A stretch of 64,000 nucleotides of DNA. Source: Phreatobacter sp. Its GTDB lineage: Bacteria; Pseudomonadota; Alphaproteobacteria; Rhizobiales; Phreatobacteraceae. The translations under genes and the position numbers were made by a program. Shown one piece after another: positions 1 through 64,000 of this stretch (positions are counted from its first letter, which is position 1; each line of letters starts with the position of its first letter). The stretch spans positions 1 through 64,000 of the forward strand of contig JAIEPJ010000132.1 in the NCBI GenBank assembly GCA_019749835.1, read 5' to 3'. Under the pieces are notes generated by a model. It was not told the origin of the DNA. It saw only the letters and a program-made list of their open reading frames with translations, and did not search any database.

Positions 1-1
1 A

Positions 2-1267
2 CTACAGCCAGTCGGGCAGGCGATCCATGGCGATGATGGCCTCGACGTCGAATCGCGGCCGCACCACCGCATAGTCCGCGCCGCGTACCAGCACTTCCGG
101 CGACAGGGGCCGCGTGTTGTAGGTTCCTGCCTGGACCGCGCCATAGGCGCCGGCCGTCATCACCGCCAGAAGGTCGCCGGGCCCGACCGCGGGAAGCTTG
201 CGGCCGAGGGCGAGATAGTCGCCGCTCTCGCAGATCGGACCGACCACATCCACCTTTGGCTTCGGCGCACCGGGGACGGGCTGGCGCACCGGCCGGATCT
301 CGTGATGGGCCTCATAGAGCGTCGGGCGGATGAGATCGTTCATCGCGCCGTCGACGATGACGAAGGTGTGGCCTTCGGTTTCCTTCACATAGATGACGCG
401 GGTGACGAGGATACCGGCATTGCCGACCATCATGCGGCCGGGCTCCATGATCACCCTGGCGCCGAGGCTCGCCGTATGGCGCTTCACCACCTCGGCATAG
501 CGGGTGGGCTCGGGCGGCGGTTCGTTGTCGTCGCGATAGGGGATCCCGAGGCCGCCGCCGACATCGACATGGTCGATGGCGTGGCCGTCGGCCCGGAGCG
601 TTCCGACGAATTCGGCCAGCAGGGCATAGGCGTCGTCGAAGGGCTGCAGGTCGGTGATCTGCGAGCCGATATGCATGTCGACGCCGGCGATGTGGATGCC
701 GGGGAGCTTGGCGGCGCGGGCATAGGCCTCGCGGGCGGTGGAGATGGGGATGCCGAACTTGTCGCCCTTCTTGCCCGTGGAGATCTTGGCGTGGGTCCTG
801 GCGTCGACGTCGGGATTGACGCGGAAGGAGACATGAGCCGTGCGCCCGAGGGACGTGGCGACGCGGGAGAGCTGCGCGACCTCCGGCTCGCTCTCGACAT
901 TGATGCAGAAAACGCCGGCTTCCAGCGCCGCTGCATGCTCGGCCTCGGTCTTGCCGACACCGGAGAACATGATCCGATCCCCGGGGACCCCGGCTGCCAG
1001 CGCCCGCTTCAGCTCACCGCCGGAGACCACGTCCATGCCGGCGCCGAGCCGCGCCAGGGTCTTGATGACGGCCTGGTTGGAATTGGCCTTCATCGCATAG
1101 CAGACGAGGAAGTCGAGGCCAGCGAAGGCCTCCGAGAAGACGCGATAGTGCCGTTCCAGCGTCGCCGTGGAATAGCAGTAAAAGGGCGTGCCGACCTCGG
1201 CCGCGATGGTGTCGAGCGGCACGTCCTCGGCGTGAAGGCGGCCGTCGCGATAGGCGAAATGATGCAT
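2..1267 (-). CDS. lysA: Diaminopimelate decarboxylase
   Basis: A 421-residue fold-III PLP enzyme that decarboxylates meso-diaminopimelate to L-lysine in the cytoplasm, the last step of lysine synthesis. The PLP lysine lies in YAMKAN (Lys60). The family motifs HIGSQI, GGGLGIPY and CESGDYL (substrate-binding Cys) are all present, and length is normal. The reading frame stays open upstream, but family alignment and the MHHFAYRDGR opening favour the start at 1267. The stop codon lies three bases from the left edge, so the gene is complete. It is co-oriented with the LptM gene 46 bp upstream, the usual alphaproteobacterial arrangement. Confidence 0.97.
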   Translation of the reverse strand: MHHFAYRDGRLHAEDVPLDTIAAEVGTPFYCYSTATLERHYRVFSEAFAGLDFLVCYAMKANSNQAVIKTLARLGAGMDVVSGGELKRALAAGVPGDRIMFSGVGKTEAEHAAALEAGVFCINVESEPEVAQLSRVATSLGRTAHVSFRVNPDVDARTHAKISTGKKGDKFGIPISTAREAYARAAKLPGIHIAGVDMHIGSQITDLQPFDDAYALLAEFVGTLRADGHAIDHVDVGGGLGIPYRDDNEPPPEPTRYAEVVKRHTASLGARVIMEPGRMMVGNAGILVTRVIYVKETEGHTFVIVDGAMNDLIRPTLYEAHHEIRPVRQPVPGAPKPKVDVVGPICESGDYLALGRKLPAVGPGDLLAVMTAGAYGAVQAGTYNTRPLSPEVLVRGADYAVVRPRFDVEAIIAMDRLPDWL

Positions 1268-1313
1268 GGCGGGGGTGTTCGGCTTCAGTGTCGCGGCTGT
1301 GCGGCCGGCAGGT

Positions 1314-1607
1314 CTAGAGCAGCGGGTCGAGGATGAACTGCCCGGAGGGGACCAACTGGCCGCCACCGACGGGTCGGTTACGGTCATAGTCGCGGCGCGC
1401 CGACGGCTCCGCCTGGCGCTGGGTGGGGTTGGCGGGGTCGGCCGGGACTTCGGCCCGCGGCGGCAGGTTCGGCGGCGTCGGCCCGCCGATGGGCGAGGGG
1501 GTCTCGCCAGGGAGTTCCAGACCACCCCTGCGACCGCACCCGCCGAGCGCCGCCGCGCCCGCAAGGACAGCAAAGAGGGCAGTGCGGCGGGACAGCGATG
1601 GGGTCAA
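1314..1607 (-). CDS. lptM: LptM-like small lipoprotein
   Basis: A 97-residue lipoprotein. It has an N-terminal basic stretch, a hydrophobic segment and the lipobox LGGC (Cys near residue 24), followed by a Pro/Gly-rich tail ending in a QFILDPLL-type C-terminus. LptM (formerly YifL) helps mature the LPS translocon LptDE at the outer membrane. In alphaproteobacteria this gene usually sits between argH and lysA; here lysA follows but argH is missing upstream. The start is TTG at 1607, supported by a GAGGA ribosome-binding site seven bases upstream. The assignment rests on size, lipobox and the lysA neighbour. Confidence 0.8.
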   Translation of the reverse strand: MTPSLSRRTALFAVLAGAAALGGCGRRGGLELPGETPSPIGGPTPPNLPPRAEVPADPANPTQRQAEPSARRDYDRNRPVGGGQLVPSGQFILDPLL

Positions 1608-1712
1608 TGCAGGGTCCTCGGCGAATGAGCGGGCGAACCATAACGGAAGCGGCGATGGACTGCGAGAGGGGGCCGCTTTGCATTCTTGCGGGAGGTCGGG
1701 CGTGTTGCGGCC

Positions 1713-2627
1713 TCAGGCAGGTGCCGGGGGTGTTTCGCCTGCCGGCCCGCCGCCAAGCTGCGCGCCGGCCCTGGCGAAGGCCAGCACTGCGGGGGACGTC
1801 TCGCCCCGCCGGGTGCCGATGCAGACCTCCACCGGTTCCGGGCCGTCGCTGATGACGAGGAAGCGCACGCCCTTGACGCCGAGGCGGGCCGCGACCTCCG
1901 GCACCAGCGCGACGCCGAGGCCGGCCGAAACGAGGCCCACGACCGTGTGGATCTGCGTCGCCTCCTGGACGATGACCGGAGTCACCCCGGCGCGGTCGAG
2001 GGCACCGGTGATGCGGGCATGGAAAAGCGGGCTGCTCAGCCGCGGAAAGCCGATCATCGGCGTAGTGGCGAGGTCGCGCAGCGACACCGTGCTCCCCGTG
2101 CAGAAGGCCATGTCGGCCGGCACGGCCAGCAGGAAATGCTCGCGCCGGATCGTCTCGAAGCAGAGGCCCTCGACGCCGGCGACGGGCCGGAGAATGCCGA
2201 CATCGATATCGCCCGCGGCGAGCGCGGCCGCCTGCTCGGCCATGGTCATCTCGGCGAGGTCGAGCCCCACCTGCGGGTGATCGCTGCTGAACAGGCGCAG
2301 GAGCTCCGGCAGGGTGCCGTAGGTCGCGGAATGGATGAAGCCGATGCGCAAACGGCCCGACTTGCCCTCTGCGATCGCCCGCGTCTCGTCGCCGGCGCGC
2401 CGGAGATCTTCCAGAATGCGGCGTGCGCGCGCGAGAAGGGCGGTCCCGGCGCGGGTCAGCGCGACGCGGCGCTGGGTCCGCTCGAACAGGACGGCGCCGA
2501 GGTCCTTTTCGAGATCGCGGATGCGGCGGCTCAGATGCGGCTGGGCAATGCCGAGCCGCCCGGCGGCGCGGCCGAAATGCAGGTCCTCGGCGAGGACGAC
2601 GAAACTGCGCAACCCGACAATATCCAC
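1713..2627 (-). CDS. LysR-family transcriptional regulator
   Basis: A 304-residue LysR regulator. The N-terminal winged helix-turn-helix (about residues 1-60) contains the typical LHFGRAAGRLGIAQPHLSRRI helix pair. The C-terminal two-lobe effector domain covers about residues 90-295. It starts with GTG at 2627 without a clear ribosome-binding site. It is divergent from the RraA/Ldh/TctC/HIBADH operon and separated by 98 bp that contain a perfect ATTGAT-N11-ATCAAT dyad, so it most likely controls that operon and itself. The effector is unknown; a hydroxy- or oxo-dicarboxylate would fit the neighbours. Confidence 0.93.
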   Translation of the reverse strand: MDIVGLRSFVVLAEDLHFGRAAGRLGIAQPHLSRRIRDLEKDLGAVLFERTQRRVALTRAGTALLARARRILEDLRRAGDETRAIAEGKSGRLRIGFIHSATYGTLPELLRLFSSDHPQVGLDLAEMTMAEQAAALAAGDIDVGILRPVAGVEGLCFETIRREHFLLAVPADMAFCTGSTVSLRDLATTPMIGFPRLSSPLFHARITGALDRAGVTPVIVQEATQIHTVVGLVSAGLGVALVPEVAARLGVKGVRFLVISDGPEPVEVCIGTRRGETSPAVLAFARAGAQLGGGPAGETPPAPA

Positions 2628-2650
2628 ATTGATACGGATAGCGCATCAAT
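2628..2650. promoter_or_regulatory. LysR-type operator (ATTGAT-N11-ATCAAT)
   Basis: A perfect 6-bp inverted repeat with an 11-bp spacer: ATTGAT at 2628-2633 and ATCAAT at 2645-2650. It contains the classical T-N11-A core and abuts the LysR GTG start. A further ATCAAT half-site lies at 2659-2664, a common arrangement for the activation site of LysR regulators. The palindrome is seen directly; binding is inferred. Confidence 0.72.
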
Positions 2651-2725
2651 CCTTGTCTATCAATTTATTGGACGTCTTTTGACTGATCTCCATACTCCCG
2701 GCGAAAAGACGGTCCGGGAGGACGT

Positions 2726-3394
2726 ATGAGCATCGGATTTCGCGTTCAGGCCCGCGTAGCGGCCAGCAAAGACCTTGTCGACGGCCTTGCGGGTGTGCCG
2801 ACGTCCATCGCCTCGGACAACATGGCGCGGCTCTTCGCCGGTGGTTGCGGCCTCAGGCCTTATCATCGGGGCGGGGCGCTGCTCGGGACGGCCTTCACCG
2901 TCCGCACCCGCCCGGGTGACAATCTCATGGTCCACAAGGCGATCGACATGGCGGAGCCGGGCGATGTCGTCGTGGTGGATGCCGGCGGCGATCTGACCAA
3001 CGCGATCATCGGCGAAATCATGCTGTCGATTGCCGCCCGCCGCGGCCTCGCCGGCTTGGTCATCGATGGGGCGGTGCGCGACACCGACCATATCGGCGCC
3101 TCGCCGCTGCCGGTCTATGCGCGCGGCGTCACCCATCGCGGGCCCTACAAGGACGGGCCGGGCGAGTTGAACGGTCCGGTCAGCATCGGCGGCATGCCGG
3201 TCAGGCCGGGCGACATCATCATCGGTGATGCGGACGGCATCCTCGCGATTCCGCAGGCAGAAGCGGCCGAGGTGGCCCGGCTGAGCCGCGCCCAGATGGC
3301 GCGCGAACAGGCCATCCTCGCCTCCATCGCCGACGGCAGCATCGACAGGTCCTGGGTCGATGCGACCCTGAGGGCACGGGGCTGCGCGCTGTGA
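2726..3394 (+). CDS. RraA-family aldolase/decarboxylase
   Basis: A 222-residue RraA/HMG-aldolase family protein. Characterised members cleave 4-hydroxy-4-methyl-2-oxoglutarate and decarboxylate oxaloacetate with a divalent metal. The central block has GGDLTNAIIGE, then VIDGAVRDTDHI, whose Arg-Asp pair is the catalytic and metal-linked signature, then GDIIIGDADGILAIP. A strong GGGAGGA site sits just before the ATG. It overlaps the next gene by four bases (GTGA), so the two are translationally coupled. An enzyme role in the local catabolic operon is more likely than the RNase E inhibitor role of E. coli RraA. The exact substrate is unknown. Confidence 0.88.
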   Translation: MSIGFRVQARVAASKDLVDGLAGVPTSIASDNMARLFAGGCGLRPYHRGGALLGTAFTVRTRPGDNLMVHKAIDMAEPGDVVVVDAGGDLTNAIIGEIMLSIAARRGLAGLVIDGAVRDTDHIGASPLPVYARGVTHRGPYKDGPGELNGPVSIGGMPVRPGDIIIGDADGILAIPQAEAAEVARLSRAQMAREQAILASIADGSIDRSWVDATLRARGCAL

Positions 3395-4482
3395 CCCAGT
3401 TCACTCCTGAGGCCCTGACCGACTTCTGCACGGCGGCGCTCGTCGCTGGCGGCGTGCGGCAGCAGGTGGCCGGCCCGGTTGCCTCCTCCCTGGTCTATGC
3501 CGATGTGCGCGGCGTCGAATCCCATGGCGTGCTGCGCCTGCCGATCTATCTCCGCCGTGTCAGGGAAGGCATGGTGGACGTCGTCCGCGAGCCCGCTGTC
3601 GTCCAGGACCGCGGCGCGACGGCGCTGGTCGACGGCGGCAACAATTTCGGCGCCTATGTCGGCCAGAAGGCGCTGGACCTCGCTATCGAGAGGGCGCGCC
3701 ACTTCGGCGTGGCGACCGTCGGCGTGCGTCGCTCCAACCATTTCGGCACGGCTGCCTATTTCGCCGAACAGGCGGCCGCGGCGGGCCTCATCGCCGTCAT
3801 CGTTTCGAACGCGTCACAGACCATGCCGCCGACGGGCGGGGTCCGGCCATTCCTCGGCACCAATCCGCTGGCGATCGCCGCCCCTACGGGCGGACCGACA
3901 CCATTCCTCCTCGACATGGCAACCAGCCAGGTGGCCCGCGGCAAGCTCATCGCGGCGGCGCGGCGCGGCGAGGCGATCCCCGAGGGCTGGGCCATCGATG
4001 CGGCCGGACAGCCGACGCGCGATGCGGAAGCCGGACTCGCAGGGGCTGTTCTGCCGCTCGGCGGCGCCAAGGGCTATGGCCTGTCCATGGCGATCGACAT
4101 CCTCGCCGGCGTTCTCACCGGTGCCGGCTACGGCCCGCATGTGCGCAACATGTATGAGGACTGGGAGAATCCGCAGGATGTCGGCCACAGCTTCATCCTC
4201 ATCGACATCACTGCCTTCATGCCGCTGTCCACCTTCCTTGCCCGCATGCAGGACTATGTGGCGCTGCTGAAGGCCGAGCCGCGGGGCCCCGGCATAGCGG
4301 AGATCCTGTTTGCCGGGGAATATGAACATCGTCTGGCGCAGGGGCGCCGCGAGACCGGCATCTTCCTCGTCCCCGCGGTCGTGCGGGAACTGTCGGATCT
4401 GGCGGCGGATCTCGCCGTCCCGATGCCGCAACCCATCGACCTCGTCGATCTCCGGAACGGGCGGGCCGCCGCCGGGGCCTGA
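3391..4482 (+). CDS. Ldh-family NAD(P)-dependent 2-hydroxyacid dehydrogenase
   Basis: A 363-residue member of the malate/L-lactate/sulfolactate dehydrogenase family (not the Rossmann MDH/LDH family). The catalytic His motif SHGVLRLP is near residue 50. The nucleotide-binding stretch GVRRSNHFGTAAYFAEQA and the GTNPLAIA and LDMATSQVARGK blocks are intact. It starts at GTG 3391, overlapping the RraA-like stop codon. The family oxidises 2-hydroxyacids such as malate, lactate, ureidoglycolate or sulfolactate to 2-oxoacids. With an aldolase and a HIBADH-type reductase in the same operon, a hydroxy-dicarboxylate route is plausible. Substrate is not readable from the sequence. Confidence 0.9.
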   Translation: MTQFTPEALTDFCTAALVAGGVRQQVAGPVASSLVYADVRGVESHGVLRLPIYLRRVREGMVDVVREPAVVQDRGATALVDGGNNFGAYVGQKALDLAIERARHFGVATVGVRRSNHFGTAAYFAEQAAAAGLIAVIVSNASQTMPPTGGVRPFLGTNPLAIAAPTGGPTPFLLDMATSQVARGKLIAAARRGEAIPEGWAIDAAGQPTRDAEAGLAGAVLPLGGAKGYGLSMAIDILAGVLTGAGYGPHVRNMYEDWENPQDVGHSFILIDITAFMPLSTFLARMQDYVALLKAEPRGPGIAEILFAGEYEHRLAQGRRETGIFLVPAVVRELSDLAADLAVPMPQPIDLVDLRNGRAAAGA

Positions 4483-4533
4483 CCGCTCTATCACCAAGTC
4501 GCCGCAGCGCGACGTCGCCAAGGGAGGATTCAC

Positions 4534-5487
4534 ATGTTGCACCGCCGTCACCTTCTGAGCCTTGCCGGTTCCGCCCTCGCCCTTCCGGTCCTGTCCGCAC
4601 GGGCCCAGTCCGGCTGGACGCCGAGCCGCCCGATCACGCTGCTCGTCGGCTTCCAGCCCGGCGGTGGCACCGACGTCACCGCCCGGGCCGTAGCCCAGGC
4701 TGCCGAAGGCGTCTCCCCGGTGCCGATCCTGGTGGTGAACCGGCCCGGTGCAGCCGGCGCCATCGCCGCCGAGTTCGTCGCCCGTGGCGAGCCCGACGGC
4801 TATACAATGCTCGTCGGCGGCGGCAGCGAGAGCACGACCCTGCCGCATTACAACCGCCTCAACTACAAGCTTGAGGACTTCCGTGGCATCGCGCGGGTCA
4901 ACCGCGAGCACATGGTGCTGGTCACCTTTCGGCAGGGCGGCATCAACTCCATCGCCGAACTGGTCAGGCGCGCCAAGGCCGAGCCCGGCAAGCTGACCTA
5001 TGGGTCCTCCGGCCAGGGCGGCATCCTGCATGCCGCCTTCCAGGCGCTGGAGAAGACGGCCGGCATCCAGATGACCCATGTCGCCTATCGCGGCGGTGCT
5101 CATGCTTTGCAGGACCTGCTCGGGGGGCGGCTCGACATGACGCTGCTGACGCCGGCCGAGGCCAAGAACCAGGCCGATGCCGGCCATGTGTTCATCCTCG
5201 CCACCACGTCCAATCGCAGCAGTATCCTCCCTGACACGCCCTCGCTCACGGAAGCCGGCGTCCCGGTCAACATCGAGAACATGAAGGGATTGATGGTCTC
5301 GGCGCGCACGCCGGCGCCGATCATCGCCTATCACGACGCCCTGTTCGCGCGGATCCTGCAGAGCGACCGCATGAGGGAGATCGCTCAGCGGACCAATCTC
5401 GACCTCGCCTATCTCGACGGCGCCGGTTTCATGAAGGCGATGGAGGACACGTCCCGGGCGGTGCTCGCCGCCAAGGGCGATTCCTGA
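4534..5487 (+). CDS. Tripartite tricarboxylate (Bug/TctC) solute-binding protein
   Basis: A 317-residue periplasmic Bug/TctC receptor. It has a signal peptide with cleavage near ARAQS, then the family features PITLLVGFQPGGGTD (residues ~30-45), VVNRPGAAG and KLTYGSSGQGG. It presumably binds a carboxylate for uptake. An AGGGAGGA site precedes the ATG. No TctA or TctB membrane gene is nearby, so it is an orphan receptor that must borrow a membrane partner elsewhere or act as a sensor. It sits inside the LysR-controlled catabolic operon, suggesting it captures that pathway's substrate. Confidence 0.92.
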   Translation: MLHRRHLLSLAGSALALPVLSARAQSGWTPSRPITLLVGFQPGGGTDVTARAVAQAAEGVSPVPILVVNRPGAAGAIAAEFVARGEPDGYTMLVGGGSESTTLPHYNRLNYKLEDFRGIARVNREHMVLVTFRQGGINSIAELVRRAKAEPGKLTYGSSGQGGILHAAFQALEKTAGIQMTHVAYRGGAHALQDLLGGRLDMTLLTPAEAKNQADAGHVFILATTSNRSSILPDTPSLTEAGVPVNIENMKGLMVSARTPAPIIAYHDALFARILQSDRMREIAQRTNLDLAYLDGAGFMKAMEDTSRAVLAAKGDS

Positions 5488-5490
5488 GTC

Positions 5491-6408
5491 ATGACGGGGT
5501 CGGCAGGGAGCGTCGCCTTCATCGGCCTCGGCGTCATGGGGGCGGGCATGGCCGCCAACCTGGCGCAAAAGGGGTTCGCGACGACTGTTTTCAACCGCAG
5601 CGCCGCCAAGGCGGCCCCCCTGGCCGCGGCCGGTGCCCTGGTGGCGGCTTCGGCACGGGAGGCGGTCGGCGGAGCAGCCGTCGTGTTCCTTTGCCTGCCG
5701 GCGACCGGCGATGTCGAGGCTGTGCTGTTCGGTTCCGCGGGCATCGCCGATAGCCTTGCCGCCGGGACTGTGGTGGTCGATACCAGCACCATCGACCCGG
5801 TGGCGACCCGTGACTTTGCCGGTCGCCTCTCGGCCAGGGGCGTCGCCCTGCTCGACGCGCCGGTCTCGGGTGGCCAGAAGGGCGCTGCCGACGGAACCCT
5901 GACCTGCATGGTCGGCGGCCCGGCGGAGGCCCTCGAAACGGCACGGCCCTTCCTTGCGGCGATGGCGACCACGATCGTCCATGTCGGTGGGAGCGGTGCC
6001 GGTCAGGTCGCCAAGGCCTGCAACCAGATCTGCGTCTCCGCCAATCTGGTCGGCGCCAGCGAGGCCATGGCGCTGGCGATGAAGATGGGCGTCGACCCGG
6101 CACGCGTGCGCGAGGCGCTGCTCGGCGGTGCTGCCCGCAGCGTCGTGCTGGAGCGCCATGTCCAGAAGCTGCTCGACCGCGACTTCCGGCCCGGATTCCG
6201 CACGGCTCTGATCACCAAGGACCTCGCCATCGCGGCGAAAGCCCTCAACGACGCCCAGGTCTTCGCGCCCGTCGCTGCCGCCGTCCTGCAGGTCCTCAAG
6301 GGCCTCGGCGCCTCCGGTCGCCAGGATGACGACTGGTGCTCCGTCGGCGATCTGATCCAGCAACTGTCGGCGGTCGAGCCGACGGATCGGCATACAACCG
6401 CAAGCTGA
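5491..6408 (+). CDS. 3-hydroxyisobutyrate dehydrogenase-family reductase
   Basis: A 305-residue beta-hydroxyacid dehydrogenase. The N-terminal Rossmann motif is VAFIGLGVMGAGMAANLA. The substrate-binding block is DAPVSGGQKGAADGTLTCMVGG, and the catalytic lysine lies in GQVAKACNQ. Relatives include 3-hydroxyisobutyrate dehydrogenase, tartronate semialdehyde reductase (GarR) and succinic semialdehyde reductase. It starts three bases after the TctC stop and closes the operon. In this context it probably reduces or oxidises a 3-hydroxyacid formed by the aldolase step. The substrate is unknown. Confidence 0.9.
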   Translation: MTGSAGSVAFIGLGVMGAGMAANLAQKGFATTVFNRSAAKAAPLAAAGALVAASAREAVGGAAVVFLCLPATGDVEAVLFGSAGIADSLAAGTVVVDTSTIDPVATRDFAGRLSARGVALLDAPVSGGQKGAADGTLTCMVGGPAEALETARPFLAAMATTIVHVGGSGAGQVAKACNQICVSANLVGASEAMALAMKMGVDPARVREALLGGAARSVVLERHVQKLLDRDFRPGFRTALITKDLAIAAKALNDAQVFAPVAAAVLQVLKGLGASGRQDDDWCSVGDLIQQLSAVEPTDRHTTAS

Positions 6409-6791
6409 CAACGAAATCGGCCGGAGGTCGCGCGCCTCAGGGCGGTGCGGCGTACCGTGCGACACTGTTCGACCTGCAGGGTCTTCGACCGGCACCCTGA
6501 TCTTCGCGTCGCTTTCGCTATTTTCAGTAATATCTGAAAATCAAGAAAGCCCGGTACCCCCCGATGCCCCGGTCATCCTGTCGCTTCTCCACCGGCGCCT
6601 CGATCGCGCCGCCACCCGGTCCGTCCCCTCGTCGCGCCGTCGCGCCGTCATCAGGCCGCCACCGACGGGACCTCCTGGTCCGCGGGGACCATGGCGCCCA
6701 ACGGATCGCGACCGGCAAGCGCGTTCTCATCATCGCCCGTCGTCATGCCGGTCCGCCGGCACGGCCGAACCTGGCCAACGAGGTCTGACCC
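6409..6791. other. 383-bp non-coding region upstream of cydAB
   Basis: No convincing gene. Short open frames here are GC-driven, with no ribosome-binding site or recognisable family. The only strong signal is an AT-rich perfect palindrome at 6520-6541 in otherwise GC-rich DNA. The cydA ribosome-binding site (GAGG, eight bases before the ATG) lies at the right end. The region must also hold the end of the upstream operon, but I see no hairpin-plus-T-run terminator. Confidence 0.6.
6520..6541. promoter_or_regulatory. Palindrome upstream of cydA, candidate operator
   Basis: Perfect 8-bp arms, ATTTTCAG (6520-6527) and CTGAAAAT (6534-6541), around the 6-bp centre TAATAT. It is an AT-rich island about 250 bp before the cydA start. 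It does not match an FNR/FixK box (TTGAT-N4-ATCAA) or a T-N11-A LysR site. The short symmetric form is compatible with a dimeric repressor such as an Rrf2- or GntR-type protein, but the regulator is unknown. A terminator is unlikely because the stem is AT-rich and no T-run follows. Confidence 0.5.
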
Positions 6792-8144
6792 ATGGACCCT
6801 ATCCTTCTCGCGCGCATCCAGTTCGGCGCCAACATCTCGTTCCACATCCTCTTCCCGACGATCACCATCGCGCTGGGATGGGCCCTGGTCTTCTTCAAGC
6901 TGCGCTACCGGGCGACGCGAGACCTCAAGTGGATGGACGTCTACCATTTCTGGGTGAAGATCTTCGCGCTGAGCTTCGCCCTCGGCGTCGTCTCCGGCAT
7001 CACCATGAGCTTCCAGTTCGGTACGAACTGGCCAGGTTTCATGGAGCGCGTCGGCAATGTCGCCGGCCCGCTCCTCGCCTATGAGGTCCTGACCGCCTTC
7101 TTCCTTGAGGCCGTCTTCCTCGGCATCATGCTGTTCGGCTTCCGCAAGGTGCCCAGCTGGGTCCATACCCTCGCCACCGTTCTGGTGGCCGGGGCCACGA
7201 CCCTGTCCGCCTTCTGGATCATCGTGCTCAATTCGTGGATGCACACGCCGACCGGCTTCGAGATCCGCAATGGCGTGGTGCATGCCACCAACTGGATGGA
7301 GATCATCTTCAATCCGTCGATGCCCTACCGGCTGACGCATATGCTCCTGGCCTCGGGTCTGACGACCGCCTTTCTGATCGCCGGCCTGTCGGCCTATCGC
7401 TGGCTGCGCAACGACCGCACGCCGGCTGTGCTTGCGGCGCTGCGCTTCGGCGTTGCCGTCGCCGCCATCCTCATTCCCTTGCAGATCCTCGCCGGCGACA
7501 TGCACGGGCTCAACACGCTGGAGCACCAGCCGCAGAAGGTCGCCGCCATGGAAGGCAACTGGGAGACCGGTCCGGCAAAGCCGCTGATCCTCTTCGCCTG
7601 GCCGGACGAGGCGACCCGCTCGAACCGGTTCGAGATCGGCATCCCCTATGGGGCGAGCCTGATCCTGAAGCATGATCCGCAGGGTGTCGTTCCCGGCCTC
7701 AACGATTTCGCGGGACGGCATCCGCCTGTGGCGCCGGTCTTCTTCGCCTTCCGCATCATGATCGGCGTCGGTCTGCTCATGCTGGCCGTGTCCTGGGTCG
7801 CCGCCTGGTGGCTGTGGCGTCGCGGCGATCCCCATCCCTGGCTCGCGCGGGTGCTGGTCGGCATGACCTTCTCGGGATGGGTTGCGACCCTCGCCGGCTG
7901 GTATGTCACGGAGATCGGCCGCCAGCCCTGGCTGGTGACCGGCGTGCTGCGGACATCGGAGGCTGCATCGGCGGTGCCCGCGGCGATGATCGCCGCCACG
8001 CTTGCCGCCTATCTCGCGGTCTATGCCCTGCTGCTGGCGGCCTATGTGGCAACACTGTTCCTGCTGGCGCGCAAGGGGGCGAAGCCCCAGACGATCGAGA
8101 CCGGCCCGACGCCCCATCCCACCGCCTTCGTTGCGGCGGAGTGA
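6792..8144 (+). CDS. cydA: Cytochrome bd-type quinol oxidase subunit I (CIO type)
   Basis: A 450-residue multi-pass inner-membrane subunit that oxidises quinol and reduces oxygen to water without proton pumping. The N-terminal heme-ligand His is residue 18 in ISFHILFP. The conserved GRQPW motif appears late in the protein. The periplasmic Q-loop between about residues 250 and 310 is short compared with E. coli CydA (522 residues), as in the cyanide-insensitive oxidase (CioA) subfamily. cydB follows after six bases. It would support respiration at low oxygen or under cyanide, sulfide or nitric oxide stress. Confidence 0.95.
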   Translation: MDPILLARIQFGANISFHILFPTITIALGWALVFFKLRYRATRDLKWMDVYHFWVKIFALSFALGVVSGITMSFQFGTNWPGFMERVGNVAGPLLAYEVLTAFFLEAVFLGIMLFGFRKVPSWVHTLATVLVAGATTLSAFWIIVLNSWMHTPTGFEIRNGVVHATNWMEIIFNPSMPYRLTHMLLASGLTTAFLIAGLSAYRWLRNDRTPAVLAALRFGVAVAAILIPLQILAGDMHGLNTLEHQPQKVAAMEGNWETGPAKPLILFAWPDEATRSNRFEIGIPYGASLILKHDPQGVVPGLNDFAGRHPPVAPVFFAFRIMIGVGLLMLAVSWVAAWWLWRRGDPHPWLARVLVGMTFSGWVATLAGWYVTEIGRQPWLVTGVLRTSEAASAVPAAMIAATLAAYLAVYALLLAAYVATLFLLARKGAKPQTIETGPTPHPTAFVAAE

Positions 8145-8150
8145 CCGGCC

Positions 8151-9155
8151 ATGTTCGATGATCCCGCCGTCTGGCTGCCTGTCGCCTTCGCCGCCCTCAT
8201 GGGCCTCTCGATCCTGATCTATGTGATCCTCGACGGCTATGATCTCGGCGTCGGCATCCTCTTCCCCGTCGCCCGGCCTGAGGATCACGATCGGATGATC
8301 GCCTCGATCGGGCCGTTCTGGGATGCCAACGAGACCTGGCTGGTGCTCGCCGTCGGCCTTCTCCTCGTCGCGTTCCCGGTCGCCCACGGGGCGATCCTCT
8401 CGGCGCTCTACCTGCCGGTGACGGTGATGCTCATCGCGCTCATCATGCGCGGCGTGGCCTTCGAGTTCCGCGCCAAGGCCGAGGCCGGCTGGAAGCCGAC
8501 CTGGGATCGCGTGTTCTTCGCCGGTTCGCTGCTGACGGCGCTGTCGCAGGGCTACATGCTCGGGCTCTATGTGATGGGGCTGGACCGCAGCCTGGCGACC
8601 GTCGGCTTCGGGCTGGTCACCGCGGTCTGCGTGGCGGCCGGCTACACGCTGATGGGCGCGACCTGGCTGATCATCAAGACCGACGGCGACCTGCAGCGGC
8701 GGGCAGTGCGACGGGCACGCGCCGCGTTGGTCGTCACGATGATCGGCTTCGCGGTGATCTCGGTGGTGACCCCGCTCGTCTCGGTGCGGATCTTCGACCG
8801 CTGGTTCTCGCTGCCGGAGTTCCTGTTCCTGTCGCCCCTGCCGCTGATGGCCCTGGTGCTGGCTTCGGTGGTATGGGTGGTGCTGGCCAACCAGCCGCAT
8901 GCGCGGGACCGGTTTGCCTGGGTGCCCTTTGCCGGCTCGGCGGGAATCTTCACCCTGGCCTTCTTTGGCCTCGCCTATTCGTTCTATCCCTTCATCGTGC
9001 CCGATCGGCTGACCATCTATGCCGCGGCGTCGGCGCCCGAGAGCCTGATCATCATCCTTGTCGGCGCCCTGGTCGTGGTGCCGGTCATCGTCGCCTATTC
9101 GGCGTTCAGCTACTGGGTGTTTCGCGGCAAGGCGACCGACCTGCGCTACGACTGA
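8151..9155 (+). CDS. cydB: Cytochrome bd-type quinol oxidase subunit II
   Basis: A 334-residue membrane protein with about eight to nine hydrophobic segments. It carries the CydB signatures LDGYDLGVGILFP near residue 27 and FWDANETWLVLAVG near residue 58. It forms the structural partner of CydA. No small CydX-like reading frame or CydDC exporter gene follows; two hairpins come straight after the stop. The C-terminus YWVFRGKATDLRYD is typical of CioB-type subunits. Confidence 0.95.
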   Translation: MFDDPAVWLPVAFAALMGLSILIYVILDGYDLGVGILFPVARPEDHDRMIASIGPFWDANETWLVLAVGLLLVAFPVAHGAILSALYLPVTVMLIALIMRGVAFEFRAKAEAGWKPTWDRVFFAGSLLTALSQGYMLGLYVMGLDRSLATVGFGLVTAVCVAAGYTLMGATWLIIKTDGDLQRRAVRRARAALVVTMIGFAVISVVTPLVSVRIFDRWFSLPEFLFLSPLPLMALVLASVVWVVLANQPHARDRFAWVPFAGSAGIFTLAFFGLAYSFYPFIVPDRLTIYAAASAPESLIIILVGALVVVPVIVAYSAFSYWVFRGKATDLRYD

Positions 9156-9160
9156 CGTCC

Positions 9161-9200
9161 GGTCCGGGCCTCGCCGGCCCGGACCGCTGCGCCTGCAGCG
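9161..9200. terminator. Double hairpin between convergent cydB and gpdQ-like gene
   Basis: Two adjacent perfect hairpins. The first is GGTCCGGGCC (9161-9170) with GGCCCGGACC (9176-9185) and a 5-nt loop. The second is CGCTGC (9185-9190) with GCAGCG (9195-9200) and a 4-nt loop. They fill the whole gap between the cydB stop and the stop of the convergent phosphodiesterase gene. There is no U-run, so they may terminate inefficiently or stabilise both 3' ends. Confidence 0.6.
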
Positions 9201-10025
9201 TCATGCGCCGGGATAGTCGGCATCACGCAGGAAGGGATAGGGGCCCGGCGCCTTCTCGACATAGGCCGTGTGGCTGACGAGGCCGGCAGCCTCCGTCCAC
9301 AGATGCAGGTGGAAGGCGGCCGGCTCGAAATTGAACTGCCCCGATGGCTTGTCGTTGAGATCCAGCACCACCTGATGGGCCACGCTCGGCGCCACCATGG
9401 CGAGAGTGCCGGCGAAGAGCGCCTGGATCGGCCGATGATGATGACCGGACAACACGCGCACGACCTGGGGGTGACGGCGGATGATCGCCTCCAGCTCGGC
9501 CTTGCCCTCGATCAGGTTGATGCGGTCCATGTGGTGGATGCCGCAGACGAAGGCCGGGTGGTGCAGGGCGACGATGGTCGGCTTGGCGCTGTCCTCCGAC
9601 AGGCGGGCGTCCAGCCAGGCGAGGCGCTCGGCGCAGAGGCGCCCTGCACCGGATCCGGGAACGACGGTGTCGAGGCCGATCATGCGGAGGGGGCCGAGAT
9701 CGGTCGCCCAGTGGGCAAAATGGGGATCATCGGACAGGCCGGGATAGGCGCTGAAAATGCTCTTCAGGTTCTCGCGGCGGTCATGGTTGCCCGGGATGAG
9801 CCAGACCGGCATCGGCAGGCGGGAAAGCATCCGCTTGAGGTTCTCGTACTCCGCCGGCAGGCCATTGTCGGTGAGGTCGCCGGTGATCAGCACGCAATCC
9901 GGGCGCGGGTCGAGCGCCAGGACCGCATCGATGGCGCGCTCGGTCAGCATGTTGGTCTCGGCCGTCCGATAGGCAGCAAGACCGTGCGGACGGACGTGAA
10001 GATCGGTCAGATGGGCGATGAGCAT
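9201..10025 (-). CDS. GpdQ-like metallophosphodiesterase
   Basis: A 274-residue class III calcineurin-like phosphodiesterase. Metal-binding motifs occur in order: DLH near residue 8, GDL near residue 50, GNHDR near residue 80, LHH near residue 155 and GHHH near residue 195. Length and opening (MLIAHLTDLH) are very close to the glycerophosphodiesterase GpdQ; CpdA-type cyclic-nucleotide phosphodiesterases are the alternative. A GGGAAGG site precedes the ATG. It is divergent from a Ugp-like glycerophosphate importer with a PHO box candidate upstream, which supports release of glycerol-3-phosphate or phosphate from glycerophosphodiesters. Confidence 0.85.
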   Translation of the reverse strand: MLIAHLTDLHVRPHGLAAYRTAETNMLTERAIDAVLALDPRPDCVLITGDLTDNGLPAEYENLKRMLSRLPMPVWLIPGNHDRRENLKSIFSAYPGLSDDPHFAHWATDLGPLRMIGLDTVVPGSGAGRLCAERLAWLDARLSEDSAKPTIVALHHPAFVCGIHHMDRINLIEGKAELEAIIRRHPQVVRVLSGHHHRPIQALFAGTLAMVAPSVAHQVVLDLNDKPSGQFNFEPAAFHLHLWTEAAGLVSHTAYVEKAPGPYPFLRDADYPGA

Positions 10026-10072
10026 GAGGGCCTTCCCTAGGGTGCGGTTCGCCGGCTGACTAGGCGCCGTCC

Positions 10073-10090
10073 ATGACAGTGCGACGACAG
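10073..10090 (-). promoter_or_regulatory. Candidate PHO box upstream of the GpdQ-like gene
   Basis: Read on the minus strand: CTGTCGT, four bases CGCA, then CTGTCAT. These are two direct 7-mers with 11-bp periodicity matching the PhoB consensus CTGTCAT-N4-CTGTCAT at 13 of 14 positions. The box lies 48 bp upstream of the GpdQ-like start codon. The match is seen directly; PhoB binding is inferred and fits the encoded functions. Confidence 0.7.
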
Positions 10091-10107
10091 GCATAGCCGC
10101 TCCGGCC

Positions 10108-10125
10108 TTGTCATCACGCCGTCGT
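10108..10125 (+). promoter_or_regulatory. Weaker PHO-box-like repeat upstream of the ugp-like operon
   Basis: Plus-strand TTGTCAT, four bases CACG, then CCGTCGT: 11-bp-spaced repeats matching CTGTCAT at six and five of seven positions. A further CTGTCGT half-site lies at 10163-10169. Located about 90 bp before the ABC operon start. It could be the PhoB site for the importer side, but it is degenerate. Confidence 0.4.
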
Positions 10126-10211
10126 CCAAGCGTCGGTGAAACGTCATTCATGCGTTGCCATGCTGTCGTGAAAGCCGCGTACCCCCACCCCATCCTGGGA
10201 GTTGGGAATTC

Positions 10212-11396
10212 ATGGCCGGAATCGTCCTCGACCGGATCGAGAAGTCGTTTGGCGAGACGCGCGTCCTGAAGGGCGTGTCGCTGTCTTTCGATGCCGGATC
10301 CTTCATTTCGCTGGTCGGTCCTTCCGGCTGCGGCAAGACCACCCTCCTGCGCATCATCGCGGGTCTCGAACAGGCGGACCGCGGTGCGGTGTCGATCGGC
10401 GGGCGTGACGTCACCGGTATCCGCGCCGCCGACCGCGATGTCGCGATGGTGTTCCAGAACTATGCGCTCTATCCGCACATGACGGTTGAGCAGAACATGG
10501 CGCTGCCGTTGGTCATGCGCCGGCTCACGACCCTGGAGCGCGCGCCGTTCCTCGGCCGTCTCGTTTCGGGCACGGGCGCTCGCCGCGCGGCGATCCGCGA
10601 GGAGGTCGCACAGGCGGCCAAGCTCCTGTCCATCGGCCATCTGATGGAGCGCCGGCCCGGACAGCTTTCGGGCGGCCAGCGCCAGCGCGTCGCCCTCGGC
10701 CGCGCCATTGTGCGGCATCCCAAGGCCTTCCTGATGGACGAGCCGCTGTCGAACCTCGACGCCGCCCTGCGCCACGACATGCGCCGCGAGCTCGTCGACC
10801 TTCACAAGCGCATCGGCGTCACCACGGTCTATGTGACCCATGACCAGGCCGAGGCGATGACCATGTCCGACAGGGTCGCCGTCATGCTCGGCGGCAATGT
10901 CCTGCAGTTCGGCTCGCCGCGCGAGGTCTATGAGCAACCCGCGACGATCGACGTCGCCAGGTTCATCGGCTCGCCGCGCATCAACATCCTGGCCGGCGAG
11001 GCCGACGGCGAGGGGCAGGTCTCGGTCGCGGGCGTCGCGACCGGCCTCGTCGCGCCGCGCCTGACCGGAAAGCTTTCCATCGGCGTCAGGCCGGAACATC
11101 TGACTCTGGCCGCCCAGGGCATCGCGGTGACGGTCGGTCATGTCGAGTTCCTCGGGTCGGAGGTGCTGGTCTATGCCCGCGAGACACGGGAGGGATCCGA
11201 CCTCATCCTGCGCCTCGCCCCCGAGGCCTGGGAGGCCGCGCCGTCGCGCCAGGCCTTGACCGTCGCCCCGCTCGCCGGGCGCCTCCTCGCCTTCGATCCC
11301 GTCGGCAATCGCGTCGGTCTCATCGGCAGCGAGACGGCTGCACGCATCGGCGCCGGCGGTACGCAGCCGCGGCGCCCGGAGGCGGCGCATGTCTGA
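10212..11396 (+). CDS. ugpC: ABC transporter ATPase, UgpC/MalK type
   Basis: A 394-residue cytoplasmic ATPase of a carbohydrate/glycerophosphate importer. Walker A GPSGCGKTT is near residue 37, the signature LSGGQRQR near residue 155, Walker B FLMDEPLSNLD follows, and the H-loop His is in VTHDQAEAM. The C-terminal TOBE-like region (about residues 240-390) is typical of MalK/UgpC. The frame extends upstream, but family length and MAGIVLDRI support 10212. It overlaps the next gene by eight bases. Divergent GpdQ and the PHO-box-like sites suggest glycerol-3-phosphate or a glycerophosphodiester as cargo. The ugp name is inferred. Confidence 0.85.
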   Translation: MAGIVLDRIEKSFGETRVLKGVSLSFDAGSFISLVGPSGCGKTTLLRIIAGLEQADRGAVSIGGRDVTGIRAADRDVAMVFQNYALYPHMTVEQNMALPLVMRRLTTLERAPFLGRLVSGTGARRAAIREEVAQAAKLLSIGHLMERRPGQLSGGQRQRVALGRAIVRHPKAFLMDEPLSNLDAALRHDMRRELVDLHKRIGVTTVYVTHDQAEAMTMSDRVAVMLGGNVLQFGSPREVYEQPATIDVARFIGSPRINILAGEADGEGQVSVAGVATGLVAPRLTGKLSIGVRPEHLTLAAQGIAVTVGHVEFLGSEVLVYARETREGSDLILRLAPEAWEAAPSRQALTVAPLAGRLLAFDPVGNRVGLIGSETAARIGAGGTQPRRPEAAHV

Positions 11397-12321
11397 CGTC
11401 GCGCTTCCCCTTGGCCATGCCGCTGCCGCGCCGGCCGGCGAGCGGACCCATCGCGGCGAGGCGCTGGCCGCCTGGCTGCTGACCGCCCCGGCCATCCTCG
11501 CCTTCGTGCTGATGCTGCTGATCCCGACTGCGGCGGTCGTCGCCATCGCCTTCACCGACTATGAACTGGGCGCGCCGGCGCTGCGCTTCGTCGGGCTCGC
11601 CAATTTCGCCGAGCTCCTGGAGGACCGGGGTTTCGTCACCTCGTTCCGCAACACCGCCTTCTTCGTCGCCGTGACGACGCCGGTCTCGATCATCGGGGGG
11701 CTGATGCTGGCGCTGCTGATCGAGAGCGGCACGCGCGGGCGCGCCTTTTTCCGCGCCGTGTTCTTCCTGCCGGTCGTCTCGCTCATGGTCGCGATGGCGA
11801 CCGCCTTCCAGTACATGTTCCACCCGACGATCGGTCCGGTGAATGCGGCGCTCCGCGGCCTCGGCATCGTTGGCCCGAACTGGCTCGGCTCCTCCGATAG
11901 CGTCATGTGGACGCTGTCCATCATCGGCGTCTGGGAGCAGATCGGCTTCAACATGGTTCTGTTCCTGGCGGGCCTGACCGCCATTCCGCGCGACCTCTAT
12001 GCGGCGGCGGAAGTGGACGGGGTGCGCTCGGCCTGGTCGCGGTTCTGGACGGTGACCTGGCCGCTGCTCGGCCCCACCAGCCTCTTCGTGCTGACCATCA
12101 CGATGATCCGCTCGCTCCGCGTCTTCGACATTGTCGCGACGCTGACCCAGGGCGGTCCGAACAAGGCCTCCGAGGTGCTGCTCTACACCATGTACACCGA
12201 GGGTTTCACCTTCTTCCGCATGGGTTATTCGGCGGCGATCACCGTCGTCTTCCTCGGCGCCGTCGTCGTCCTCATGCTCCTTCAGACGCGCGTGCTCGAC
12301 CGCCGCGTCCATTACGGGTGA
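11389..12321 (+). CDS. ugpA: ABC transporter permease, UgpA/MalF type
   Basis: A 310-residue inner-membrane permease with six predicted membrane segments. The EAA-loop coupling motif is near residue 205 (YAAAEVDGVRSAWSRFWTVTWPLL). The ATG overlaps the end of the ATPase gene, which indicates translational coupling. It partners the following MalG/UgpE-type permease. Length is normal. Confidence 0.9.
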   Translation: MSDVALPLGHAAAAPAGERTHRGEALAAWLLTAPAILAFVLMLLIPTAAVVAIAFTDYELGAPALRFVGLANFAELLEDRGFVTSFRNTAFFVAVTTPVSIIGGLMLALLIESGTRGRAFFRAVFFLPVVSLMVAMATAFQYMFHPTIGPVNAALRGLGIVGPNWLGSSDSVMWTLSIIGVWEQIGFNMVLFLAGLTAIPRDLYAAAEVDGVRSAWSRFWTVTWPLLGPTSLFVLTITMIRSLRVFDIVATLTQGGPNKASEVLLYTMYTEGFTFFRMGYSAAITVVFLGAVVVLMLLQTRVLDRRVHYG

Positions 12322-12328
12322 GGCGCCG

Positions 12329-13180
12329 ATGACCCCCTCCTCCCCGCACGACAAGAGCCTGGTCGCCGATCTGCCGCGGCTGGCGTTGCTCTCGGTCCTC
12401 GGCCTGATCTTCCTGATGCCCTATATCTGGATGATCTCGGTCTCGCTGAAGCCGCTGGACGAGGTCTGGCGCGCCTCGATGTCGCTGATCCCGCAGACCT
12501 TCGCCTTCGAGAAGAATTACGGGCGGGTGCTGAGCGAGGTGCCGATCGGACGTTACCTGCTCAACGGCGCCATCGTCTGTTTCGGCATCCTGGTCTTCCA
12601 GCTCGCCTTCGCCCTGCCGGCCGGCTACGCACTCGCCAAGCTGAATTTCCGCGGCCGCGAGACGCTCTTCGCCTTCGTCATGCTGGGGCTGCTGATCCCC
12701 GCCCACGTCCCGGCGATCCCGCTCTACATCGCCTTCGCCCAGACCGGCATCCTCAACACCTATGCGGCGCTCATCGCGCCCTCGACCATCTCCGTCTTCG
12801 CCATCTTCATGTTCCGCCAGTTCTTCCGGGCCATGCCGGACGAGCTGATCCATGCCGCCCGCATGGACGGGCTGGGCGAATGGTCCATCGTCTGGCGGAT
12901 CATCGTCCCCAATGCCTGGCCGGCCGCCACCGCCTTCGCGATCTTCTCGGTGGTGGCCCATTGGAACGACCTGTTCTGGCCGCTCATCGCCGTCTCCGGC
13001 AAGGGCGAACTGGCGACCCCGGCGCTGGGCGTCATCTATTTCCGCACCGAAGAGGCGGGCGACGATTTCGGTGCCCTGATGGCGGCGGCGACCATCACCA
13101 CGATCCCGCTGGTGGCCGCCTTCCTCATCGCCCAGCGGCGCTTCATCGAAGGCATCACCATGACCGGCCTCAAGGGATGA
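12329..13180 (+). CDS. ugpE: ABC transporter permease, UgpE/MalG type
   Basis: A 283-residue inner-membrane permease, second half of the translocation channel. It has six hydrophobic segments. The EAA-like loop DELIHAARMDGLGEWSIVWRI is near residue 170, and the C-terminus RRFIEGITMTGLKG is characteristic of the family. It starts seven bases after the first permease stop, so it is in the same operon. Confidence 0.9.
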   Translation: MTPSSPHDKSLVADLPRLALLSVLGLIFLMPYIWMISVSLKPLDEVWRASMSLIPQTFAFEKNYGRVLSEVPIGRYLLNGAIVCFGILVFQLAFALPAGYALAKLNFRGRETLFAFVMLGLLIPAHVPAIPLYIAFAQTGILNTYAALIAPSTISVFAIFMFRQFFRAMPDELIHAARMDGLGEWSIVWRIIVPNAWPAATAFAIFSVVAHWNDLFWPLIAVSGKGELATPALGVIYFRTEEAGDDFGALMAAATITTIPLVAAFLIAQRRFIEGITMTGLKG

Positions 13181-13182
13181 GG

Positions 13183-13209
13183 CCGGTTCCCTGTCCGTTG
13201 CAGAACCGG
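13183..13209 (+). other. Intercistronic hairpin before first ugpB-like gene
   Basis: CCGGTTC (13183-13189) can pair with GAACCGG (13203-13209) around a 13-nt loop, directly between the permease stop and the first binding-protein ATG (13218). The 3' arm overlaps the GGAG ribosome-binding site (13208-13211). It may set the dose of binding protein relative to the membrane subunits, or simply protect the mRNA. No T-run follows. Confidence 0.45.
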
Positions 13210-13217
13210 AGACCGTC

Positions 13218-14492
13218 ATGACGATCCGCCTTACCCGTCGCACGGTGCTCGCCGTCGCGGCCGCCAGCGTCGCTGCCCCACGTCTGGCCATCGCCAATCC
13301 GGTGGAGATCGACGTCCACTACTCCATGCCGGCCGTCTTCAAGGACGTGCAGGAGCAGCTCGCCGCCGGCTTCATGGCCGCCCAGTCCGAGATCAAGGTC
13401 AGCTACCGTCAGGCGACGGCGAGCTATGACGACGGCACCCAGCTGGTGCTGCGCGAGGCGGTCACCGGCCGCCAGCCCGACCTGACCTTTCAGGGCCTCA
13501 ACCGCCTCAGGGTCATCGCCGAGCGCGGTCTCGCCGTCGACCTCGCCCCGTTGCTGAAGCGCGAGGGCGACAGTGCGAAGCTGGGTTACACACCGGAGCT
13601 GCTCGGCATCGGGGCGGCGGGCGGCATCCAGGCGGGGCTCGCCTTCGCCACGTCCAATCCGATCGTCTTCGTCAATGCCGACCTGTTCCGCCGCGCCGGC
13701 CTCGATCCCGACAGGAAGCTGACGACCTGGGACGAGATCATCGCGGCGTCGAAGGCGATCTCGGCGCTCGGGGACGGCGTCCACGGCGCCTATTACCGGT
13801 GGCAGGGCGACTGGATCTATTCGGCGCTGCTCTTCGGCTTCGGTGGCCGCATGATGGACGAGGCCGAGCGCACCATCGGTTTCGCCGGGCCCGAGGGGAA
13901 GGCGTCCCTCACCGTGCTCGACCGTCTGGTCAAGGAGGGCGGCATGCCGGCGCTCTCGGGTGAAGCGGGCGCCCAGGCCTTCGCCGCCGGCAAGGTCGGC
14001 ATGTATTTCTGGTCGACCGCGTTCCTGCGCCAGGCGATGCGCTCGCTGGGCAGCAATTTCAATCTGACCACCTGGGAATTCCCGCTGGGCGACCGCGCCC
14101 GGGGCCGCCTGCCGACCGGTGGCGCCGCCGGCATGGTTCTCGCCAGGGATCCCGCCAAGCAGCAGGCCGCCTATCGCTTCCTGCGCTACTGCACCTCGCC
14201 GGAGGGCACGGCCGTGATGGTCAAGGGCACCGGCTATGTGCCGGTCAACCAGCTGGCCGCCGACGATCCGCGTTATCTCGGCGCCTTCTACCGCGATAAC
14301 CCGCTATTCATGACCGGCGTCCGCCAGATGCCGATCATGGTGCCCTGGTACGCCTTCCCCGGGCCGAACGGGGTGCGCATCTCCTCCACCATCACCGACA
14401 ACGTGTCCCGCGTCGTCGAGCAGAAAGCCAGCGTCGATGCAGCGCTGGCCGACATGGCGCGCGACGTCACGCGCCTCCTGCCCCGCGCCTGA
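13218..14492 (+). CDS. UgpB-like solute-binding protein, copy 1
   Basis: A 424-residue family-1 extracellular solute-binding protein. It has a twin-arginine-like signal (TRRTVLAVAAA, cleavage after AIAN or near it), then VEIDVHYSMPAVFKD. The UgpB-like blocks GLDPDRKLTTWDEII, KGTGYVPVNQLA and YRDNPLF are present. It is closely related to the following gene across its whole length, so the pair arose by tandem duplication. It should deliver substrate to the two permeases just upstream. The cargo is inferred from operon context. Confidence 0.88.
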   Translation: MTIRLTRRTVLAVAAASVAAPRLAIANPVEIDVHYSMPAVFKDVQEQLAAGFMAAQSEIKVSYRQATASYDDGTQLVLREAVTGRQPDLTFQGLNRLRVIAERGLAVDLAPLLKREGDSAKLGYTPELLGIGAAGGIQAGLAFATSNPIVFVNADLFRRAGLDPDRKLTTWDEIIAASKAISALGDGVHGAYYRWQGDWIYSALLFGFGGRMMDEAERTIGFAGPEGKASLTVLDRLVKEGGMPALSGEAGAQAFAAGKVGMYFWSTAFLRQAMRSLGSNFNLTTWEFPLGDRARGRLPTGGAAGMVLARDPAKQQAAYRFLRYCTSPEGTAVMVKGTGYVPVNQLAADDPRYLGAFYRDNPLFMTGVRQMPIMVPWYAFPGPNGVRISSTITDNVSRVVEQKASVDAALADMARDVTRLLPRA

Positions 14493-14571
14493 TCCCGCTC
14501 CTGCCCCGCTGCGCCGGAGGGGCCGGCCGGCGGGACCATTCCACACCCTCAGCCCCGTAACCGAGGTTGTC

Positions 14572-15861
14572 ATGTCTCAGAAGATCACCCGCCGTTCGAC
14601 GCTCGGCCTGATGGCCGGCGCCGCCACGCTCGCCATGCCGAATGTCGTCCGCGCCCAGACCATCGAGGTCGTCGCCCACTACTCCATGCCGCCGATCTTC
14701 AAGGCGGCCATGGATGCCGTCGCCGAGGCCTTCAACAAGAAGAGCGACAAGGTGAAGGTCACCTATGTCAATCCGACGCCCACCTACGAGGACGGTGCCC
14801 AGCTCGTGCTGCGCCAGGCGACCACCGGCGGCATGCCGGACGTCTCGTTCCAGGGCCTCAACCGCCTGCGGCTCTTCGCCGAGCGGTCGATCGCCGCCGA
14901 TCTGAAGCCCTTCCTCGACCGCGAGGGCGACCTGGCGAAGATCGGCTATTCCAAGCCCATCCTCGGTCTCGGCTTCCATGGCGGCGTGCAGTGCGGCCTG
15001 CCCTTCGCCACCTCCAACCCGATCAGCTATCTCAACGTCGACCTCCTCAAGAAGGTTGGCGCCAGCGCCGAGACCTTCCCGACGAACTGGGACGGCGTCA
15101 TCGCCCTGGCGGCGAAGATCTCCGCCCTCGGCGACGGCAATTCCGGCATGTTCTTCCGCTGGCCGGGTGACGACTGGATGTTCTCGGCCCTGCTCTACGG
15201 CCATGGCGGCCGGATGCTGACCGAGGACGAGAGCAAGGTCGCGTTCGACGGCGCCGAAGGCCTCGCCGCCCTTCGCCTGCTCGACCGCATGGTGAAGGAA
15301 GGCAAGATGCCCAACCTCACCGGCAATGCCGACCTGCAGTCCTTCGGCGCCGGCAAGATGGGCATGATGTTCCGCACCACGGCACAGGTGCGCCAGGTCT
15401 CCGGCATGGTCGGCAGCAATTTCGAGCTGCAGACCACGACCCTGCCGGTCATCGATCCGGTGAAGGGCCGCCTGCCGACCGGCGGCGCCGGCGCCATGAT
15501 GACCGCCAAGGATCCGGCCCGTCAGGCCGCCGCCTGGGAGTTCATCAAGTTCGCCACCTCCGCCGAGGGCACGACGCTGATGACCAAGAACACCGGCTAC
15601 GTGCCGTGCAACCAGCTCGCCATCGACGATCCGAGCTATCTGAGCGAGTTCTACAAGGCGAACCCGCTGTTCCAGGCCGCCACCAAGCAGGTTCACCTGA
15701 TGATCCCGTGGTACGCCTTCCCGGGCCAGAACTCGGTCCGCGTCACCCAGGTCATGGTCGACAACCTCGCCCGCATCGTCGAGCAGAAGGCGTCTCCCGA
15801 AGAGGTGCTGCGCGACATGTCCCGCGAGGTCACGCGCTTGATTCCGCGTCGCCAGGGCTGA
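14572..15861 (+). CDS. UgpB-like solute-binding protein, copy 2
   Basis: A 429-residue paralogue of the preceding binding protein. Shared blocks include HYSMP near the mature N-terminus, the DGxQLVLRxAxTG pattern, FQGLNRLR, PFATSNPI and GYVPxNQLAxDDP. The signal is also Tat-like (ITRRSTLGLMAGAA, cleavage near RAQ). The start is at ATG 14572 with a GAGG site about six bases upstream. A strong terminator follows 17 bp after the stop, so this gene closes the operon. Two receptors on one permease suggest two related ligands or affinities. Confidence 0.88.
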   Translation: MSQKITRRSTLGLMAGAATLAMPNVVRAQTIEVVAHYSMPPIFKAAMDAVAEAFNKKSDKVKVTYVNPTPTYEDGAQLVLRQATTGGMPDVSFQGLNRLRLFAERSIAADLKPFLDREGDLAKIGYSKPILGLGFHGGVQCGLPFATSNPISYLNVDLLKKVGASAETFPTNWDGVIALAAKISALGDGNSGMFFRWPGDDWMFSALLYGHGGRMLTEDESKVAFDGAEGLAALRLLDRMVKEGKMPNLTGNADLQSFGAGKMGMMFRTTAQVRQVSGMVGSNFELQTTTLPVIDPVKGRLPTGGAGAMMTAKDPARQAAAWEFIKFATSAEGTTLMTKNTGYVPCNQLAIDDPSYLSEFYKANPLFQAATKQVHLMIPWYAFPGQNSVRVTQVMVDNLARIVEQKASPEEVLRDMSREVTRLIPRRQG

Positions 15862-15878
15862 TTGTCCCGCGCCTGACG

Positions 15879-15909
15879 AAGCCCGCCCGGAGCGATCCGG
15901 GCGGGCTTT
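15879..15909 (+). terminator. Intrinsic terminator of the ugp-like operon
   Basis: A perfect 13-bp GC-rich stem (15879-15891 with 15896-15908) and a GCGA tetraloop, followed by a short T-tract. It lies 17 bp after the second binding-protein stop and just before the convergent rsmB stop. Confidence 0.85.
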
Positions 15910-15915
15910 GCCGTG

Positions 15916-17268
15916 TCAGGGGCCGCGGAAGACGAGGCGGGCGGCGAAGAAGCCGTCGAGGCCGGCGCGGGCCGGGTCGGTATCCGGCCAGTGCGAGGGC
16001 AGGGTGCGCAGGTGGCCTGCCGCCGTGACGAAAGGCGCGATGCCGGGCAGCTCGTCGGGGCGGACCGGGTCAAGCGCGAGGCGCGGTTCCCGGGCAAGCA
16101 GGGCGGCGATCTGTGCCTCGCCCTCCTCTGGTTCCAGCGAACAGGTGCAGTAGACCGCGCGCCCGCCGGGCTTCAGAAGGACGGCGAGCCGGTCAAGGAG
16201 GCGCGCCTGCAGGCGCGCGAGGCCCTCGACGTCGGTGGCGGATTTCAGGTGCATGACGTCGGGATGGCCGCGCAGGGTGCCGGTGGCGGTGCAGGGCGCG
16301 TCGATGAGGATCGCGTCGAACTGGCCTTCGAGGTCGAGGGCGTCGATGGCCCGCACGGTGACGTCGAGCTTCAGGCGCGTCATGTTTTCCATCAGCCGCT
16401 CCAGCCGCCGCGGCGAGCGGTCGATGGCGGTGACGCGGGCCCCCGCGCGCGCGAGCTGTGCGGTCTTGCCTCCGGGCGCGGCGCAGAGGTCGGCGACGGA
16501 CAGGCCGGCAATGTCGCCGAGAAGGCGGGCCGGAAGAGCCGCGGCGGCGTCCTGCACCCACCAGGCGCCGTCGGCATAGCCGGCAAGGTCGGGGATGGCG
16601 CCCTCCGCCTTCAGCCGGACGGAGCCGGTCGGGGTCACAAACCCACCGAGCCTTTCGGCCCAGCCCTCGGGGTCGGACGAGACCGTGAGGTCGAGGGGCG
16701 GCTCGGCTGATACGATCGTCGCGATGGCAGACGTCGCCTCGGCGCCATAGACATCAGTCCAGCGGTCGCGCAGCCAGGGCGCGAGGTCATCCAGGGGGTC
16801 GAGAGTGGCCAGCGCCTCCTCCCGGTCGCGGGCGAGGCCCCGCAGCACTGCATTGGCGAGCCCGGCGAAGCCCTTGGCCTTGCGGTCGTTCTCCACCATG
16901 CGCACGGCGCTGTCGACGGCCGCATAGTCCGGCACGTCGAGAAAGAGGATCTGGCAGGCGGCGGTCCTCAGGACGGTCTCCAGCCGCGGCAGGCCCTCGG
17001 GCAGGCCCTTGGCGAGCCGCTCGCCCAGCAGCCGGTCGATGGTGCCGAGACGCCGAAGCGTCGTGGCGGCGATCTTGCGCGCCAGGGCGCGGTCGAGGCC
17101 GTCGAGCTCGGTTGGCAGTTCCAGCGCCTCGTCGAGCGGGCGACGGCGCAGCAGCACCGCTTCGACGAGGTCGCAGGCCCGGCGGCGGGCCGGCAGGCCC
17201 GGATGGGCGGCGGGCTTCGGCTTGACGGTCTTCGGCCGGGCCTTATGGAAAAACGGGCGCTTGGTCAT
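15916..17268 (-). CDS. rsmB: 16S rRNA (cytosine-C5)-methyltransferase, RsmB/Fmu family
   Basis: A 450-residue enzyme that methylates C967 of 16S rRNA using S-adenosylmethionine. An N-terminal NusB-like RNA-binding domain covers about residues 25-160. The C-terminal Rossmann methyltransferase carries the SAM motif DLCAAPGGKTAQLA, the motif IV cysteine in DAPCTATGT, and the catalytic cysteine in YCTCSLEPEE. It starts at ATG 17268. It lies 52 bp downstream of htpX on the same strand, an arrangement common in Hyphomicrobiales. Confidence 0.93.
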   Translation of the reverse strand: MTKRPFFHKARPKTVKPKPAAHPGLPARRRACDLVEAVLLRRRPLDEALELPTELDGLDRALARKIAATTLRRLGTIDRLLGERLAKGLPEGLPRLETVLRTAACQILFLDVPDYAAVDSAVRMVENDRKAKGFAGLANAVLRGLARDREEALATLDPLDDLAPWLRDRWTDVYGAEATSAIATIVSAEPPLDLTVSSDPEGWAERLGGFVTPTGSVRLKAEGAIPDLAGYADGAWWVQDAAAALPARLLGDIAGLSVADLCAAPGGKTAQLARAGARVTAIDRSPRRLERLMENMTRLKLDVTVRAIDALDLEGQFDAILIDAPCTATGTLRGHPDVMHLKSATDVEGLARLQARLLDRLAVLLKPGGRAVYCTCSLEPEEGEAQIAALLAREPRLALDPVRPDELPGIAPFVTAAGHLRTLPSHWPDTDPARAGLDGFFAARLVFRGP

Positions 17269-17320
17269 GGCGCCCGTTTAGGCCCCGTGCGCCCCCGCGG
17301 CAACCCGCAAGGGCCGTATG

Positions 17321-18247
17321 TCAGCCCCAGGGGCCGCCGCGGCGGGCATTGCTGCCCCAGGGGGCCGTTTGCGGCTGGCCATAGCCGACGTGACCGGCCA
17401 TGCCCCAGGCCTGGGCGATCTGCTGCAGGGCGGCGATGCGGTTGCCGGTGTCGGGATGGGTCGAGAACAGGTTGTCCATGCGCTCGCCCGACAGCGGGTT
17501 GATGATGAACATGTGCGCCGTCTGCGGATTGTGCTCGGCGGTGTTGTTGACCGTGCGGTCATGGGCGCCGGCGATCTTGGCAAGGGCCGAGGCCAGCCAG
17601 ATCGGATTGCCACAGATTTCCGCGCCCATCTTGTCCGCCTCGTATTCGCGCGAGCGGGAGATGGCCATCTGCACGATGGAGGCGGCGAGGGGAGCGAGGA
17701 TCATCATGGCGATGGTCCCGATGACGCCGAAGCCGTTACGGTTCTGGCTGTTTCCGCCCGAGAAGGCGGCGAAATTGGCGAGCATGGAGAGGGCGCCGGC
17801 GAGCGTCGCGGTGATCGTCATGATCAGCGTGTCGCGGTTCTTGATGTGGGCCAGTTCATGGGCGACCACGCCGGCAACCTCTTCGCGCGTCAGGGCGTTG
17901 AGAAGCCCGGTATTGACCGCGACCGCGGCATTTTCCGGATTGCGGCCGGTGGCGAAGGCGTTGGGCTGGTCCTCGTGGATGATGAAAAGGCGCGGCATCG
18001 GCATGCCGGCGCGCTGGGCCATTTCCCAGGTCATCTGGTAGAGGTCCGGCGCTGAATGCTGGTCGACCTCCTCGGCACCGTACATGTTGAGGACGGCTTT
18101 ATCGGAACCCCAGTAGCTCCAGAAATTCATGGCGCAGGCGACGGCCAGCGCGATCAGCATGCCGCCCTGGCCACCGACGAGAAAGCCGACGCCCATGAAA
18201 AGGGCGGTCATGGCGGCCAGGAGGATGGCGGTCTTCATGTAGTTCAT
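17321..18247 (-). CDS. htpX: Membrane zinc metalloprotease HtpX
   Basis: A 308-residue inner-membrane M48 protease that degrades misfolded membrane proteins under stress. Two N-terminal membrane segments (about residues 5-50) precede the active site HELAH (HExxH zinc motif in [13 protein letters not shown]), with further hydrophobic segments after it. The third zinc ligand Glu lies in [12 protein letters not shown]. The C-terminus is Gly/Pro-rich. The gene is divergent from fdxA across 153 bp. Confidence 0.95.
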
Positions 18248-18400
18248 GGCGCGGATCCCCAGGGAAAGCGATCACTAGATCGTGTGGACTCCGGCTGCAG
18301 ACAAGAGGGCGCGTGCGCTGCACCACCCCATCGCTTGCGTGCGAACGACCTCATCTGGTAATCGGCGAGGTCGACGCCGTCGTGCTTCCGGAGAATTCGC

Positions 18401-18736
18401 ATGACCTACGTGGTCACCGAGAATTGCATCAAATGCAAATATACCGACTGCGTCGAGGTGTGCCCGGTCGACTGTTTCTATGAAGGCGAGAATTTTCTCG
18501 TCATCCATCCTGACGAATGCATCGATTGCGGCGTCTGCGAACCGGAGTGCCCGGCCGAGGCGATCAAGCCGGACACCGAGGCGGGCCTGGAAAAATGGCT
18601 CGGCATCAATGCCGATTTCGCGGCGCAATGGCCCAACATCACGCAGAAGCGCGATCCGCTCCCCGACGCCAAGGAGTGGGACGGTAAGCCGGGCAAGGAG
18701 CCGCTGCTGTCGGCCGCCCCTGGCAAGGGCGACTGA
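18401..18736 (+). CDS. fdxA: 7Fe ferredoxin FdxA
   Basis: A 111-residue cytoplasmic ferredoxin with one [3Fe-4S] and one [4Fe-4S] cluster. The N-terminal motif is C-x7-C-x3-CP (starting at Cys9), followed by C-x2-C-x2-C-x3-CP in [12 protein letters not shown]. The C-terminal extension is the one typical of alphaproteobacterial FdxA. It serves as a low-potential electron carrier. It has its own promoter region, divergent from htpX, and is followed by a candidate terminator at 18878. Confidence 0.96.
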
Positions 18737-19141
18737 ACCTCCCCTTGCGGTAACCACATGTGCAAAATCGGTCGCGGGTTGCCGGTAGGGGCCACCCTTG
18801 CGAGCGCAAGCCTTTGAATTCGGCGAAAATTGTGGTACGGTCTTGCCACAGTCGATCAGAAAAGCGGTCCCACCGGTACGCTCCCCTCGTGTGGAGCGTT
18901 ATTTTTCGGAAATCTCCGACAAATCGTCGCGGTAGACCCTGCCAAAGGGTGCTGATCGCGCCGCGGAAGGTCGTTTCTCGTCGCCTGACGTCAGGGGCCG
19001 GCCGGGCGATCAGTCCAGGCCGACGTTCCTTTCGCGCACAACGCCACGGCGCCGCAAGGTGGCCGTGGGTCCGACACCCGCTCCATGCGGGGCGGGCATC
19101 ACCAGCGGCCGTTATCCGGCCGGCGAGGAGTAAGGCGCAGT
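18737..19141 (+). other. 405-bp region between fdxA and carD
   Basis: No supported gene. The region contains a small inverted repeat, CTTGCG (18797-18802) with CGCAAG (18805-18810), and a better terminator candidate at 18878-18906. The remainder should contain the carD promoter, but no clear -35/-10 pair stands out. The carD ribosome-binding site (GAGGAG) is at the right end. A small RNA cannot be excluded. Confidence 0.5.
18878..18906 (+). terminator. Candidate intrinsic terminator downstream of fdxA
   Basis: A 7-bp stem, ACGCTCC (18878-18884) with GGAGCGT (18893-18899), an 8-nt loop and a T-rich tail (TTATTTTT). It lies 140 bp after the fdxA stop and about 240 bp before carD, so it could end the fdxA transcript or an intergenic RNA. 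Confidence 0.6.
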
Positions 19142-19729
19142 ATGACCGTGAAGAAGAACGCGCAGACCCGTCAGGGCTTCAAGACGAACGAGTTCATCGT
19201 CTATCCGTCCCACGGAGTCGGACAGATCGTGTCGATCGAGGAGCAGGACATCGCTGGGTTCAAGCTCGAACTGTTCGTCATCACCTTCGAAAAGGACAAG
19301 ATGACGCTTCGGGTGCCGACCGCCAAGATCGCCCAGGTCGGAATGCGCAAGCTCGCCGAGCCCGAGGTCATGGCGAAGGCCATGGAGGTCCTCAAGGGTC
19401 GCGCCCGCGTCAAGCGCACGATGTGGTCCCGCCGCGCCCAGGAATATGAAGCGAAGATCAATTCAGGCGACCTGATCGCCATCTCCGAGGTTGTCCGCGA
19501 TCTCTTCCGCTCCGACGCCCAGCCGGAACAGTCCTATTCGGAGCGTCAGCTCTATGAACAGGCCCTCGACCGCATGGCGCGCGAACTCGCCGCCGTCGAG
19601 CGGGTGGTCGAGGCCGAGGCCGTCAAGCTGATCGAGGCGCAGCTCGCCAAGGGTCCGCGCCGCGGTCCGGCCAAGGCCGAAGCGGACGAAGCCGACGAGA
19701 GCGACGAGCCCGAGGTCGAAGCCGCCTGA
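19142..19729 (+). CDS. carD: CarD-family transcriptional regulator
   Basis: A 195-residue CarD/CdnL-like protein. The N-terminal RNA-polymerase-interacting Tudor-like domain (about residues 10-75) contains GFKTNEFIVYPSHGVGQI. A basic helical DNA-binding region follows (VKRTMWSRRAQEYEAKINSG). An acidic, Ala-rich tail ends the protein. CarD stabilises the open promoter complex, especially at rRNA and housekeeping promoters. The ATG at 19142 is preferred over an upstream in-frame start because it matches the family N-terminus and follows a GAGGAG site. rpoH2 follows, the usual Hyphomicrobiales order. Confidence 0.95.
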   Translation: MTVKKNAQTRQGFKTNEFIVYPSHGVGQIVSIEEQDIAGFKLELFVITFEKDKMTLRVPTAKIAQVGMRKLAEPEVMAKAMEVLKGRARVKRTMWSRRAQEYEAKINSGDLIAISEVVRDLFRSDAQPEQSYSERQLYEQALDRMARELAAVERVVEAEAVKLIEAQLAKGPRRGPAKAEADEADESDEPEVEAA

Positions 19730-19757
19730 GCGGCACGACCCCTCCCGATCCTGCAGA

Positions 19758-19784
19758 AAGCCCGGCCATCGCGCCGGGTTTTTT
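19758..19784 (+). terminator. Intrinsic terminator of carD
   Basis: CCCGGC (19761-19766) pairs with GCCGGG (19773-19778), extendable by AAG/TTT with one G-U pair, followed directly by six T residues. It lies about 30 bp after the carD stop. Confidence 0.9.
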
Positions 19785-19988
19785 GTTGGGTGGTGTGGCT
19801 CGGCCAGGCGTCCTGTCGCATGAGCAGTTGTAGGCCAGGTGGTGCGCCAGGCCATACCGGGCGAGGGTCCCGTGCGAGCGGACCTGCCATGGCCGCTGCG
19901 GCCCGTTGATCCGGCGCCGACGACGGGTCGTAAAGCCGAAACACAGACCAGGGAAAACCTGTCCGGACGAGATCAGGGAAGGCATGTG

Positions 19989-20861
19989 ATGGCGCAGGTT
20001 TCCGGGATCGGCCACAGCCTCGCGAAGGCGGCCCGCAATGCTCCCTTCCTCGACCGCGAGGAAGAACAGGCCCTCGCCATCCGCTGGAAGGACCGCCATG
20101 ACGAGGTGGCGCTCCATCGGCTGGCGCAGGCCCATATGCGGCTCGTCATCGCGATCGCCGCCCGCTTCCGCCACTACGGCCTGCCTATGGCCGACCTGAT
20201 CCAGGAAGGCCATGTCGGCCTCCTCGAGGCCGCCTCCCGCTTCGAGCCGGAGCGGGATGTGCGCTTTTCCACCTATGCGACCTGGTGGATCCGCGCCTCG
20301 ATTCAGGACCACATCCTGCGGAACTGGTCCATCGTCCGCGGCGGCACCTCCTCGGCGCAGAAGGCGCTGTTCTTTAATCTGCGGCGCCTCAGGGCACAGC
20401 TGTCACAGACGCTGGGCGCGGGGATCGGCTCGGCGGTCCTCCACCAGCAGATCGCCGCGGCCATCGGCGTATCGCAGGCCGACGTCGCGGTCATGGATGC
20501 CCGCATTTCCGGCTCCGACATGTCGCTCAACGCCCCCAGCCACGAGAGCGACGGCGGGGCCTCGTCGGAACGTCTGGACCACCTCGTCGATGCGGCGCCG
20601 CTCCCCGACGAGGTGGTGGGCGAGACGATCGACAGCAGCCGCCGGGTCGCCTGGCTTCGCGACGTTCTGCACGTCCTGTCCGACCGGGAGCTCAACATCA
20701 TCCGGGCGCGCCGGCTGAGTGAGGAGTCGGCGACGCTGGAATCGCTCGGCGAACGGCTGGGCATCTCCAAGGAGCGGGTCCGGCAGATCGAGAACCGCGC
20801 CATCGAGAAGCTGCGCCAGGCGCTGGTGGAGCGCCACACCGACGGCTCGGCGCTGGTCTGA
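19989..20861 (+). CDS. rpoH2: RNA polymerase sigma-32 factor, RpoH2 type
   Basis: A 290-residue heat-shock or oxidative-stress sigma factor. Region 2 includes DLIQEGHVGLLEAASRFEPERDVRFSTYA in part, with the core-binding and -10-recognition helices. The sigma-32-specific RpoH box appears as QKALFFNLRR near residue 130. Region 4 ends with LGISKERVRQIENRAIEKLR. The start is placed at ATG 19989 after an AGGGAAGG site. As the copy linked to carD it is most likely RpoH2, which in Hyphomicrobiales and Rhodobacterales serves photo-oxidative and general stress. The 3' end abuts the convergent Trm112 gene. Confidence 0.93.
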   Translation: MAQVSGIGHSLAKAARNAPFLDREEEQALAIRWKDRHDEVALHRLAQAHMRLVIAIAARFRHYGLPMADLIQEGHVGLLEAASRFEPERDVRFSTYATWWIRASIQDHILRNWSIVRGGTSSAQKALFFNLRRLRAQLSQTLGAGIGSAVLHQQIAAAIGVSQADVAVMDARISGSDMSLNAPSHESDGGASSERLDHLVDAAPLPDEVVGETIDSSRRVAWLRDVLHVLSDRELNIIRARRLSEESATLESLGERLGISKERVRQIENRAIEKLRQALVERHTDGSALV

Positions 20862-20865
20862 GGGG

Positions 20866-21111
20866 TCAGTCGGCCAGCGGTCGGGCTTCCTCGGGCAACA
20901 TGATCGGGATGCCCTCGCGGATCGGATAGACGAGCTTGGCAGCGCGGGAGATGAGCTCGCCGGCCTCGGCGTCATAGTCGAGGGGCCCCTTCGTCACCGG
21001 GCAGACCAGGACCTCGAGAAGGCGCGGGTCGACCGTTCCCGGCCGGGTCTGTGGGACCGCCGTCCTGCTCTCGGGGGGCCTGGAGTCGTCGCGATCGGTC
21101 GGCGTGGTCAT
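20866..21111 (-). CDS. Trm112/UPF0434 family zinc-ribbon-like protein
   Basis: An 81-residue protein with a disordered N-terminal 25 residues and then the Trm112 fold: [39 protein letters not shown]. Bacterial members resemble the small methyltransferase activator Trm112; only the first CPxxKGPL motif is kept, as in UPF0434. Four bases separate its stop from the convergent rpoH2 stop. The next gene upstream on the same strand is the Lon-substrate-domain protein, 65 bp away, so they likely form an operon. Confidence 0.92.
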
Positions 21112-21176
21112 GGGATGGTTCCCTCGGAAGCGGACGGCGACGGTCTAGCCGGTTGCGGCGCCCGCGGCCAGTGCCG

Positions 21177-21851
21177 TTAGTTCAGGGGCTGCTTGTCGTC
21201 GGCGGGCCGGTCCTTGGCGAGCGCCACCTCGGTGACGGCCACCAGCAGGGCGGCCCGCGTCTTCAGGTCGGGCGCCTCCAGCAGGGCCTGCTTCTCCTTC
21301 AGGCCCCAGGGCGACATCATGCAGAGAGCGTTGACCAGAATCTCCGTCGGGGCCCGGCGTATGCCGTCCCAGTCCGCCTCCATGTCGTTGACCTCGAGGA
21401 ATTCCTTCAGGGTCTTCAGGAGACCGTCGCGATCGACATCATCCTCGCCGACCCGCGCCTCGAAATCACCCTGATAGGGTTCGCAGTCGATCTTGCACTG
21501 GCGATAGGGCGTGGTGACCGCCAGTTCCTCGACGATGCGGAAGCGGGTGATGCCGGTCAGGCTCAGCATGTAGCGGCCGTCGCCGGACTCGGCGAGCTGG
21601 GTGATGCGGCCGACGCAGCCGACGGCTGACAGGGTCGGGCGCTTGGCGTCCTCGTCGGCGGGAACCGGCTGCACCATGCCAATCAGGCGGCGGCCCGACA
21701 GGAACGCGTCGTCGATCATCGCCAGGTAGCGCGGCTCGAAGATGTTGAGCGGCAGCTGGCCGCGCGGCAGCAGCAGTGCGCCCGGCAGGGGGAAGACGGG
21801 GATCACGTCCGGAAGATCGGCTGGGCCGAGATAGGTGGTGTTGGTGGCCAT
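21177..21851 (-). CDS. LON peptidase substrate-binding-domain protein
   Basis: A 224-residue stand-alone Lon N-terminal domain without ATPase or protease parts. Diagnostic blocks are VIPVFPLPGALLLPRGQLPLNIF near residues 15-40 (in pieces), EPRYLAMIDDAF, and VGCVGRITQL. It is widespread in alphaproteobacteria next to a Trm112-like gene. It may present substrates to proteases or chaperones; the role is unproven. A gap of 85 bp separates it from the AhpD-like gene upstream. Confidence 0.92.
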   Translation of the reverse strand: MATNTTYLGPADLPDVIPVFPLPGALLLPRGQLPLNIFEPRYLAMIDDAFLSGRRLIGMVQPVPADEDAKRPTLSAVGCVGRITQLAESGDGRYMLSLTGITRFRIVEELAVTTPYRQCKIDCEPYQGDFEARVGEDDVDRDGLLKTLKEFLEVNDMEADWDGIRRAPTEILVNALCMMSPWGLKEKQALLEAPDLKTRAALLVAVTEVALAKDRPADDKQPLN

Positions 21852-21936
21852 GGGGGGCTCCGTGGCGCGACGACAGAAACTGATCCCGTGTCATCTAGGC
21901 GCGCGCGGCCGCGCTGCCAGTCCCGGGTGCCGCAAA

Positions 21937-22599
21937 TCAGCGCGCCGTCCCGTGATAGGCGCCGTTGGGCCGCATGTCGGTGGCCGAGGCCATCCGGTTG
22001 GACATGTTGTAGAAGGCGGCGGTGGCCGAGATGTCCCAGATGTCGCGTTCGGAAAAGCCGACCTTGCGCAGCGCGTCGCGGTCGGGATCGTCGATGGTCC
22101 AGGGCGTCTCCGTCAGCTTGACGGCGAAGTCGAGCATGGCGCGCTGGCGGGCATCCAGGCGGGCGGCCCGGTAGTTCATCACCATCATCTCGCCGAGTTC
22201 GGGATCGCCGGAGAGCTGGCGCACCGCCGCGCCATGGGCGGTGAGGCAGTAGAAGCAGCGGTTCACCGCCGACACCGCGACGGCGATCATCTCGCGTTCC
22301 AGCTTGCTGAGGCCGGAAGGCGCCAGCATCAGGTCGTTGTACATGGCCGAGAAGGCCTTCAGCTTGGCGAGGTCGTGGGTGTAGGCGAGGAGCACGTTCG
22401 GCACGAAGCCGATCTTGTCGCGGCATTTCTGGAAAAAGACCTCGGTCTCGGCATCGAGCGGCGCGGCTGGCAGGTCGAGGGCGATGATCGCCTCCGCCGC
22501 GGCCTTGTCCCGCCCGGCCGGCTTCTCGGCGCTCTTGGCGGATCTGGCGGACGGAGCGGCCTTGGCTGCGCTCTTTGTCTTCGATGGCGATGCCGGCAT
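21937..22599 (-). CDS. AhpD-like peroxidase-related enzyme
   Basis: A 220-residue carboxymuconolactone decarboxylase/AhpD-fold protein. An Ala/Lys-rich N-terminal tail of about 35 residues precedes the all-helical domain. The redox motif CFYC followed by a His (NRCFYCLTAHGAAVR) matches the E-x-CxxC-x3-H catalytic arrangement of alkylhydroperoxidases. The C-terminal RDIWDISATAAFYNMSNRMA block is typical of the uncharacterized peroxidase-related subfamily. The start at 22599 is chosen because the upstream frame has no family similarity. It diverges from the glutamate dehydrogenase gene. Confidence 0.9.
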   Translation of the reverse strand: MPASPSKTKSAAKAAPSARSAKSAEKPAGRDKAAAEAIIALDLPAAPLDAETEVFFQKCRDKIGFVPNVLLAYTHDLAKLKAFSAMYNDLMLAPSGLSKLEREMIAVAVSAVNRCFYCLTAHGAAVRQLSGDPELGEMMVMNYRAARLDARQRAMLDFAVKLTETPWTIDDPDRDALRKVGFSERDIWDISATAAFYNMSNRMASATDMRPNGAYHGTAR

Positions 22600-22780
22600 G
22601 GCGCTGTCTCCCGAAACCGATCCTGTGACCCGCCGGTTCCGGCCGGCGTCATCACCGCGTCGCAGGGTGGTAGCATGGCCCATCGGGCCGGCGAAATTGA
22701 CTTTACGGCCGAGGGGCAGCGTGATCATCCTGCCCGCACGGCGCCAACAACCAAGACGAATCTGCCGCAAGGAGACGAGC

Positions 22781-25700
22781 ATGAGCAATCGGGCCGAGGA
22801 TGCGCGGGGGGCCGCGGCCATCATCGAGCAGGCGGGCATCATCCTGCGCGGCACCGAGGCCAGCGTTCCCGGCGACTATGCGACCGACCTGTTCGGCCGC
22901 GCCGACCCGGAGGACGTCGTCGCCTATGATGCGCGCGATCTCGCTGCGCTGGCCGTCGCCAGCCATGCCGCTTTCACCCGGCGGATTCCCGGCCGCTCCT
23001 CGATCCGGCTTACCGACCCCGAACCGACCTCCGTGGCCTCGCGGCTCGCCGCCGTCACGGTCATCGAGGTGGTCAATGACAACATGCCCTTCCTCGTCGA
23101 TTCCGTGCTCGGCGTGCTGGCCGAGCAGGGTCTGAAGGTCGGCCTGGTTGTCCACCCGATCCTCACCGTCGAGCGCGAGCCGGACGGCACCCTGTCCGCC
23201 TATCGGGGCCTCGACGCCGAGCAGGCCTCGACCCGCGAGAGCCTCATCCACGTCCATGTCGAGAGAATCGGAGACGAGGTCCGCCGCGCCGCGCTGGTCG
23301 AGGAACTGGAGGCGACCCTTGCCGACGTGCGGATCTGCGTCGCCGACTGGAAGCCGATGCAGGCGCGCGTGCGGGCCATCATCGAGGACCTGAAGTCCAA
23401 TCCCGTCCTGCCGGTCACCGAGATGGCCGAGGGAATCCAGTTCCTGGAATGGCTGGCCGCCAACAACTTCACCCTGCTCGGTATCCGCGACTACGCCTAT
23501 GTGGGCGGCGTCGCCGAAGGCCAGCTCGAGCCGGAATTCACCTCCGGACTCGGCATCCTGCGCGACGAGAATGTGCGCATCCTGCGGCGCGGGGCCGATC
23601 TCGTCACCATGACGCCGGAACTGCGCGAATTCCTCATGCAGCCGGTGCCGCTGATCATCACCAAGGCCAATGTCCGCTCGCGCGTGCACCGCCGGATCCA
23701 CATGGACTATGTCGGGGTGAAGCGCTTCGACCGGCACGGCCAGCTCGTCGGCGAGGCCCGCATTGTCGGGCTCTTCACCTCGACCGCCTATACGCGCTCG
23801 ACGCGGACGATCCCCTATCTCAGGCGCAAGGTCGACCGCGTGCTGACGCGGGCCGGCTTCGACCCCGACGGTCATTCCGGCAAGGCGCTGGTCAACGTGC
23901 TGGAAAGCTATCCCCGCGACGAGCTGTTCCAGATCGACGACGACACGCTGTTCAACCACGCCATGGCGGTGATGCAGCTCGAGGACCGGCCGCGCGTCAG
24001 GGTTCTGCCGCGCGAGGACCGCTTCCACCGCTTCGTGTCGGTGATGGTCTATGTGCCACGCGACCGCTTCGACACGACGGTGCGGCTGGCCATCGGCAAT
24101 TACCTGGCCGGCGTCTATCACGGCCGCGTCTCGGCCTTCTATCCGTTCTTCCCGGACGGGCCTCTGACGCGGGTCCATTTCATCATCGGCCGGGACGAGG
24201 GGGAGACCCCGCGCATCGACCGGGCGACGCTGGAGGCGGCGGTCTCGCGCATCGTGCGGACCTGGAGCGATGGCCTCGGTGAGGCGCTCGCGCTGGTGCA
24301 CGGTCCGGCCCGGGCCGGCGATCTCGCGGCGCGCTACCGCGAGGCCTTCTCCGCGGCTTATCGCGAGGCGGTGCAGGCGGAAGACGCCATCGGCGACATC
24401 CGCATCTTCGAGGGCCTCAGCGAGGCCCGCCCCCTCGCCATCGACTTCTACCGGCCCGACGCGGCCGAGCGAACCGAAGCCGGCCTCAAGGTCTTCGCCC
24501 GCGGGCGGCCGATCCCGCTCTCCGAGCGCGTGCCGATCCTCGAGGCCATGGGATTTGCCGTGGTCGACGAGCGCACCTACGAAATCGCGCCTGCCGGCAC
24601 GGCGCCGGTCTGGCTGCACGACATGTCGCTCGCCCGCCCCGGGGGGCAGGTCATCGACCTTGAGGCGCTGGACGAGAAGCTCGGCTCCGCCCTCATGGCG
24701 GTGATGCGCGGCGATGCGGAAAGCGACGGCTTCAATGCCCTGACGCTGGAGGCCGGTCTCGCCTGGCGCGACGTGGCGGTCATCCGCACCCTCGCCCGCA
24801 CCCTCAGGCAGATCCGGGCCCCGTTCAGCCAGGACTATCTGTGGGCGACGTTGCGCAAACACGCGACGATCGCCAAGGGCATCGTGCTGATGTTCCACCT
24901 GCGCTTCGATCCGCGGCTCGGCCTGTCGCCGGAGGAGCGCAACGGCAAGCTCGCCGATCTTCTGGCGCGCTTCGAGGAGAGCCTGGCTCAGGTCAGTTCG
25001 CTGGACGAGGACCGCATCCTGCGCGCCTTCATCAACCTGATCCACTCGGCAGTGCGGACCAATTTCTACCAGACCGGGGAGGACGGGCAGGTCCGGCCGA
25101 CCATCGCCGTGAAGTTCGAGTCGAAGAAGATCGACAACCTGCCGGCGCCGCGCCCGCTCTATGAGATCTTCGTCTATTCGCCGCGGGTCGAGGGCGTGCA
25201 TATGCGCTTCGGCAAGGTGGCGCGCGGTGGCCTGCGCTGGTCCGACCGGCCGCAGGACTTCCGCACCGAGGTCCTCGGCCTCGTCAAGGCGCAGCAGGTG
25301 AAGAACGCCGTTATCGTGCCGGTGGGTGCCAAGGGCGGCTTCGTGCCGAAGCGCTTGCCGCCGGCGGGCCAGCGGGACGCCTGGCTGGCCGAGGGGACCG
25401 AGGCCTATCGCATCTTCGTCCGCTCGCTGCTGCAGATCACCGACAATATCGACGGCGCGACCATCGTGCCGCCACCGGAGACCGTCCGGCATGATGGCGA
25501 TGATCCCTATCTCGTCGTCGCCGCCGACAAGGGAACGGCGACCTTCTCCGACATCGCCAACCAGCTCTCCCTCGACAAGGGCCACTGGCTGGGTGACGCC
25601 TTCGCCTCGGGTGGCAGCCAGGGCTACGACCACAAGGGCATGGGCATTACCGCCCGCGGCGCCTGGGAGGCCGTGAAGCGGCATTTCCGCGAGATGGGCA

Positions 25701-27607
25701 CCGACATCTCGGCGACGCCCTTCACAGTGGCGGGGGTCGGCGACATGTCCGGCGACGTCTTTGGCAACGGCATGCTGCTGGAGAAGACCACCAAGCTGGT
25801 CGCGGCCTTCGATCATCGCGACATCTTCCTCGATCCCGCGCCGGATCCGGGTGCGGCCTGGAGCGAACGCAAGCGCCTGTTCGATCTGCCGCGCTCGTCC
25901 TGGGCCGATTACGACAAGGGCCTGATCTCGGCGGGCGGCGGCGTCTTCTCCCGCTCCGCCAAGTCCATCTCCCTGTCGCCGGAGGTGCAGGCGATGCTCG
26001 ACCTGGCGAAGGCGCAGGCGACTCCCCAGGAGGTGATGAACGCCATTCTCAAGGCGCGGGTCGATCTCCTGTGGTTCGGAGGCATCGGCACCTATGTGCG
26101 CTCCGGCGCAGAGACCGACGACCAGGCCGGCGATCGCGCCAACGACGCCATCCGCATCACCGGCGCCGACATCCGGGCGAAGGTGGTGGGCGAGGGCGCC
26201 AATCTCGGCATGACCCAGCGGGGCCGCATCGAGGCCGGGCGTGCCGGGGTTCGCCTGAACACCGACGCCATCGACAATTCGGCGGGGGTGAACACGTCGG
26301 ACGTCGAGGTCAACATCAAGATCGCCCTGACGACGCCGGAGCGCGACGGCCGGCTGGACGGTGCCGCGCGCAACGCGCTGCTCGCGGCCATGACGGACGA
26401 GGTCGGGCAGCTGGTCCTGCGCAACAATTACCTGCAGACCCTGGCGCTGTCGCTGTCGCAACGGCGCGGCCTGGAGGATCTCGGTTTCCAGCAAAGGCTG
26501 ATGCAGAGCCTGGAAGCGCAGGGCAAGCTCGATCGGGCGGTAGAATACCTGCCTGACGAGATGGAGCTGGCCGACCGGCGCCGACGCGGCGATCCCCTGA
26601 CCCGCCCCGAGATCGCCGTGCTCCTGGCCTATGCCAAGATCGATCTCTACGACCACCTTCTCGCCTCGTCGGTGCCGGACGATCCCTATCTGGCGCGCGA
26701 ACTCGTCCGCTATTTCCCGCGGCCGGTGCAGGAGAAATTCCCCGACGCGGTGGAGAGCCACAGGCTGCGCCGCGAGATCATCGCGACGGGCCTCGCCAAT
26801 TCGATGATCAACCGCGGCGGCCCCGCCTTCGTCGCCCGGCTGATCGACCAGACCGGTGCCGACGTCGCCACCATCGCCTCGGCCTTCGCCGCGGTGCGCG
26901 ATTCCTACGGCATGACGGCACTGAACACCGAGCTCGACAGCCTGGACAACCGCGTCGCGGGGACGTTGCAGCTCGAGCTCTATGCGGCGATCCAGGACCT
27001 GCTGATCGACCGGGTCATCTGGTTCATCCGCAATGTCGACCTGACCCACGGCCTCGCCGACGTCGTCGCCCATCATCGAGCCGGCATCGAGACCGTGGCC
27101 GCGAGCCTCGACACGGCGCTGCCGCCGGAGGCCGCCGCCGCCCGCGCCGCCCGCACCTCCGAGCTCCGGACCGCCGGGCTGCCGGACCCGCTGGCCGGTG
27201 TGCTGGCGAGCCTGGACCATCTCGGCGCCGCCCCCGATATCGTCGCGGTGGCCGACCAGACCGGGCGCGGCGTCGCCGACGTCGCTGCCACCGCCTTCGC
27301 CGCCTCGGCGGTCTTCCGCCTCGACCAGATGAAGGGCGCGGCCAAGGCGATCACCGTCACCGACTATTTCGACCGGCTGGCGCTCGACCGGGCGCTTGAT
27401 TCGATCGCCGACGCCGAGCGCCGCATCACCGCGGACATGGTCTCCGGCGATGCCTCCGGGGCCGCCGCGGTCGAGGCCTGGATGGCCGTGCATGGCGGGC
27501 GGGCCGAACGCATCAGGAAGGCGGTCGCGGAGATCGCCGGCTCGGGGCTCACCGTCTCCAAGGCGACGGTCGCGGCGAGCCTTCTCGGCGATCTGGTGCG
27601 CGCATGA
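22781..27607 (+). CDS. gdhB: NAD-dependent glutamate dehydrogenase, large (180 kDa) class
   Basis: A 1,608-residue NAD-GDH that oxidatively deaminates L-glutamate to 2-oxoglutarate and ammonium, a catabolic link between amino acids and the TCA cycle. About 500 N-terminal residues form ACT-like regulatory domains. The catalytic core near residues 800-1,200 contains KVARGGLRWSDRPQDFRTEV, KNAVIVPVGAKGGFV and the GGIGTYVR and VGEGANLGMTQ blocks. A helical C-terminal domain follows. An AAGGAGA site precedes ATG 22781; the longer in-frame extension lacks family similarity. Its stop overlaps the next start (ATGA). Confidence 0.96.
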   Translation: MSNRAEDARGAAAIIEQAGIILRGTEASVPGDYATDLFGRADPEDVVAYDARDLAALAVASHAAFTRRIPGRSSIRLTDPEPTSVASRLAAVTVIEVVNDNMPFLVDSVLGVLAEQGLKVGLVVHPILTVEREPDGTLSAYRGLDAEQASTRESLIHVHVERIGDEVRRAALVEELEATLADVRICVADWKPMQARVRAIIEDLKSNPVLPVTEMAEGIQFLEWLAANNFTLLGIRDYAYVGGVAEGQLEPEFTSGLGILRDENVRILRRGADLVTMTPELREFLMQPVPLIITKANVRSRVHRRIHMDYVGVKRFDRHGQLVGEARIVGLFTSTAYTRSTRTIPYLRRKVDRVLTRAGFDPDGHSGKALVNVLESYPRDELFQIDDDTLFNHAMAVMQLEDRPRVRVLPREDRFHRFVSVMVYVPRDRFDTTVRLAIGNYLAGVYHGRVSAFYPFFPDGPLTRVHFIIGRDEGETPRIDRATLEAAVSRIVRTWSDGLGEALALVHGPARAGDLAARYREAFSAAYREAVQAEDAIGDIRIFEGLSEARPLAIDFYRPDAAERTEAGLKVFARGRPIPLSERVPILEAMGFAVVDERTYEIAPAGTAPVWLHDMSLARPGGQVIDLEALDEKLGSALMAVMRGDAESDGFNALTLEAGLAWRDVAVIRTLARTLRQIRAPFSQDYLWATLRKHATIAKGIVLMFHLRFDPRLGLSPEERNGKLADLLARFEESLAQVSSLDEDRILRAFINLIHSAVRTNFYQTGEDGQVRPTIAVKFESKKIDNLPAPRPLYEIFVYSPRVEGVHMRFGKVARGGLRWSDRPQDFRTEVLGLVKAQQVKNAVIVPVGAKGGFVPKRLPPAGQRDAWLAEGTEAYRIFVRSLLQITDNIDGATIVPPPETVRHDGDDPYLVVAADKGTATFSDIANQLSLDKGHWLGDAFASGGSQGYDHKGMGITARGAWEAVKRHFREMGTDISATPFTVAGVGDMSGDVFGNGMLLEKTTKLVAAFDHRDIFLDPAPDPGAAWSERKRLFDLPRSSWADYDKGLISAGGGVFSRSAKSISLSPEVQAMLDLAKAQATPQEVMNAILKARVDLLWFGGIGTYVRSGAETDDQAGDRANDAIRITGADIRAKVVGEGANLGMTQRGRIEAGRAGVRLNTDAIDNSAGVNTSDVEVNIKIALTTPERDGRLDGAARNALLAAMTDEVGQLVLRNNYLQTLALSLSQRRGLEDLGFQQRLMQSLEAQGKLDRAVEYLPDEMELADRRRRGDPLTRPEIAVLLAYAKIDLYDHLLASSVPDDPYLARELVRYFPRPVQEKFPDAVESHRLRREIIATGLANSMINRGGPAFVARLIDQTGADVATIASAFAAVRDSYGMTALNTELDSLDNRVAGTLQLELYAAIQDLLIDRVIWFIRNVDLTHGLADVVAHHRAGIETVAASLDTALPPEAAAARAARTSELRTAGLPDPLAGVLASLDHLGAAPDIVAVADQTGRGVADVAATAFAASAVFRLDQMKGAAKAITVTDYFDRLALDRALDSIADAERRITADMVSGDASGAAAVEAWMAVHGGRAERIRKAVAEIAGSGLTVSKATVAASLLGDLVRA

Positions 27608-28470
27608 AACGGCTTTCGGCTCTGATTCTTGCTGCCGCGCTCTTCTGCGCCTCGCCGGCGGCTGCCCAGGCGCCCCGCCCGGAGGGAAGCGAGGGCACGG
27701 TTCACCGCGAGCAGGTCTGGCGCCTGCCGCACAATGCCGACGAGGGCCGCGAGATCGCCGCGATCGTCTTCCGGCCGGCGGGCGATACGCCGCGGCCCCT
27801 GGTGGTGATGACCCACCACACGTCGGGCGATAATGCCCGTAACGGCGAGCCACGCCACGGCGTCTATCCCCATGCCGTCTCCTGGTTCGTCGAGCGGGGC
27901 TATGTCGTGGCGGTCGTCCACCGGCGCGGCTACGGCCTGACCGGTGGCGAACGCGCCGAGCGATTCGCCTGCCGCAGGCCCAACCATTTCGCCGCCGGGC
28001 GTGCCGACGCGGCCGACCTTGCCGCCGTCATCGACGGGCTGACCGGGCTGCCCTTCGTGCGCAAGGACGGCGTCATCGTCGTCGGGCAATCGACGGGAGG
28101 CTGGGCGGTTGCGACCCTCGCGGCAGAGAACCACCCGGCCGTCGCCGGGACGATCAATTTCGGCGGTGGGCGTCGCGGCCGGTCGGGCGAGACCGGCCAG
28201 ACCTGCGCCCTCGACGAACTGGTGCGCGACGCGGGGTTCATGGGACGGCGGGCGCGGACGCCGGCCTTGTGGCTCTACACGGAGAACGACCAGTCCTTCG
28301 GCCCGGAGCTGACCCGCCGTATGGCGGAGGCCTATCGCAGCGCTGGCGGCGCCCTCGACTTCCAGCTGTTGCCGGCCTTCGGACGCGACGGGCATGCGCT
28401 GCTGCCCAATCCCGGCGGCATCCGCATCTGGGGGCCGCTGGTGGAGCCCTTCATCCAGAAATTCAGGTAG
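27604..28470 (+). CDS. Secreted alpha/beta-hydrolase (dienelactone hydrolase-like)
   Basis: A 288-residue protein with a clear signal peptide (cleavage near AAAQA at residue 23) and an alpha/beta-hydrolase core. The nucleophile elbow is GQSTGG (G-x-S-x-G) near residue 160, and the catalytic His is probably in GRDGHALLP near the C-terminus. It probably acts on an ester or peptide in the periplasm; the substrate is unknown. Its ATG overlaps the glutamate dehydrogenase stop by four bases, so translation is coupled to a cytoplasmic enzyme of unrelated function, which is unusual. Confidence 0.82.
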   Translation: MKRLSALILAAALFCASPAAAQAPRPEGSEGTVHREQVWRLPHNADEGREIAAIVFRPAGDTPRPLVVMTHHTSGDNARNGEPRHGVYPHAVSWFVERGYVVAVVHRRGYGLTGGERAERFACRRPNHFAAGRADAADLAAVIDGLTGLPFVRKDGVIVVGQSTGGWAVATLAAENHPAVAGTINFGGGRRGRSGETGQTCALDELVRDAGFMGRRARTPALWLYTENDQSFGPELTRRMAEAYRSAGGALDFQLLPAFGRDGHALLPNPGGIRIWGPLVEPFIQKFR

Positions 28471-28475
28471 CCAGG

Positions 28476-28661
28476 TCAGGCCGTCTTGTCGACGGTCAGC
28501 CCGGTGCCGGGGGCGGGGCTCGCCTGGACCGCCGATGCCAGCAGGTCGACGACGCCCTGGTCGGCCTGAACCTGCTGCTTGACCATGGCTGTCTGGATGC
28601 CCATGCGGGTCTGCTCGCTCTGCATGGCGATCATCGTGCTGGCGATACCGACTGTCGACAT
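28476..28661 (-). CDS. YjfB-like putative motility protein
   Basis: A 61-residue protein (VGIASTMIAMQSEQ ... ADQGVVDLLASA) that resembles the small YjfB family, annotated as putative motility proteins. These are short helical proteins with an N-terminal Met/Gln-rich helix and a flexible tail. It runs convergent to the hydrolase gene, five bases away, and is divergent from the diguanylate cyclase gene. A c-di-GMP gene as neighbour fits a motility-related role, but function is not established. Confidence 0.72.
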   Translation of the reverse strand: MSTVGIASTMIAMQSEQTRMGIQTAMVKQQVQADQGVVDLLASAVQASPAPGTGLTVDKTA

Positions 28662-28774
28662 GGGTGGTCTCCTGTCCCGGATCCCAGTTCTCGCACGGTG
28701 CGGTTAACGAAGCCTCTGCGCGTAGAGCCAGCAAGATGTGAATACCGCCGCCTGTTCTCACAAATGTCTGGCGC

Positions 28775-30070
28775 ATGTTACGTCCCTACGTAAGCTTACG
28801 AAGCATTCGGCGCTACCGATTCGCTCCCCTTCCAGCGCAAAGCATGGGCCGCGGCTTGTTCGACAGATTTCCCCTCCTGCTCGATGCTGACGGACTCGAC
28901 GAGCGGCAGCGGCGCGAAGTCCTCCGCGAGCTTTTCGATTTCCGCCCCTATCTCATGGCGAATGCTGCGTTGACGCTCGTCATCATCCAGGTCTTCCTGT
29001 CGGGCGCCGCACAGGAGGCGATGTTCTGCGGATTGCTCGTTGCACTGGGCACGATCATGCGCATCGCCGTCACCCGGTTCTATCAGGGGAAGGACAAGGC
29101 TGACGATGTCAGCCGGTGCGCCAAGGCCTTCGCCCTCATGTGCCTCGTGGTTGCGATCCTGTGGGGCGTGACCGGTGCGGTTCTCTACCGGGTGGCCGAT
29201 GACAGCATGCGCATCGCTGTCGTCGGAATCGGCTGCGTCCTCGTTCAGGCGGTGACGTTGCGCACCTACATGGCTCCGGCACCGACCATGGCCCAGGTCG
29301 CCATCCTGATCGCCTTCCACGCGGCGGCAATCGTCTATGACGGGCTCTATGTCCTCATCCCGGTCTGCGTTCTCTATACGCTGTTCCAGGGCATGTGCAT
29401 CCTCGCCCTCGGCAGGGTCCGCGTCCGGCAAATGCGGGCCGAACGCGAGACGCTGCGGTTGCTCGACGAGCTCCAGTTTACCAATGCCGAACTCACCCGC
29501 GCCAATCTACGGCTCGCCGATTCGGCGCTCAGTGATCCGTTGACCGGTGTTGGCAACCGGCGTCGCTTCGACGAGGCGCTGACCACGATGGTTCCCGCCG
29601 CCATGCGCAACGGCCGGCCGCTCTCGCTGCTGCTTGTCGATGTCGATCATTTCAAGCGCTTCAACGATGCCCATGGTCATATCGCCGGCGATGAGGCATT
29701 GCGGCGCGTGGCGGACCAGCTGCGCGCGATCGCCGGCGGGCCCGATCACGTGGTGGCCCGGTTCGGCGGTGAGGAATTCGCCGTGCTGTTGGCGGGGGTC
29801 GACGAGGCAGGTGCCTGCTCCCTTGCCGGTCAGATCATGACGGCGATTGGCGATCCCGCCTTGGAGCGGCCCCTGACGGTCAGCATCGGGGTTGCCACGG
29901 CACGCGGGCCTTCGGGCGCGGTAGAGCTCGTCAGCGAGGCGGACCGAGCGCTCTACGCCGCGAAGCGCGCAGGACGGAACCGGGCCATCTGCGGCAGTGA
30001 CCTCGATCGAGGCGACCTTGATGCCGCCAGTTCCGGCCATCCGCTGGCTGCGGACCGGATCAGCGCCTGA
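28775..30070 (+). CDS. Membrane-anchored diguanylate cyclase (GGDEF)
   Basis: A 431-residue protein (362-408 typical core) with about six hydrophobic segments between residues 60 and 215, a short coiled linker (LLDELQFTNAELTRANLRL) and a C-terminal GGDEF domain. The active-site motif is GGEEF in RFGGEEFAVLL, so it should make c-di-GMP. The inhibitory I-site RxxD is not preserved: GGPD stands in that place with one extra residue. The start is uncertain: ATG 28775 or ATG 28844; neither has a strong ribosome-binding site. Confidence 0.92.
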   Translation: MLRPYVSLRSIRRYRFAPLPAQSMGRGLFDRFPLLLDADGLDERQRREVLRELFDFRPYLMANAALTLVIIQVFLSGAAQEAMFCGLLVALGTIMRIAVTRFYQGKDKADDVSRCAKAFALMCLVVAILWGVTGAVLYRVADDSMRIAVVGIGCVLVQAVTLRTYMAPAPTMAQVAILIAFHAAAIVYDGLYVLIPVCVLYTLFQGMCILALGRVRVRQMRAERETLRLLDELQFTNAELTRANLRLADSALSDPLTGVGNRRRFDEALTTMVPAAMRNGRPLSLLLVDVDHFKRFNDAHGHIAGDEALRRVADQLRAIAGGPDHVVARFGGEEFAVLLAGVDEAGACSLAGQIMTAIGDPALERPLTVSIGVATARGPSGAVELVSEADRALYAAKRAGRNRAICGSDLDRGDLDAASSGHPLAADRISA

Positions 30071-30079
30071 AGCCGCCGG

Positions 30080-30955
30080 TCAGCGGGTGGGAACCGGGCG
30101 CTCGCCGCGATAGTCGTAGAAGCCGCGCTGCGCCTTCCGGCCCAGCCAGCCGGCCTCGACATATTTGACCAGCAGCGGGCAGGGCCGGTACTTGGAATCG
30201 GCGAGGCCTTCATAGAGCACCTGCATGACGGACAGGCAGGTATCGAGGCCAATGAAGTCGGCGAGCTGCAGGGGCCCCATCGGGTGGTTGGCGCCGAGCC
30301 GCATGGCGGTGTCGATGGCCTCGACCGAGCCGACGCCCTCGTAAAGCGTATAGATCGCCTCGTTGATCATCGGCAGCAGGATGCGGTTGACGATGAAGGC
30401 GGGGAAGTCCTCGGCTACTGCGATGGTCTTGCCGAGCTTGGTGCACAGAGCCCGGGAGGCCTCGAAAGTCTCGTCCTCGGTGGCGATGCCGCGGATCAGC
30501 TCGACGAGCTGCATGACCGGCACCGGGTTCATGAAGTGGATGCCGATGAAGCGCTCGGGGCGGTCCGTCGTCGAGGCGAGGCGGGTGATCGAGATCGAGG
30601 AAGTGTTGGTGGCCAGGATCGCGTCCGGCCGGAGGACCGGACAGACGGACTGGAAGATCTTGACCTTGACCTGCTCGTTCTCGGTGGCGGCCTCGATGAC
30701 GAGGTCACAGTCGGCGAGATCGTCCACCTTGGGGGCGCCGCCGATGCGCAGCAGGGCGTTCTGGCGCTCCTCCTCGGAAATGAGGTTCTTCGACAGCTGG
30801 CGGCTCATATTGCCGTTGATCGTCGCCAGACCGGATTTGATGCGGTCCTCGGAGATGTCGTGCAGGGACACGTCGATGCCGGCGAGAGCCGCCACATGCG
30901 CGATGCCGTTGCCCATCTGCCCGGCGCCGATCACGCCGATCTTGCGAATTTCCAT
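30080..30955 (-). CDS. hbdA: 3-hydroxybutyryl-CoA dehydrogenase
   Basis: A 291-residue NAD(P)-dependent dehydrogenase that interconverts 3-hydroxybutyryl-CoA and acetoacetyl-CoA. The N-terminal Rossmann motif is GVIGAGQMGNGIAHVAA. The signature HFMNPVPVMQLVE contains the catalytic His near residue 140, with the partner Glu in the preceding ATENEQVK region. The C-terminal helical domain GLDTCLSVMQVLYEGL is complete. It lies 157 bp downstream of etfBA on the same strand, linking it with beta-oxidation-type electron flow. Confidence 0.95.
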   Translation of the reverse strand: MEIRKIGVIGAGQMGNGIAHVAALAGIDVSLHDISEDRIKSGLATINGNMSRQLSKNLISEEERQNALLRIGGAPKVDDLADCDLVIEAATENEQVKVKIFQSVCPVLRPDAILATNTSSISITRLASTTDRPERFIGIHFMNPVPVMQLVELIRGIATEDETFEASRALCTKLGKTIAVAEDFPAFIVNRILLPMINEAIYTLYEGVGSVEAIDTAMRLGANHPMGPLQLADFIGLDTCLSVMQVLYEGLADSKYRPCPLLVKYVEAGWLGRKAQRGFYDYRGERPVPTR

Positions 30956-31112
30956 GGTTCCACCCGGTGGACGGCCCGGCGCATGGCGTCGGGCGGCGGT
31001 GCGATCAAAACGAACTGGCGAACATCTCTACGACGGTCCTGCCGCCGACGCCATCCCGACCGCTGACAAGAACGCGAGCGGAGGTCGTCCCCCGCCCGCA
31101 TCGCGTCTCGGC

Positions 31113-32048
31113 TTACTTGCCGAGCTCTTTCTCGAGCTCGGGCAGGATGGTGAAGAGATCGCCGACGAGGCCGTAATCGGCGACCTGGAAGATCGGTGCC
31201 TCCTCGTCCTTGTTGATGGCGACGATCACCTTGGAATCCTTCATGCCGGCGAGGTGCTGGATGGCACCCGAAATGCCGACGGCGATGTAGAGGTCCGGCG
31301 CGACGACCTTGCCGGTCTGGCCGACCTGCCAGTCGTTCGGCGCATAACCGGCATCTACCGCGGCGCGCGAGGCGCCCATGGCGGCGCCGAGCCGGTCGGC
31401 GACGGGTTCGATCACCTTGGCGAAGTTCTCTTTCGATCCGAGTGCGCGGCCACCCGAGATGATGATCTTGGCGGCGCCGAGCTCGGGGCGGTCGGACTTG
31501 GCGATCTCCTCGCCGGCGAAGGTCGACAGCCCCGGATCGGCGACGGCCGCAATGGCCTCGATCGGGGCGCTGCCGCCCGTGCCGGCCGCCTGGAACGAGG
31601 CGGTGCGCACGGTGATGACCTTCTTGGCATCGGTCGACTGCACGGTCTGGATGGCGTTGCCGGCATAGATCGGCCGCTCGAAAGTGTCGGGCGAGATCAC
31701 CTTGACGATGTCGGAGATCTGCATGACGTCGAGCAGGGCGGCGACGCGCGGCATGATGTTCTTGCCGTTGGCGGTGGAGGGCGCGACGAGCGCGCCATAG
31801 CCGCCGGCCAGCGAGACGATCAGCGCTGCCGTCGGCTCGGCCAGGAGATTGGCATAGGCCTTGTCGTCGGCGACCAGCACCTTGGCGACGCCGGCGAGCT
31901 TCGAGGCGGCTTCCGCCGCCGCGCCGCAACCCGATCCGGCGACCAGCACCGTCACGGGCGCGCCGAGCGCGACGGCCGCGGTCAGCGCCTTCAGCGTCGG
32001 ATCCTTCAGCGAGGCATTGTCGTGTTCTGCGAGAAGGAGCGTGGCCAT
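31113..32048 (-). CDS. etfA: Electron transfer flavoprotein alpha subunit
   Basis: A 311-residue ETF subunit that carries FAD and passes electrons from acyl-CoA and related dehydrogenases to ETF:quinone oxidoreductase. The C-terminal FAD-binding block [19 protein letters not shown] and the preceding SGGRALGS motif are intact. The ATG shares one base with the etfB stop (TAATG), so the two are translationally coupled. Two acyl-CoA dehydrogenases in this window (46.2-48.3 kb) are potential donors. Confidence 0.97.
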
Positions 32049-32800
32049 TAGAGCACCCCGGCTTCGTTCTTGAGCTTGCCGACGAGTTCGGCGACGGAGC
32101 CGACCTTGACGCCGGCCTGGCGGCCACCCGGCTCGGCGGTCTTGAGGACCTTGAGGCGGGGGGCGACGTCGACGCCATAGGCGTCCGGCGCCTTCTCGTC
32201 GATCGGCTTCTTCTTCGCCTTCATGATGTTGGGCAGCGAGGCGTAGCGCGGCTCGTTCAGGCGGAGGTCGGTGGTGACGATGGCGGGCGTCTTCAGCGTC
32301 ACGGTCTGCAGGCCGCCGTCGACCTCGCGGGTGACCGAGACGGTGTCGCCGGCCAGTTCCACCTTGGAGGCGAAGGTGCCCTGGGGCCAGCCGAGGAGGG
32401 CGGCGAGCATCTGGCCGGTCTGGTTGGCGTCGTCGTCAATGGCCTGCTTGCCGAGAATGACGAGGCCCGGGGCCTCCTCGCCGACGACACCCTTCAGGAT
32501 CTTGGCGACGGCGAGCGGCTCGACGGTGGCGTCGGTCTTCACATGGATACCGCGATCGGCACCCATGGCGAGTGCCGTGCGGATCGTTTCCGCCGCGCCC
32601 TGCGCGCCGATGGAAACGACGACGATTTCGGTGGCCACGCCCTTTTCCTTCAGACGGATGGCTTCCTCGACGGCGATCTCGTCGAAGGGGTTCATCGACA
32701 TCTTCACATTGGCGAGTTCGACCCCGGAGCCGTCGGGCTTCACGCGGATCTTGACGTTGTAATCGACGACCCGTTTCACGGGCACAAGGATCTTCATCAT
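32048..32800 (-). CDS. etfB: Electron transfer flavoprotein beta subunit
   Basis: A 250-residue ETF subunit binding structural AMP. It opens with [19 protein letters not shown] after one extra Met. The recognition-loop region includes [16 protein letters not shown] and [10 protein letters not shown]. It heads the etfBA pair; the upstream 163 bp (32801-32963) carry no other gene and should contain the promoter. Confidence 0.97.
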
Positions 32801-32963
32801 GTCCCTCCCCGAGCGGGTGATTTCGCGCTCGGATAATCGGATTTGAAAGTCATTTCGACCGGGCCGGCACCCTAGAAGCGGCCCCGCGGGGTGTCAACGA
32901 AACCGCCCCGGCGCCGCCATAGGGCCTTCGGGTGATGCAGCGCAACACAATCCGCCGCTCGGA

Positions 32964-33776
32964 TCAGAATGCCAGCGTCGCGACCACCGGCACGTGGTCC
33001 GAGGGCCGGTCCCAGCCGCGCGCCGCGCGCAGGATATCGACGGCGCGCATGGCGGGAGCGAGCGCCGGACTCAGCCAGACATGGTCCAGGCGGCGGCCCT
33101 TGTCGGCGCTGTCCCAGTCCGGCGAGCGGTAGCTCCACCAGGTGAAGAGCTTCTGCGGCTCAGGGGTGAGGGCGCGCATCATGTCGACCCAGCCGCCGGC
33201 CGCTGCCACCTCGGTCAGGCGCCGGCGCTCGAGCGGGGTGTGCGAGACGACCTTGGCGAGTTGCTTCGAACTCCACACGTCGTGCTCGAGCGGGGCGATG
33301 TTGAGGTCGCCGACGAGGATGGCACGCGCCGCACCGCCGCCGACGCGGAGCGCATCCCAGGCCTCCATCTCGTCGAGAAAGCCGAGCTTGTGGGCGAATT
33401 TATCGTTGACTGCGGGATCGGGCTCGTCGCCGCCTGCCGGAACATAGAAATTGTGGATGCGGGTGCCAGCGGCCGGGCCCTCGGCGAGGGTGACGGCGAT
33501 GTGCCGTGCATCGTTCTTGCCGCAGAAGGCGCGGCGGTCGATGTCGGCGAGGGCGTGACGGGAAAAGACGGCGACGCCGTGATAGCCCTTCTGCCCATGA
33601 ATGGCGGTGTGCTCGTAGCCCATGCGCTTGACGTCGGCGAGCGGGAACTGCCCGTCGATGCACTTGGTCTCCTGCAGGCACAGGACGTCGGGCTGGTGCT
33701 CGGCGACGAAACGGGCGACCGTCTCGATGCGGAGACGGACGGAGTTGATGTTCCAGGTGGCGATCTTGAGCGTCAT
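32964..33776 (-). CDS. xthA: Exodeoxyribonuclease III
   Basis: A 270-residue AP endonuclease/3'-exonuclease of the ExoIII family acting in base-excision repair. Motifs in order: IATWNINSVR, LQETK (metal-binding Glu), GDLNIAP (Asp/Asn), RLDHVWLS and SDHVPV (catalytic Asp-His). The upstream in-frame extension is not family-like, so the start is ATG 33776. It is divergent from the tiny membrane protein and xerD. Confidence 0.96.
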   Translation of the reverse strand: MTLKIATWNINSVRLRIETVARFVAEHQPDVLCLQETKCIDGQFPLADVKRMGYEHTAIHGQKGYHGVAVFSRHALADIDRRAFCGKNDARHIAVTLAEGPAAGTRIHNFYVPAGGDEPDPAVNDKFAHKLGFLDEMEAWDALRVGGGAARAILVGDLNIAPLEHDVWSSKQLAKVVSHTPLERRRLTEVAAAGGWVDMMRALTPEPQKLFTWWSYRSPDWDSADKGRRLDHVWLSPALAPAMRAVDILRAARGWDRPSDHVPVVATLAF

Positions 33777-33953
33777 GTGTCCTCGCGCGCCGGACCATAG
33801 AAGGCCGCCAGCGTCCCTGGAAGTGTCAGCATCGGCCTGTCCACGGTTTGCAACGCCGGCGGGAGGGACGCTCTCCGGACCACCGCCGGCTTGCGGCTTG
33901 CCCGGAACCGGCTTTGATGGTCCAACACGATTCGGATAAGGGCGCTTTCCGTC

Positions 33954-34103
33954 ATGCCGACGCTGTTCCGCTTTGCGACGATCCTCATCGTGCTCGCCGG
34001 CCTCGGCTTCTCGGGAATGCTGGCGCTCGCCTATCTGGTGGAGCCGGAAGCGCGGGAGATGACCGTGCAGGTTCCGCCCGCCCGCCTGCAGCCGCGCCGG
34101 TAA
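33954..34103 (+). CDS. 49-residue single-pass membrane protein
   Basis: A short gene, MPTLFRFATILIV start and ending PARLQPRR. It has one hydrophobic segment (about residues 5-29) and a short charged, Pro-rich C-terminal tail (VEPEAREMTVQVPPARLQ). Its stop lies four bases before the xerD start, so it is probably co-transcribed with xerD. Similar short membrane proteins are found at this position in other Hyphomicrobiales, as far as I recall. No function is known. Codon use resembles that of true genes (third-position GC). Confidence 0.7.
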   Translation: MPTLFRFATILIVLAGLGFSGMLALAYLVEPEAREMTVQVPPARLQPRR

Positions 34104-34107
34104 GGCG

Positions 34108-35031
34108 ATGGCCGGGGAGATCGATCTGTTCCTCGACATGATGGCCGCCGAACGGGGTGCCGCGCGCAATACGCTCGAGGCCTATCGCCGCGATCTCGAC
34201 GATTATGCCGGATTCCTTGCCGCCGCCGGTGCGAGTCCGAAGGCCGTCACCACGGCGACGATCCGCGACTATCTGGCGGATTGCCAATCCCGCGGACTGA
34301 AGACGGCCTCCGTCGCCCGCCGGCTGTCGGCCGTCCGCCAACTCCACCGCTTCCTCTATGGCGAGGGCATGAGCGGGGAGGACCCCGCTGCGGTGCTGGA
34401 AGGCCCGCGGCGCGGCCGTCCATTGCCCAAGACGTTGGCGCTGGCTGAGGTCGACCGTCTGCTCGCAAGCGCGCGCGAGGGGCTTGATGATGCGGCGCGG
34501 CCGGTCGGCGAGCGTCTCAGAGCGGCGCGGATCACCTGTCTGCTCGAGCTTCTCTATGCGACGGGCATGCGTGTATCGGAACTCATCGCCCTGCCGGTGA
34601 CGGCGGCGCGCCGCGACCAGCGGTTCCTCGTGGTTCGCGGCAAGGGGGACAAGGAACGCATCGTCCCGCTGAACGGGGCCGCCAAGGACGCCATGGCTGC
34701 CTATCTCGCACTGCGCGAGACGGCCGGCCTCGGGCCGTCGAAATGGCTGTTTCCCTCCTCTGGCGAGAGCGGCCATCTGACGCGCCAGCATGTCGGCCGT
34801 GAACTTAAGGGCGTCGCGGGGGCAGCCGGGCTCTCCGCTGCCAAGGTGTCACCGCACGTCCTGCGCCACGCCTTCGCCAGCCACCTTTTGCAGAACGGGG
34901 CCGATCTGCGCGCCGTCCAGCAGCTTCTCGGTCATGCCGATATTGCGACGACACAGATCTATACCCATGTGCTGGACGAGCGGCTGAAAAGCCTGGTGCG
35001 GGACCTGCACCCCCTCGGCAACGACGGGTAG
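34108..35031 (+). CDS. xerD: Site-specific tyrosine recombinase XerD
   Basis: A 307-residue recombinase that resolves chromosome dimers at dif together with XerC. The N-terminal SAM-like domain covers about residues 5-90 and the catalytic domain about 105-300. Catalytic residues are visible: Arg in ATGMRVSELI, His/Arg in HVLRHAFASHLL, His in LLGHADIATTQIYTHV and its nucleophilic Tyr. Length is normal. No integrase-associated island features are present, so it is the housekeeping copy. Confidence 0.94.
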   Translation: MAGEIDLFLDMMAAERGAARNTLEAYRRDLDDYAGFLAAAGASPKAVTTATIRDYLADCQSRGLKTASVARRLSAVRQLHRFLYGEGMSGEDPAAVLEGPRRGRPLPKTLALAEVDRLLASAREGLDDAARPVGERLRAARITCLLELLYATGMRVSELIALPVTAARRDQRFLVVRGKGDKERIVPLNGAAKDAMAAYLALRETAGLGPSKWLFPSSGESGHLTRQHVGRELKGVAGAAGLSAAKVSPHVLRHAFASHLLQNGADLRAVQQLLGHADIATTQIYTHVLDERLKSLVRDLHPLGNDG

Positions 35032-35155
35032 GGACAGGTCCGTCCTTGACTTGCCTTGCCCCGAAAGGCATGTGCTCGCGCTTCGTCGGGCCCTCCGGGG
35101 CCGTCCCCCGGCCCCCACGGGTCGCCGTTCACAGGTCCTGGGCCGCACCTTGCCG

Positions 35156-36109
35156 ATGCGCAGCTACCTCGATTTTGAAAAACCGATCGCCGAACTCGAA
35201 TCCAAGGTCGAGGAACTGCGCGAGGTCGCGGCGCGCGACGGCGGGGTGTCCATCACCGAAGAGGTGACGCGGCTTGAGCAGAAGGCCGGTCAGGCCCTCA
35301 AGGATCTCTACCAGGCCCTGACGCCGTGGCAGAAGACGCTGGTCGCCCGCCATCCCGGCCGCCCCCACACGCTCGACTATATCGGCAAGCTCGTCGAGGA
35401 CTTCACGCCGCTCGCCGGCGACCGGGTCTTCGGCGAGGACGAGGCGATCATCGGCGGGTTCGGCCGGTTCCGCGGCCAAAGCCTCTGCATCATGGGCCAC
35501 GAGCGCGGTGACACGACCGAGACCCGCATCCGTCATAATTTCGGCATGGCGCGACCGGAGGGCTACCGCAAGGCCGTGCGCCTGATGGAGACCGCCCAGC
35601 GCTTCGACATCCCGGTGGTCTCGCTGGTCGATACGGCGGGAGCCTATCCCGGCATCGGCGCCGAGGAGCGCGGCCAGGCCGAGGCCATTGCCCGGTCCAC
35701 CGATTGCAGCCTTGGCCTCGGCGTGCCGAACGTCGCCATCATCATCGGCGAGGGTGGTTCGGGCGGCGCCATCGCCATCGCCACCGCCAACCGGGTGATG
35801 ATGCTGGAACACGCCATCTACAGCGTGATCTCGCCGGAAGGGGCCGCATCGATCCTGTGGCGCGACACGACCAAGGCGCAGGAAGCGGCCACCAACATGA
35901 AGATCACCGCCCAGGACCTGATGCGGTTCGGCGTCATCGACCAGATCGTGCCGGAGCCGCTGGGCGGCGCCCACCGCGATCCCGATCTCGCGGTGGCGCG
36001 GGTGGGCGATGCGATCGAGGCGGCTTTGCAGGGGATGGCCGGTCTGCCGCCGGAGGAGGTCCGCCGGCTCCGGCGTGACAAGTTCCTCGCTATCGGGCGG
36101 ACGATCTGA
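35156..36109 (+). CDS. accA: Acetyl-CoA carboxylase carboxyltransferase subunit alpha
   Basis: A 317-residue carboxyltransferase alpha subunit that, with AccD, transfers carboxyl from biotin to acetyl-CoA to form malonyl-CoA. Diagnostic blocks are MRSYLDFEKPIAELE at the start, IGGFGRFRGQSLCIMGHERG, NFGMARPEGYRKA and DTAGAYPGIGAEERGQAEAI (oxyanion glycines). The start at 35156 matches the family N-terminus; upstream in-frame sequence does not. xerD followed by accA is a common alphaproteobacterial order. Confidence 0.97.
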   Translation: MRSYLDFEKPIAELESKVEELREVAARDGGVSITEEVTRLEQKAGQALKDLYQALTPWQKTLVARHPGRPHTLDYIGKLVEDFTPLAGDRVFGEDEAIIGGFGRFRGQSLCIMGHERGDTTETRIRHNFGMARPEGYRKAVRLMETAQRFDIPVVSLVDTAGAYPGIGAEERGQAEAIARSTDCSLGLGVPNVAIIIGEGGSGGAIAIATANRVMMLEHAIYSVISPEGAASILWRDTTKAQEAATNMKITAQDLMRFGVIDQIVPEPLGGAHRDPDLAVARVGDAIEAALQGMAGLPPEEVRRLRRDKFLAIGRTI

Positions 36110-36352
36110 TCCGGTCGACAGGGTGATCTGCCATGGTTCCGCCGCGTTCCTTGCCGCACCATCACCGACCTGTGACCAGCCTGAGGAATTCATTAACCTT
36201 CGGTGTGGTTTCCGGCGGGTTGCGGTAACCGCAGGTTGACGCTATCGGTCGTTTTCAAGGGTCCGTTAAGGATCAGCAGCGCCAAGCTGATACCGTTCGA
36301 GGGGCATTGTTCGCCCTGTTTCGGGAGCATCGCATTGCAGCAGACGGCCGGT

Positions 36353-38011
36353 ATGTCCCAGGTGGCAATCTCGCGGTCCAACCGGCTCGGCGGCTGGCGG
36401 CTGGCGCTATCCGTCGCCGCATGCGCCGTCCTGCTCGCGGGCTGTCAGAGCCAGACCGTTTCGCGCAACGATCCCAACCGCGGCAATGTGCCGATCGCCC
36501 AGGCCGTGCTTGAGGAGCTGAACGTCAAGGGCATGACGCGCACCTCGCCGGTGCTGATGCGGATCTTCAAGGAAGAGGCCGAGCTGGAGGTCTGGAAGCG
36601 GGACGCGACCGGCCGCTTCGCCCATTTCAAGACCTATCCGATCTGCAATTATTCGGGCGACCTCGGCCCGAAGGTGCGGGAGGGCGACCGGCAGTCGCCG
36701 GAAGGGTTCTATCAGATCAATATGGGCCTGATGAATCCGCGCTCGTCCTTCTACCTCGCCTTCAACATGGGCTTCCCCAACCAGTTCGACCGCTCACATG
36801 GCCGGACCGGTTCGCACCTGATGGTGCATGGCGACTGCTCGTCGCGCGGCTGCTACGCCATGACGGACGAGGCCATCGGGGAGGTCTATGCGCTGGCCCG
36901 CGAGGCGCTGCAGGGCGGCCAGGAGAGCTTCCAGGTGCAGGCCTTCCCCTTCCGTATGACGCCGCGGAACATGGCCCGCCACCGCAACAATCCGAACATG
37001 GCCTTCTGGAAGAACCTGAAGGAAGGCCACGACCATTTCGAGGTGACGCGCCAGGAGCCGCAGGTCGACGTCTGTGAGCGCCGCTACGTGTTCAACGCGG
37101 TGTCGCCGCAGTCGGTGCTGGCGCAGGCCGGCGGCACGGGCGAGACACGCGAGATGATCGCCGTGAACGATCCCTGGGCCGGCACCCGCCGCACCGGCGC
37201 GTCGCGCGCCAATGTCACGACCGCGCCGGCGCCGCGCACGCCGGTGCCGACCTCGCTGAACCAGCCGGTCACGACCATGGCGCCGGTGACGCGCGAGGCA
37301 CCGGCCTCCGCCCGGTCGATCCGCACCCGCTTCACCGCCATCGGCGACGACACGTCGGCGCCACGTCCGAGCTTCCAGGCCGCCGGCCGCTGCCCCGCCT
37401 ATGTCGTGCCGCCGGCGATCCGCCAGGCGGTTGCGGCCAAGCATGCCCGCGACATGGCGCAGGTCGCCGTGCTGTCCCGCGAGATTACGCCGGCGCCGGC
37501 CCGCTCCGGCATCGACGGCGGGACGCATCGCACCTTCGCGGACCGTTTCGCCCATCGCCAGATTCGCGTCGGCTCGTCGGAACCCCATTTCTCGCTCGCC
37601 AGCCAGCAGAGCCAGCCCGTGACGCTCGTCTCGGCGCGTTCGCCGGTCGTTGCGGAAGCGGCGCCGGCCGCTGCTCCGGCCCCTGTTGCCGCGGCCCCCG
37701 CTCTCGCCTCGGCCACGTTGACGCCGGTGACGCTGGAAGCCTCCATCGCCACCTCGATGATGAGTGCGCCGGTGCCGCAGCCCTCGCCGATGCGCACGAC
37801 TGTCGCCCAGCGGCAAAGCGGCGGTGAGGTGTCGCAGGCGCTTCCGGGCTCGGCCTTCGCACCCGTCCAGCCGGCGGCACAGCCGGCGCAGCCACAGGGC
37901 AACTGGTTCTCGCGCGCCGTGGGCGCGCTTGGTGGCGGCAATGCCGAGACGGCGCCCGCCCAGCAGCAGGTTGCGCCGCAGGTGGCGAACCAGGGTGCCG
38001 CCCGCAACTGA
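36353..38011 (+). CDS. L,D-transpeptidase-family lipoprotein with long tail
   Basis: A 552-residue envelope protein. A lipoprotein signal ends in LLAGC (Cys near residue 33). The YkuD-type L,D-transpeptidase domain of the YafK/DpaA subclass (about residues 60-215) has the catalytic motif HGDCSSRGCYAM, with nucleophile Cys in RGCYAM. The C-terminal 300 residues are Pro/Ala/Thr-rich and probably disordered, with no recognised domain. It may cross-link peptidoglycan or attach or release proteins at peptidoglycan. The start at 36353 is chosen for the signal peptide. A terminator follows 29 bp after the stop. Confidence 0.9.
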   Translation: MSQVAISRSNRLGGWRLALSVAACAVLLAGCQSQTVSRNDPNRGNVPIAQAVLEELNVKGMTRTSPVLMRIFKEEAELEVWKRDATGRFAHFKTYPICNYSGDLGPKVREGDRQSPEGFYQINMGLMNPRSSFYLAFNMGFPNQFDRSHGRTGSHLMVHGDCSSRGCYAMTDEAIGEVYALAREALQGGQESFQVQAFPFRMTPRNMARHRNNPNMAFWKNLKEGHDHFEVTRQEPQVDVCERRYVFNAVSPQSVLAQAGGTGETREMIAVNDPWAGTRRTGASRANVTTAPAPRTPVPTSLNQPVTTMAPVTREAPASARSIRTRFTAIGDDTSAPRPSFQAAGRCPAYVVPPAIRQAVAAKHARDMAQVAVLSREITPAPARSGIDGGTHRTFADRFAHRQIRVGSSEPHFSLASQQSQPVTLVSARSPVVAEAAPAAAPAPVAAAPALASATLTPVTLEASIATSMMSAPVPQPSPMRTTVAQRQSGGEVSQALPGSAFAPVQPAAQPAQPQGNWFSRAVGALGGGNAETAPAQQQVAPQVANQGAARN

Positions 38012-38040
38012 GCGGTTTCCCTGCATTCACATTCTTGACG

Positions 38041-38064
38041 AGGCGGCCTGCGGGCCGCCTTTTT
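38041..38064 (+). terminator. Intrinsic terminator of the L,D-transpeptidase gene
   Basis: AGGCGGCC (38041-38048) pairs with GGCCGCCT (38053-38060) around a TGCG loop, followed by a T-tract. It ends three bases before the stop of the convergent thpR gene. Confidence 0.9.
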
Positions 38065-38067
38065 CTG

Positions 38068-38607
38068 TTACGCCGCCAGCGGATAGGTTTCTTCGACGAG
38101 ATAGGGGCCGCCGCCGACGGATTCCTTCGACGAGAAGAGCGCGAAGCTCGGCACGATGAAGGTGCGGCTCATGAACAGGCCGCGGAGCGCCAGCCAATCG
38201 GCCACCGTGCGGGCGGTGGCATCGCGACCGAGGCGCGCCAGCGTGATATGGGGCACGAACTTCCGCGGTTCGGGCGACAGGCCGACGCGGCGCATGATGC
38301 GCTCGTGTTCGGCCTGCAGTTCCATCAGCGGCTGGGTCTGCCGGACCGCGACGAAGATGGAGCGCGGGCGGTCGCCGCCAAAGGCGCCGAGCCCGGTCAG
38401 CGTCACCTCGATGGAGCGCTTGCGCACGGCATAGAGCAGGTCGGCGATCTCGTTGGCTGTTCGCTCATCGACGTCGCCGACGAAGCGCAGAGTGAGGTGA
38501 TAGTCCTCCGGTTCCATCCAGCGGGCGCTCATCAGGCCGCCGCGCAAACTCGCCAGGTCCTCGCGCAGGGCCTCGGGAACCTCGAGACCGGTGAAGATGC
38601 GGGGCAT
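38068..38607 (-). CDS. thpR: RNA 2',3'-cyclic phosphodiesterase
   Basis: A 179-residue 2H phosphoesterase (LigT/ThpR) that opens 2',3'-cyclic phosphate RNA ends. The two catalytic HxTx motifs are HLTLRFVG near residue 38 and HITLARLG near residue 125. The start at ATG 38607 is preferred over an in-frame start 21 bp upstream because a GGGAGG site sits five bases before it. Length is normal. Confidence 0.94.
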   Translation of the reverse strand: MPRIFTGLEVPEALREDLASLRGGLMSARWMEPEDYHLTLRFVGDVDERTANEIADLLYAVRKRSIEVTLTGLGAFGGDRPRSIFVAVRQTQPLMELQAEHERIMRRVGLSPEPRKFVPHITLARLGRDATARTVADWLALRGLFMSRTFIVPSFALFSSKESVGGGPYLVEETYPLAA

Positions 38608-38799
38608 GGCGACCTCCCTGCGCTGCACGTCGGCGCCCTGACGGGCGCCGCAACCCTTCGTTCCCGGCTGCCACCGCGGGCGCGCCCCGGCAAGACCGTC
38701 CCGAGACGCGGACCCCGGCGAATCGGCCGCGGAACAAGTCGAGTGTGACGCTCGCCGGGCTCGATGTCATGACCATGACGCAGCCGTGGCGCCGACCGA

Positions 38800-39585
38800 T
38801 CAGGCGACCTTCAGGGCCGTCCAGTGATCCAGGAAGGCGTCGAGCCACAGGCGCACGCCCGGGTCATGGAGATAGCGTCCGTCGAAATGGTCCTGCCGGG
38901 GGCGGGCGTTGGGGGATGCCATCCGCTCATGCGCCCGCGTCGTCCAGCGGTTCATCATCCAGTGGGTCACCTCGGGGTGGAACTGGATGCCATAGGCCGC
39001 CTTGCCGACACGGATCGCCTGGTTGGCAAAGCAGTCGCCGGTGGCGAGCAACTCGGCGCCCTCCGGCACGTCGAAGCCCTCGCGGTGCCACTGGTAGACA
39101 TGGTCCGGCCAGGGCAGTTCGCGCAGGGCGGCCTCGGTGGCGTGGAGCGGATAATAGCCGACCTCGACCTGGCCCTCGGGGTGGAAGGCGACCTTGGCGC
39201 CGAGATGGCGTGCCAGCATCTGCGCGCCGAGGCAGATGCCGAGGAAGGGCAGTTCATCCTTCAGCGCCACGCCGATCCAGTCGGTCTCCGCCTTGACGAA
39301 GTCGTCGGGGTCGTTGGCGCTCATCGGGCCACCGAAGATGACGGCGCCGGCGAGGCTGCGCGTATCGGCTGGCAGCGGGTCGCCGAAGCGGGGCCGGCGG
39401 ATGTCGAGGCGAAAGCCGCGCTCCTCGAGCAGGCGGCCGACCCTGCCGGGCGTCGAATGCTCCTGATGCAGGACGATGAGGATGTCCTTCGGCCGGCCGG
39501 CGCGGGACGACGCCCGTTTCCGCACGACCGGCGCCAGCGGTCCGGAAATCGTCGCGTCGGGTCGCAACAGGGGACGCACGGACAT
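38800..39585 (-). CDS. Class I glutamine amidotransferase (GuaA-GATase-like)
   Basis: A 261-residue class I glutamine amidotransferase. The catalytic triad is visible: Cys in GICLGAQMLA, His and Glu in YGIQFHPEVT. It belongs to the stand-alone group often annotated 'GMP synthase-like' but has no ATP-pyrophosphatase domain. An N-terminal extension of about 30 residues precedes the domain. Relatives act in polyamine or glutamyl-conjugate hydrolysis; the substrate here is unknown. A gap of 192 bp on its 3' side separates it from thpR and shows no gene. Confidence 0.88.
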   Translation of the reverse strand: MSVRPLLRPDATISGPLAPVVRKRASSRAGRPKDILIVLHQEHSTPGRVGRLLEERGFRLDIRRPRFGDPLPADTRSLAGAVIFGGPMSANDPDDFVKAETDWIGVALKDELPFLGICLGAQMLARHLGAKVAFHPEGQVEVGYYPLHATEAALRELPWPDHVYQWHREGFDVPEGAELLATGDCFANQAIRVGKAAYGIQFHPEVTHWMMNRWTTRAHERMASPNARPRQDHFDGRYLHDPGVRLWLDAFLDHWTALKVA

Positions 39586-39703
39586 GGCGCGGAATCACCT
39601 CGGGGCCTGATCAACGGCCGATAGTGTGATGAAATGATGGGCTTGCTTAAAGATGGCTGAACAAATGGCAGATGTGCGTTGCACAACTGTCACAGAGGGC
39701 CAC

Positions 39704-40087
39704 TCAGCCCGCCAGAGCCCGGGCCAGGACTGCGGCCTCGACGGGCTTCTGCAGCACGATGTCGAAAAGGCCGGGGAGCATGTCGGCGGGATCGTCGCCG
39801 GAGAGCGCCACGAGGCGCGGATGGCGGGGATGCGCCCGCATCGCCAGGGCGACGGCGGCGCCGTCCATGTCGGGCATCCGGCGGTCGATGACGGCGACGT
39901 CGAAATGGTCGGCGGCGGCTGCCTCGAGGGCAGCGTGACCACCGTCGACCGAGGTCACCTGATGCCCCAGCGCGCTGGCAATGCGCGCCACGACCTCGCG
40001 CGAGAAGGCGTGGTCATCGGCGATCAGCACCTTCAGGGACGGTCCCCTCGCGGCGGTCGCGGTTCTTCCGGCGGGCATGGCGGGCAT
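39704..40087 (-). CDS. Single-domain response regulator
   Basis: A 127-residue CheY-like receiver domain with no output domain. The acidic pocket is IADDHAF, the phosphoacceptor Asp is in VAVIDRRMPDMDG, the Ser is in LVALSGDD and the Lys in LQKPVEAA, so all key residues are present. No histidine kinase gene is nearby, so it is an orphan. It lies between the amidotransferase gene and the divergent AEC transporter gene. Confidence 0.88.
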   Translation of the reverse strand: MPAMPAGRTATAARGPSLKVLIADDHAFSREVVARIASALGHQVTSVDGGHAALEAAAADHFDVAVIDRRMPDMDGAAVALAMRAHPRHPRLVALSGDDPADMLPGLFDIVLQKPVEAAVLARALAG

Positions 40088-40160
40088 GCGACAGGCCTAA
40101 CGCCGAATGACGAAGAAATGGTTTATTGCGCGGTTTCTGTTCAGGGAGTTGCGCATCCCC

Positions 40161-41093
40161 ATGGTCGAACTCCTGCTGCTCGTCGCCCCGGTCTTCGGGC
40201 TCGTCGCCCTCGGCTACGCGGCGGCGCTGGCCGGGCTGATCGGCGAGCGGGCCAACGAGGGCCTGACCTCCTATCTCTTCGTCATCGGTGCCCCGGCGCT
40301 GATGTTCAAGCTGCTCACCGCCGCGGTCTTTCCCGGCGTTTTCCCCTGGGGCTACTGGATCGCCTATTATGCCGGCATGGCCACCGTCTGGGGCCTTGCG
40401 ACGGTCCTGGCGGCCCGGATGTTCCGCCGCTCGCGCGGCGATGCGGTGATCGCCGGTCTTGCGGCGGGCCAGGCCAATACCGTGCTGATCGGCATCCCGA
40501 TCATCCTCAAGGCCTATGGCGACGAGGCGGCCTTCCCCATCGCCATGCTGCTGGCGGTCAACCTGCCGATCACCATGACGCTGGCGACCCTGATGCTGGA
40601 GGGCACCCGGGCCGCCACCGGCGGCGCCCTCTTCGTCAAGCTCGGCCGGGGCCTGGCGACCCATCCCCTCATCATCGCCATGGCGGCCGGTGTCGCCTTC
40701 CAGTTCCTCGGCATCCGCCCGTCCGGCGTGGCGGCGACCATGCTCGACATGGTGGCCAACACGACCATCCCCCTCTCGCTCATCGCGCTGGGACTGTCGC
40801 TGAAGACCTATGGCGTGCGCGCCGACGTGCCGGTGGCGCTGATGATCTGCCTGCTGCGGCTGCTGGTGCATCCCGCCATCGCCTATGTCGTCGCGCATCA
40901 CATCTTCGCGCTGCCGCCGTCCTGGACCGGGACCGTGGTGCTCTTTGCCGCCATGCCCGCCGGCATCAACGCCTATCTGTTCGCGGCGCGCTACGGGCAG
41001 GGCGTCGGCATCGCCTCGACGGCTGTGGCGCTGTCCACCCTGCTGTCGGCTGTCACGACGCTCGTCTGGCTGCGCGTGCTCGGCGTCGGCTGA
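40161..41093 (+). CDS. AEC-family transporter (auxin efflux carrier-like)
   Basis: A 310-residue inner-membrane transporter with ten predicted helices in two inverted halves. The AEC features GLVALGYAAALAGLIGE near the start and IGAPALMFKLL, QANTVLIGIPI and FAAMPAGINAYLFA are present. Relatives carry malonate or other organic acids. An in-frame ATG at 40107 would add 18 residues, but 40161 follows an AGGGAG-like site and gives the usual family length. The substrate is unknown. Confidence 0.9.
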   Translation: MVELLLLVAPVFGLVALGYAAALAGLIGERANEGLTSYLFVIGAPALMFKLLTAAVFPGVFPWGYWIAYYAGMATVWGLATVLAARMFRRSRGDAVIAGLAAGQANTVLIGIPIILKAYGDEAAFPIAMLLAVNLPITMTLATLMLEGTRAATGGALFVKLGRGLATHPLIIAMAAGVAFQFLGIRPSGVAATMLDMVANTTIPLSLIALGLSLKTYGVRADVPVALMICLLRLLVHPAIAYVVAHHIFALPPSWTGTVVLFAAMPAGINAYLFAARYGQGVGIASTAVALSTLLSAVTTLVWLRVLGVG

Positions 41094-41212
41094 AGCGGTT
41101 CATCGCCAGTTCATGCGCCGCAAGGCGAAATCTGGGGAATTGCGTAGCATCCTCGGATGGTGGATTGTGACGCTCACGATTTCGTGTTCAGCCGCTCGCG
41201 GGTGCCCAAGCG

Positions 41213-43018
41213 TTGAATAGCCCACCCGCCTCCGCAGCAGACGGTCTCGACCGCAAGGTCTTCCGTGACTTCTTCGTCCTCGCCGCGGGCTGGTGGACGG
41301 GAGCGACGGCGCGCCGTGCCTGGTTCCTGACGGCAGCGCTGGCCGCCTGCCTGATCGTCAATGTGGGCATCAATTTCGCGGTCAACACCTGGAACCGACG
41401 GTTCTTCGACGCCCTCGAGAATACCGACACCCAGACGGTGTTCTGGGCTGTCATCGTCTTTTTCGGCCTCGTCGTCTGCGCCGCCGCCATCGGCGTCGGC
41501 ATCGTCCTGTCCCGCGAGACGCTGCAGGTCCGCTGGCGCGAGTGGCTGATAGGGTCGCTGATCGACCGCTGGATCGGCGGCCAGCGCTATTACCGCATGG
41601 GCCTGGCGCGAACCGAGCCGGCCAATCCGGAATACCGCATTGCCGACGACACGCGGCTGGCGACGGAACCGATCGTCGACTTTGCCATCGGCCTGCTCTC
41701 GTCCATCGTCTCGGCCCTGACCTTTGTCGGCGTCCTCTGGGTGGTGGGCGGGGCGCTGACGGTCCAGGTCGGCGGCGCGACGCTGTGGATTCCCGGATAC
41801 ATGGTGCTGGCGGCCCTCGTCTATGGCATCTCCATGTCGCTGCTGATGCTGTGGGTCGGCCATCGCCTGCCGGGGGCGGTTGCCCGGCGCAACGAGGCCG
41901 AGGCCAAGCTCCGCTTCGAGTTGACGCGGCTGCGTGAGAATTCCGAGAGCGTCGCGCTGATCCGCGGCGAGGCGGATGAACGCCGGGCCCTCGGCACCAC
42001 CTATCAGGAGCTCGTGCGGCGCTGGCTCGGCGTGGTGCGCCGGCACGGGCACATCACCTGGCTGACCAATGGCAGCGGCGTCTTCGTGCCTGTCCTGCCG
42101 CTGCTGCTGGCGGCGCCGAAATATCTGTCGGGCGAGTTCACCCTCGGTCAGGTGACGCAGCTCGCCGGCGCCTTCCTGCAGGTCCAGGTGGCCATCGCCT
42201 GGCTGGTCGACAATTTCCGCGCGCTCGCCCAGTGCTATGCGTCGATGCAGCGCGTCACCGAACTGACCAATGCCATCGACGACATCGACGGCGACTTCGA
42301 TCGCAACCAGCAAGGTGGCCGAAGCGGCGTCGCTCTGACCCCTTCCACGTCCGGTATGGTGCGGCTGGACACGCTGACCATCTCCGACCGTTCGGGACGC
42401 GTGCTCATCGATCAGGCCAATGCCCGGATCGAGGCCGGCGAGAAGGTCATGGTCTCGGGCGAGAGCGGCACCGGCAAGTCAACGCTGGTGCGCGCGCTCG
42501 CCGGCCTCTGGCCCTGGGGGACCGGCGTCATCGCCCTGCCGGCCGGCGGCACCATCGCCTTCGTTCCGGAGAGGGCCTATCTGCCCGCCGGGACGCTGCG
42601 CGGCGCACTCCTCTATCCGGCCCAGAGCCTGTCCGTGGACGATGCGGTCCTCAGCGAAGCGCTGACCGAGGCCGGGCTCGGCTATCTCAGCCGCCGCCTC
42701 GACGAGGTCGACCGCTGGGACCAGACCCTGTCCAACGGCGAGCGCCAGCGCCTCGCCATCGCCCGCCTGCTCGTCCAGCGTCCCGATCTCGTCATTCTCG
42801 ACGGCGCCACCAGCGCGCTCGACGAGGGCGGCGAGGCGCGGCTGATGGCGACCCTGGTGGCCGCTCTCGACCGTTCGACGCTGATCAGCGTCGGCTTGCG
42901 GCCGGGCCTCGAGGCCCTGCACGACCGCAAGCTGCAGCTGTCACGCGGCGACCACGGGGCCCACCTCGCCTCCGTCGCCCTCAGGCCGCCCATGGCGGTG
43001 GCCACTTCCTCACCCTAG
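41213..43018 (+). CDS. SbmA/BacA-like ABC transporter with degenerate ATPase site
   Basis: A 601-residue fused permease-ATPase of the ABC_membrane_2 (SbmA/BacA, YddA, Rv1819c) group. The membrane domain covers about residues 20-350 and the nucleotide-binding domain about 385-580. Walker A GESGTGKST is at 416-424 and the signature is LSNGERQ. The expected catalytic Glu after Walker B is Gly531 (LVILDGATSALD), and the H-loop His is Leu562 (SVGLR). Both changes are clear in the codons GGC and TTG. ATP may bind but turnover should be poor. The start is TTG 41213. Family cargos include peptides and cobalamin; the cargo here is unknown. Confidence 0.88.
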   Translation: MNSPPASAADGLDRKVFRDFFVLAAGWWTGATARRAWFLTAALAACLIVNVGINFAVNTWNRRFFDALENTDTQTVFWAVIVFFGLVVCAAAIGVGIVLSRETLQVRWREWLIGSLIDRWIGGQRYYRMGLARTEPANPEYRIADDTRLATEPIVDFAIGLLSSIVSALTFVGVLWVVGGALTVQVGGATLWIPGYMVLAALVYGISMSLLMLWVGHRLPGAVARRNEAEAKLRFELTRLRENSESVALIRGEADERRALGTTYQELVRRWLGVVRRHGHITWLTNGSGVFVPVLPLLLAAPKYLSGEFTLGQVTQLAGAFLQVQVAIAWLVDNFRALAQCYASMQRVTELTNAIDDIDGDFDRNQQGGRSGVALTPSTSGMVRLDTLTISDRSGRVLIDQANARIEAGEKVMVSGESGTGKSTLVRALAGLWPWGTGVIALPAGGTIAFVPERAYLPAGTLRGALLYPAQSLSVDDAVLSEALTEAGLGYLSRRLDEVDRWDQTLSNGERQRLAIARLLVQRPDLVILDGATSALDEGGEARLMATLVAALDRSTLISVGLRPGLEALHDRKLQLSRGDHGAHLASVALRPPMAVATSSP

Positions 43019-43057
43019 GCCCGTCGCCGAGATCGCGACGTCACAAGGACCACAACC

Positions 43058-43633
43058 ATGTCACTGCACATCTGGGACCACTTCTGGGACCTCCGGGTCA
43101 AGGAATGCCCCTGTGACGTCCATTTCTGCGACTGGCTCGACGAGAACGAGATCTCGGGCAAGGCCATCTTCCATTTCGGCACCGGCGGCCACCACATTCT
43201 CGGCCTGCACAATGTCGAGAAGGACCGCAAGAACGTCATCCTCGGCATCACCGCCTCGCCCGGCGAGATCCGCACCTACGAGACGATGATCGTCGAGAAT
43301 CCCGAGCTCGGCTGGGGATACAAGGCGTTCTTCGGCGACATCTACCAGCTCGACGCGCGGCTGCTGCCGATGTTCGACATCGTCACGCTGTTTCATGTCG
43401 GCGAGTTCCGTACCGCCGCCAATGACGCCTATGGTGGGCTCACCGACTACCAGATGGTCAAGCTGCTGGTCGGCCAGACCAGGCCGGGCGGGACCGTCGC
43501 CTTCTATGCCGGCTCCTATGCCTATGACATTGCCAAGATCCAGCACGACAAGATGGTGGAGGAAGGGCTGCTGATGCCCAAGGGTCAGTACAAGACCCTG
43601 CCGCTGTTCGAGCGGACGGCGAAGCCTGTCTGA
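43058..43633 (+). CDS. Hypothetical protein with methyltransferase-like fold
   Basis: A 191-residue soluble protein that I do not recognise by name. A glycine-rich strand-loop FHFGTGGHHILG (about residues 33-44) resembles the S-adenosylmethionine motif I of Rossmann methyltransferases, and FDIVTLFHVGEF (near residue 105) resembles motif IV. A C-P-C pair and CDWLDENE lie near the N-terminus. It starts 39 bp after the ABC gene and may be co-transcribed. Methyltransferase activity is only a hypothesis. Confidence 0.7.
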   Translation: MSLHIWDHFWDLRVKECPCDVHFCDWLDENEISGKAIFHFGTGGHHILGLHNVEKDRKNVILGITASPGEIRTYETMIVENPELGWGYKAFFGDIYQLDARLLPMFDIVTLFHVGEFRTAANDAYGGLTDYQMVKLLVGQTRPGGTVAFYAGSYAYDIAKIQHDKMVEEGLLMPKGQYKTLPLFERTAKPV

Positions 43634-43732
43634 GGCTGCCGGGCCGGTCGACGGTCCCCGTCTTGCCAATCGTCACGGCCCGGTCGATCATGTCCGGACC
43701 GTGACGCGAGCCGGAGCGCCGGAAGGAGCCTC

Positions 43733-44086
43733 ATGTCCGACAGCGAGCCGCGTATGACCGGCACCGTCGTTCCCCTGAACGTCGGCGCCGCCCCCTCCCG
43801 GGTCTCGTTCGACCGTCGCGAATTGCAGGCGATCCTCCAGCTCTATGGGCGCATGGTCGCGGCCGGGGAATGGCGCGATTACGCCATCGATTTCCTGAAG
43901 GGCAAGGCCGTCTTCGCCATCTTCCGGCGCGCCTCGGAAATGCCGCTCTACCGCGTCGAGAAGAACCCCGAGGCGAAACAGGGACCCTATGCCGTGATCA
44001 ACACGGCCGGCCTCGTCCTGAAGCGCGGCCATGATCTCCGGCGTGTGCTGGCCGTGCTGGAGAAGCCGGTCAAGCTGGTGCAATAG
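43733..44086 (+). CDS. DUF2794 family protein
   Basis: A 117-residue small soluble protein. The conserved core SFDRRELQAILQLYGRMVAAG, EWRDYAIDFLKGKAVFAIFRR and GLVLKRGHDLRRVLAVL matches DUF2794, found almost only in alphaproteobacteria, mainly Hyphomicrobiales. Function is unknown. A GGAGCC-type site precedes the ATG. It ends four bases before the stop of the convergent Lrp-type regulator. Confidence 0.92.
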   Translation: MSDSEPRMTGTVVPLNVGAAPSRVSFDRRELQAILQLYGRMVAAGEWRDYAIDFLKGKAVFAIFRRASEMPLYRVEKNPEAKQGPYAVINTAGLVLKRGHDLRRVLAVLEKPVKLVQ

Positions 44087-44090
44087 GCGG

Positions 44091-44546
44091 TCAAGCCGTC
44101 CCGCGTGCCCTGACGATGGTGCGGATCGCAAAGCTCGAATGGATGCGTGCCACGCCCGGCAGGCGCGACAGCACCTCCTTGTGGATGCGCTCGTATCCGG
44201 CGGTGCCGTCGGTTTCGACCCGCAGGAGATAATCGGCCGCGCCACCCATCAGGTAGCATTCCCGCACCTCTGGACACCGCTTCACTGCCGCCTCGAAACG
44301 GTTGAGGTGGTCCTCGGTCTGCCGCTCGAGCGTGATCTGGATAACGACGACCGTCGGCAGGGCGTCGGTGGGGTCCTCGATCAGGGCGGCATAGCCGCGG
44401 ATGACGCCCCCGGCCTCCAGGGCCCGCAGCCGCCTCAGGCAGGCCGATGGTGACAGGCCGACCTCACCCGCCAGCGCCGCATTGCTGATGCGGCCGTCGA
44501 CCCGCAGCACGCGCAGGATGCGATGGTCGAAGGCGTCGAGGTCCAT
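44091..44546 (-). CDS. Lrp/AsnC-family transcriptional regulator
   Basis: A 151-residue feast/famine regulator. The N-terminal helix-turn-helix covers about residues 4-55 (DHRILRVLRVDGRISNAALAGEVGLSPSACLRRL in part). The C-terminal RAM ligand-binding domain includes VRECYLMGGAADYLLRVE. The start at 44546 matches the family and has an AGGA site; an in-frame extension upstream does not. It is divergent from dadA over 149 bp, the typical arrangement of a local activator of D-amino acid catabolism. Confidence 0.93.
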   Translation of the reverse strand: MDLDAFDHRILRVLRVDGRISNAALAGEVGLSPSACLRRLRALEAGGVIRGYAALIEDPTDALPTVVVIQITLERQTEDHLNRFEAAVKRCPEVRECYLMGGAADYLLRVETDGTAGYERIHKEVLSRLPGVARIHSSFAIRTIVRARGTA

Positions 44547-44695
44547 GAGGACGATCCTTGCGTTGAGACGCCTATTTATTTCACAGGGAACACTTCCAAG
44601 CAATAATGTGCATCAGATCGCAATGATACGCACGATTGTTGTTCTTATGCTCTAGGTCGTGCCGACGGCTTCCGGCGCGGCTGGAGGGGTTCCCT

Positions 44696-45952
44696 TTGAA
44701 GGTCATCGTTCTCGGCAGCGGCGTCATCGGCGTGACCACCGCTTATTTCCTCGCGCGCGACGGCCACGAGGTCGTGGTCATCGACCGTCAGGATGGCGCC
44801 GGCCTTGAGACGAGCTTCGCCAATGCCGGCGAGATCTCGCCCGGCTATTCCGCCCCGTGGGCCGCACCCGGCGTACCGCTCAAGGCGATCAAGTGGCTCG
44901 CGATGAAACACGGGCCTCTGGTCATTCGCCCCAACCCCGACCCGCGGATGTGGCTCTGGATTCTCCAGATGCTGCGCAACTGCACCGCGGCGCGCTATGC
45001 GCTGAACAAGGGACGCATGGTGCGCCTGGCCGAGTACAGCCGCGACGTCCTGAAGGCCCTGCGTGCCGAAACCGGCATCGCCTATGATGAGCGCCAGCAG
45101 GGCACGCTGCAGCTGTTCCGGACCCAGGCCCAGGTCGATGGTGCAGCCGCCGACATCGCCGTGCTGCGTGACAGCGGCGTGCCCTTCGAGGTCCTCGACG
45201 CGGCCGGGTGCGTGGCCGCCGAGCCCGGTCTCGGTCCGCGGCGCGACCGGATCGCCGGAGGGCTGCGGCTTCCCGGCGACGAGACCGGGGACTGCCACCT
45301 GTTCACCCAGCGCCTCGCCGGGCTTGCCGCCGGCCTCGGCGTCACCTTCATGAACCGGACGCTGATCGAGGCGATCACGACAGCCGCCGGCCGGGTGACG
45401 GGCGTGCGCACCAGCGCCGGAACCATCACGGGCGATGCCTATGTGGTGGCGCTCGGCAGCTACTCGCCTTTCCTGCTGCGGCCGCTGGGCATCTCGATAC
45501 CCGTCTATCCCGTGAAGGGCTATTCGCTGACCCTGCCCGTGACCGATGCGGCGGCCGCACCGGTCTCGACCGTCATGGACGAGACCTACAAGGTGGCCAT
45601 CACCCGCCTCGGCGACCGCATCCGCGTCGGCGGAACGGCTGAACTCGGCGGCTTCGACATGACCCTGCGGGCCGGGCCGCGGGCGACCCTCGCCCATTCG
45701 GTCGGCGACCTTTTCCCGCATGGGGGCGATCTGAACGCGGCGACCTTCTGGACCGGGCTGCGCCCCATGACGCCGGACGGCACGCCGGTCATCGGCCCGA
45801 CCCGCTACGCCAACCTGCACCTCAATACCGGCCATGGCACGCTGGGCTGGACCATGGCCTGCGGTTCGGGCCGCATCCTTGCCGACATGCTGTCGGCGCG
45901 CCGGCCGGAGATCGACACCGGCGATCTCGCGATGAGCCGCTATGCTGCCTGA
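44696..45952 (+). CDS. dadA: D-amino acid dehydrogenase small subunit
   Basis: A 418-residue FAD-dependent DadA that oxidises D-amino acids, mainly D-alanine, to 2-oxoacids and passes electrons to the respiratory chain. The N-terminal dinucleotide motif is [21 protein letters not shown], followed by the conserved [17 protein letters not shown] block near residue 50. The C-terminal [15 protein letters not shown] and [16 protein letters not shown] motifs are intact. It starts with TTG 44696, preceded by GGAGGGG seven bases upstream. The divergent Lrp-type gene is its probable regulator. No alanine racemase gene is adjacent. Confidence 0.95.
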
Positions 45953-46174
45953 GCAGGACCAATCGTCTGCGCGCCGCGTATGAATGCGAGATGGGGACGA
46001 ACCGGTCGTTCCATCCCCCGAACAGATCGGACCGTCTTGCTTGACCGCCGGTTCGGCAACATGGTCTGCTCGGGTCATCGAAAGGCCGTTTCATTCATTG
46101 AAATGCCTGAGCGACATAGACCAACGCTGCACCTGTTCCTCCGGGGAGGGTGACGACCAGGACCCGCTTCAGCC

Positions 46175-47335
46175 GTGACGAGCCTCGCTTCGCTGCCGCC
46201 AGCCGCCATTCCGCCCGAGGACGAGGCTCTGCGCTCGCAGGTCAAGGCCTTCCTCGCCAGGCAACTGGAGGGCATGCCGCCCGAACGCCGGGCGCGCTCG
46301 TGGATGGGTTCGGACCCGGCCTTCAGCCGGGCGCTCGGCCAGCGCGGCTGGCTCGGCCTCAGCTTGCCGAAGCGCTATGGCGGCGCCGAGCGCGGTTTCT
46401 TCGCCCGTTTCGTCATCGCCGAGGAACTGCTCGCCGCCGGCGCCCCGGTGGCGGCCCATTGGATCACCGACCGCCAGTCGGGGCCGCTGATCCTGCGCTA
46501 TGGCACCGAGGCGCAGCGCGCATTCTACCTGCCGAAGATTTCGGCCGGCGAGATCTTCTTCTGCATCGGCATGAGCGAGCCGAATTCCGGCTCGGATCTC
46601 GCCAGCGTGCGCACCCGCGCCGAGCCGCTCCCTGGTGGCGGCTATCGCCTCAACGGGCGGAAGATCTGGACCAGCAATGCGGCGATCTGCCACTACATGA
46701 TCGCACTCGTGCGCACCTCCGGCACCCCCGACGACCGCCAGAAGGGCCTGTCGCAGGTCATCATCGACCTCAGGCAGCCGGGCATCACCATCCGCCCGAT
46801 CCGCGACCTGTCGGGCGACGCGCATTTCGCCGAGGTGACTTTCGACGACGTCACGCTTCCGGCCGAGGCCCTGATCGGCGAGGAGGGCGCCGGCTGGGAG
46901 CAGGTGAATGCGGAACTCGCCTTCGAGCGCTCGGGTCCGGAACGCATCCTGTCGTCGATGGTGCTGGTCGATACCTGGCTCGGCTATCTCAAGAGCCTTC
47001 CGGCCCATGGCCGCGAAGATGTCATACTGGTCGGCCGGCTGGCGGCCCATCTCGCAGCGCTCAGGGCTCTCTCGCTGAGCGTCACCGCGCGGCTGGTCGC
47101 CGGCGACAGCCCGGTGGTCCATGCCGCCCTCGTCAAGGATCTCGGCACCACCTACGAGCAGATGATCCCTGAGGCGATCTCCGCCGCCATCGCGGCTGAT
47201 CCCGGCGCGTCGCTGCCGGACGCCCTCGTGCGGACCCTCGCCTATACGGTCAGCATGGCCCCCTCCTTTTCCCTGCGTGGCGGCACGCGCGAGATCCTCC
47301 GCGGCATGATCGCCCGCGGCATCGGCCTGCGGTGA
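46175..47335 (+). CDS. Acyl-CoA dehydrogenase, larger subunit type
   Basis: A 386-residue acyl-CoA dehydrogenase fold protein. It has N-terminal helical, middle beta (FCIGMSEPNSGSDLASVRTRA, KIWTSNA) and C-terminal helical domains, ending with FSLRGGTREILRGMIARGIGL, which contributes to FAD binding. It starts with GTG 46175; the ribosome-binding site is weak. It pairs with the next gene, seven bases downstream. Such adjacent long and short forms often assemble as heterotetramers that oxidise bulky or side-chain acyl-CoAs. The substrate is unknown. Confidence 0.92.
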   Translation: MTSLASLPPAAIPPEDEALRSQVKAFLARQLEGMPPERRARSWMGSDPAFSRALGQRGWLGLSLPKRYGGAERGFFARFVIAEELLAAGAPVAAHWITDRQSGPLILRYGTEAQRAFYLPKISAGEIFFCIGMSEPNSGSDLASVRTRAEPLPGGGYRLNGRKIWTSNAAICHYMIALVRTSGTPDDRQKGLSQVIIDLRQPGITIRPIRDLSGDAHFAEVTFDDVTLPAEALIGEEGAGWEQVNAELAFERSGPERILSSMVLVDTWLGYLKSLPAHGREDVILVGRLAAHLAALRALSLSVTARLVAGDSPVVHAALVKDLGTTYEQMIPEAISAAIAADPGASLPDALVRTLAYTVSMAPSFSLRGGTREILRGMIARGIGLR

Positions 47336-47342
47336 GCCTGCC

Positions 47343-48317
47343 ATGACCGATAGCCTCATCGCCGACACCGCCGATCGCCTGATGGCCGAGGTCGTCACCC
47401 CCGCCGCGGTGCGGGGCCTGAAGGACCGGGCCTCGGCAGCGGCCGTCTGGGCCGCGCTCGCGGAATCTGGCTTCCTCGACGCGCTTGTCGCCGAAGCGCG
47501 GGACGGTGCGGGCCTCTCTGCGGCCGAGACACTGCCCGTGCTGCTCGCCGCCGGCCGGCATGCCCTGCCCCTGCCGTTCGCCGCCACCATGGCCGCGCGG
47601 GCGGCGATCGCGGCGGCCGCGGAGACGATCCCGGAGGGGATCATCGCCATCGCGGCCGCGGCCCAGACGGATGACGGCGCCCTGGTTGCCCGGGTGCCGG
47701 CAGGGGAATTCGCCGATATGGTCCTGGTGCCCGACGGCGACGGTGCGATCCTGCTATCGGCCGATGCGGCGAGCCTCGAGACGACCGGCGAGGGCACCTT
47801 CTGTCGGATGCGCTGGCGCGGCGCCAACGGCCCGCGGCTCCCCGGCTTCGACGCGCTTCTCGCCGGCGCCCGGATCGAGGCCGCGGAAATGGTCGGGGCG
47901 ATGGAGGCGATGTGCGCCACCACCCTGCGCTATGCCAATGACCGGGCGCAGTTCGGCAAGCCCATCGGCAAGTTCCAGGCGGTGCAGCAGCTACTCGCCT
48001 TGATGACCGAACTGGTCCACGGCGCCCGGGCCGCCGCCCATCTCGCCGCTGCGGCGCCTGGCAGGATGGAGGCCGTCGCGGCCGCGAAAGTCACCATCGG
48101 CGAGGGAGCCGCGGAGGTCGCCGCCATCGCCCATGCGGTGCATGGCGCCATCGGCATGACCGAGGAGCTCGACCTGCACCTTCTCTCGGACCGCCTGCGG
48201 CGCGGCCGGCTGCGCTACGGCTCCGAGCCCTATTGGGCGGAGCGACTGGGTCGGGCGGTGCTCGCGGCGAATGATGCCACGCTGCTCGATTTCGTCAGGA
48301 TACGCGTTTTTTCCTGA
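47343..48317 (+). CDS. Acyl-CoA dehydrogenase, smaller subunit type
   Basis: A 324-residue, Ala-rich acyl-CoA dehydrogenase fold protein. The FAD-domain block YANDRAQFGKPIGKFQAVQQLLA near residue 195 and the AHAVHGAIGMTEELDLHLL stretch are typical. It is shorter than the first subunit, with a compact middle domain. It likely forms a complex with the preceding gene product, with ETF as electron acceptor. It is followed by an AT-rich regulatory stretch belonging to the next operon. Confidence 0.9.
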   Translation: MTDSLIADTADRLMAEVVTPAAVRGLKDRASAAAVWAALAESGFLDALVAEARDGAGLSAAETLPVLLAAGRHALPLPFAATMAARAAIAAAAETIPEGIIAIAAAAQTDDGALVARVPAGEFADMVLVPDGDGAILLSADAASLETTGEGTFCRMRWRGANGPRLPGFDALLAGARIEAAEMVGAMEAMCATTLRYANDRAQFGKPIGKFQAVQQLLALMTELVHGARAAAHLAAAAPGRMEAVAAAKVTIGEGAAEVAAIAHAVHGAIGMTEELDLHLLSDRLRRGRLRYGSEPYWAERLGRAVLAANDATLLDFVRIRVFS

Positions 48318-48386
48318 ATGATTCCAGAGTGAAATCGCCGCACGGTGTTCATTGCAGAAATGAAAACGGAGTGGAGCGAAATTATG

Positions 48387-48402
48387 TTGACATAATAAGT
48401 CA
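48387..48402 (+). promoter_or_regulatory. Candidate iron-responsive operator (TGA-N9-TCA)
   Basis: TGA (48388-48390), nine bases, TCA (48400-48402): the core of the RirA-type iron-responsive box. The dyad extends to GTTGAC-N7-GTCAAC and, with one mismatch, to 9-bp arms. It overlaps a -35-like TTGACA at 48387-48392; no good -10 is evident. It lies about 120 bp before the TonB receptor start inside an AT-rich segment of the 195-bp gap. Regulation by RirA or a related factor is inferred. Confidence 0.62.
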
Positions 48403-48521
48403 ACTTATCTAGTGACATTTCCGGCCCCTCCGCTCGCGGTGCGCGGCTTTCGTGCCAGCCAGCTGAACGCCTTCGTCTCACGCCAGCCAGCCATTCTTCA
48501 GGTCGGTTCGGAGTGTGGGTC

Positions 48522-50768
48522 ATGTCACGCAGCATGTTGGCGCCGTTCGGCGCATCGGTTTCGCTCGTCGCCATGCTGGTGGCGGTCGCGGGCGCGCTGG
48601 CGCAGGAGGCATCGGGCGGCGACGAGATCACCGTCACCGCGACGCGGGAGGAGCGCCAGAGGCTCGACGTTCCGGCGACTGTCGACGTCATCTCCCGCCG
48701 GCAGATGGAGGAGCGTCAGGTCCGCGATATCCAGGACGTGGTGCGCTACACGCCCGGCGTCTCGGTCGAGCGCGTCACCTCGGGTGCGGACCCCTGGAAG
48801 AATCTCGGCGGCTTCACGGTGCGCGGCATGAGCGGCAACCGCGTCGCCATCACCGTCGACGGCGCCCGCACCATCGAGCGCATCACCGACGGCACCCGTG
48901 ACCTCATCGACCTGCCCTACATGCGGGCGGTGGAGATCATGCGCGGTCCAGCCTCGGTGCTCTGGGGCGCCGACGCCCTCGGCGGCCTCGTCGCCTTCCG
49001 CACCCTCGACCCGCAGGACCTGATCCGCGGCCATCCGCGGGGATGGGGCGCGCGGCTGTCCACGAGCTTCGACAGTTTCGACCGGTCCATCGCCAAGACC
49101 GGCATGGCCGGGGTGCAGATCACGCCGGTGCTGCAGGCCCTGGTCTCGCTCAGCCATACGACGGCGCTGCAGCCGACCTTCTCCACCGCCCGCGCCGATG
49201 GCGGCCTCTGGGGTTGTCCGGCGATCCGCTCCATCCCCTGCAACATCACCGATCCCTTCCGCTCCCACCGCTGGAACGGCTTCGGCAAGCTGGTCTGGAC
49301 CCCGGTCGACGACCATGAGCTGCGCCTCGCCTACGAGCACTATGCCAAGACCACGACCACCCATCAGATGTGGGATTTCGGCCTGACCTCGGCGGGCTGG
49401 GTGAACGGCACCTATCCGCGCGTCCAGGACCTCCAGCGTCAACGGCTGACCTTCTCCCACGCCTGGACGCCGGGCTGGGGCTGGATCGATGCGGTCCGGT
49501 GGAACCTCACCTGGTCGCCGCAGCGCCGCGACCTCGACAGCACCCGCACCCAGACAGGGGCAACGGGAACGGCCAATGCAGGGCAGACGCGGACAGTGCG
49601 CGACATCCTGAACTATTCCGAGACCTTCTATCAGGGCGACGTTCAGTTCACCTCGCGCTTCAATCTCGGTCCCTCGGTCCACACGCTGACCTACGGTTTC
49701 CAGGGCGACATCGCCCGTACCGACTATTTCCGCCAGAGCACGACGACGAACCTGACCACCAACGTCTCCACCACGACCATCGCCGGCGGCTTCAACTTCG
49801 CCAATGCGACGACCCTGCGCGCCGATTTCTACCTGCAGGACGAGATCAAGCTCCTCGACGGGCGCTGGACCGTCACGCCGGGCGGGCGCCTTGCCAATTA
49901 CCGCATCACCCCGCGCATCGGCGCCGGCTATGTGGTGAGCCCGGCCGCCCCGCCCCGCGAGCTGAATTCCAGCCGCTTCATTCCGCAGGTCGGCACGATC
50001 TTCAAGCTGACGGACGTCTACGCGATCTATGCCCGCTATGCCGAGGGCTTCAAGATGCCGACGGCGCAGCAGCTCTACATGTCGCTGCCCGGCACGACGT
50101 TCAATCTCATCCCCAATCCGAACCTGAAGCCGGAGAGCTCGCGCTCCTATGAGGCCGGGTTCCGCGGCCGCTTCGAGCGGGGCTGGTTCTCGCTCGGCGT
50201 CTTCCACACCACCTACAAGGACTTCATCGCCAGCCTGCAGCCGGTGCCGGGGACTGTCGATCTCACCTCGCTCAACCTGTCCTCGGTGGTGCTCTGGGGC
50301 CTGGAGGGGTCGGCGGAATATCGCCTCAGCGACGATCTGATCCTGAATGCCGGCTTCTCCTATCAGTTCGGCAACCAGCGGGCGACGCCGACCTCGGCCA
50401 TCACCGCCTTCGACGCGGCGAGCCCGTTCAACGGTGTCGTCGGCCTGCGCTGGTTCAAGCGCGAGTGGAACCTCGACGGCGAGATCCTGGCGCGCTTTTC
50501 TGCGCCGGTGGCGCGGGCGAGCGCCGCGACGCTCTACAAGCCGGGCGGCTGGGTCACCCTCGACAGCTTCGTCAACTGGAAGCCGCGGGAGAACGTCACG
50601 CTGCGCGCCGGCGTGCAGAACATCCTCGACGCCCGCTACTTCCAGAACCTCGGCACCGGAACGACCTACTCGCTCGTGCCGACGGCCGCGGTCGCCCAGC
50701 AGAACCCGCTGGAGCTGCAGGTTGCCCCCGGTCGCACCTTCAAGACCAGCCTGACCGTCGACTTCTGA
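48522..50768 (+). CDS. TonB-dependent heme/hemoglobin-type receptor
   Basis: A 748-residue outer-membrane receptor. The signal peptide is cleaved near ALAQE. A TonB-box-like EITVTATREE opens the plug domain (about residues 50-160), which includes VVRYTPGVSVERV, GFTVRGMSGNRVAITVDGAR and MRGPASVLWGADALGG. The 22-stranded barrel ends in an aromatic residue (TVDF). Organisation resembles heme/hemoglobin receptors. The start at 48522 is preferred over GTG 48513. It heads an operon with a heme-utilisation-like protein and an ABC protein, behind an iron box. Confidence 0.92.
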   Translation: MSRSMLAPFGASVSLVAMLVAVAGALAQEASGGDEITVTATREERQRLDVPATVDVISRRQMEERQVRDIQDVVRYTPGVSVERVTSGADPWKNLGGFTVRGMSGNRVAITVDGARTIERITDGTRDLIDLPYMRAVEIMRGPASVLWGADALGGLVAFRTLDPQDLIRGHPRGWGARLSTSFDSFDRSIAKTGMAGVQITPVLQALVSLSHTTALQPTFSTARADGGLWGCPAIRSIPCNITDPFRSHRWNGFGKLVWTPVDDHELRLAYEHYAKTTTTHQMWDFGLTSAGWVNGTYPRVQDLQRQRLTFSHAWTPGWGWIDAVRWNLTWSPQRRDLDSTRTQTGATGTANAGQTRTVRDILNYSETFYQGDVQFTSRFNLGPSVHTLTYGFQGDIARTDYFRQSTTTNLTTNVSTTTIAGGFNFANATTLRADFYLQDEIKLLDGRWTVTPGGRLANYRITPRIGAGYVVSPAAPPRELNSSRFIPQVGTIFKLTDVYAIYARYAEGFKMPTAQQLYMSLPGTTFNLIPNPNLKPESSRSYEAGFRGRFERGWFSLGVFHTTYKDFIASLQPVPGTVDLTSLNLSSVVLWGLEGSAEYRLSDDLILNAGFSYQFGNQRATPTSAITAFDAASPFNGVVGLRWFKREWNLDGEILARFSAPVARASAATLYKPGGWVTLDSFVNWKPRENVTLRAGVQNILDARYFQNLGTGTTYSLVPTAAVAQQNPLELQVAPGRTFKTSLTVDF

Positions 50769-50873
50769 TCTCCTTAGCTCCACCGGTGCCCCGGCGGAGC
50801 AGCCGGGCGGCCGATCTCCCTCCCGGGATCGGCCGCCTGCCCCGACTTCCATGGACCCCAGAGGATTTCCGCC

Positions 50874-51593
50874 ATGACCGCCACCCCGCCGATTCGCCAG
50901 CGGCTCGCCTGTTCCGTCGTGGAGGCCGTGCAGGCGACCCGTGACATGGGCCGCGTCATGCTGTCCGCCGCCGCCAACGGGGCGACTCACGAGCGGATCG
51001 GGACGGTCGGCGAGGTGCTGCTGGAGGACGGCCATGTCCGGATCGCTGGCGGCGCCCATGATGCCCGCATCGACCTCGCCGTCGTTACCGGGTTGGTGGC
51101 GGACCGGTCCGGCCGCATGAAGGACCGCGTCATGCCGCGCATCGAGTTCCAGAACGCGGCGGGCGAGACCCTGTTCGCGATGATCGCGCTCGACGGCCCC
51201 GAACCCTTCGAGGTGGCGGTCGCGAGCCTCGCCACCGGGGCGGCACTGCCGGAGAAGGAGCGACCGGCGCCGTCCGGCGAGAAGGCCGCGGAGGTGTCCG
51301 GGACCGATCCGGCGGCGGAGCCGCTCGAGGCTGCGAGAGCCAGCGGCGAGGCGATCGGCGTCGTCTTGTCCTGCCCCGGCCTTGTCCAGCGCTGGCAAGG
51401 GACGGTCGCCGACATCAAGCCGGCCATGGGCTTCATCAACATCATCCAGCCGGACTTCCACCTGCACCTGAAGGTGGGCGCCGTCAGCCGCTGGGCGCGG
51501 GTCGAGACGGACGGGGTGGCCAGGCTGGAGGCCTTCGACGCGGGCAGCCGGCCGCTGGGCCTGACCCTCACCGGGCCGGCCGTGGCCCTGTGA
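50874..51593 (+). CDS. Divergent HmuS/HutX-like heme-utilisation protein
   Basis: A 239-residue soluble protein with two related halves, about residues 40-125 and 160-239, joined by an Ala/Glu-rich linker. The C-terminal half (FHLHLKVGAVSRWARV ... LEAFDAGSRPLGLTL) follows the pattern of the HmuS/HutX/ChuX heme-carrier fold. The first half (KDRVMPRIEFQNAAGETLF) shows the matching strand pattern. The protein is much shorter than HmuS (about 350 residues) and longer than HutX. It may hold or hand over heme in the cytoplasm. Assignment is from motif reading and operon context. Confidence 0.65.
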   Translation: MTATPPIRQRLACSVVEAVQATRDMGRVMLSAAANGATHERIGTVGEVLLEDGHVRIAGGAHDARIDLAVVTGLVADRSGRMKDRVMPRIEFQNAAGETLFAMIALDGPEPFEVAVASLATGAALPEKERPAPSGEKAAEVSGTDPAAEPLEAARASGEAIGVVLSCPGLVQRWQGTVADIKPAMGFINIIQPDFHLHLKVGAVSRWARVETDGVARLEAFDAGSRPLGLTLTGPAVAL

Positions 51594-51608
51594 TCGGGGG
51601 GACAGGCG

Positions 51609-53324
51609 GTGCTCACCAGCCTGAAGCAGATCTGGCGACTCGCCGTCCTCTGCGCCTGGCGGCCCGGTGGCCGGTTCGGCATCGTCCTGTTCGTGACCAT
51701 CTTCGCCTTCGGCCTCGCCGGTGTGCATGTCACCGTGCGGCTGATCCGCTGGACGAATGATTTCTTCACCGCGCTGCAGAAGCTCGACGTGCCGGCGGCG
51801 ACGCAGCAGATCGGCGTGTTCTTCGTTCTGGTGGCGATCAGCGCCGCCCTGAACCTGTCGGCCGGCTGGCTGCGCAAGCTCTTGCAGATCCGCTGGCGGC
51901 AGGGGCTGACCGATGCCGCCCTCGACGCCTGGCTGAGGGGCAAGGCCTACTGGCACCTGCGCGACCGGCAGGAGAACGGGCTCGACAATCCCGACCAGCG
52001 CATCGCCGACGATTGCCGGATCTTCGTCTACCGGCTGACGACCGAGGCGCTGGAACTCATGACCAACCTCGTCGCGCTGGTATCCTACGGCGCGATCCTG
52101 TGGTCGCTGTCGACCTTTCCGCTGGCTTTCAGCCTCTTCGGCATGGAGGTCTCCATCCCGCGCTACATGGTCTGGGCGGCGCCGCTCTATGTGGCGATCG
52201 CCAGCGGTCTGACGCATTGGCTCGGCAAGCCGCTGATTGCCCTCAACGTCGCGCAGCAGAAGACCGAGGCGGATTTCCGCTTCGCGCTCGCGCGCCTGCG
52301 CGAGAATGGCGAGCCCGTCGCCTTCGCGCGCGGGGAGCCGGCGGAGCGGCGGCTGTTCGACACCCGCTTCGCCGCCGTCGCCTGCAACTGGCGCCAGCTC
52401 ATGAACCGCGAGCTCATCCTCGGCCTCTTCACCCGGCCCTACATGCAGACGGTGCTGCGCATCCCGCTTTTCCTTGCCTTGCCGGCCTATCTCGCCGGGC
52501 GCCTGACCTTCGGCGGGCTGATGCAGATCGCCTCGGCCTTCCAGAATGTCGTGACGACCCTCTCCTGGTTCATCTTCTCGTACGGGGATCTGGCCGAACT
52601 CGTCGCGACGGCGCGGCGTCTCGACGGCTTCCTCGATGCCTGTGACGCCGCCGCCGTCCCGATCGGCGGCGTGGTCCAGACCCGGGACAAGGCCGGCCGG
52701 CTGAGGCTGCGCAATCTCAGCCTCAGCGCCCCCGACGGGCGTGAGATCGCCGCGATCCCCGACATCGTGCTGGCGCCAGGCGAGACCGTCTGGCTCAGCG
52801 GGCCCTCCGGCTGGGGCAAGACGACCCTGGTGCGCGCCGTGGCGGCGCTCTGGGTCCATGGCGCGGGCGAGGTCGCCGTGCCGCCGGGGTCGATCCTGTT
52901 CCTGTCGCAGCAGAGCTATCTGCCGCTCGGCAGCATCGCCGACGCCGTCGCCTATCCTGCCCATCGCGATGATCTCGGCGATGCCGCGATCCAGGCGGCC
53001 TTGCGGACGGTCGGCCTTGCGCGCCTTGCGGCGCCTGCCACCCTCGACGCGGCCGCGGGCACGGTGGGGCTCTCGGGAGGCGAGCGGCAGCGACTGATGC
53101 TGGCGCGGCTGCTGGCGCACCGGCCGGACTGGGCGGTGCTCGACGAACCGACCAGCGCCCTCGACCACGAGGCCGAGGCGGTCGTCCTCGCCGCCCTTCA
53201 TGCCGCGCTGCGGCAGACCGCCTTCCTCGTCATCGCTCATCGCGCCCCGCAAGGCCTGGGGCCGCTGCGCCGCATCGATCTCGCCGGTGGTGAGGCAACC
53301 GCGGCAGGCGTCAGCGCGGCGTGA
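51609..53324 (+). CDS. SbmA/BacA-like ABC transporter, intact ATPase
   Basis: A 571-residue fused permease-ATPase of the ABC_membrane_2 group, a paralogue of the gene at 41213. The membrane domain covers about residues 15-335. The ATPase domain has Walker A GPSGWGKTT, signature LSGGERQR, Walker B AVLDEPTSALD with the catalytic Glu present, and H-loop His in VIAHR. It starts with GTG 51609, 15 bp after the HmuS/HutX-like gene. Although it has exporter topology, relatives such as Rv1819c (cobalamin) and SbmA (peptides) import. Here uptake of the receptor's ligand is the simplest reading. Confidence 0.9.
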   Translation: MLTSLKQIWRLAVLCAWRPGGRFGIVLFVTIFAFGLAGVHVTVRLIRWTNDFFTALQKLDVPAATQQIGVFFVLVAISAALNLSAGWLRKLLQIRWRQGLTDAALDAWLRGKAYWHLRDRQENGLDNPDQRIADDCRIFVYRLTTEALELMTNLVALVSYGAILWSLSTFPLAFSLFGMEVSIPRYMVWAAPLYVAIASGLTHWLGKPLIALNVAQQKTEADFRFALARLRENGEPVAFARGEPAERRLFDTRFAAVACNWRQLMNRELILGLFTRPYMQTVLRIPLFLALPAYLAGRLTFGGLMQIASAFQNVVTTLSWFIFSYGDLAELVATARRLDGFLDACDAAAVPIGGVVQTRDKAGRLRLRNLSLSAPDGREIAAIPDIVLAPGETVWLSGPSGWGKTTLVRAVAALWVHGAGEVAVPPGSILFLSQQSYLPLGSIADAVAYPAHRDDLGDAAIQAALRTVGLARLAAPATLDAAAGTVGLSGGERQRLMLARLLAHRPDWAVLDEPTSALDHEAEAVVLAALHAALRQTAFLVIAHRAPQGLGPLRRIDLAGGEATAAGVSAA

Positions 53325-54174
53325 AGGTAAGCTGCATCCTGGCCGTGTCGCAGGCACCGGGAGCGAGAAGCCGCATGGACGGCTTGTCGGCGAGGTCGCC
53401 GGCAAAGCCGACGGGGTCGCCGTAGCCCGTCCAGGCCTCCATGCAGAGATAGGGCGCGCCCGGTTTCGACCACAGCGCCAGATGCGGAAAGCCGTCGAGC
53501 GCCATGGTCAGCCGCGCCCCGTCCGGGGCCTCCAGGGCCCATGAACGGCTGCGGGCCCCAAGGAAGCAGAGGGCTTCGGCGGCGAAAACCGCGTCGCCGA
53601 GGGCAAGGCGCGTGCCTGCGAGCGGCACCGGGCGCCGGTCATCCGAGAACAGCCCGCCGGCCGCGATGACCGGAACGGCGGGCTCCTCGGCCTCGGCGAA
53701 GACGATGGCATGGCCTTCGCGACGCCCCCCGCTCAGCGGCCAGCGGAAGCCGGGATGCAGGCCCATGGCATAGGGCATGGGCCGGTCGCCGTCGTTGCGG
53801 ACGGCGAGGGTGGTGACGAGGCCCGCGTCGGTCAGAACATGGGTGACGGTCAGGCGGAACGCGAAGGGGTAGAGCGCGCGCGTTGCAGCATCCGCGGCGA
53901 GTTCGAGCGTGCAGGAGGCTGCGTCCGCGGCCAGGACGCGGAAGTGGCGCGTGGCGGCAAAGCCGTGCACGCCCATCGGGCGGTCGGTCCCGTCGACACG
54001 GATGAGCCCGTCCCGTGCCCAGCCGACGATAGGAAAGAGGACCGGCGCTGACTGGTTCCACCAGGCGGGATCGCCCGGCCACAGCAGCTCATTGCCGTCG
54101 ACCGACCAGGCCTTCAGTTCGGCGCCGGCGAGGCTTATGGCGGCGCGCTGTCCACCTGTCGCGAGGGTAATCAT
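53311..54174 (-). CDS. Aldose 1-epimerase family protein (LacX-like)
   Basis: A 287-residue galactose-mutarotase-like protein. The first motif MGVHGFAATRHF carries a substrate-contacting His, GLHPGFRWPL the second His, and the catalytic Glu is likely in CMEAWTGYGD. It interconverts alpha and beta anomers of sugars or a sugar phosphate. Its 3' end overlaps the convergent ABC gene by 14 bp. It lies 63 bp downstream of cobC on the same strand but is functionally unrelated. Confidence 0.9.
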   Translation of the reverse strand: MITLATGGQRAAISLAGAELKAWSVDGNELLWPGDPAWWNQSAPVLFPIVGWARDGLIRVDGTDRPMGVHGFAATRHFRVLAADAASCTLELAADAATRALYPFAFRLTVTHVLTDAGLVTTLAVRNDGDRPMPYAMGLHPGFRWPLSGGRREGHAIVFAEAEEPAVPVIAAGGLFSDDRRPVPLAGTRLALGDAVFAAEALCFLGARSRSWALEAPDGARLTMALDGFPHLALWSKPGAPYLCMEAWTGYGDPVGFAGDLADKPSMRLLAPGACDTARMQLTFTPR

Positions 54175-54237
54175 CGGCCGGCATGGTCTGCTACCCGGCC
54201 GATTCGGTCGAGATCGTCCTGACGCTTGCGCTCGCCG

Positions 54238-55233
54238 TCAGCGGCTTGCGACGACCGCCGCGAGGCGTCGCCAGCCGTCCTCGTCGCCGGGAAGCCCGAA
54301 ACGCAGGAGATGCGGCCGGCCGGCGAAGCGGCGCACATGCAGCCCCGCCGCGCCGAGGCGGGCGAACCAGGCAGGGGCTTCCGGCGTTTCCACGAGCCGG
54401 TAAAGGATCGTGCCGCCGACCACCGTGCCGATGCCGGCGAGCAGATCGTCGAGCCGCGCGGCATCGCCGGCCCGGTCTTGCCGCGCTGCCGCCAGCCAGG
54501 CGCTGTCATCGAGGGCCGCGGCGCCGATGGCGAGGGTGGGGCCGGCCACCGGCCAGCGCCCGAGGGCCTGCGTCAGGCGGGTGGCGAGGGCGGGATCGCC
54601 GATGGCGAAGCCGAGGCGCAGCCCGGCGAGGCCATAGGTCTTGCCGAAGGAGCGCAGCACCAGGGTGGCGGGCGGCAGCTGAGGAACGAGGCTGATCGTC
54701 GGCGTGAAATCGGCGAAGGCCTCGTCCACCACCAGCAGCCCGTCGCGGCGGGCGAGGCCGGCGGCGAGGGCGGCGAGGGCCTCCGGTGGGACGACGCGCC
54801 CGTCGGGATTGTTGGGATTGACCACGACGATGACGGTGGCATCGCCGGCTTCATCGGGCGTGGCGATCTCCCGCACGGCGTGGCCGGCCCGGCCCCAGGC
54901 GGCAGCATGCTCGCCATAGGTCGGCCCGAGGACCGCGCAGATCCCTTGGGGGACGAGGCGCGGCAGGAGATCGATGAGGATCTGCGTGCCCGGTGCAGCG
55001 ACGATGCCGGCACGGTGCGGGACACGATAGGCCTGCCGCGCCGCCGCCAGCAGCGCCTCCTCGTCGGCAGCGGCCGGCAGGCGCTGCCAGAGGCTGGCAG
55101 GCAGCGCGGGAAGCGGGTAGGGAACCGGATTGATCCCGGTCGAAAGGTCGATCCGCGGTTCGGGCGCCGCCGGGAACAGCCGGCGCGTCTCGCCGAGATC
55201 ACCGCCGTGCCACAGGGGTTCTGCCTCGCTCAT
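54238..55233 (-). CDS. cobC: Threonine-phosphate decarboxylase, cobalamin pathway
   Basis: A 331-residue PLP enzyme of aminotransferase class I fold. It forms (R)-1-amino-2-propanol phosphate, the linker attached to the corrin ring. The family opening WHGGDLGETRRLFP and LSTGINPVPYPLP are present, with VNPNNPDGRVV and the PLP lysine in SFGKTYGLAGLRLGF near residue 205. The start at 55233 is chosen by family alignment. Its start codon overlaps that of the divergent cobD in a shared CATG. It works with CobD. Confidence 0.94.
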   Translation of the reverse strand: MSEAEPLWHGGDLGETRRLFPAAPEPRIDLSTGINPVPYPLPALPASLWQRLPAAADEEALLAAARQAYRVPHRAGIVAAPGTQILIDLLPRLVPQGICAVLGPTYGEHAAAWGRAGHAVREIATPDEAGDATVIVVVNPNNPDGRVVPPEALAALAAGLARRDGLLVVDEAFADFTPTISLVPQLPPATLVLRSFGKTYGLAGLRLGFAIGDPALATRLTQALGRWPVAGPTLAIGAAALDDSAWLAAARQDRAGDAARLDDLLAGIGTVVGGTILYRLVETPEAPAWFARLGAAGLHVRRFAGRPHLLRFGLPGDEDGWRRLAAVVASR

Positions 55234-56212
55234 GTCGCCCGTCTCGCCTCTCGCCGTCCTTGCCCTCGCCCTCGTCATCGAGGCCGTCGCCGGCTATCCG
55301 CAGGGCCTGTTCCGCCGCATCGGGCATCCCGTCACCTGGATCGGCCGGCTTATAGGCGCTCTCGACCGCGGGATGAACAGGGAGGATCAGCCGCCCGACA
55401 AGCGGCGCCGGGCCGGGATCGTCGCTCTGCTTGTGCTTCTGGCGGTGACGGGCGGCGTCGCTCTGCTGGCCGAGATGCTCCTGGCGCCCTTGGCGATTCT
55501 TGGCGGCATCCTGCTCGCGGTCCTCGCCTCGACCCTCCTCGCCCAGCGCAGCCTGCACGACCATGTGGCGGCGGTGGCGGAGGCGCTGGAAACGGGCGGG
55601 CTCGAGGCCGGCCGGCGGGCCGTGTCGATGATCGTCGGGCGCGATCCCGACCGTCTGGACGAGGCCGGCGTGTCGCGCGCTGCCATCGAAAGCCTGGCGG
55701 AAAACTTCTCGGATGGGGTGACGGCCCCGGCCTTCTGGCTCGGCGTCTTCGGCCTGCCCGGAATTGTCCTCTACAAGGCGATCAACACGGCGGATTCGAT
55801 GATCGGCCACCGCAATCCGCGCCACGAGGCCTTCGGCTGGGCGGCGGCGCGGCTCGACGACCTCGTCAACCTGCCGGCCTCGCGGCTGAGCGCCGGGCTG
55901 ATCATCGCGGCGGCTGCGCTGGACGGGCCGGAGCCGGCGCGCCGGGCCTGGCGGTCGGTCAGGCGGGACGCGAAACGCCACCGCTCGCCCAATGCCGGCT
56001 GGCCCGAAGCGGCCATGGCGGGCGCGCTCGGCCTCAGGCTCGCGGGTCCGCGCGTCTATGGCACCACACTGGTGACGGACGCCTTCATGGGCGACGGGCG
56101 GATCGAGGCCCATGCCGGCGATATCCGCGCGGCGCTGAGGCTCTATCGCCGCGCCCTCGCGCTTGGCTGGGCGCTGGTCGCGGCGCTGGTCGCCCTCGCC
56201 TTCAGCTTCTGA
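55232..56212 (+). CDS. cobD: Adenosylcobinamide-phosphate synthase
   Basis: A 326-residue inner-membrane enzyme (CobD/CbiB) that joins aminopropanol phosphate to adenosylcobyric acid. Several hydrophobic segments are interspersed with the motifs [11 protein letters not shown] near residue 30, [17 protein letters not shown] near 155 and [18 protein letters not shown] near 180. The ATG at 55232 overlaps the complementary start codon of cobC. The 3' end overlaps the convergent cobQ by 11 bp. Confidence 0.95.
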
Positions 56213-57668
56213 CGCGGGCCGCGATCTGCCAGAGACGATCGACGTCGAGATGGCGCTCCAGATGGGCGGCAAGTCCGTCCAGGACCGTCTCGACCATGGT
56301 CTCCCAGGCGAGGTCGGAGGTGGCGGCGCCGAGCCTCCCGAGGAAGGCGCGCCGCATGGCGTCCTCCCCGAACAGGCCATGGACATAGGTGCCGCCGATC
56401 CGCCCGTCGGGCGAGACGGCGCCGTCACCGCGCCCGTCGGACAGGGTGGCGAAGGGACGGACGGTGGCTGGCCCGTGCGTTACGCCGAGATGCATCTCGT
56501 AGCCGGCGAAGGACGCGCCTTCCGCCGTCGCGGTGACCGGCGTCAGGCGCTTGTCGGCCGTCAGGACGGTCTCGACGTCGAGGAGGCCTAGGCCGGGGAC
56601 GGCGCGCGGCTCGCCCTCGATTCCTTCAGGGTCCGCGATGGTGCGCCCGAGCATCTGATAGCCGCCGCAGATGCCGAGCACGCGCCCGCCGCGCCGGACA
56701 TGGGCGGCGATGTCGATGTCCCAGCCCTGGGCCCTCAGGAAGGCGAGATCGTCGATGGTCGCCTTGGAGCCGGGCAGGAGGATCAGCGCCGCCCCGGCGG
56801 GCAGGGGCGTGCCGGCTTCGACCAGCCGCACGGCGATGCCGGGCTCGGCCTTCAGCGGGTCGAGGTCATCGAAATTGGCGATGCGCGGCATGACCGGAAC
56901 GGCGATGACCGGGCATTCGCCCTCGCCGGAGCCAAGGCCCGCCTTGAGGCCCATGATGTCCTCGGCGGGCAGGCGCGCCGCCTCGGGGAAATGCGGAACG
57001 AGACCGATGGGCGCCCAGCCGGTGCGCGCGGCGATGAAGGTCATGCCGTCGGCGAAGAGGGTCGGATCGCCACGGAATCGGTTGACGATGAAGCCGGCGA
57101 CCATGGCGGCATCGGCCGGGTCGATCACGGCCTGCGTGCCGACGAGGCTGGCGATGACACCGCCGCGCTCGATGTCGCCGAGGAGAACGACCGGCGTCCC
57201 CGTGGCGCGGGCGAAGCCCATATTGGCGATGTCGCCCGCGCGCAGGTTGACCTCCGAGGCCGAGCCGGCGCCCTCGACGAGCACGAGATCGGCCTCGCCC
57301 GACAGGCGCGTGAAGGAGTCGATGACGGCTTCCATCAGCCGCGGCTTCCAGTCCTGGAAGGCGCGGGCCCCGGCATTGCCGATGCGCCGGCCCTGGACGA
57401 CGACCTGGGCGCCGGTCTCGCTCTGGGGTTTCAGCAGGACCGGGTTCATGTGGACGGACGGGGCGACGTAGGCGGCGCGCGCCTGCAGCGCCTGGGCCCT
57501 GCCGATCTCGCCGCCATCGGCGGTGACGGCGGCATTGTTCGACATATTCTGCGGCTTGAACGGCCGGACCCTCAGACCGCGCCGGGCGAAGAGGCGGGCA
57601 AGGCCTGCCACGATCAGCGACTTGCCGACGTCCGACCCGGTGCCCTGGATCATCAGGGCGCGGGTCAA
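56202..57668 (-). CDS. cobQ: Cobyric acid synthase
   Basis: A 488-residue glutamine-dependent amidase that converts adenosylcobyrinic acid a,c-diamide to adenosylcobyric acid. The N-terminal ATPase domain starts with [18 protein letters not shown] (P-loop) and NMSNNAAVT. The C-terminal class I amidotransferase has the catalytic Cys in [10 protein letters not shown] near residue 325. The ATG overlaps the cobO stop by four bases, so cobU, cobO and cobQ form a tight operon. Confidence 0.96.
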
Positions 57669-58288
57669 AATTCGATGCCCTTCTGCGCCTTCACGCCCGC
57701 GGCGAAATGGTGCTTCACCTGTCCCATCTCGGTGACGAGGTCGGCGGCAGCGATCAGGTCCGGCTTGGCGTTGCGGCCGGTGACGACGACGTGCAGGCCC
57801 TCGCGCCGGCCGGCCAGCGCCGCGACGACGTCGTCAAGCGGCAGATAATCGTAGCGCAGCGCGATGTTGAGTTCGTCCAGCACGACGAGTCCGATCGTCG
57901 GATCGGCCATCAGTTCACGCGCCTTGTCGAAGGCGCGACCGGCGGCGGCGATGTCGCGCGCCTTGTCCTGCGTCTCCCAGGTGAAGCCCTCGCCCATCGT
58001 GTGCCAGGCGACGCGGTCACCGAACGTTTCCAGCGCGCGGCGCTCGCCGGTGTCCCAGGCGCCCTTGATGAACTGCACCACGCCGACGCGCCAGCCGTGG
58101 CCGAGGGCGCGCAGGGCGAGGCCGAAGGCGGCGGTCGATTTGCCCTTGCCCGGGCCGGTATGGACGATGAGCAGCCCCTTCTCGAGGGTCTTGGAGGCCA
58201 CTTCGGCGTCCTGCACAGCCTTGCGTTTCTCCATTTTGGCCCTGTGGCGGGCGGCCTCATCGGCATCGGCGGGCATGGTCATCCTCAC
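57665..58288 (-). CDS. cobO: Cob(I)yrinic acid a,c-diamide adenosyltransferase
   Basis: A 207-residue CobA/CobO-type adenosyltransferase that adds the 5'-deoxyadenosyl ligand to the corrinoid cobalt. The ATP-binding loop is [13 protein letters not shown] near residue 45; later blocks are [11 protein letters not shown] and [15 protein letters not shown]. Three in-frame starts are possible: GTG 58288 (overlapping the cobU stop), ATG 58282 and ATG 58276. The last is preceded by a GAGG site six bases away. The gene overlaps both neighbours by four bases. Confidence 0.96.
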
Positions 58289-58812
58289 TTCACCTGCATC
58301 GGCAGGCCGGCCACCATGAAGACCACGCGGTCGGCGACGGCGGCAAGGTCCTGGTGCAGCCGGCCGGCCGCATCGCGGAACCGGCGGGCGAGCGCATTGT
58401 CCGGCACGATGCCGAGGCCGACCTCGTTGCTGACGAGAACCAGCGGTCCCGGTGACTCCTGGCAGGCGGCGATCAGCGCCGCCGAATCGACGGCGGTATC
58501 GCGGTCGGCGAGAAGCACATTGGTGAGCCAGAGGGTCAGGCAGTCGACCAGCACGGCACGACCCGGCGGTGCGGCGCGAATCGCCGCGGCGAGTTCCAGC
58601 GGCGCATCCACCGTGTGCCAGGCAGCGCTGCGGCGGTCACGGTGGGTGGCGATGCGTAAGCGCATCTCATCGTCGAAGGCCTGCGCCGTCGCCACATAGG
58701 TCCAGGGTCCGGGCGTCGCCTCGACGAGCCGCTCGGCATGGCGGCTCTTGCCGGAACGGGCGCCGCCGAGGACCAGGGTGAGCGGCGGAAGGGATGTCGG
58801 GGGCAGGCTCAT
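58285..58812 (-). CDS. cobU: Adenosylcobinamide kinase/guanylyltransferase
   Basis: A 175-residue bifunctional CobU/CobP enzyme that phosphorylates adenosylcobinamide and transfers GMP to it. The P-loop is LVLGGARSGKSRHAE near residue 15. Other motifs are YVATAQAFDDEMRLRIATHR, with the guanylylated His region, and LVSNEVGLGIVPDNALARRFRD. It is the first gene of the minus-strand cob operon. The promoter must lie in the short 81-bp gap before the riboswitch of the opposite arm. Confidence 0.95.
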   Translation of the reverse strand: MSLPPTSLPPLTLVLGGARSGKSRHAERLVEATPGPWTYVATAQAFDDEMRLRIATHRDRRSAAWHTVDAPLELAAAIRAAPPGRAVLVDCLTLWLTNVLLADRDTAVDSAALIAACQESPGPLVLVSNEVGLGIVPDNALARRFRDAAGRLHQDLAAVADRVVFMVAGLPMQVK

Positions 58813-58893
58813 GGACGGGTATATCGCCCGTCGCGGCGCCCCATGCAAACGGCTCCATTGCAAATCGCCTGGAGCCCTGATAGTCCTATGGGC

Positions 58894-59054
58894 GTGACGG
58901 TGCCTCCTCCGGGAGGTGAAAAGGGAACGCGGTGCGACGCCGCGGCTGCCCCCGCAACTGTAAGCGGCGATTCCTCGCGCCGGATGCCACTGGGACGAAT
59001 GCCCGGGAAGGTGGTGCGAGGGTTTGAGCCGTGAGCCAGGAGACCTGCCGTCAC
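58894..59054 (+). promoter_or_regulatory. Cobalamin riboswitch
   Basis: An adenosylcobalamin-sensing RNA. P1 is formed by GTGACGG (58894-58900) and CCGTCAC (59048-59054). The conserved AAGGGAA segment, the core CCCCGCAACTGTAAGCG, the CACTGG and GGGAAGG elements and the B12 box GAGCCAGGAGACCTGCC (59033-59049) appear in the correct order. The first gene downstream is the HupE-type transporter, 125 bp away. Repression of the hupE-DUF1636-cobW-cobN arm at high cobalamin is the expected effect. Confidence 0.97.
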
Positions 59055-59179
59055 CCGCGCTTCTCATAGGCCCATCGGACGGGGTGTTCCGCTGGCGGCT
59101 GTGTCCGGACGTCCATGGCGTCCGGCTCCGTCTGTGGGAGCTTTGCCGGACTCGTCCGGCCGCTGACGGAGTTGCCACG

Positions 59180-59809
59180 ATGCCGACCATCGTTCGCATG
59201 GCCATGTTCGCCGCCCTTGCGGCTGTCCTCACCATCAATCCCGCCTTTGCGCATCACCCGACGGGAGATGCGATCCCAACCACTTTTCTTGAGGGGCTGC
59301 TGTCCGGCTTCGGCCATCCGGTTCTCGGCCTCGATCATCTCGCCGCCCTCGTGGTCGTCGGTCTTCTCGCCTCGCGCGCCGGCCGCGGCTGGTTCATCCT
59401 GCCGGCACTGTGGATCGCCGCCATGGGTCTCGGCGTCGCCGCTCATCTCGGCAGCGTCGATCTGCCGGGCGCGGAGTTTCTGGTCGCCGGCAGCCTCGTG
59501 GTCATCGCCCTGATCGGTGTGTTCAATCCGGCCCTGCCGCTGGCGGTGACAGGCTCCGCCTTCGTGATCGGCGGCTTCGCCCACGGCCATGCCCTTGCGG
59601 AAAGCGTCATCGGCGCCGAGCCCATGCCGCTCGTCGCCTATCTCATCGGCCTTGTCGCGGTCCAGGCGGCCATCACAACGGGGATCGCGGTCGCGGCGCG
59701 GCGGCTGTTCCCGGTTGCGGCCGATGCCCCGGCCTTCCGGGCGGCGGCGGGCGCCATGGGGGCCGTCGGCCTGGTTTTCCTCGTCATCGCCGCCCGCAGC
59801 CTCGCCTGA
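59180..59809 (+). CDS. HupE/UreJ-family cobalt/nickel transporter
   Basis: A 209-residue inner-membrane transporter. The signal-like first segment ends in AFAHH, giving an N-terminal His-rich motif HHPTGD. The HupE/UreJ signature GFGHPVLGLDHLAALVVVG follows, then GFAHGHALAE near residue 135, with about six membrane segments. Family members under cobalamin riboswitch control are predicted to carry cobalt. The ATG at 59180 is chosen because the longer in-frame extension runs through the riboswitch. It is the first gene of the plus-strand operon. Confidence 0.93.
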   Translation: MPTIVRMAMFAALAAVLTINPAFAHHPTGDAIPTTFLEGLLSGFGHPVLGLDHLAALVVVGLLASRAGRGWFILPALWIAAMGLGVAAHLGSVDLPGAEFLVAGSLVVIALIGVFNPALPLAVTGSAFVIGGFAHGHALAESVIGAEPMPLVAYLIGLVAVQAAITTGIAVAARRLFPVAADAPAFRAAAGAMGAVGLVFLVIAARSLA

Positions 59810-59822
59810 CATCGAGGCCATC

Positions 59823-60230
59823 ATGACCCCATCTCCTGCCTGTCCGGCCGACGCCGGACCCGAGCCCGTGCGCCTCATGGTCTGCACCAGCTGCCGCGCC
59901 GTCGGCGGCGATCCCGAGGCGCCCCGCCCCGGCGCCCAACTCCTCGCCGCCCTTGGCGAGGCCGTCACGGCCGATCCACAGGCCGCGGCCACCGTCATCG
60001 TCGAACCGGTCGAATGCCTCTCGGTCTGCAAGCGTCCCTGCACCGTCTCGATCACCGCGCCGGGCCGCTGGACCTATGTCTATGGCGATGTCGACCCGGC
60101 AGCCCATGCCGGGCCGCTGCTCGCCTTCGTCGACCAGTACCGCGCCACCGCGGACGGGCTCGTGCCCTGGCGCGAGCGCCCCGAGTTCATCCGCAAGGGC
60201 GTCGTCGCCCGCATTCCCCCGCTTCGCTGA
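59823..60230 (+). CDS. DUF1636 family metal-binding protein
   Basis: A 135-residue small protein. The cysteine pattern MVCTSCRAVGG near residue 20 and ECLSVCKRPCTVSI near residue 70 resembles a thin [2Fe-2S]-type or metal-binding fold. Members of DUF1636 cluster with cobalamin and cobalt genes. It lies between hupE (13 bp) and cobW (7 bp), so it is co-transcribed and riboswitch-controlled. Function is unknown; a metal-handling role in cobalt insertion or supply is plausible. Confidence 0.9.
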   Translation: MTPSPACPADAGPEPVRLMVCTSCRAVGGDPEAPRPGAQLLAALGEAVTADPQAAATVIVEPVECLSVCKRPCTVSITAPGRWTYVYGDVDPAAHAGPLLAFVDQYRATADGLVPWRERPEFIRKGVVARIPPLR

Positions 60231-60237
60231 GGCCGCC

Positions 60238-61269
60238 ATGACGCCCGCAAAAATTCCCTGCACCATCGTCACCGGCTTCCTCGGTGCCGGCAAGACGACC
60301 CTCGTCCGCCATCTCCTCGAAAATGCCGACGGTCGCCGCCTGGCGGTGCTCGTCAACGAGTTCGGCGACCTCGGCTTCGATGGCTCCTTCCTCGCCGCCT
60401 GCGGCATCGCCGGCTGCACGGAGGAGGACATCGTCGAGCTCCCCAACGGCTGCATCTGCTGCACGGTCGCCGACGATTTCGTGCCGGCGCTGGAAAAGCT
60501 GCTCGGCCGCGCCGACCCGCCGGATCATATCCTGATCGAGACCTCGGGCCTTGCCTTGCCCAAGCCGCTCGTCAGCGCCTTCAACTGGCCGGCGATCCGC
60601 GCGCGCGTCACCGTCGATGGCGTCGTGGCGGTGGTGGACGGTCCCGCCGTCGCCGACGGCACTTTCGCCGATGATCCGGCAGCCCTGGCGGCGCAGCGCG
60701 CAGGGGATGCGGCCGTCGACCATGACAATCCGCTGGAAGAGGTCTTAGAGGACCAGATCCTTTGTGCCGACCTCATCCTGCTCAACAAATGCGACGCCCT
60801 CTCGGAGGCCGACCGCCTGCGGGTACGGTCCGAGATCGCCGCGCATCTGCCGAAGGCGATCAAGATCGTCGAGGCCTCCCATGGCCGCGTCGAGCCGGCG
60901 CTCGTCATCGGGCTCGGTGCCGCCGCCGAGACCGATCTCGCCGCCCGGCCCTCGCACCATGAGAGTGAGGCCGACCACGACCACGACGATTTCGACAGCG
61001 CAGCCTTCGTTCTGCCGAAGGTCGCCTCGGCCGAGGATCTCGCGGCGCGGGTGGCGCAGGTCGCCGAGGCCGATGGCGTTCTCCGCGTCAAGGGTTTCTC
61101 GGCGGTCGGTGACAAGCCGATGCGTCTGGTGATCCAGGGCGTCGGCCGCCGGCTCAGCCACCACTACGACCGGCCTTTCGCTCCCGGCGAGGCGCGCGCG
61201 GGCACGCTCGTGGTCATTGGCCTCAAGGGCTTCGACCGCACCGCCGTCGCCGCCGCGCTGGCGGCCTGA
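60238..61269 (+). CDS. cobW: CobW GTPase
   Basis: A 343-residue G3E-family P-loop GTPase associated with cobalt delivery to cobaltochelatase. Motifs: GFLGAGKTTLVRHLL near residue 13, NEFGDLG, the metal-binding CxCC motif in NGCICCTVAD, ETSGLALPKPL and NKCD. A His/Asp-rich stretch HHESEADHDHDD near residue 240 could bind metal. The CobW C-terminal domain ends with HHYDRPF and GTLVVIGLKG. cobN follows 14 bp downstream. Confidence 0.96.
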   Translation: MTPAKIPCTIVTGFLGAGKTTLVRHLLENADGRRLAVLVNEFGDLGFDGSFLAACGIAGCTEEDIVELPNGCICCTVADDFVPALEKLLGRADPPDHILIETSGLALPKPLVSAFNWPAIRARVTVDGVVAVVDGPAVADGTFADDPAALAAQRAGDAAVDHDNPLEEVLEDQILCADLILLNKCDALSEADRLRVRSEIAAHLPKAIKIVEASHGRVEPALVIGLGAAAETDLAARPSHHESEADHDHDDFDSAAFVLPKVASAEDLAARVAQVAEADGVLRVKGFSAVGDKPMRLVIQGVGRRLSHHYDRPFAPGEARAGTLVVIGLKGFDRTAVAAALAA

Positions 61270-61283
61270 GGGATCGCCGCGGC

Positions 61284-64000
61284 ATGCATCTGTTGCCGAC
61301 CACGACGGTGACGCTAGACGAGGGCGGGGCAGCGATCGACCTCGCCCTGCCGGCGGCCGACCTCGTGGTTCTGTCCTTTTCCGACAGCGACCTGGCGGCG
61401 CTGGCGGCAGCGAAACGGGGCGGGTTGACGGTGTCGCTCGCCAGCCTCCGGCGGCTGCGGCACCCGCTCTCCGTCGATCTCCTGGTTGAGAGGACCATTG
61501 CGGCCAGCCGCTGCGTGGTGATCCGCTGTCTCGGCGGGCTCGACTACTGGCGCTACGGCATCGAGCAGGTCCATGCCGTCTGCCGCGCCCGGGGCATCGC
61601 CCTTGCCGTCCTTCCGGGCGACGATCGGCCCGACGACAGGCTAGCCGCCTATCACACGGTGCCGGTGGCGTTCGCTGACCGGCTGCTCGGCTATTTCCAT
61701 GCCGGCGGCGGGGCCGAGAACATGGCGCGGTTCCTCAGCGCCATCGGCCAGCATCTGACAGGGGGCGACGTTGCAGCGCCCCCGTTGGCGCTGCCGGTCC
61801 TCCTGGCTCTCGGCTCCGACGGAATTGCCGAGCCCATGGCGGCGCTCGACAGCCTCGCTCCTTCCCGTCCGCTGGCTCTCGTTCTCGCCTATCGTTCAGG
61901 GGTGGTGTCCGGCGATACGGCGGTCGCCACCGCCCTGGCGGAGGCCCTCGCCGCGCGGGGGCTCGCGCCGCTCGTGCTGGCACTGACCAGCCTGAAGGAT
62001 CCGGCGGCCGTTGCTCCGCTTGCCGCGCTGATCGCCCGGCGTCGGCCGGCCGTCATCGTCACCACCTTGGCTTTCGCGGCACGCGAGGGGGCCGGCTTCG
62101 TCCTCGACGCCGCCGATTGCCCGGTCATCCAGGCCATTCCGGTCGGCAGCTCGCGCGAGGCCTGGGAGGCGTCGCCCCGCGGGCTCTCGGCCGCCGATAT
62201 CTCCATGCAACTGGCCTTGCCCGAATTCGACGGCCGCCTTGCCGGCGCCCCCGTCGCCTTCAAGGAGGAGGTGCCGGAGTCCGGTTTCACCCGGCGGGCC
62301 TTCACGCCCGACGGCGAGGGCATCGCCCATGTCGCCGATCTCGCCGCCGCCTGGGAGCGACTTGCCTCGCTCCCCCGGGCGGAGCGGCGTCTCGCTCTGG
62401 TCATGACCGATTACCCGACCCGCGGCGGACGGGCGGGTTTTGCCGTCGGGCTCGACACGCCGGCCAGTGTCGCCGCGATCCACGCCATCCTGTCGGAAGC
62501 CGGCTATGGTCTCGGAACCCTGCCGGAGACGACGGCGCTGATGCCGGCGCTGCTCGCAACCTCCGACCATCTCGTCCTGCCGCTGGAGGATTACAACGCC
62601 GTGCTGGAGGGCCTGCCCGCCGTGGCGCGCGCCGCGCTGATCGCCGCCCATGGCCCGCCGGAGACCGATCCGGCCTGCTGCGCCGGCGTCTTCCGCTTCC
62701 CGGTCCTGCGCAGCGGCAAACTGATCGTCGCCCTGCAGCCTCCGCGCGACGCGGCGCCTGACCGCAAGGCCGCCTACCACGATCCCGACGTGCCGCCGGG
62801 ACACGGGCATCTCGCCTTCTACGCGGCCTTGCGCGCGCGCGAAGGGATCGATGCGCTCATCCATCTCGGTACCCATGGCGTCAGCGAGTGGCTGCCGGGC
62901 AAGGCCGTGGCGCTGTCGGCGGCCTGCTGGCCGCGCCTCGTCACCGGATCGGTGCCGGTCATCTACCCCTACGTGGTCGATGATCCCGGCGAGGCGGCGC
63001 CGGCGAAGCGGCGCCTCGCCGCGGTGACGCTCGGCCATCAGCCGCCGCCACTTGCGGAAGGCGGGCTCGCCGGCGATGGCGCCCTGCTGCGCGACCTCGT
63101 CGAGGATTTCAGCGCGGCGCAGGTGCTCGATCCGCGCCGGGCCGCGCTGGTCGCCGACGAGATCCGCGCGCGGGCACGAGCGAGCGGGCTCGCTGCCGCC
63201 GCGGGGGTCGACGCGGCCATGCCGATGGACGAAGCCCTGGCGCGGCTCGACGCACATCTCTGCGACCTTGCCGATCTTCCGTTCCGCGAAGGCCTGCATG
63301 TCTTCGGCCGTTCTGGCGATCCGGCCTCGGCGGCCGGCGAGCGCAGGGGCCTGATCGCCGCCCTCGACGGGCGTTTCGTGCCGCCGGGCCCTGCCGGTTC
63401 GCCGCATCGCGGCCGGCCCGACGTGCTGCCGACCGGCCGCAACCTCTCGACCCTCGATCCCCGCGCCATCCCGACCCGGGCCGCCGCGACCCTCGGCGCG
63501 CAGGCGGCCAGGGCCGTCATCGCCCGCCATCTGCAGGACGAGGGCGATTATCCGCGCCGGGTGGTTATGGACCTGTGGGCCTCGCCGACGCTGCGTTCGG
63601 GCGGCGAGGACATCGCCCATGCCCTGGCGCTGATGGGCGTCGTGCCGGTCTGGGACCCGGCCTCGACGCGCGTCACCGGTTTCGAGATCCTTTCCGCCGC
63701 CCGGCTCGACCACCCGCGCATCGATGTGACCGTGCGGATCTCCGGCGCCTTTCGCGACACCTTTCCCGACCAGATCGCCCTCCTCGATGCCGCCGCGCGG
63801 GCCGTCGCGGCTCTCGACGAGGAGGATGGACAGAATGCCCTCGCCGCTGCCCGTCGCCGCGGTGAGGACGGAGCGCGGATCTTCGGCGCCGCGCCGGGCC
63901 GGTTCGGCGCCGGTGTCGCAGGCCTCGCCCGCGAGGGGGACTGGCAGAGCCGCGCCGATCTCGCCGCGGCCTATCTCGCCACGGCCGGGCACGCCTATGG
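61284..64000 (+). CDS. cobN: Cobaltochelatase subunit CobN (3'-truncated by window)
   Basis: The first 905 codons of the large ATP-dependent cobaltochelatase subunit, which inserts cobalt into hydrogenobyrinic acid a,c-diamide with CobS and CobT. The frame is open from ATG 61284 to the window edge; full CobN is about 1,250-1,280 residues, so roughly the last 350 are missing. Blocks visible include DYPTRGGRAGFAVGLD, the HLGTHG motif (His527) with SEWLPGKAVALS and PVIYPYVVDDPGEAAPAKRR. Last gene seen of the riboswitch-controlled operon. Confidence 0.95.
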   Translation, partial: MHLLPTTTVTLDEGGAAIDLALPAADLVVLSFSDSDLAALAAAKRGGLTVSLASLRRLRHPLSVDLLVERTIAASRCVVIRCLGGLDYWRYGIEQVHAVCRARGIALAVLPGDDRPDDRLAAYHTVPVAFADRLLGYFHAGGGAENMARFLSAIGQHLTGGDVAAPPLALPVLLALGSDGIAEPMAALDSLAPSRPLALVLAYRSGVVSGDTAVATALAEALAARGLAPLVLALTSLKDPAAVAPLAALIARRRPAVIVTTLAFAAREGAGFVLDAADCPVIQAIPVGSSREAWEASPRGLSAADISMQLALPEFDGRLAGAPVAFKEEVPESGFTRRAFTPDGEGIAHVADLAAAWERLASLPRAERRLALVMTDYPTRGGRAGFAVGLDTPASVAAIHAILSEAGYGLGTLPETTALMPALLATSDHLVLPLEDYNAVLEGLPAVARAALIAAHGPPETDPACCAGVFRFPVLRSGKLIVALQPPRDAAPDRKAAYHDPDVPPGHGHLAFYAALRAREGIDALIHLGTHGVSEWLPGKAVALSAACWPRLVTGSVPVIYPYVVDDPGEAAPAKRRLAAVTLGHQPPPLAEGGLAGDGALLRDLVEDFSAAQVLDPRRAALVADEIRARARASGLAAAAGVDAAMPMDEALARLDAHLCDLADLPFREGLHVFGRSGDPASAAGERRGLIAALDGRFVPPGPAGSPHRGRPDVLPTGRNLSTLDPRAIPTRAAATLGAQAARAVIARHLQDEGDYPRRVVMDLWASPTLRSGGEDIAHALALMGVVPVWDPASTRVTGFEILSAARLDHPRIDVTVRISGAFRDTFPDQIALLDAAARAVAALDEEDGQNALAAARRRGEDGARIFGAAPGRFGAGVAGLAREGDWQSRADLAAAYLATAGHAY

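Follow-up and report, generated by a model that had tools for sequence, protein, structure and literature searches.

Genes and boundaries of the unit

Within the window, i.e., the whole stretch of 64,000 nucleotides of Phreatobacter sp. DNA that was analysed, three genes of the forward strand stand in a row behind two leader elements. An IRO-type iron box, GTTGAC-N7-GTCAAC (48386..48404, +; core TGA-N9-TCA at 48388-48402), is followed by a two-part motif (48454..48491, +) whose two GCCAGCCAGC copies match the HmuP-responsive element (HPRE), and then by the genes encoding a TonB-dependent receptor of the heme/hemoglobin class (48522..50768, +), a short two-lobe protein of the HemS/ChuS fold with 239 aa and a domain of the HemS/ChuX kind (50874..51593, +), and a type IV ABC protein similar to Rv1819c and the ABCD proteins, in which the transmembrane and ATPase domains are fused (51609..53324, +). 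For the receptor we took the ATG at 48522 as the start—the ORF itself opens with the GTG at 48513—and an ATG start is also visible in the related loci L001-L004. A gap of 105 bp separates the receptor gene from the HmuS-like gene and one of 15 bp the latter from the ABC gene; because of this spacing we infer that the three genes form one transcription unit, in which a simple scan gave no promoter-like or terminator-like sites. The initial annotation of this DNA had listed the same parts (box, receptor, short HmuS-like protein, and fused ABC protein), and all of them were recovered in the places it had assigned to them, including the perfect TGA-N9-TCA box ahead of the receptor.

That annotation had further claimed the absence of a periplasmic binding protein, an HmuU permease, and an HmuV ATPase, and the searches agreed: neither among the ORFs of the unit nor in its Pfam and NCBIfam searches was a binding protein, a FecCD permease, or a separate ATPase found. 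The unit is thus not of the HmuTUV type, in which binding protein, FecCD permease, and HmuV lie together; such genes sit elsewhere in the genome. With the HmuRSTUV, PhuRSTUV, and ChuRSTUV systems the cassette shares the heme-class TonB receptor and a HemS-family protein, whereas it differs from them in that a fused type IV ABC protein is present in the unit without those three components. Downstream, at 54238-58288, lie cobalamin-synthesis genes, encoding a CobD-type decarboxylase and CbiB according to NCBIfam, and then CobQ-like and CobO-like frames recognised by eye.

The receptor passed both NCBIfam heme-receptor cut-offs, in each instance narrowly (TIGR01786, 327.9 bits against 323.75; TIGR01785, 317.9 against 316.85), in agreement with the heme/hemoglobin type previously attributed to it. 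PhuR was its best match among solved structures (3.4e-60 over 36-747), the weaker ones being CirA (1.8e-22), ShuA (6.6e-21), and BtuB (3.9e-16); the siderophore-receptor model TIGR01783 scored 179.8, under its cut-off of 223.5, and the TonB-B12 models 116, far under theirs of 599.7. As the axial heme ligands of PhuR we take His124 and Tyr519. The plug histidine aligned in PhuR is missing from the 20 cassette receptors aligned, and the tyrosine of PTAQQLY, which aligns with a PhuR tyrosine, is kept in 21 of 22. Two receptor cysteines, 232 and 240 (49215-49241), are invariant in the 22 cassette receptors aligned and perhaps form a disulfide-closed loop; at L067:2799-5022 the receptor matches as two overlapping pieces, perhaps through a fault of assembly or sequencing.

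The short protein had been described as two-repeat and HmuS/HutX-like, and indeed Pfam HemS matched it in two stretches (1.9e-11), while its structure model (pLDDT 89.8) displays the whole two-lobe HemS architecture. ChuS, HemS, and PhuS align to that model over 215-220 residues, with Z values of 19.0-19.4 and an rmsd of 2.7-3.5 (Foldseek E, 1e-15 to 8e-14), so that the modelled protein is assigned to the two-lobe HemS fold. With 239 residues it is shorter than HmuS, PhuS, and ChuS, which have about 345-360. According to a passage of PMC6018153, the axial histidine of HemS, ChuS, and PhuS (His196, His193, and His209, respectively) is located on the helix between the lobes; unlike those proteins, the cassette protein contains no histidine in the short linker between its lobes (residues 107-144, placed by lobe correspondence), and hence lacks that axial ligand. 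Because of this linker without histidine, the protein, HemS-like by fold, would bind its ligand differently, or would bind something other than ferric heme.

In the ABC protein, Pfam recognised PF06472 (2.4e-45), PF05992 (9.4e-22), and PF00005 (7.7e-15), and the Walker A, signature, Walker B, and H-loop positions are kept, with some variation, in all 23 cassette ABC proteins aligned, as fits the fused exporter-fold protein with an intact ATPase site that had been proposed. The proposed likeness to Rv1819c was equally evident, this being the best solved match (2.6e-95, positions 7-547) over nearly the full length, with proteins of the ABCD family next, among them ABCD4, the lysosomal cobalamin carrier. 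The label of SbmA/BacA type, for its part, stood only to the extent that the SbmA_BacA transmembrane domain is present (78.3 bits), whereas the protein is closer to the Rv1819c/ABCD group (PF06472). With 71.1 bits in the NCBIfam SbmA model against a cut-off of 492, and with an ATPase domain, it is, judged on its sequence, not SbmA/BacA proper, the peptide transporters of that name consisting of the transmembrane domain only (as stated in part of PMC3603451), to which the cassette protein adds an ATPase. The fused domains, the near full-length similarity, and the ATPase motifs make it a predicted Rv1819c-like type IV ABC importer; its structure model was poor (pLDDT 55.4), and no conclusion was drawn from it. 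Fused domains are likewise present in Rv1819c (the mycobacterial BacA), YddA, ExsE, and ABCD4. CydDC, a two-subunit type IV ABC protein of cytochrome bd maturation that is said to handle heme, gave partial NCBIfam matches to the cassette protein, far under cut-off.

For Rv1819c, the section of PMC3603451 concerned identifies no binding protein and considers import without one; the same section ties Rv1819c to cobalamin and peptides and not, unlike the cassette protein, to a heme receptor or a HemS protein. The exporter-fold proteins IrtAB and YbtPQ, which import iron compounds (an excerpt of PMC8386196), resemble the cassette protein in fold and in the proposed import, but the best matches of the latter are in the ABCD/Rv1819c branch instead. 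In the classification given in that excerpt, heme import belongs to type II (HmuUV, BhuUV), and the type IV importers are those of siderophores and cobalamin.

Linkage of the three genes in relatives

All five of the loci found first keep the three genes, and four of them recur in a larger sample of 397 genomes of the order, 61 of which matched the HemS-like profile, 30 strongly and over nearly the full length (E 2.6e-38 or better), with most of the other matches being the ends of longer HmuS-like frames. We fetched the loci of 29 of the 30 strong matches—the window being the thirtieth—along with one partial match. In 19 of the 30 strong loci the HemS-like gene has both the receptor gene and the ABC gene beside it; these loci belong to the families f1 (10, the window included), f34 (2), f50 (3), and f41 (4); L005 added, 20 genome loci keep all three genes. 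The order is receptor-HemS-ABC in f1, f34, and f50, and receptor-ABC-HemS in f41. The other 11 strong matches all belong to f16 and lack the two partners, and the partial match is also without receptor and ABC gene, a ChaN-like gene adjoining it. In the f16 loci (L081-L085 and L087-L092) the short protein is accompanied by neither a receptor nor an ABC gene nor ChaN, and the genes that follow it are alike in the three loci read (L082-L084).

Among plasmids, 150 records contained an ABC match at 1e-60, and the five with a HemS-like match were the five top-ranked, their ABC matches having 45-49% identity and the next listed 43%. Four of the five were read—those of Devosia neptuniae, Paracoccus aminophilus (pAMI4), Pannonibacter phragmitetus, and Rhizobium sp. 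CC-CFT758—and each region contains receptor, ABC, HemS-like, and ChaN genes in that order, the record of Rhizobium sp. CC-CFT758 having two small "hypothetical" genes at the HemS-like position. A control with a weaker ABC match (Bradyrhizobium, 38%) had neither partner within 4 kb. The co-occurrence of the three genes in relatives, which the initial annotation had put forward for checking, is thus documented in the 20 genome loci and in the four plasmids read. In pAMI4 (L185, 1-9187) the four-gene cassette adjoins the plasmid repABC.

A ChaN-family (PF04187) gene is part of the unit in both f34 loci, all four f41 loci, L005, and the four plasmid regions; common as it is among the cassettes, it does not, however, belong to the unit in the window's genus, being absent from nine f1 loci and the window as well as from the three f50 loci. 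The ChaN members seen begin, by eye, without an obvious signal peptide, and the family has a link to PhuW. Of the 18 fetched loci having the three genes, only 3 retain the cobalamin genes as neighbours.

The linked ABC proteins also form a clade of their own: in a tree with 18 paralogues, for which eight genomes were searched and six had paralogues, all 20 cassette ABC proteins fell on one side of a 100/100 branch and the paralogues on the other. These results bear on the possibility that the ABC gene is a mere neighbour, coding for a transporter of peptides or drugs that has nothing to do with the receptor and the HemS-like gene. Each genome has several paralogues of the family, and SbmA/BacA relatives carry peptides, as that explanation would have it; but the linkage extends across several families and plasmids in two gene orders, and the clade is separate, so that we consider such an explanation very improbable. 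Chance neighbourhood was refuted by the linkage, the clade, and the ranking of the plasmids. The window contains a second fused ABC protein of the ABC_membrane_2/SbmA_BacA type (41213-43018, +; 601 aa), which falls outside the cassette group of the tree, and four matches of that type were counted in the genome.

Iron box and HmuP-responsive element

The IRO consensus is TGA-(N9)-TCA (in the part of PMC6386902 that treats it). Taken by itself we rejected this pattern as evidence, the window having 26 matches against 7.5 expected; the extended palindrome GTTGAC-N7-GTCAAC, in contrast, occurs without mismatch once in the window, namely in the cassette leader. The box is conserved in L001-L005, 14 of 19 related loci have a match to the form TTGAC-N8-TCA in the 450 bases ahead of the receptor match, and the canonical hmuR leader of the same genome has the same box, all of which upholds the iron box of the earlier reading; what stands at the putative promoter is a box of the RirA-regulon pattern, which RirA would be expected to read. 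Beside hmuV (L023:8508-8972, contig C326 of the same genome) there is an Rrf2-like regulator frame with no obvious three-cysteine RirA pattern by eye, possibly an iron regulator.

The second leader motif fits the HPRE of Chromobacterium violaceum chuR as quoted in a passage of PMC9131926, and was present in the leaders of the window and of all five of the first relatives. Because a looser form of the pattern has chance matches in most genomes (it matched in 23 of 24, often in unrelated places, the reversed control giving 0-3 per strand), HPREs were counted if they fitted the strict form or adjoined hemP or the receptor. Of the strict form the window's own genome has two copies, one in the cassette leader and one in the canonical hmuR leader, with none in the reversed control. 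In the genus g1 the looser pattern matched about 230-260 bp from hemP in all 12 genomes sampled, and among the 10 genomes with the cassette the paired motif is in the leader of nine, the tenth being without the first base of one copy. No hemP was found in five of the 24 genomes (two of f34, three of f50), nor was a paired motif or an iron box in the cassette leaders of any of these five; in f41 hemP is present, yet only half-motifs occur at the cassette, and the Paracoccus copy has neither box nor HPRE in the form searched. With an HPRE in the receptor leader and hemP in the same genome (C69:3568-3675), the window's unit is a predicted member of the HmuP regulon. Iron control, as predicted for the cassette, is a feature of the HmuRSTUV, PhuRSTUV, and ChuRSTUV systems, and the chuR leader has an HPRE as well (same passage of PMC9131926).

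An HPRE does not prove heme, because in C. violaceum it also precedes the siderophore receptor gene vbuA (PMC9131926, in the same part). The cassette could accordingly serve the uptake of an iron chelate other than heme, such as a ferric siderophore, the HemS-like protein handling the chelate or acting in iron release; besides the vbuA element, the heme ligand positions are partly lost, the heme-receptor models were passed narrowly, and iron-siderophores are the cargo of IrtAB and YbtPQ, two importers of the exporter fold (PMC8386196, in the excerpt cited). We nevertheless consider this unlikely, since the siderophore-receptor model remained under its cut-off, the receptor is closest to PhuR, and its partners belong to the HemS and ChaN families.

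Cobalamin, or another corrinoid, would be a further candidate, imported in the manner of Rv1819c with the receptor and the HemS-like protein adapted to that tetrapyrrole. Such a cargo would suit the best solved matches of the ABC protein—the cobalamin importer Rv1819c and then the ABCD proteins with ABCD4—as well as the CobD-type and CbiB genes downstream and the histidine ligands missing in receptor plug and HemS linker. Against it, an Rfam search of the leader found nothing, and hence no cobalamin riboswitch, while in ten related loci Rfam gave two tRNA genes only; the leader carries an iron box and an HPRE instead, the TonB-B12 models fell far short, the cobalamin genes accompany few of the fetched cassettes, and ChaN and HemS are heme families. 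We therefore regard a corrinoid as distinctly unlikely. Heme is favoured over it by the HPRE of the leader, by partners from the HemS and ChaN families, by the class of the receptor, and by the absence of a cobalamin riboswitch; the heme direction of the initial annotation likewise gains support from the leader HPRE and from ChaN, a heme-binding family, in the units of relatives. In sum, we read the unit as a cassette of the predicted heme regulon that is built on a type IV ABC protein.

Relation to HmuTUV and proposed function

The initial annotation had placed the ABC protein in the stead of HmuTUV, and had named a complete HmuTUV elsewhere in the genome that fully accounts for heme uptake as one of the findings that would speak against this. 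For the genome at hand that proposal does not hold: hmuR, hmuP, and hmuT lie on contig C69 and hmuV (294.5 bits against an NCBIfam cut-off of 261) at the end of contig C326, with hmuU divided between the two, its larger part being on C69, so that HmuP, HmuR, HmuT, HmuU, and HmuV are all present, and in Phreatobacter the cassette stands beside the canonical HmuTUV, not instead of it.

HmuV was over cut-off in 19 of the 24 genomes, the remaining five being those of f50 (three) and f34 (two). For f50 the absence of HmuTUV was rejected, since all three genomes have a divergent row of HmuR-, HmuT-, HmuU-, and HmuV-like genes, and the binding protein of the one genome tested carries the HmuT signature, a pattern of our own making that picked out all 4 HmuT-type proteins and none of 28 others. 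Both f34 genomes, whose listed completeness is 100%, carry the unit, and in neither was HmuP, an HmuV over cut-off, or an HmuT-like protein found: their 11 and 3 Peripla_BP_2 proteins are all weak HmuT matches without the HmuT signature, and the best HmuV-like matches, at 255.9 and 250.7 bits, are near misses of the 261 cut-off in surroundings without an HmuT or HmuU match. Because HmuT and HmuV over cut-off were found in neither genome, the idea of a replacement survives for f34 alone, where the cassette may replace HmuTUV, as suggested by family searches confined to binding proteins and HmuV, in two genomes.

The f34 genomes also bear on the direction of transport. The ABC protein might be an exporter that clears the cytoplasm or the membrane of heme, a porphyrin, or a breakdown product, import being left to the receptor and HmuTUV and the cassette serving for protection during heme use. 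Classically, the type IV fold is that of exporters, the Phreatobacter genome already encodes HmuTUV as an import system, and BacA of Mycobacterium marinum moves cobalamin in both directions (a portion of PMC10960864). Yet Rv1819c and ABCD4, the closest relatives of solved structure, move their cargo into the cytoplasm (PMC3603451 and PMC8386196, each in part), and with neither an HmuT-like protein nor an HmuV over cut-off found in f34, import there would lack a known route if the ABC protein exported; we thus judge export to be improbable.

To import by the ABC protein we would give about an even chance: the unit would be a second, iron- and HmuP-controlled uptake cassette of the heme type, in which heme or a related tetrapyrrole would enter through the ABC protein with no binding protein involved. 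At low iron, repression at the IRO box would be lifted, and HmuP, acting on the leader HPRE, would raise the synthesis of the receptor, which in turn would supply the periplasm with heme or with a metalloporphyrin resembling it. A homodimer of the Rv1819c-like type IV ABC protein would then move the cargo across the inner membrane without a binding protein, and in the cytoplasm the HemS-like protein would take it over, a ChaN-family protein being added in many relatives. Because histidines are missing from both the receptor plug and the HemS linker, the cargo could also be a porphyrin distinct from ferric heme, or another chelate, and the direction of transport would be the weakest step, because of the two-way movement by the M. 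marinum BacA.

A wider claim—that an undescribed, partly plasmid-borne cassette imports heme without binding protein or HmuUV, and is the only inner-membrane heme route in f34 at least—we put forward as tentative, possible rather than probable. Among the matches listed in a literature search no paper combined these gene names, a result that, with most subscription journals outside the search, is not proof of absence. If heme import by an exporter-fold cassette were true, it would widen what the type IV fold is known to import, could explain alphaproteobacteria that have a heme-class receptor yet no recognisable HmuTUV, and would give a likely substrate to proteins now named merely "SbmA/BacA-like"; direct test cases of the idea exist in the plasmid copies and in the lineage f34.

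Elsewhere in the Phreatobacter genome, contig C18 (L024, about 2001-3375, -) has in a row a TonB C-terminus, a monooxygenase-like gene, whose product is presumably HmuQ-like, and a HutX-like gene, which row is probably part of the conventional heme system.
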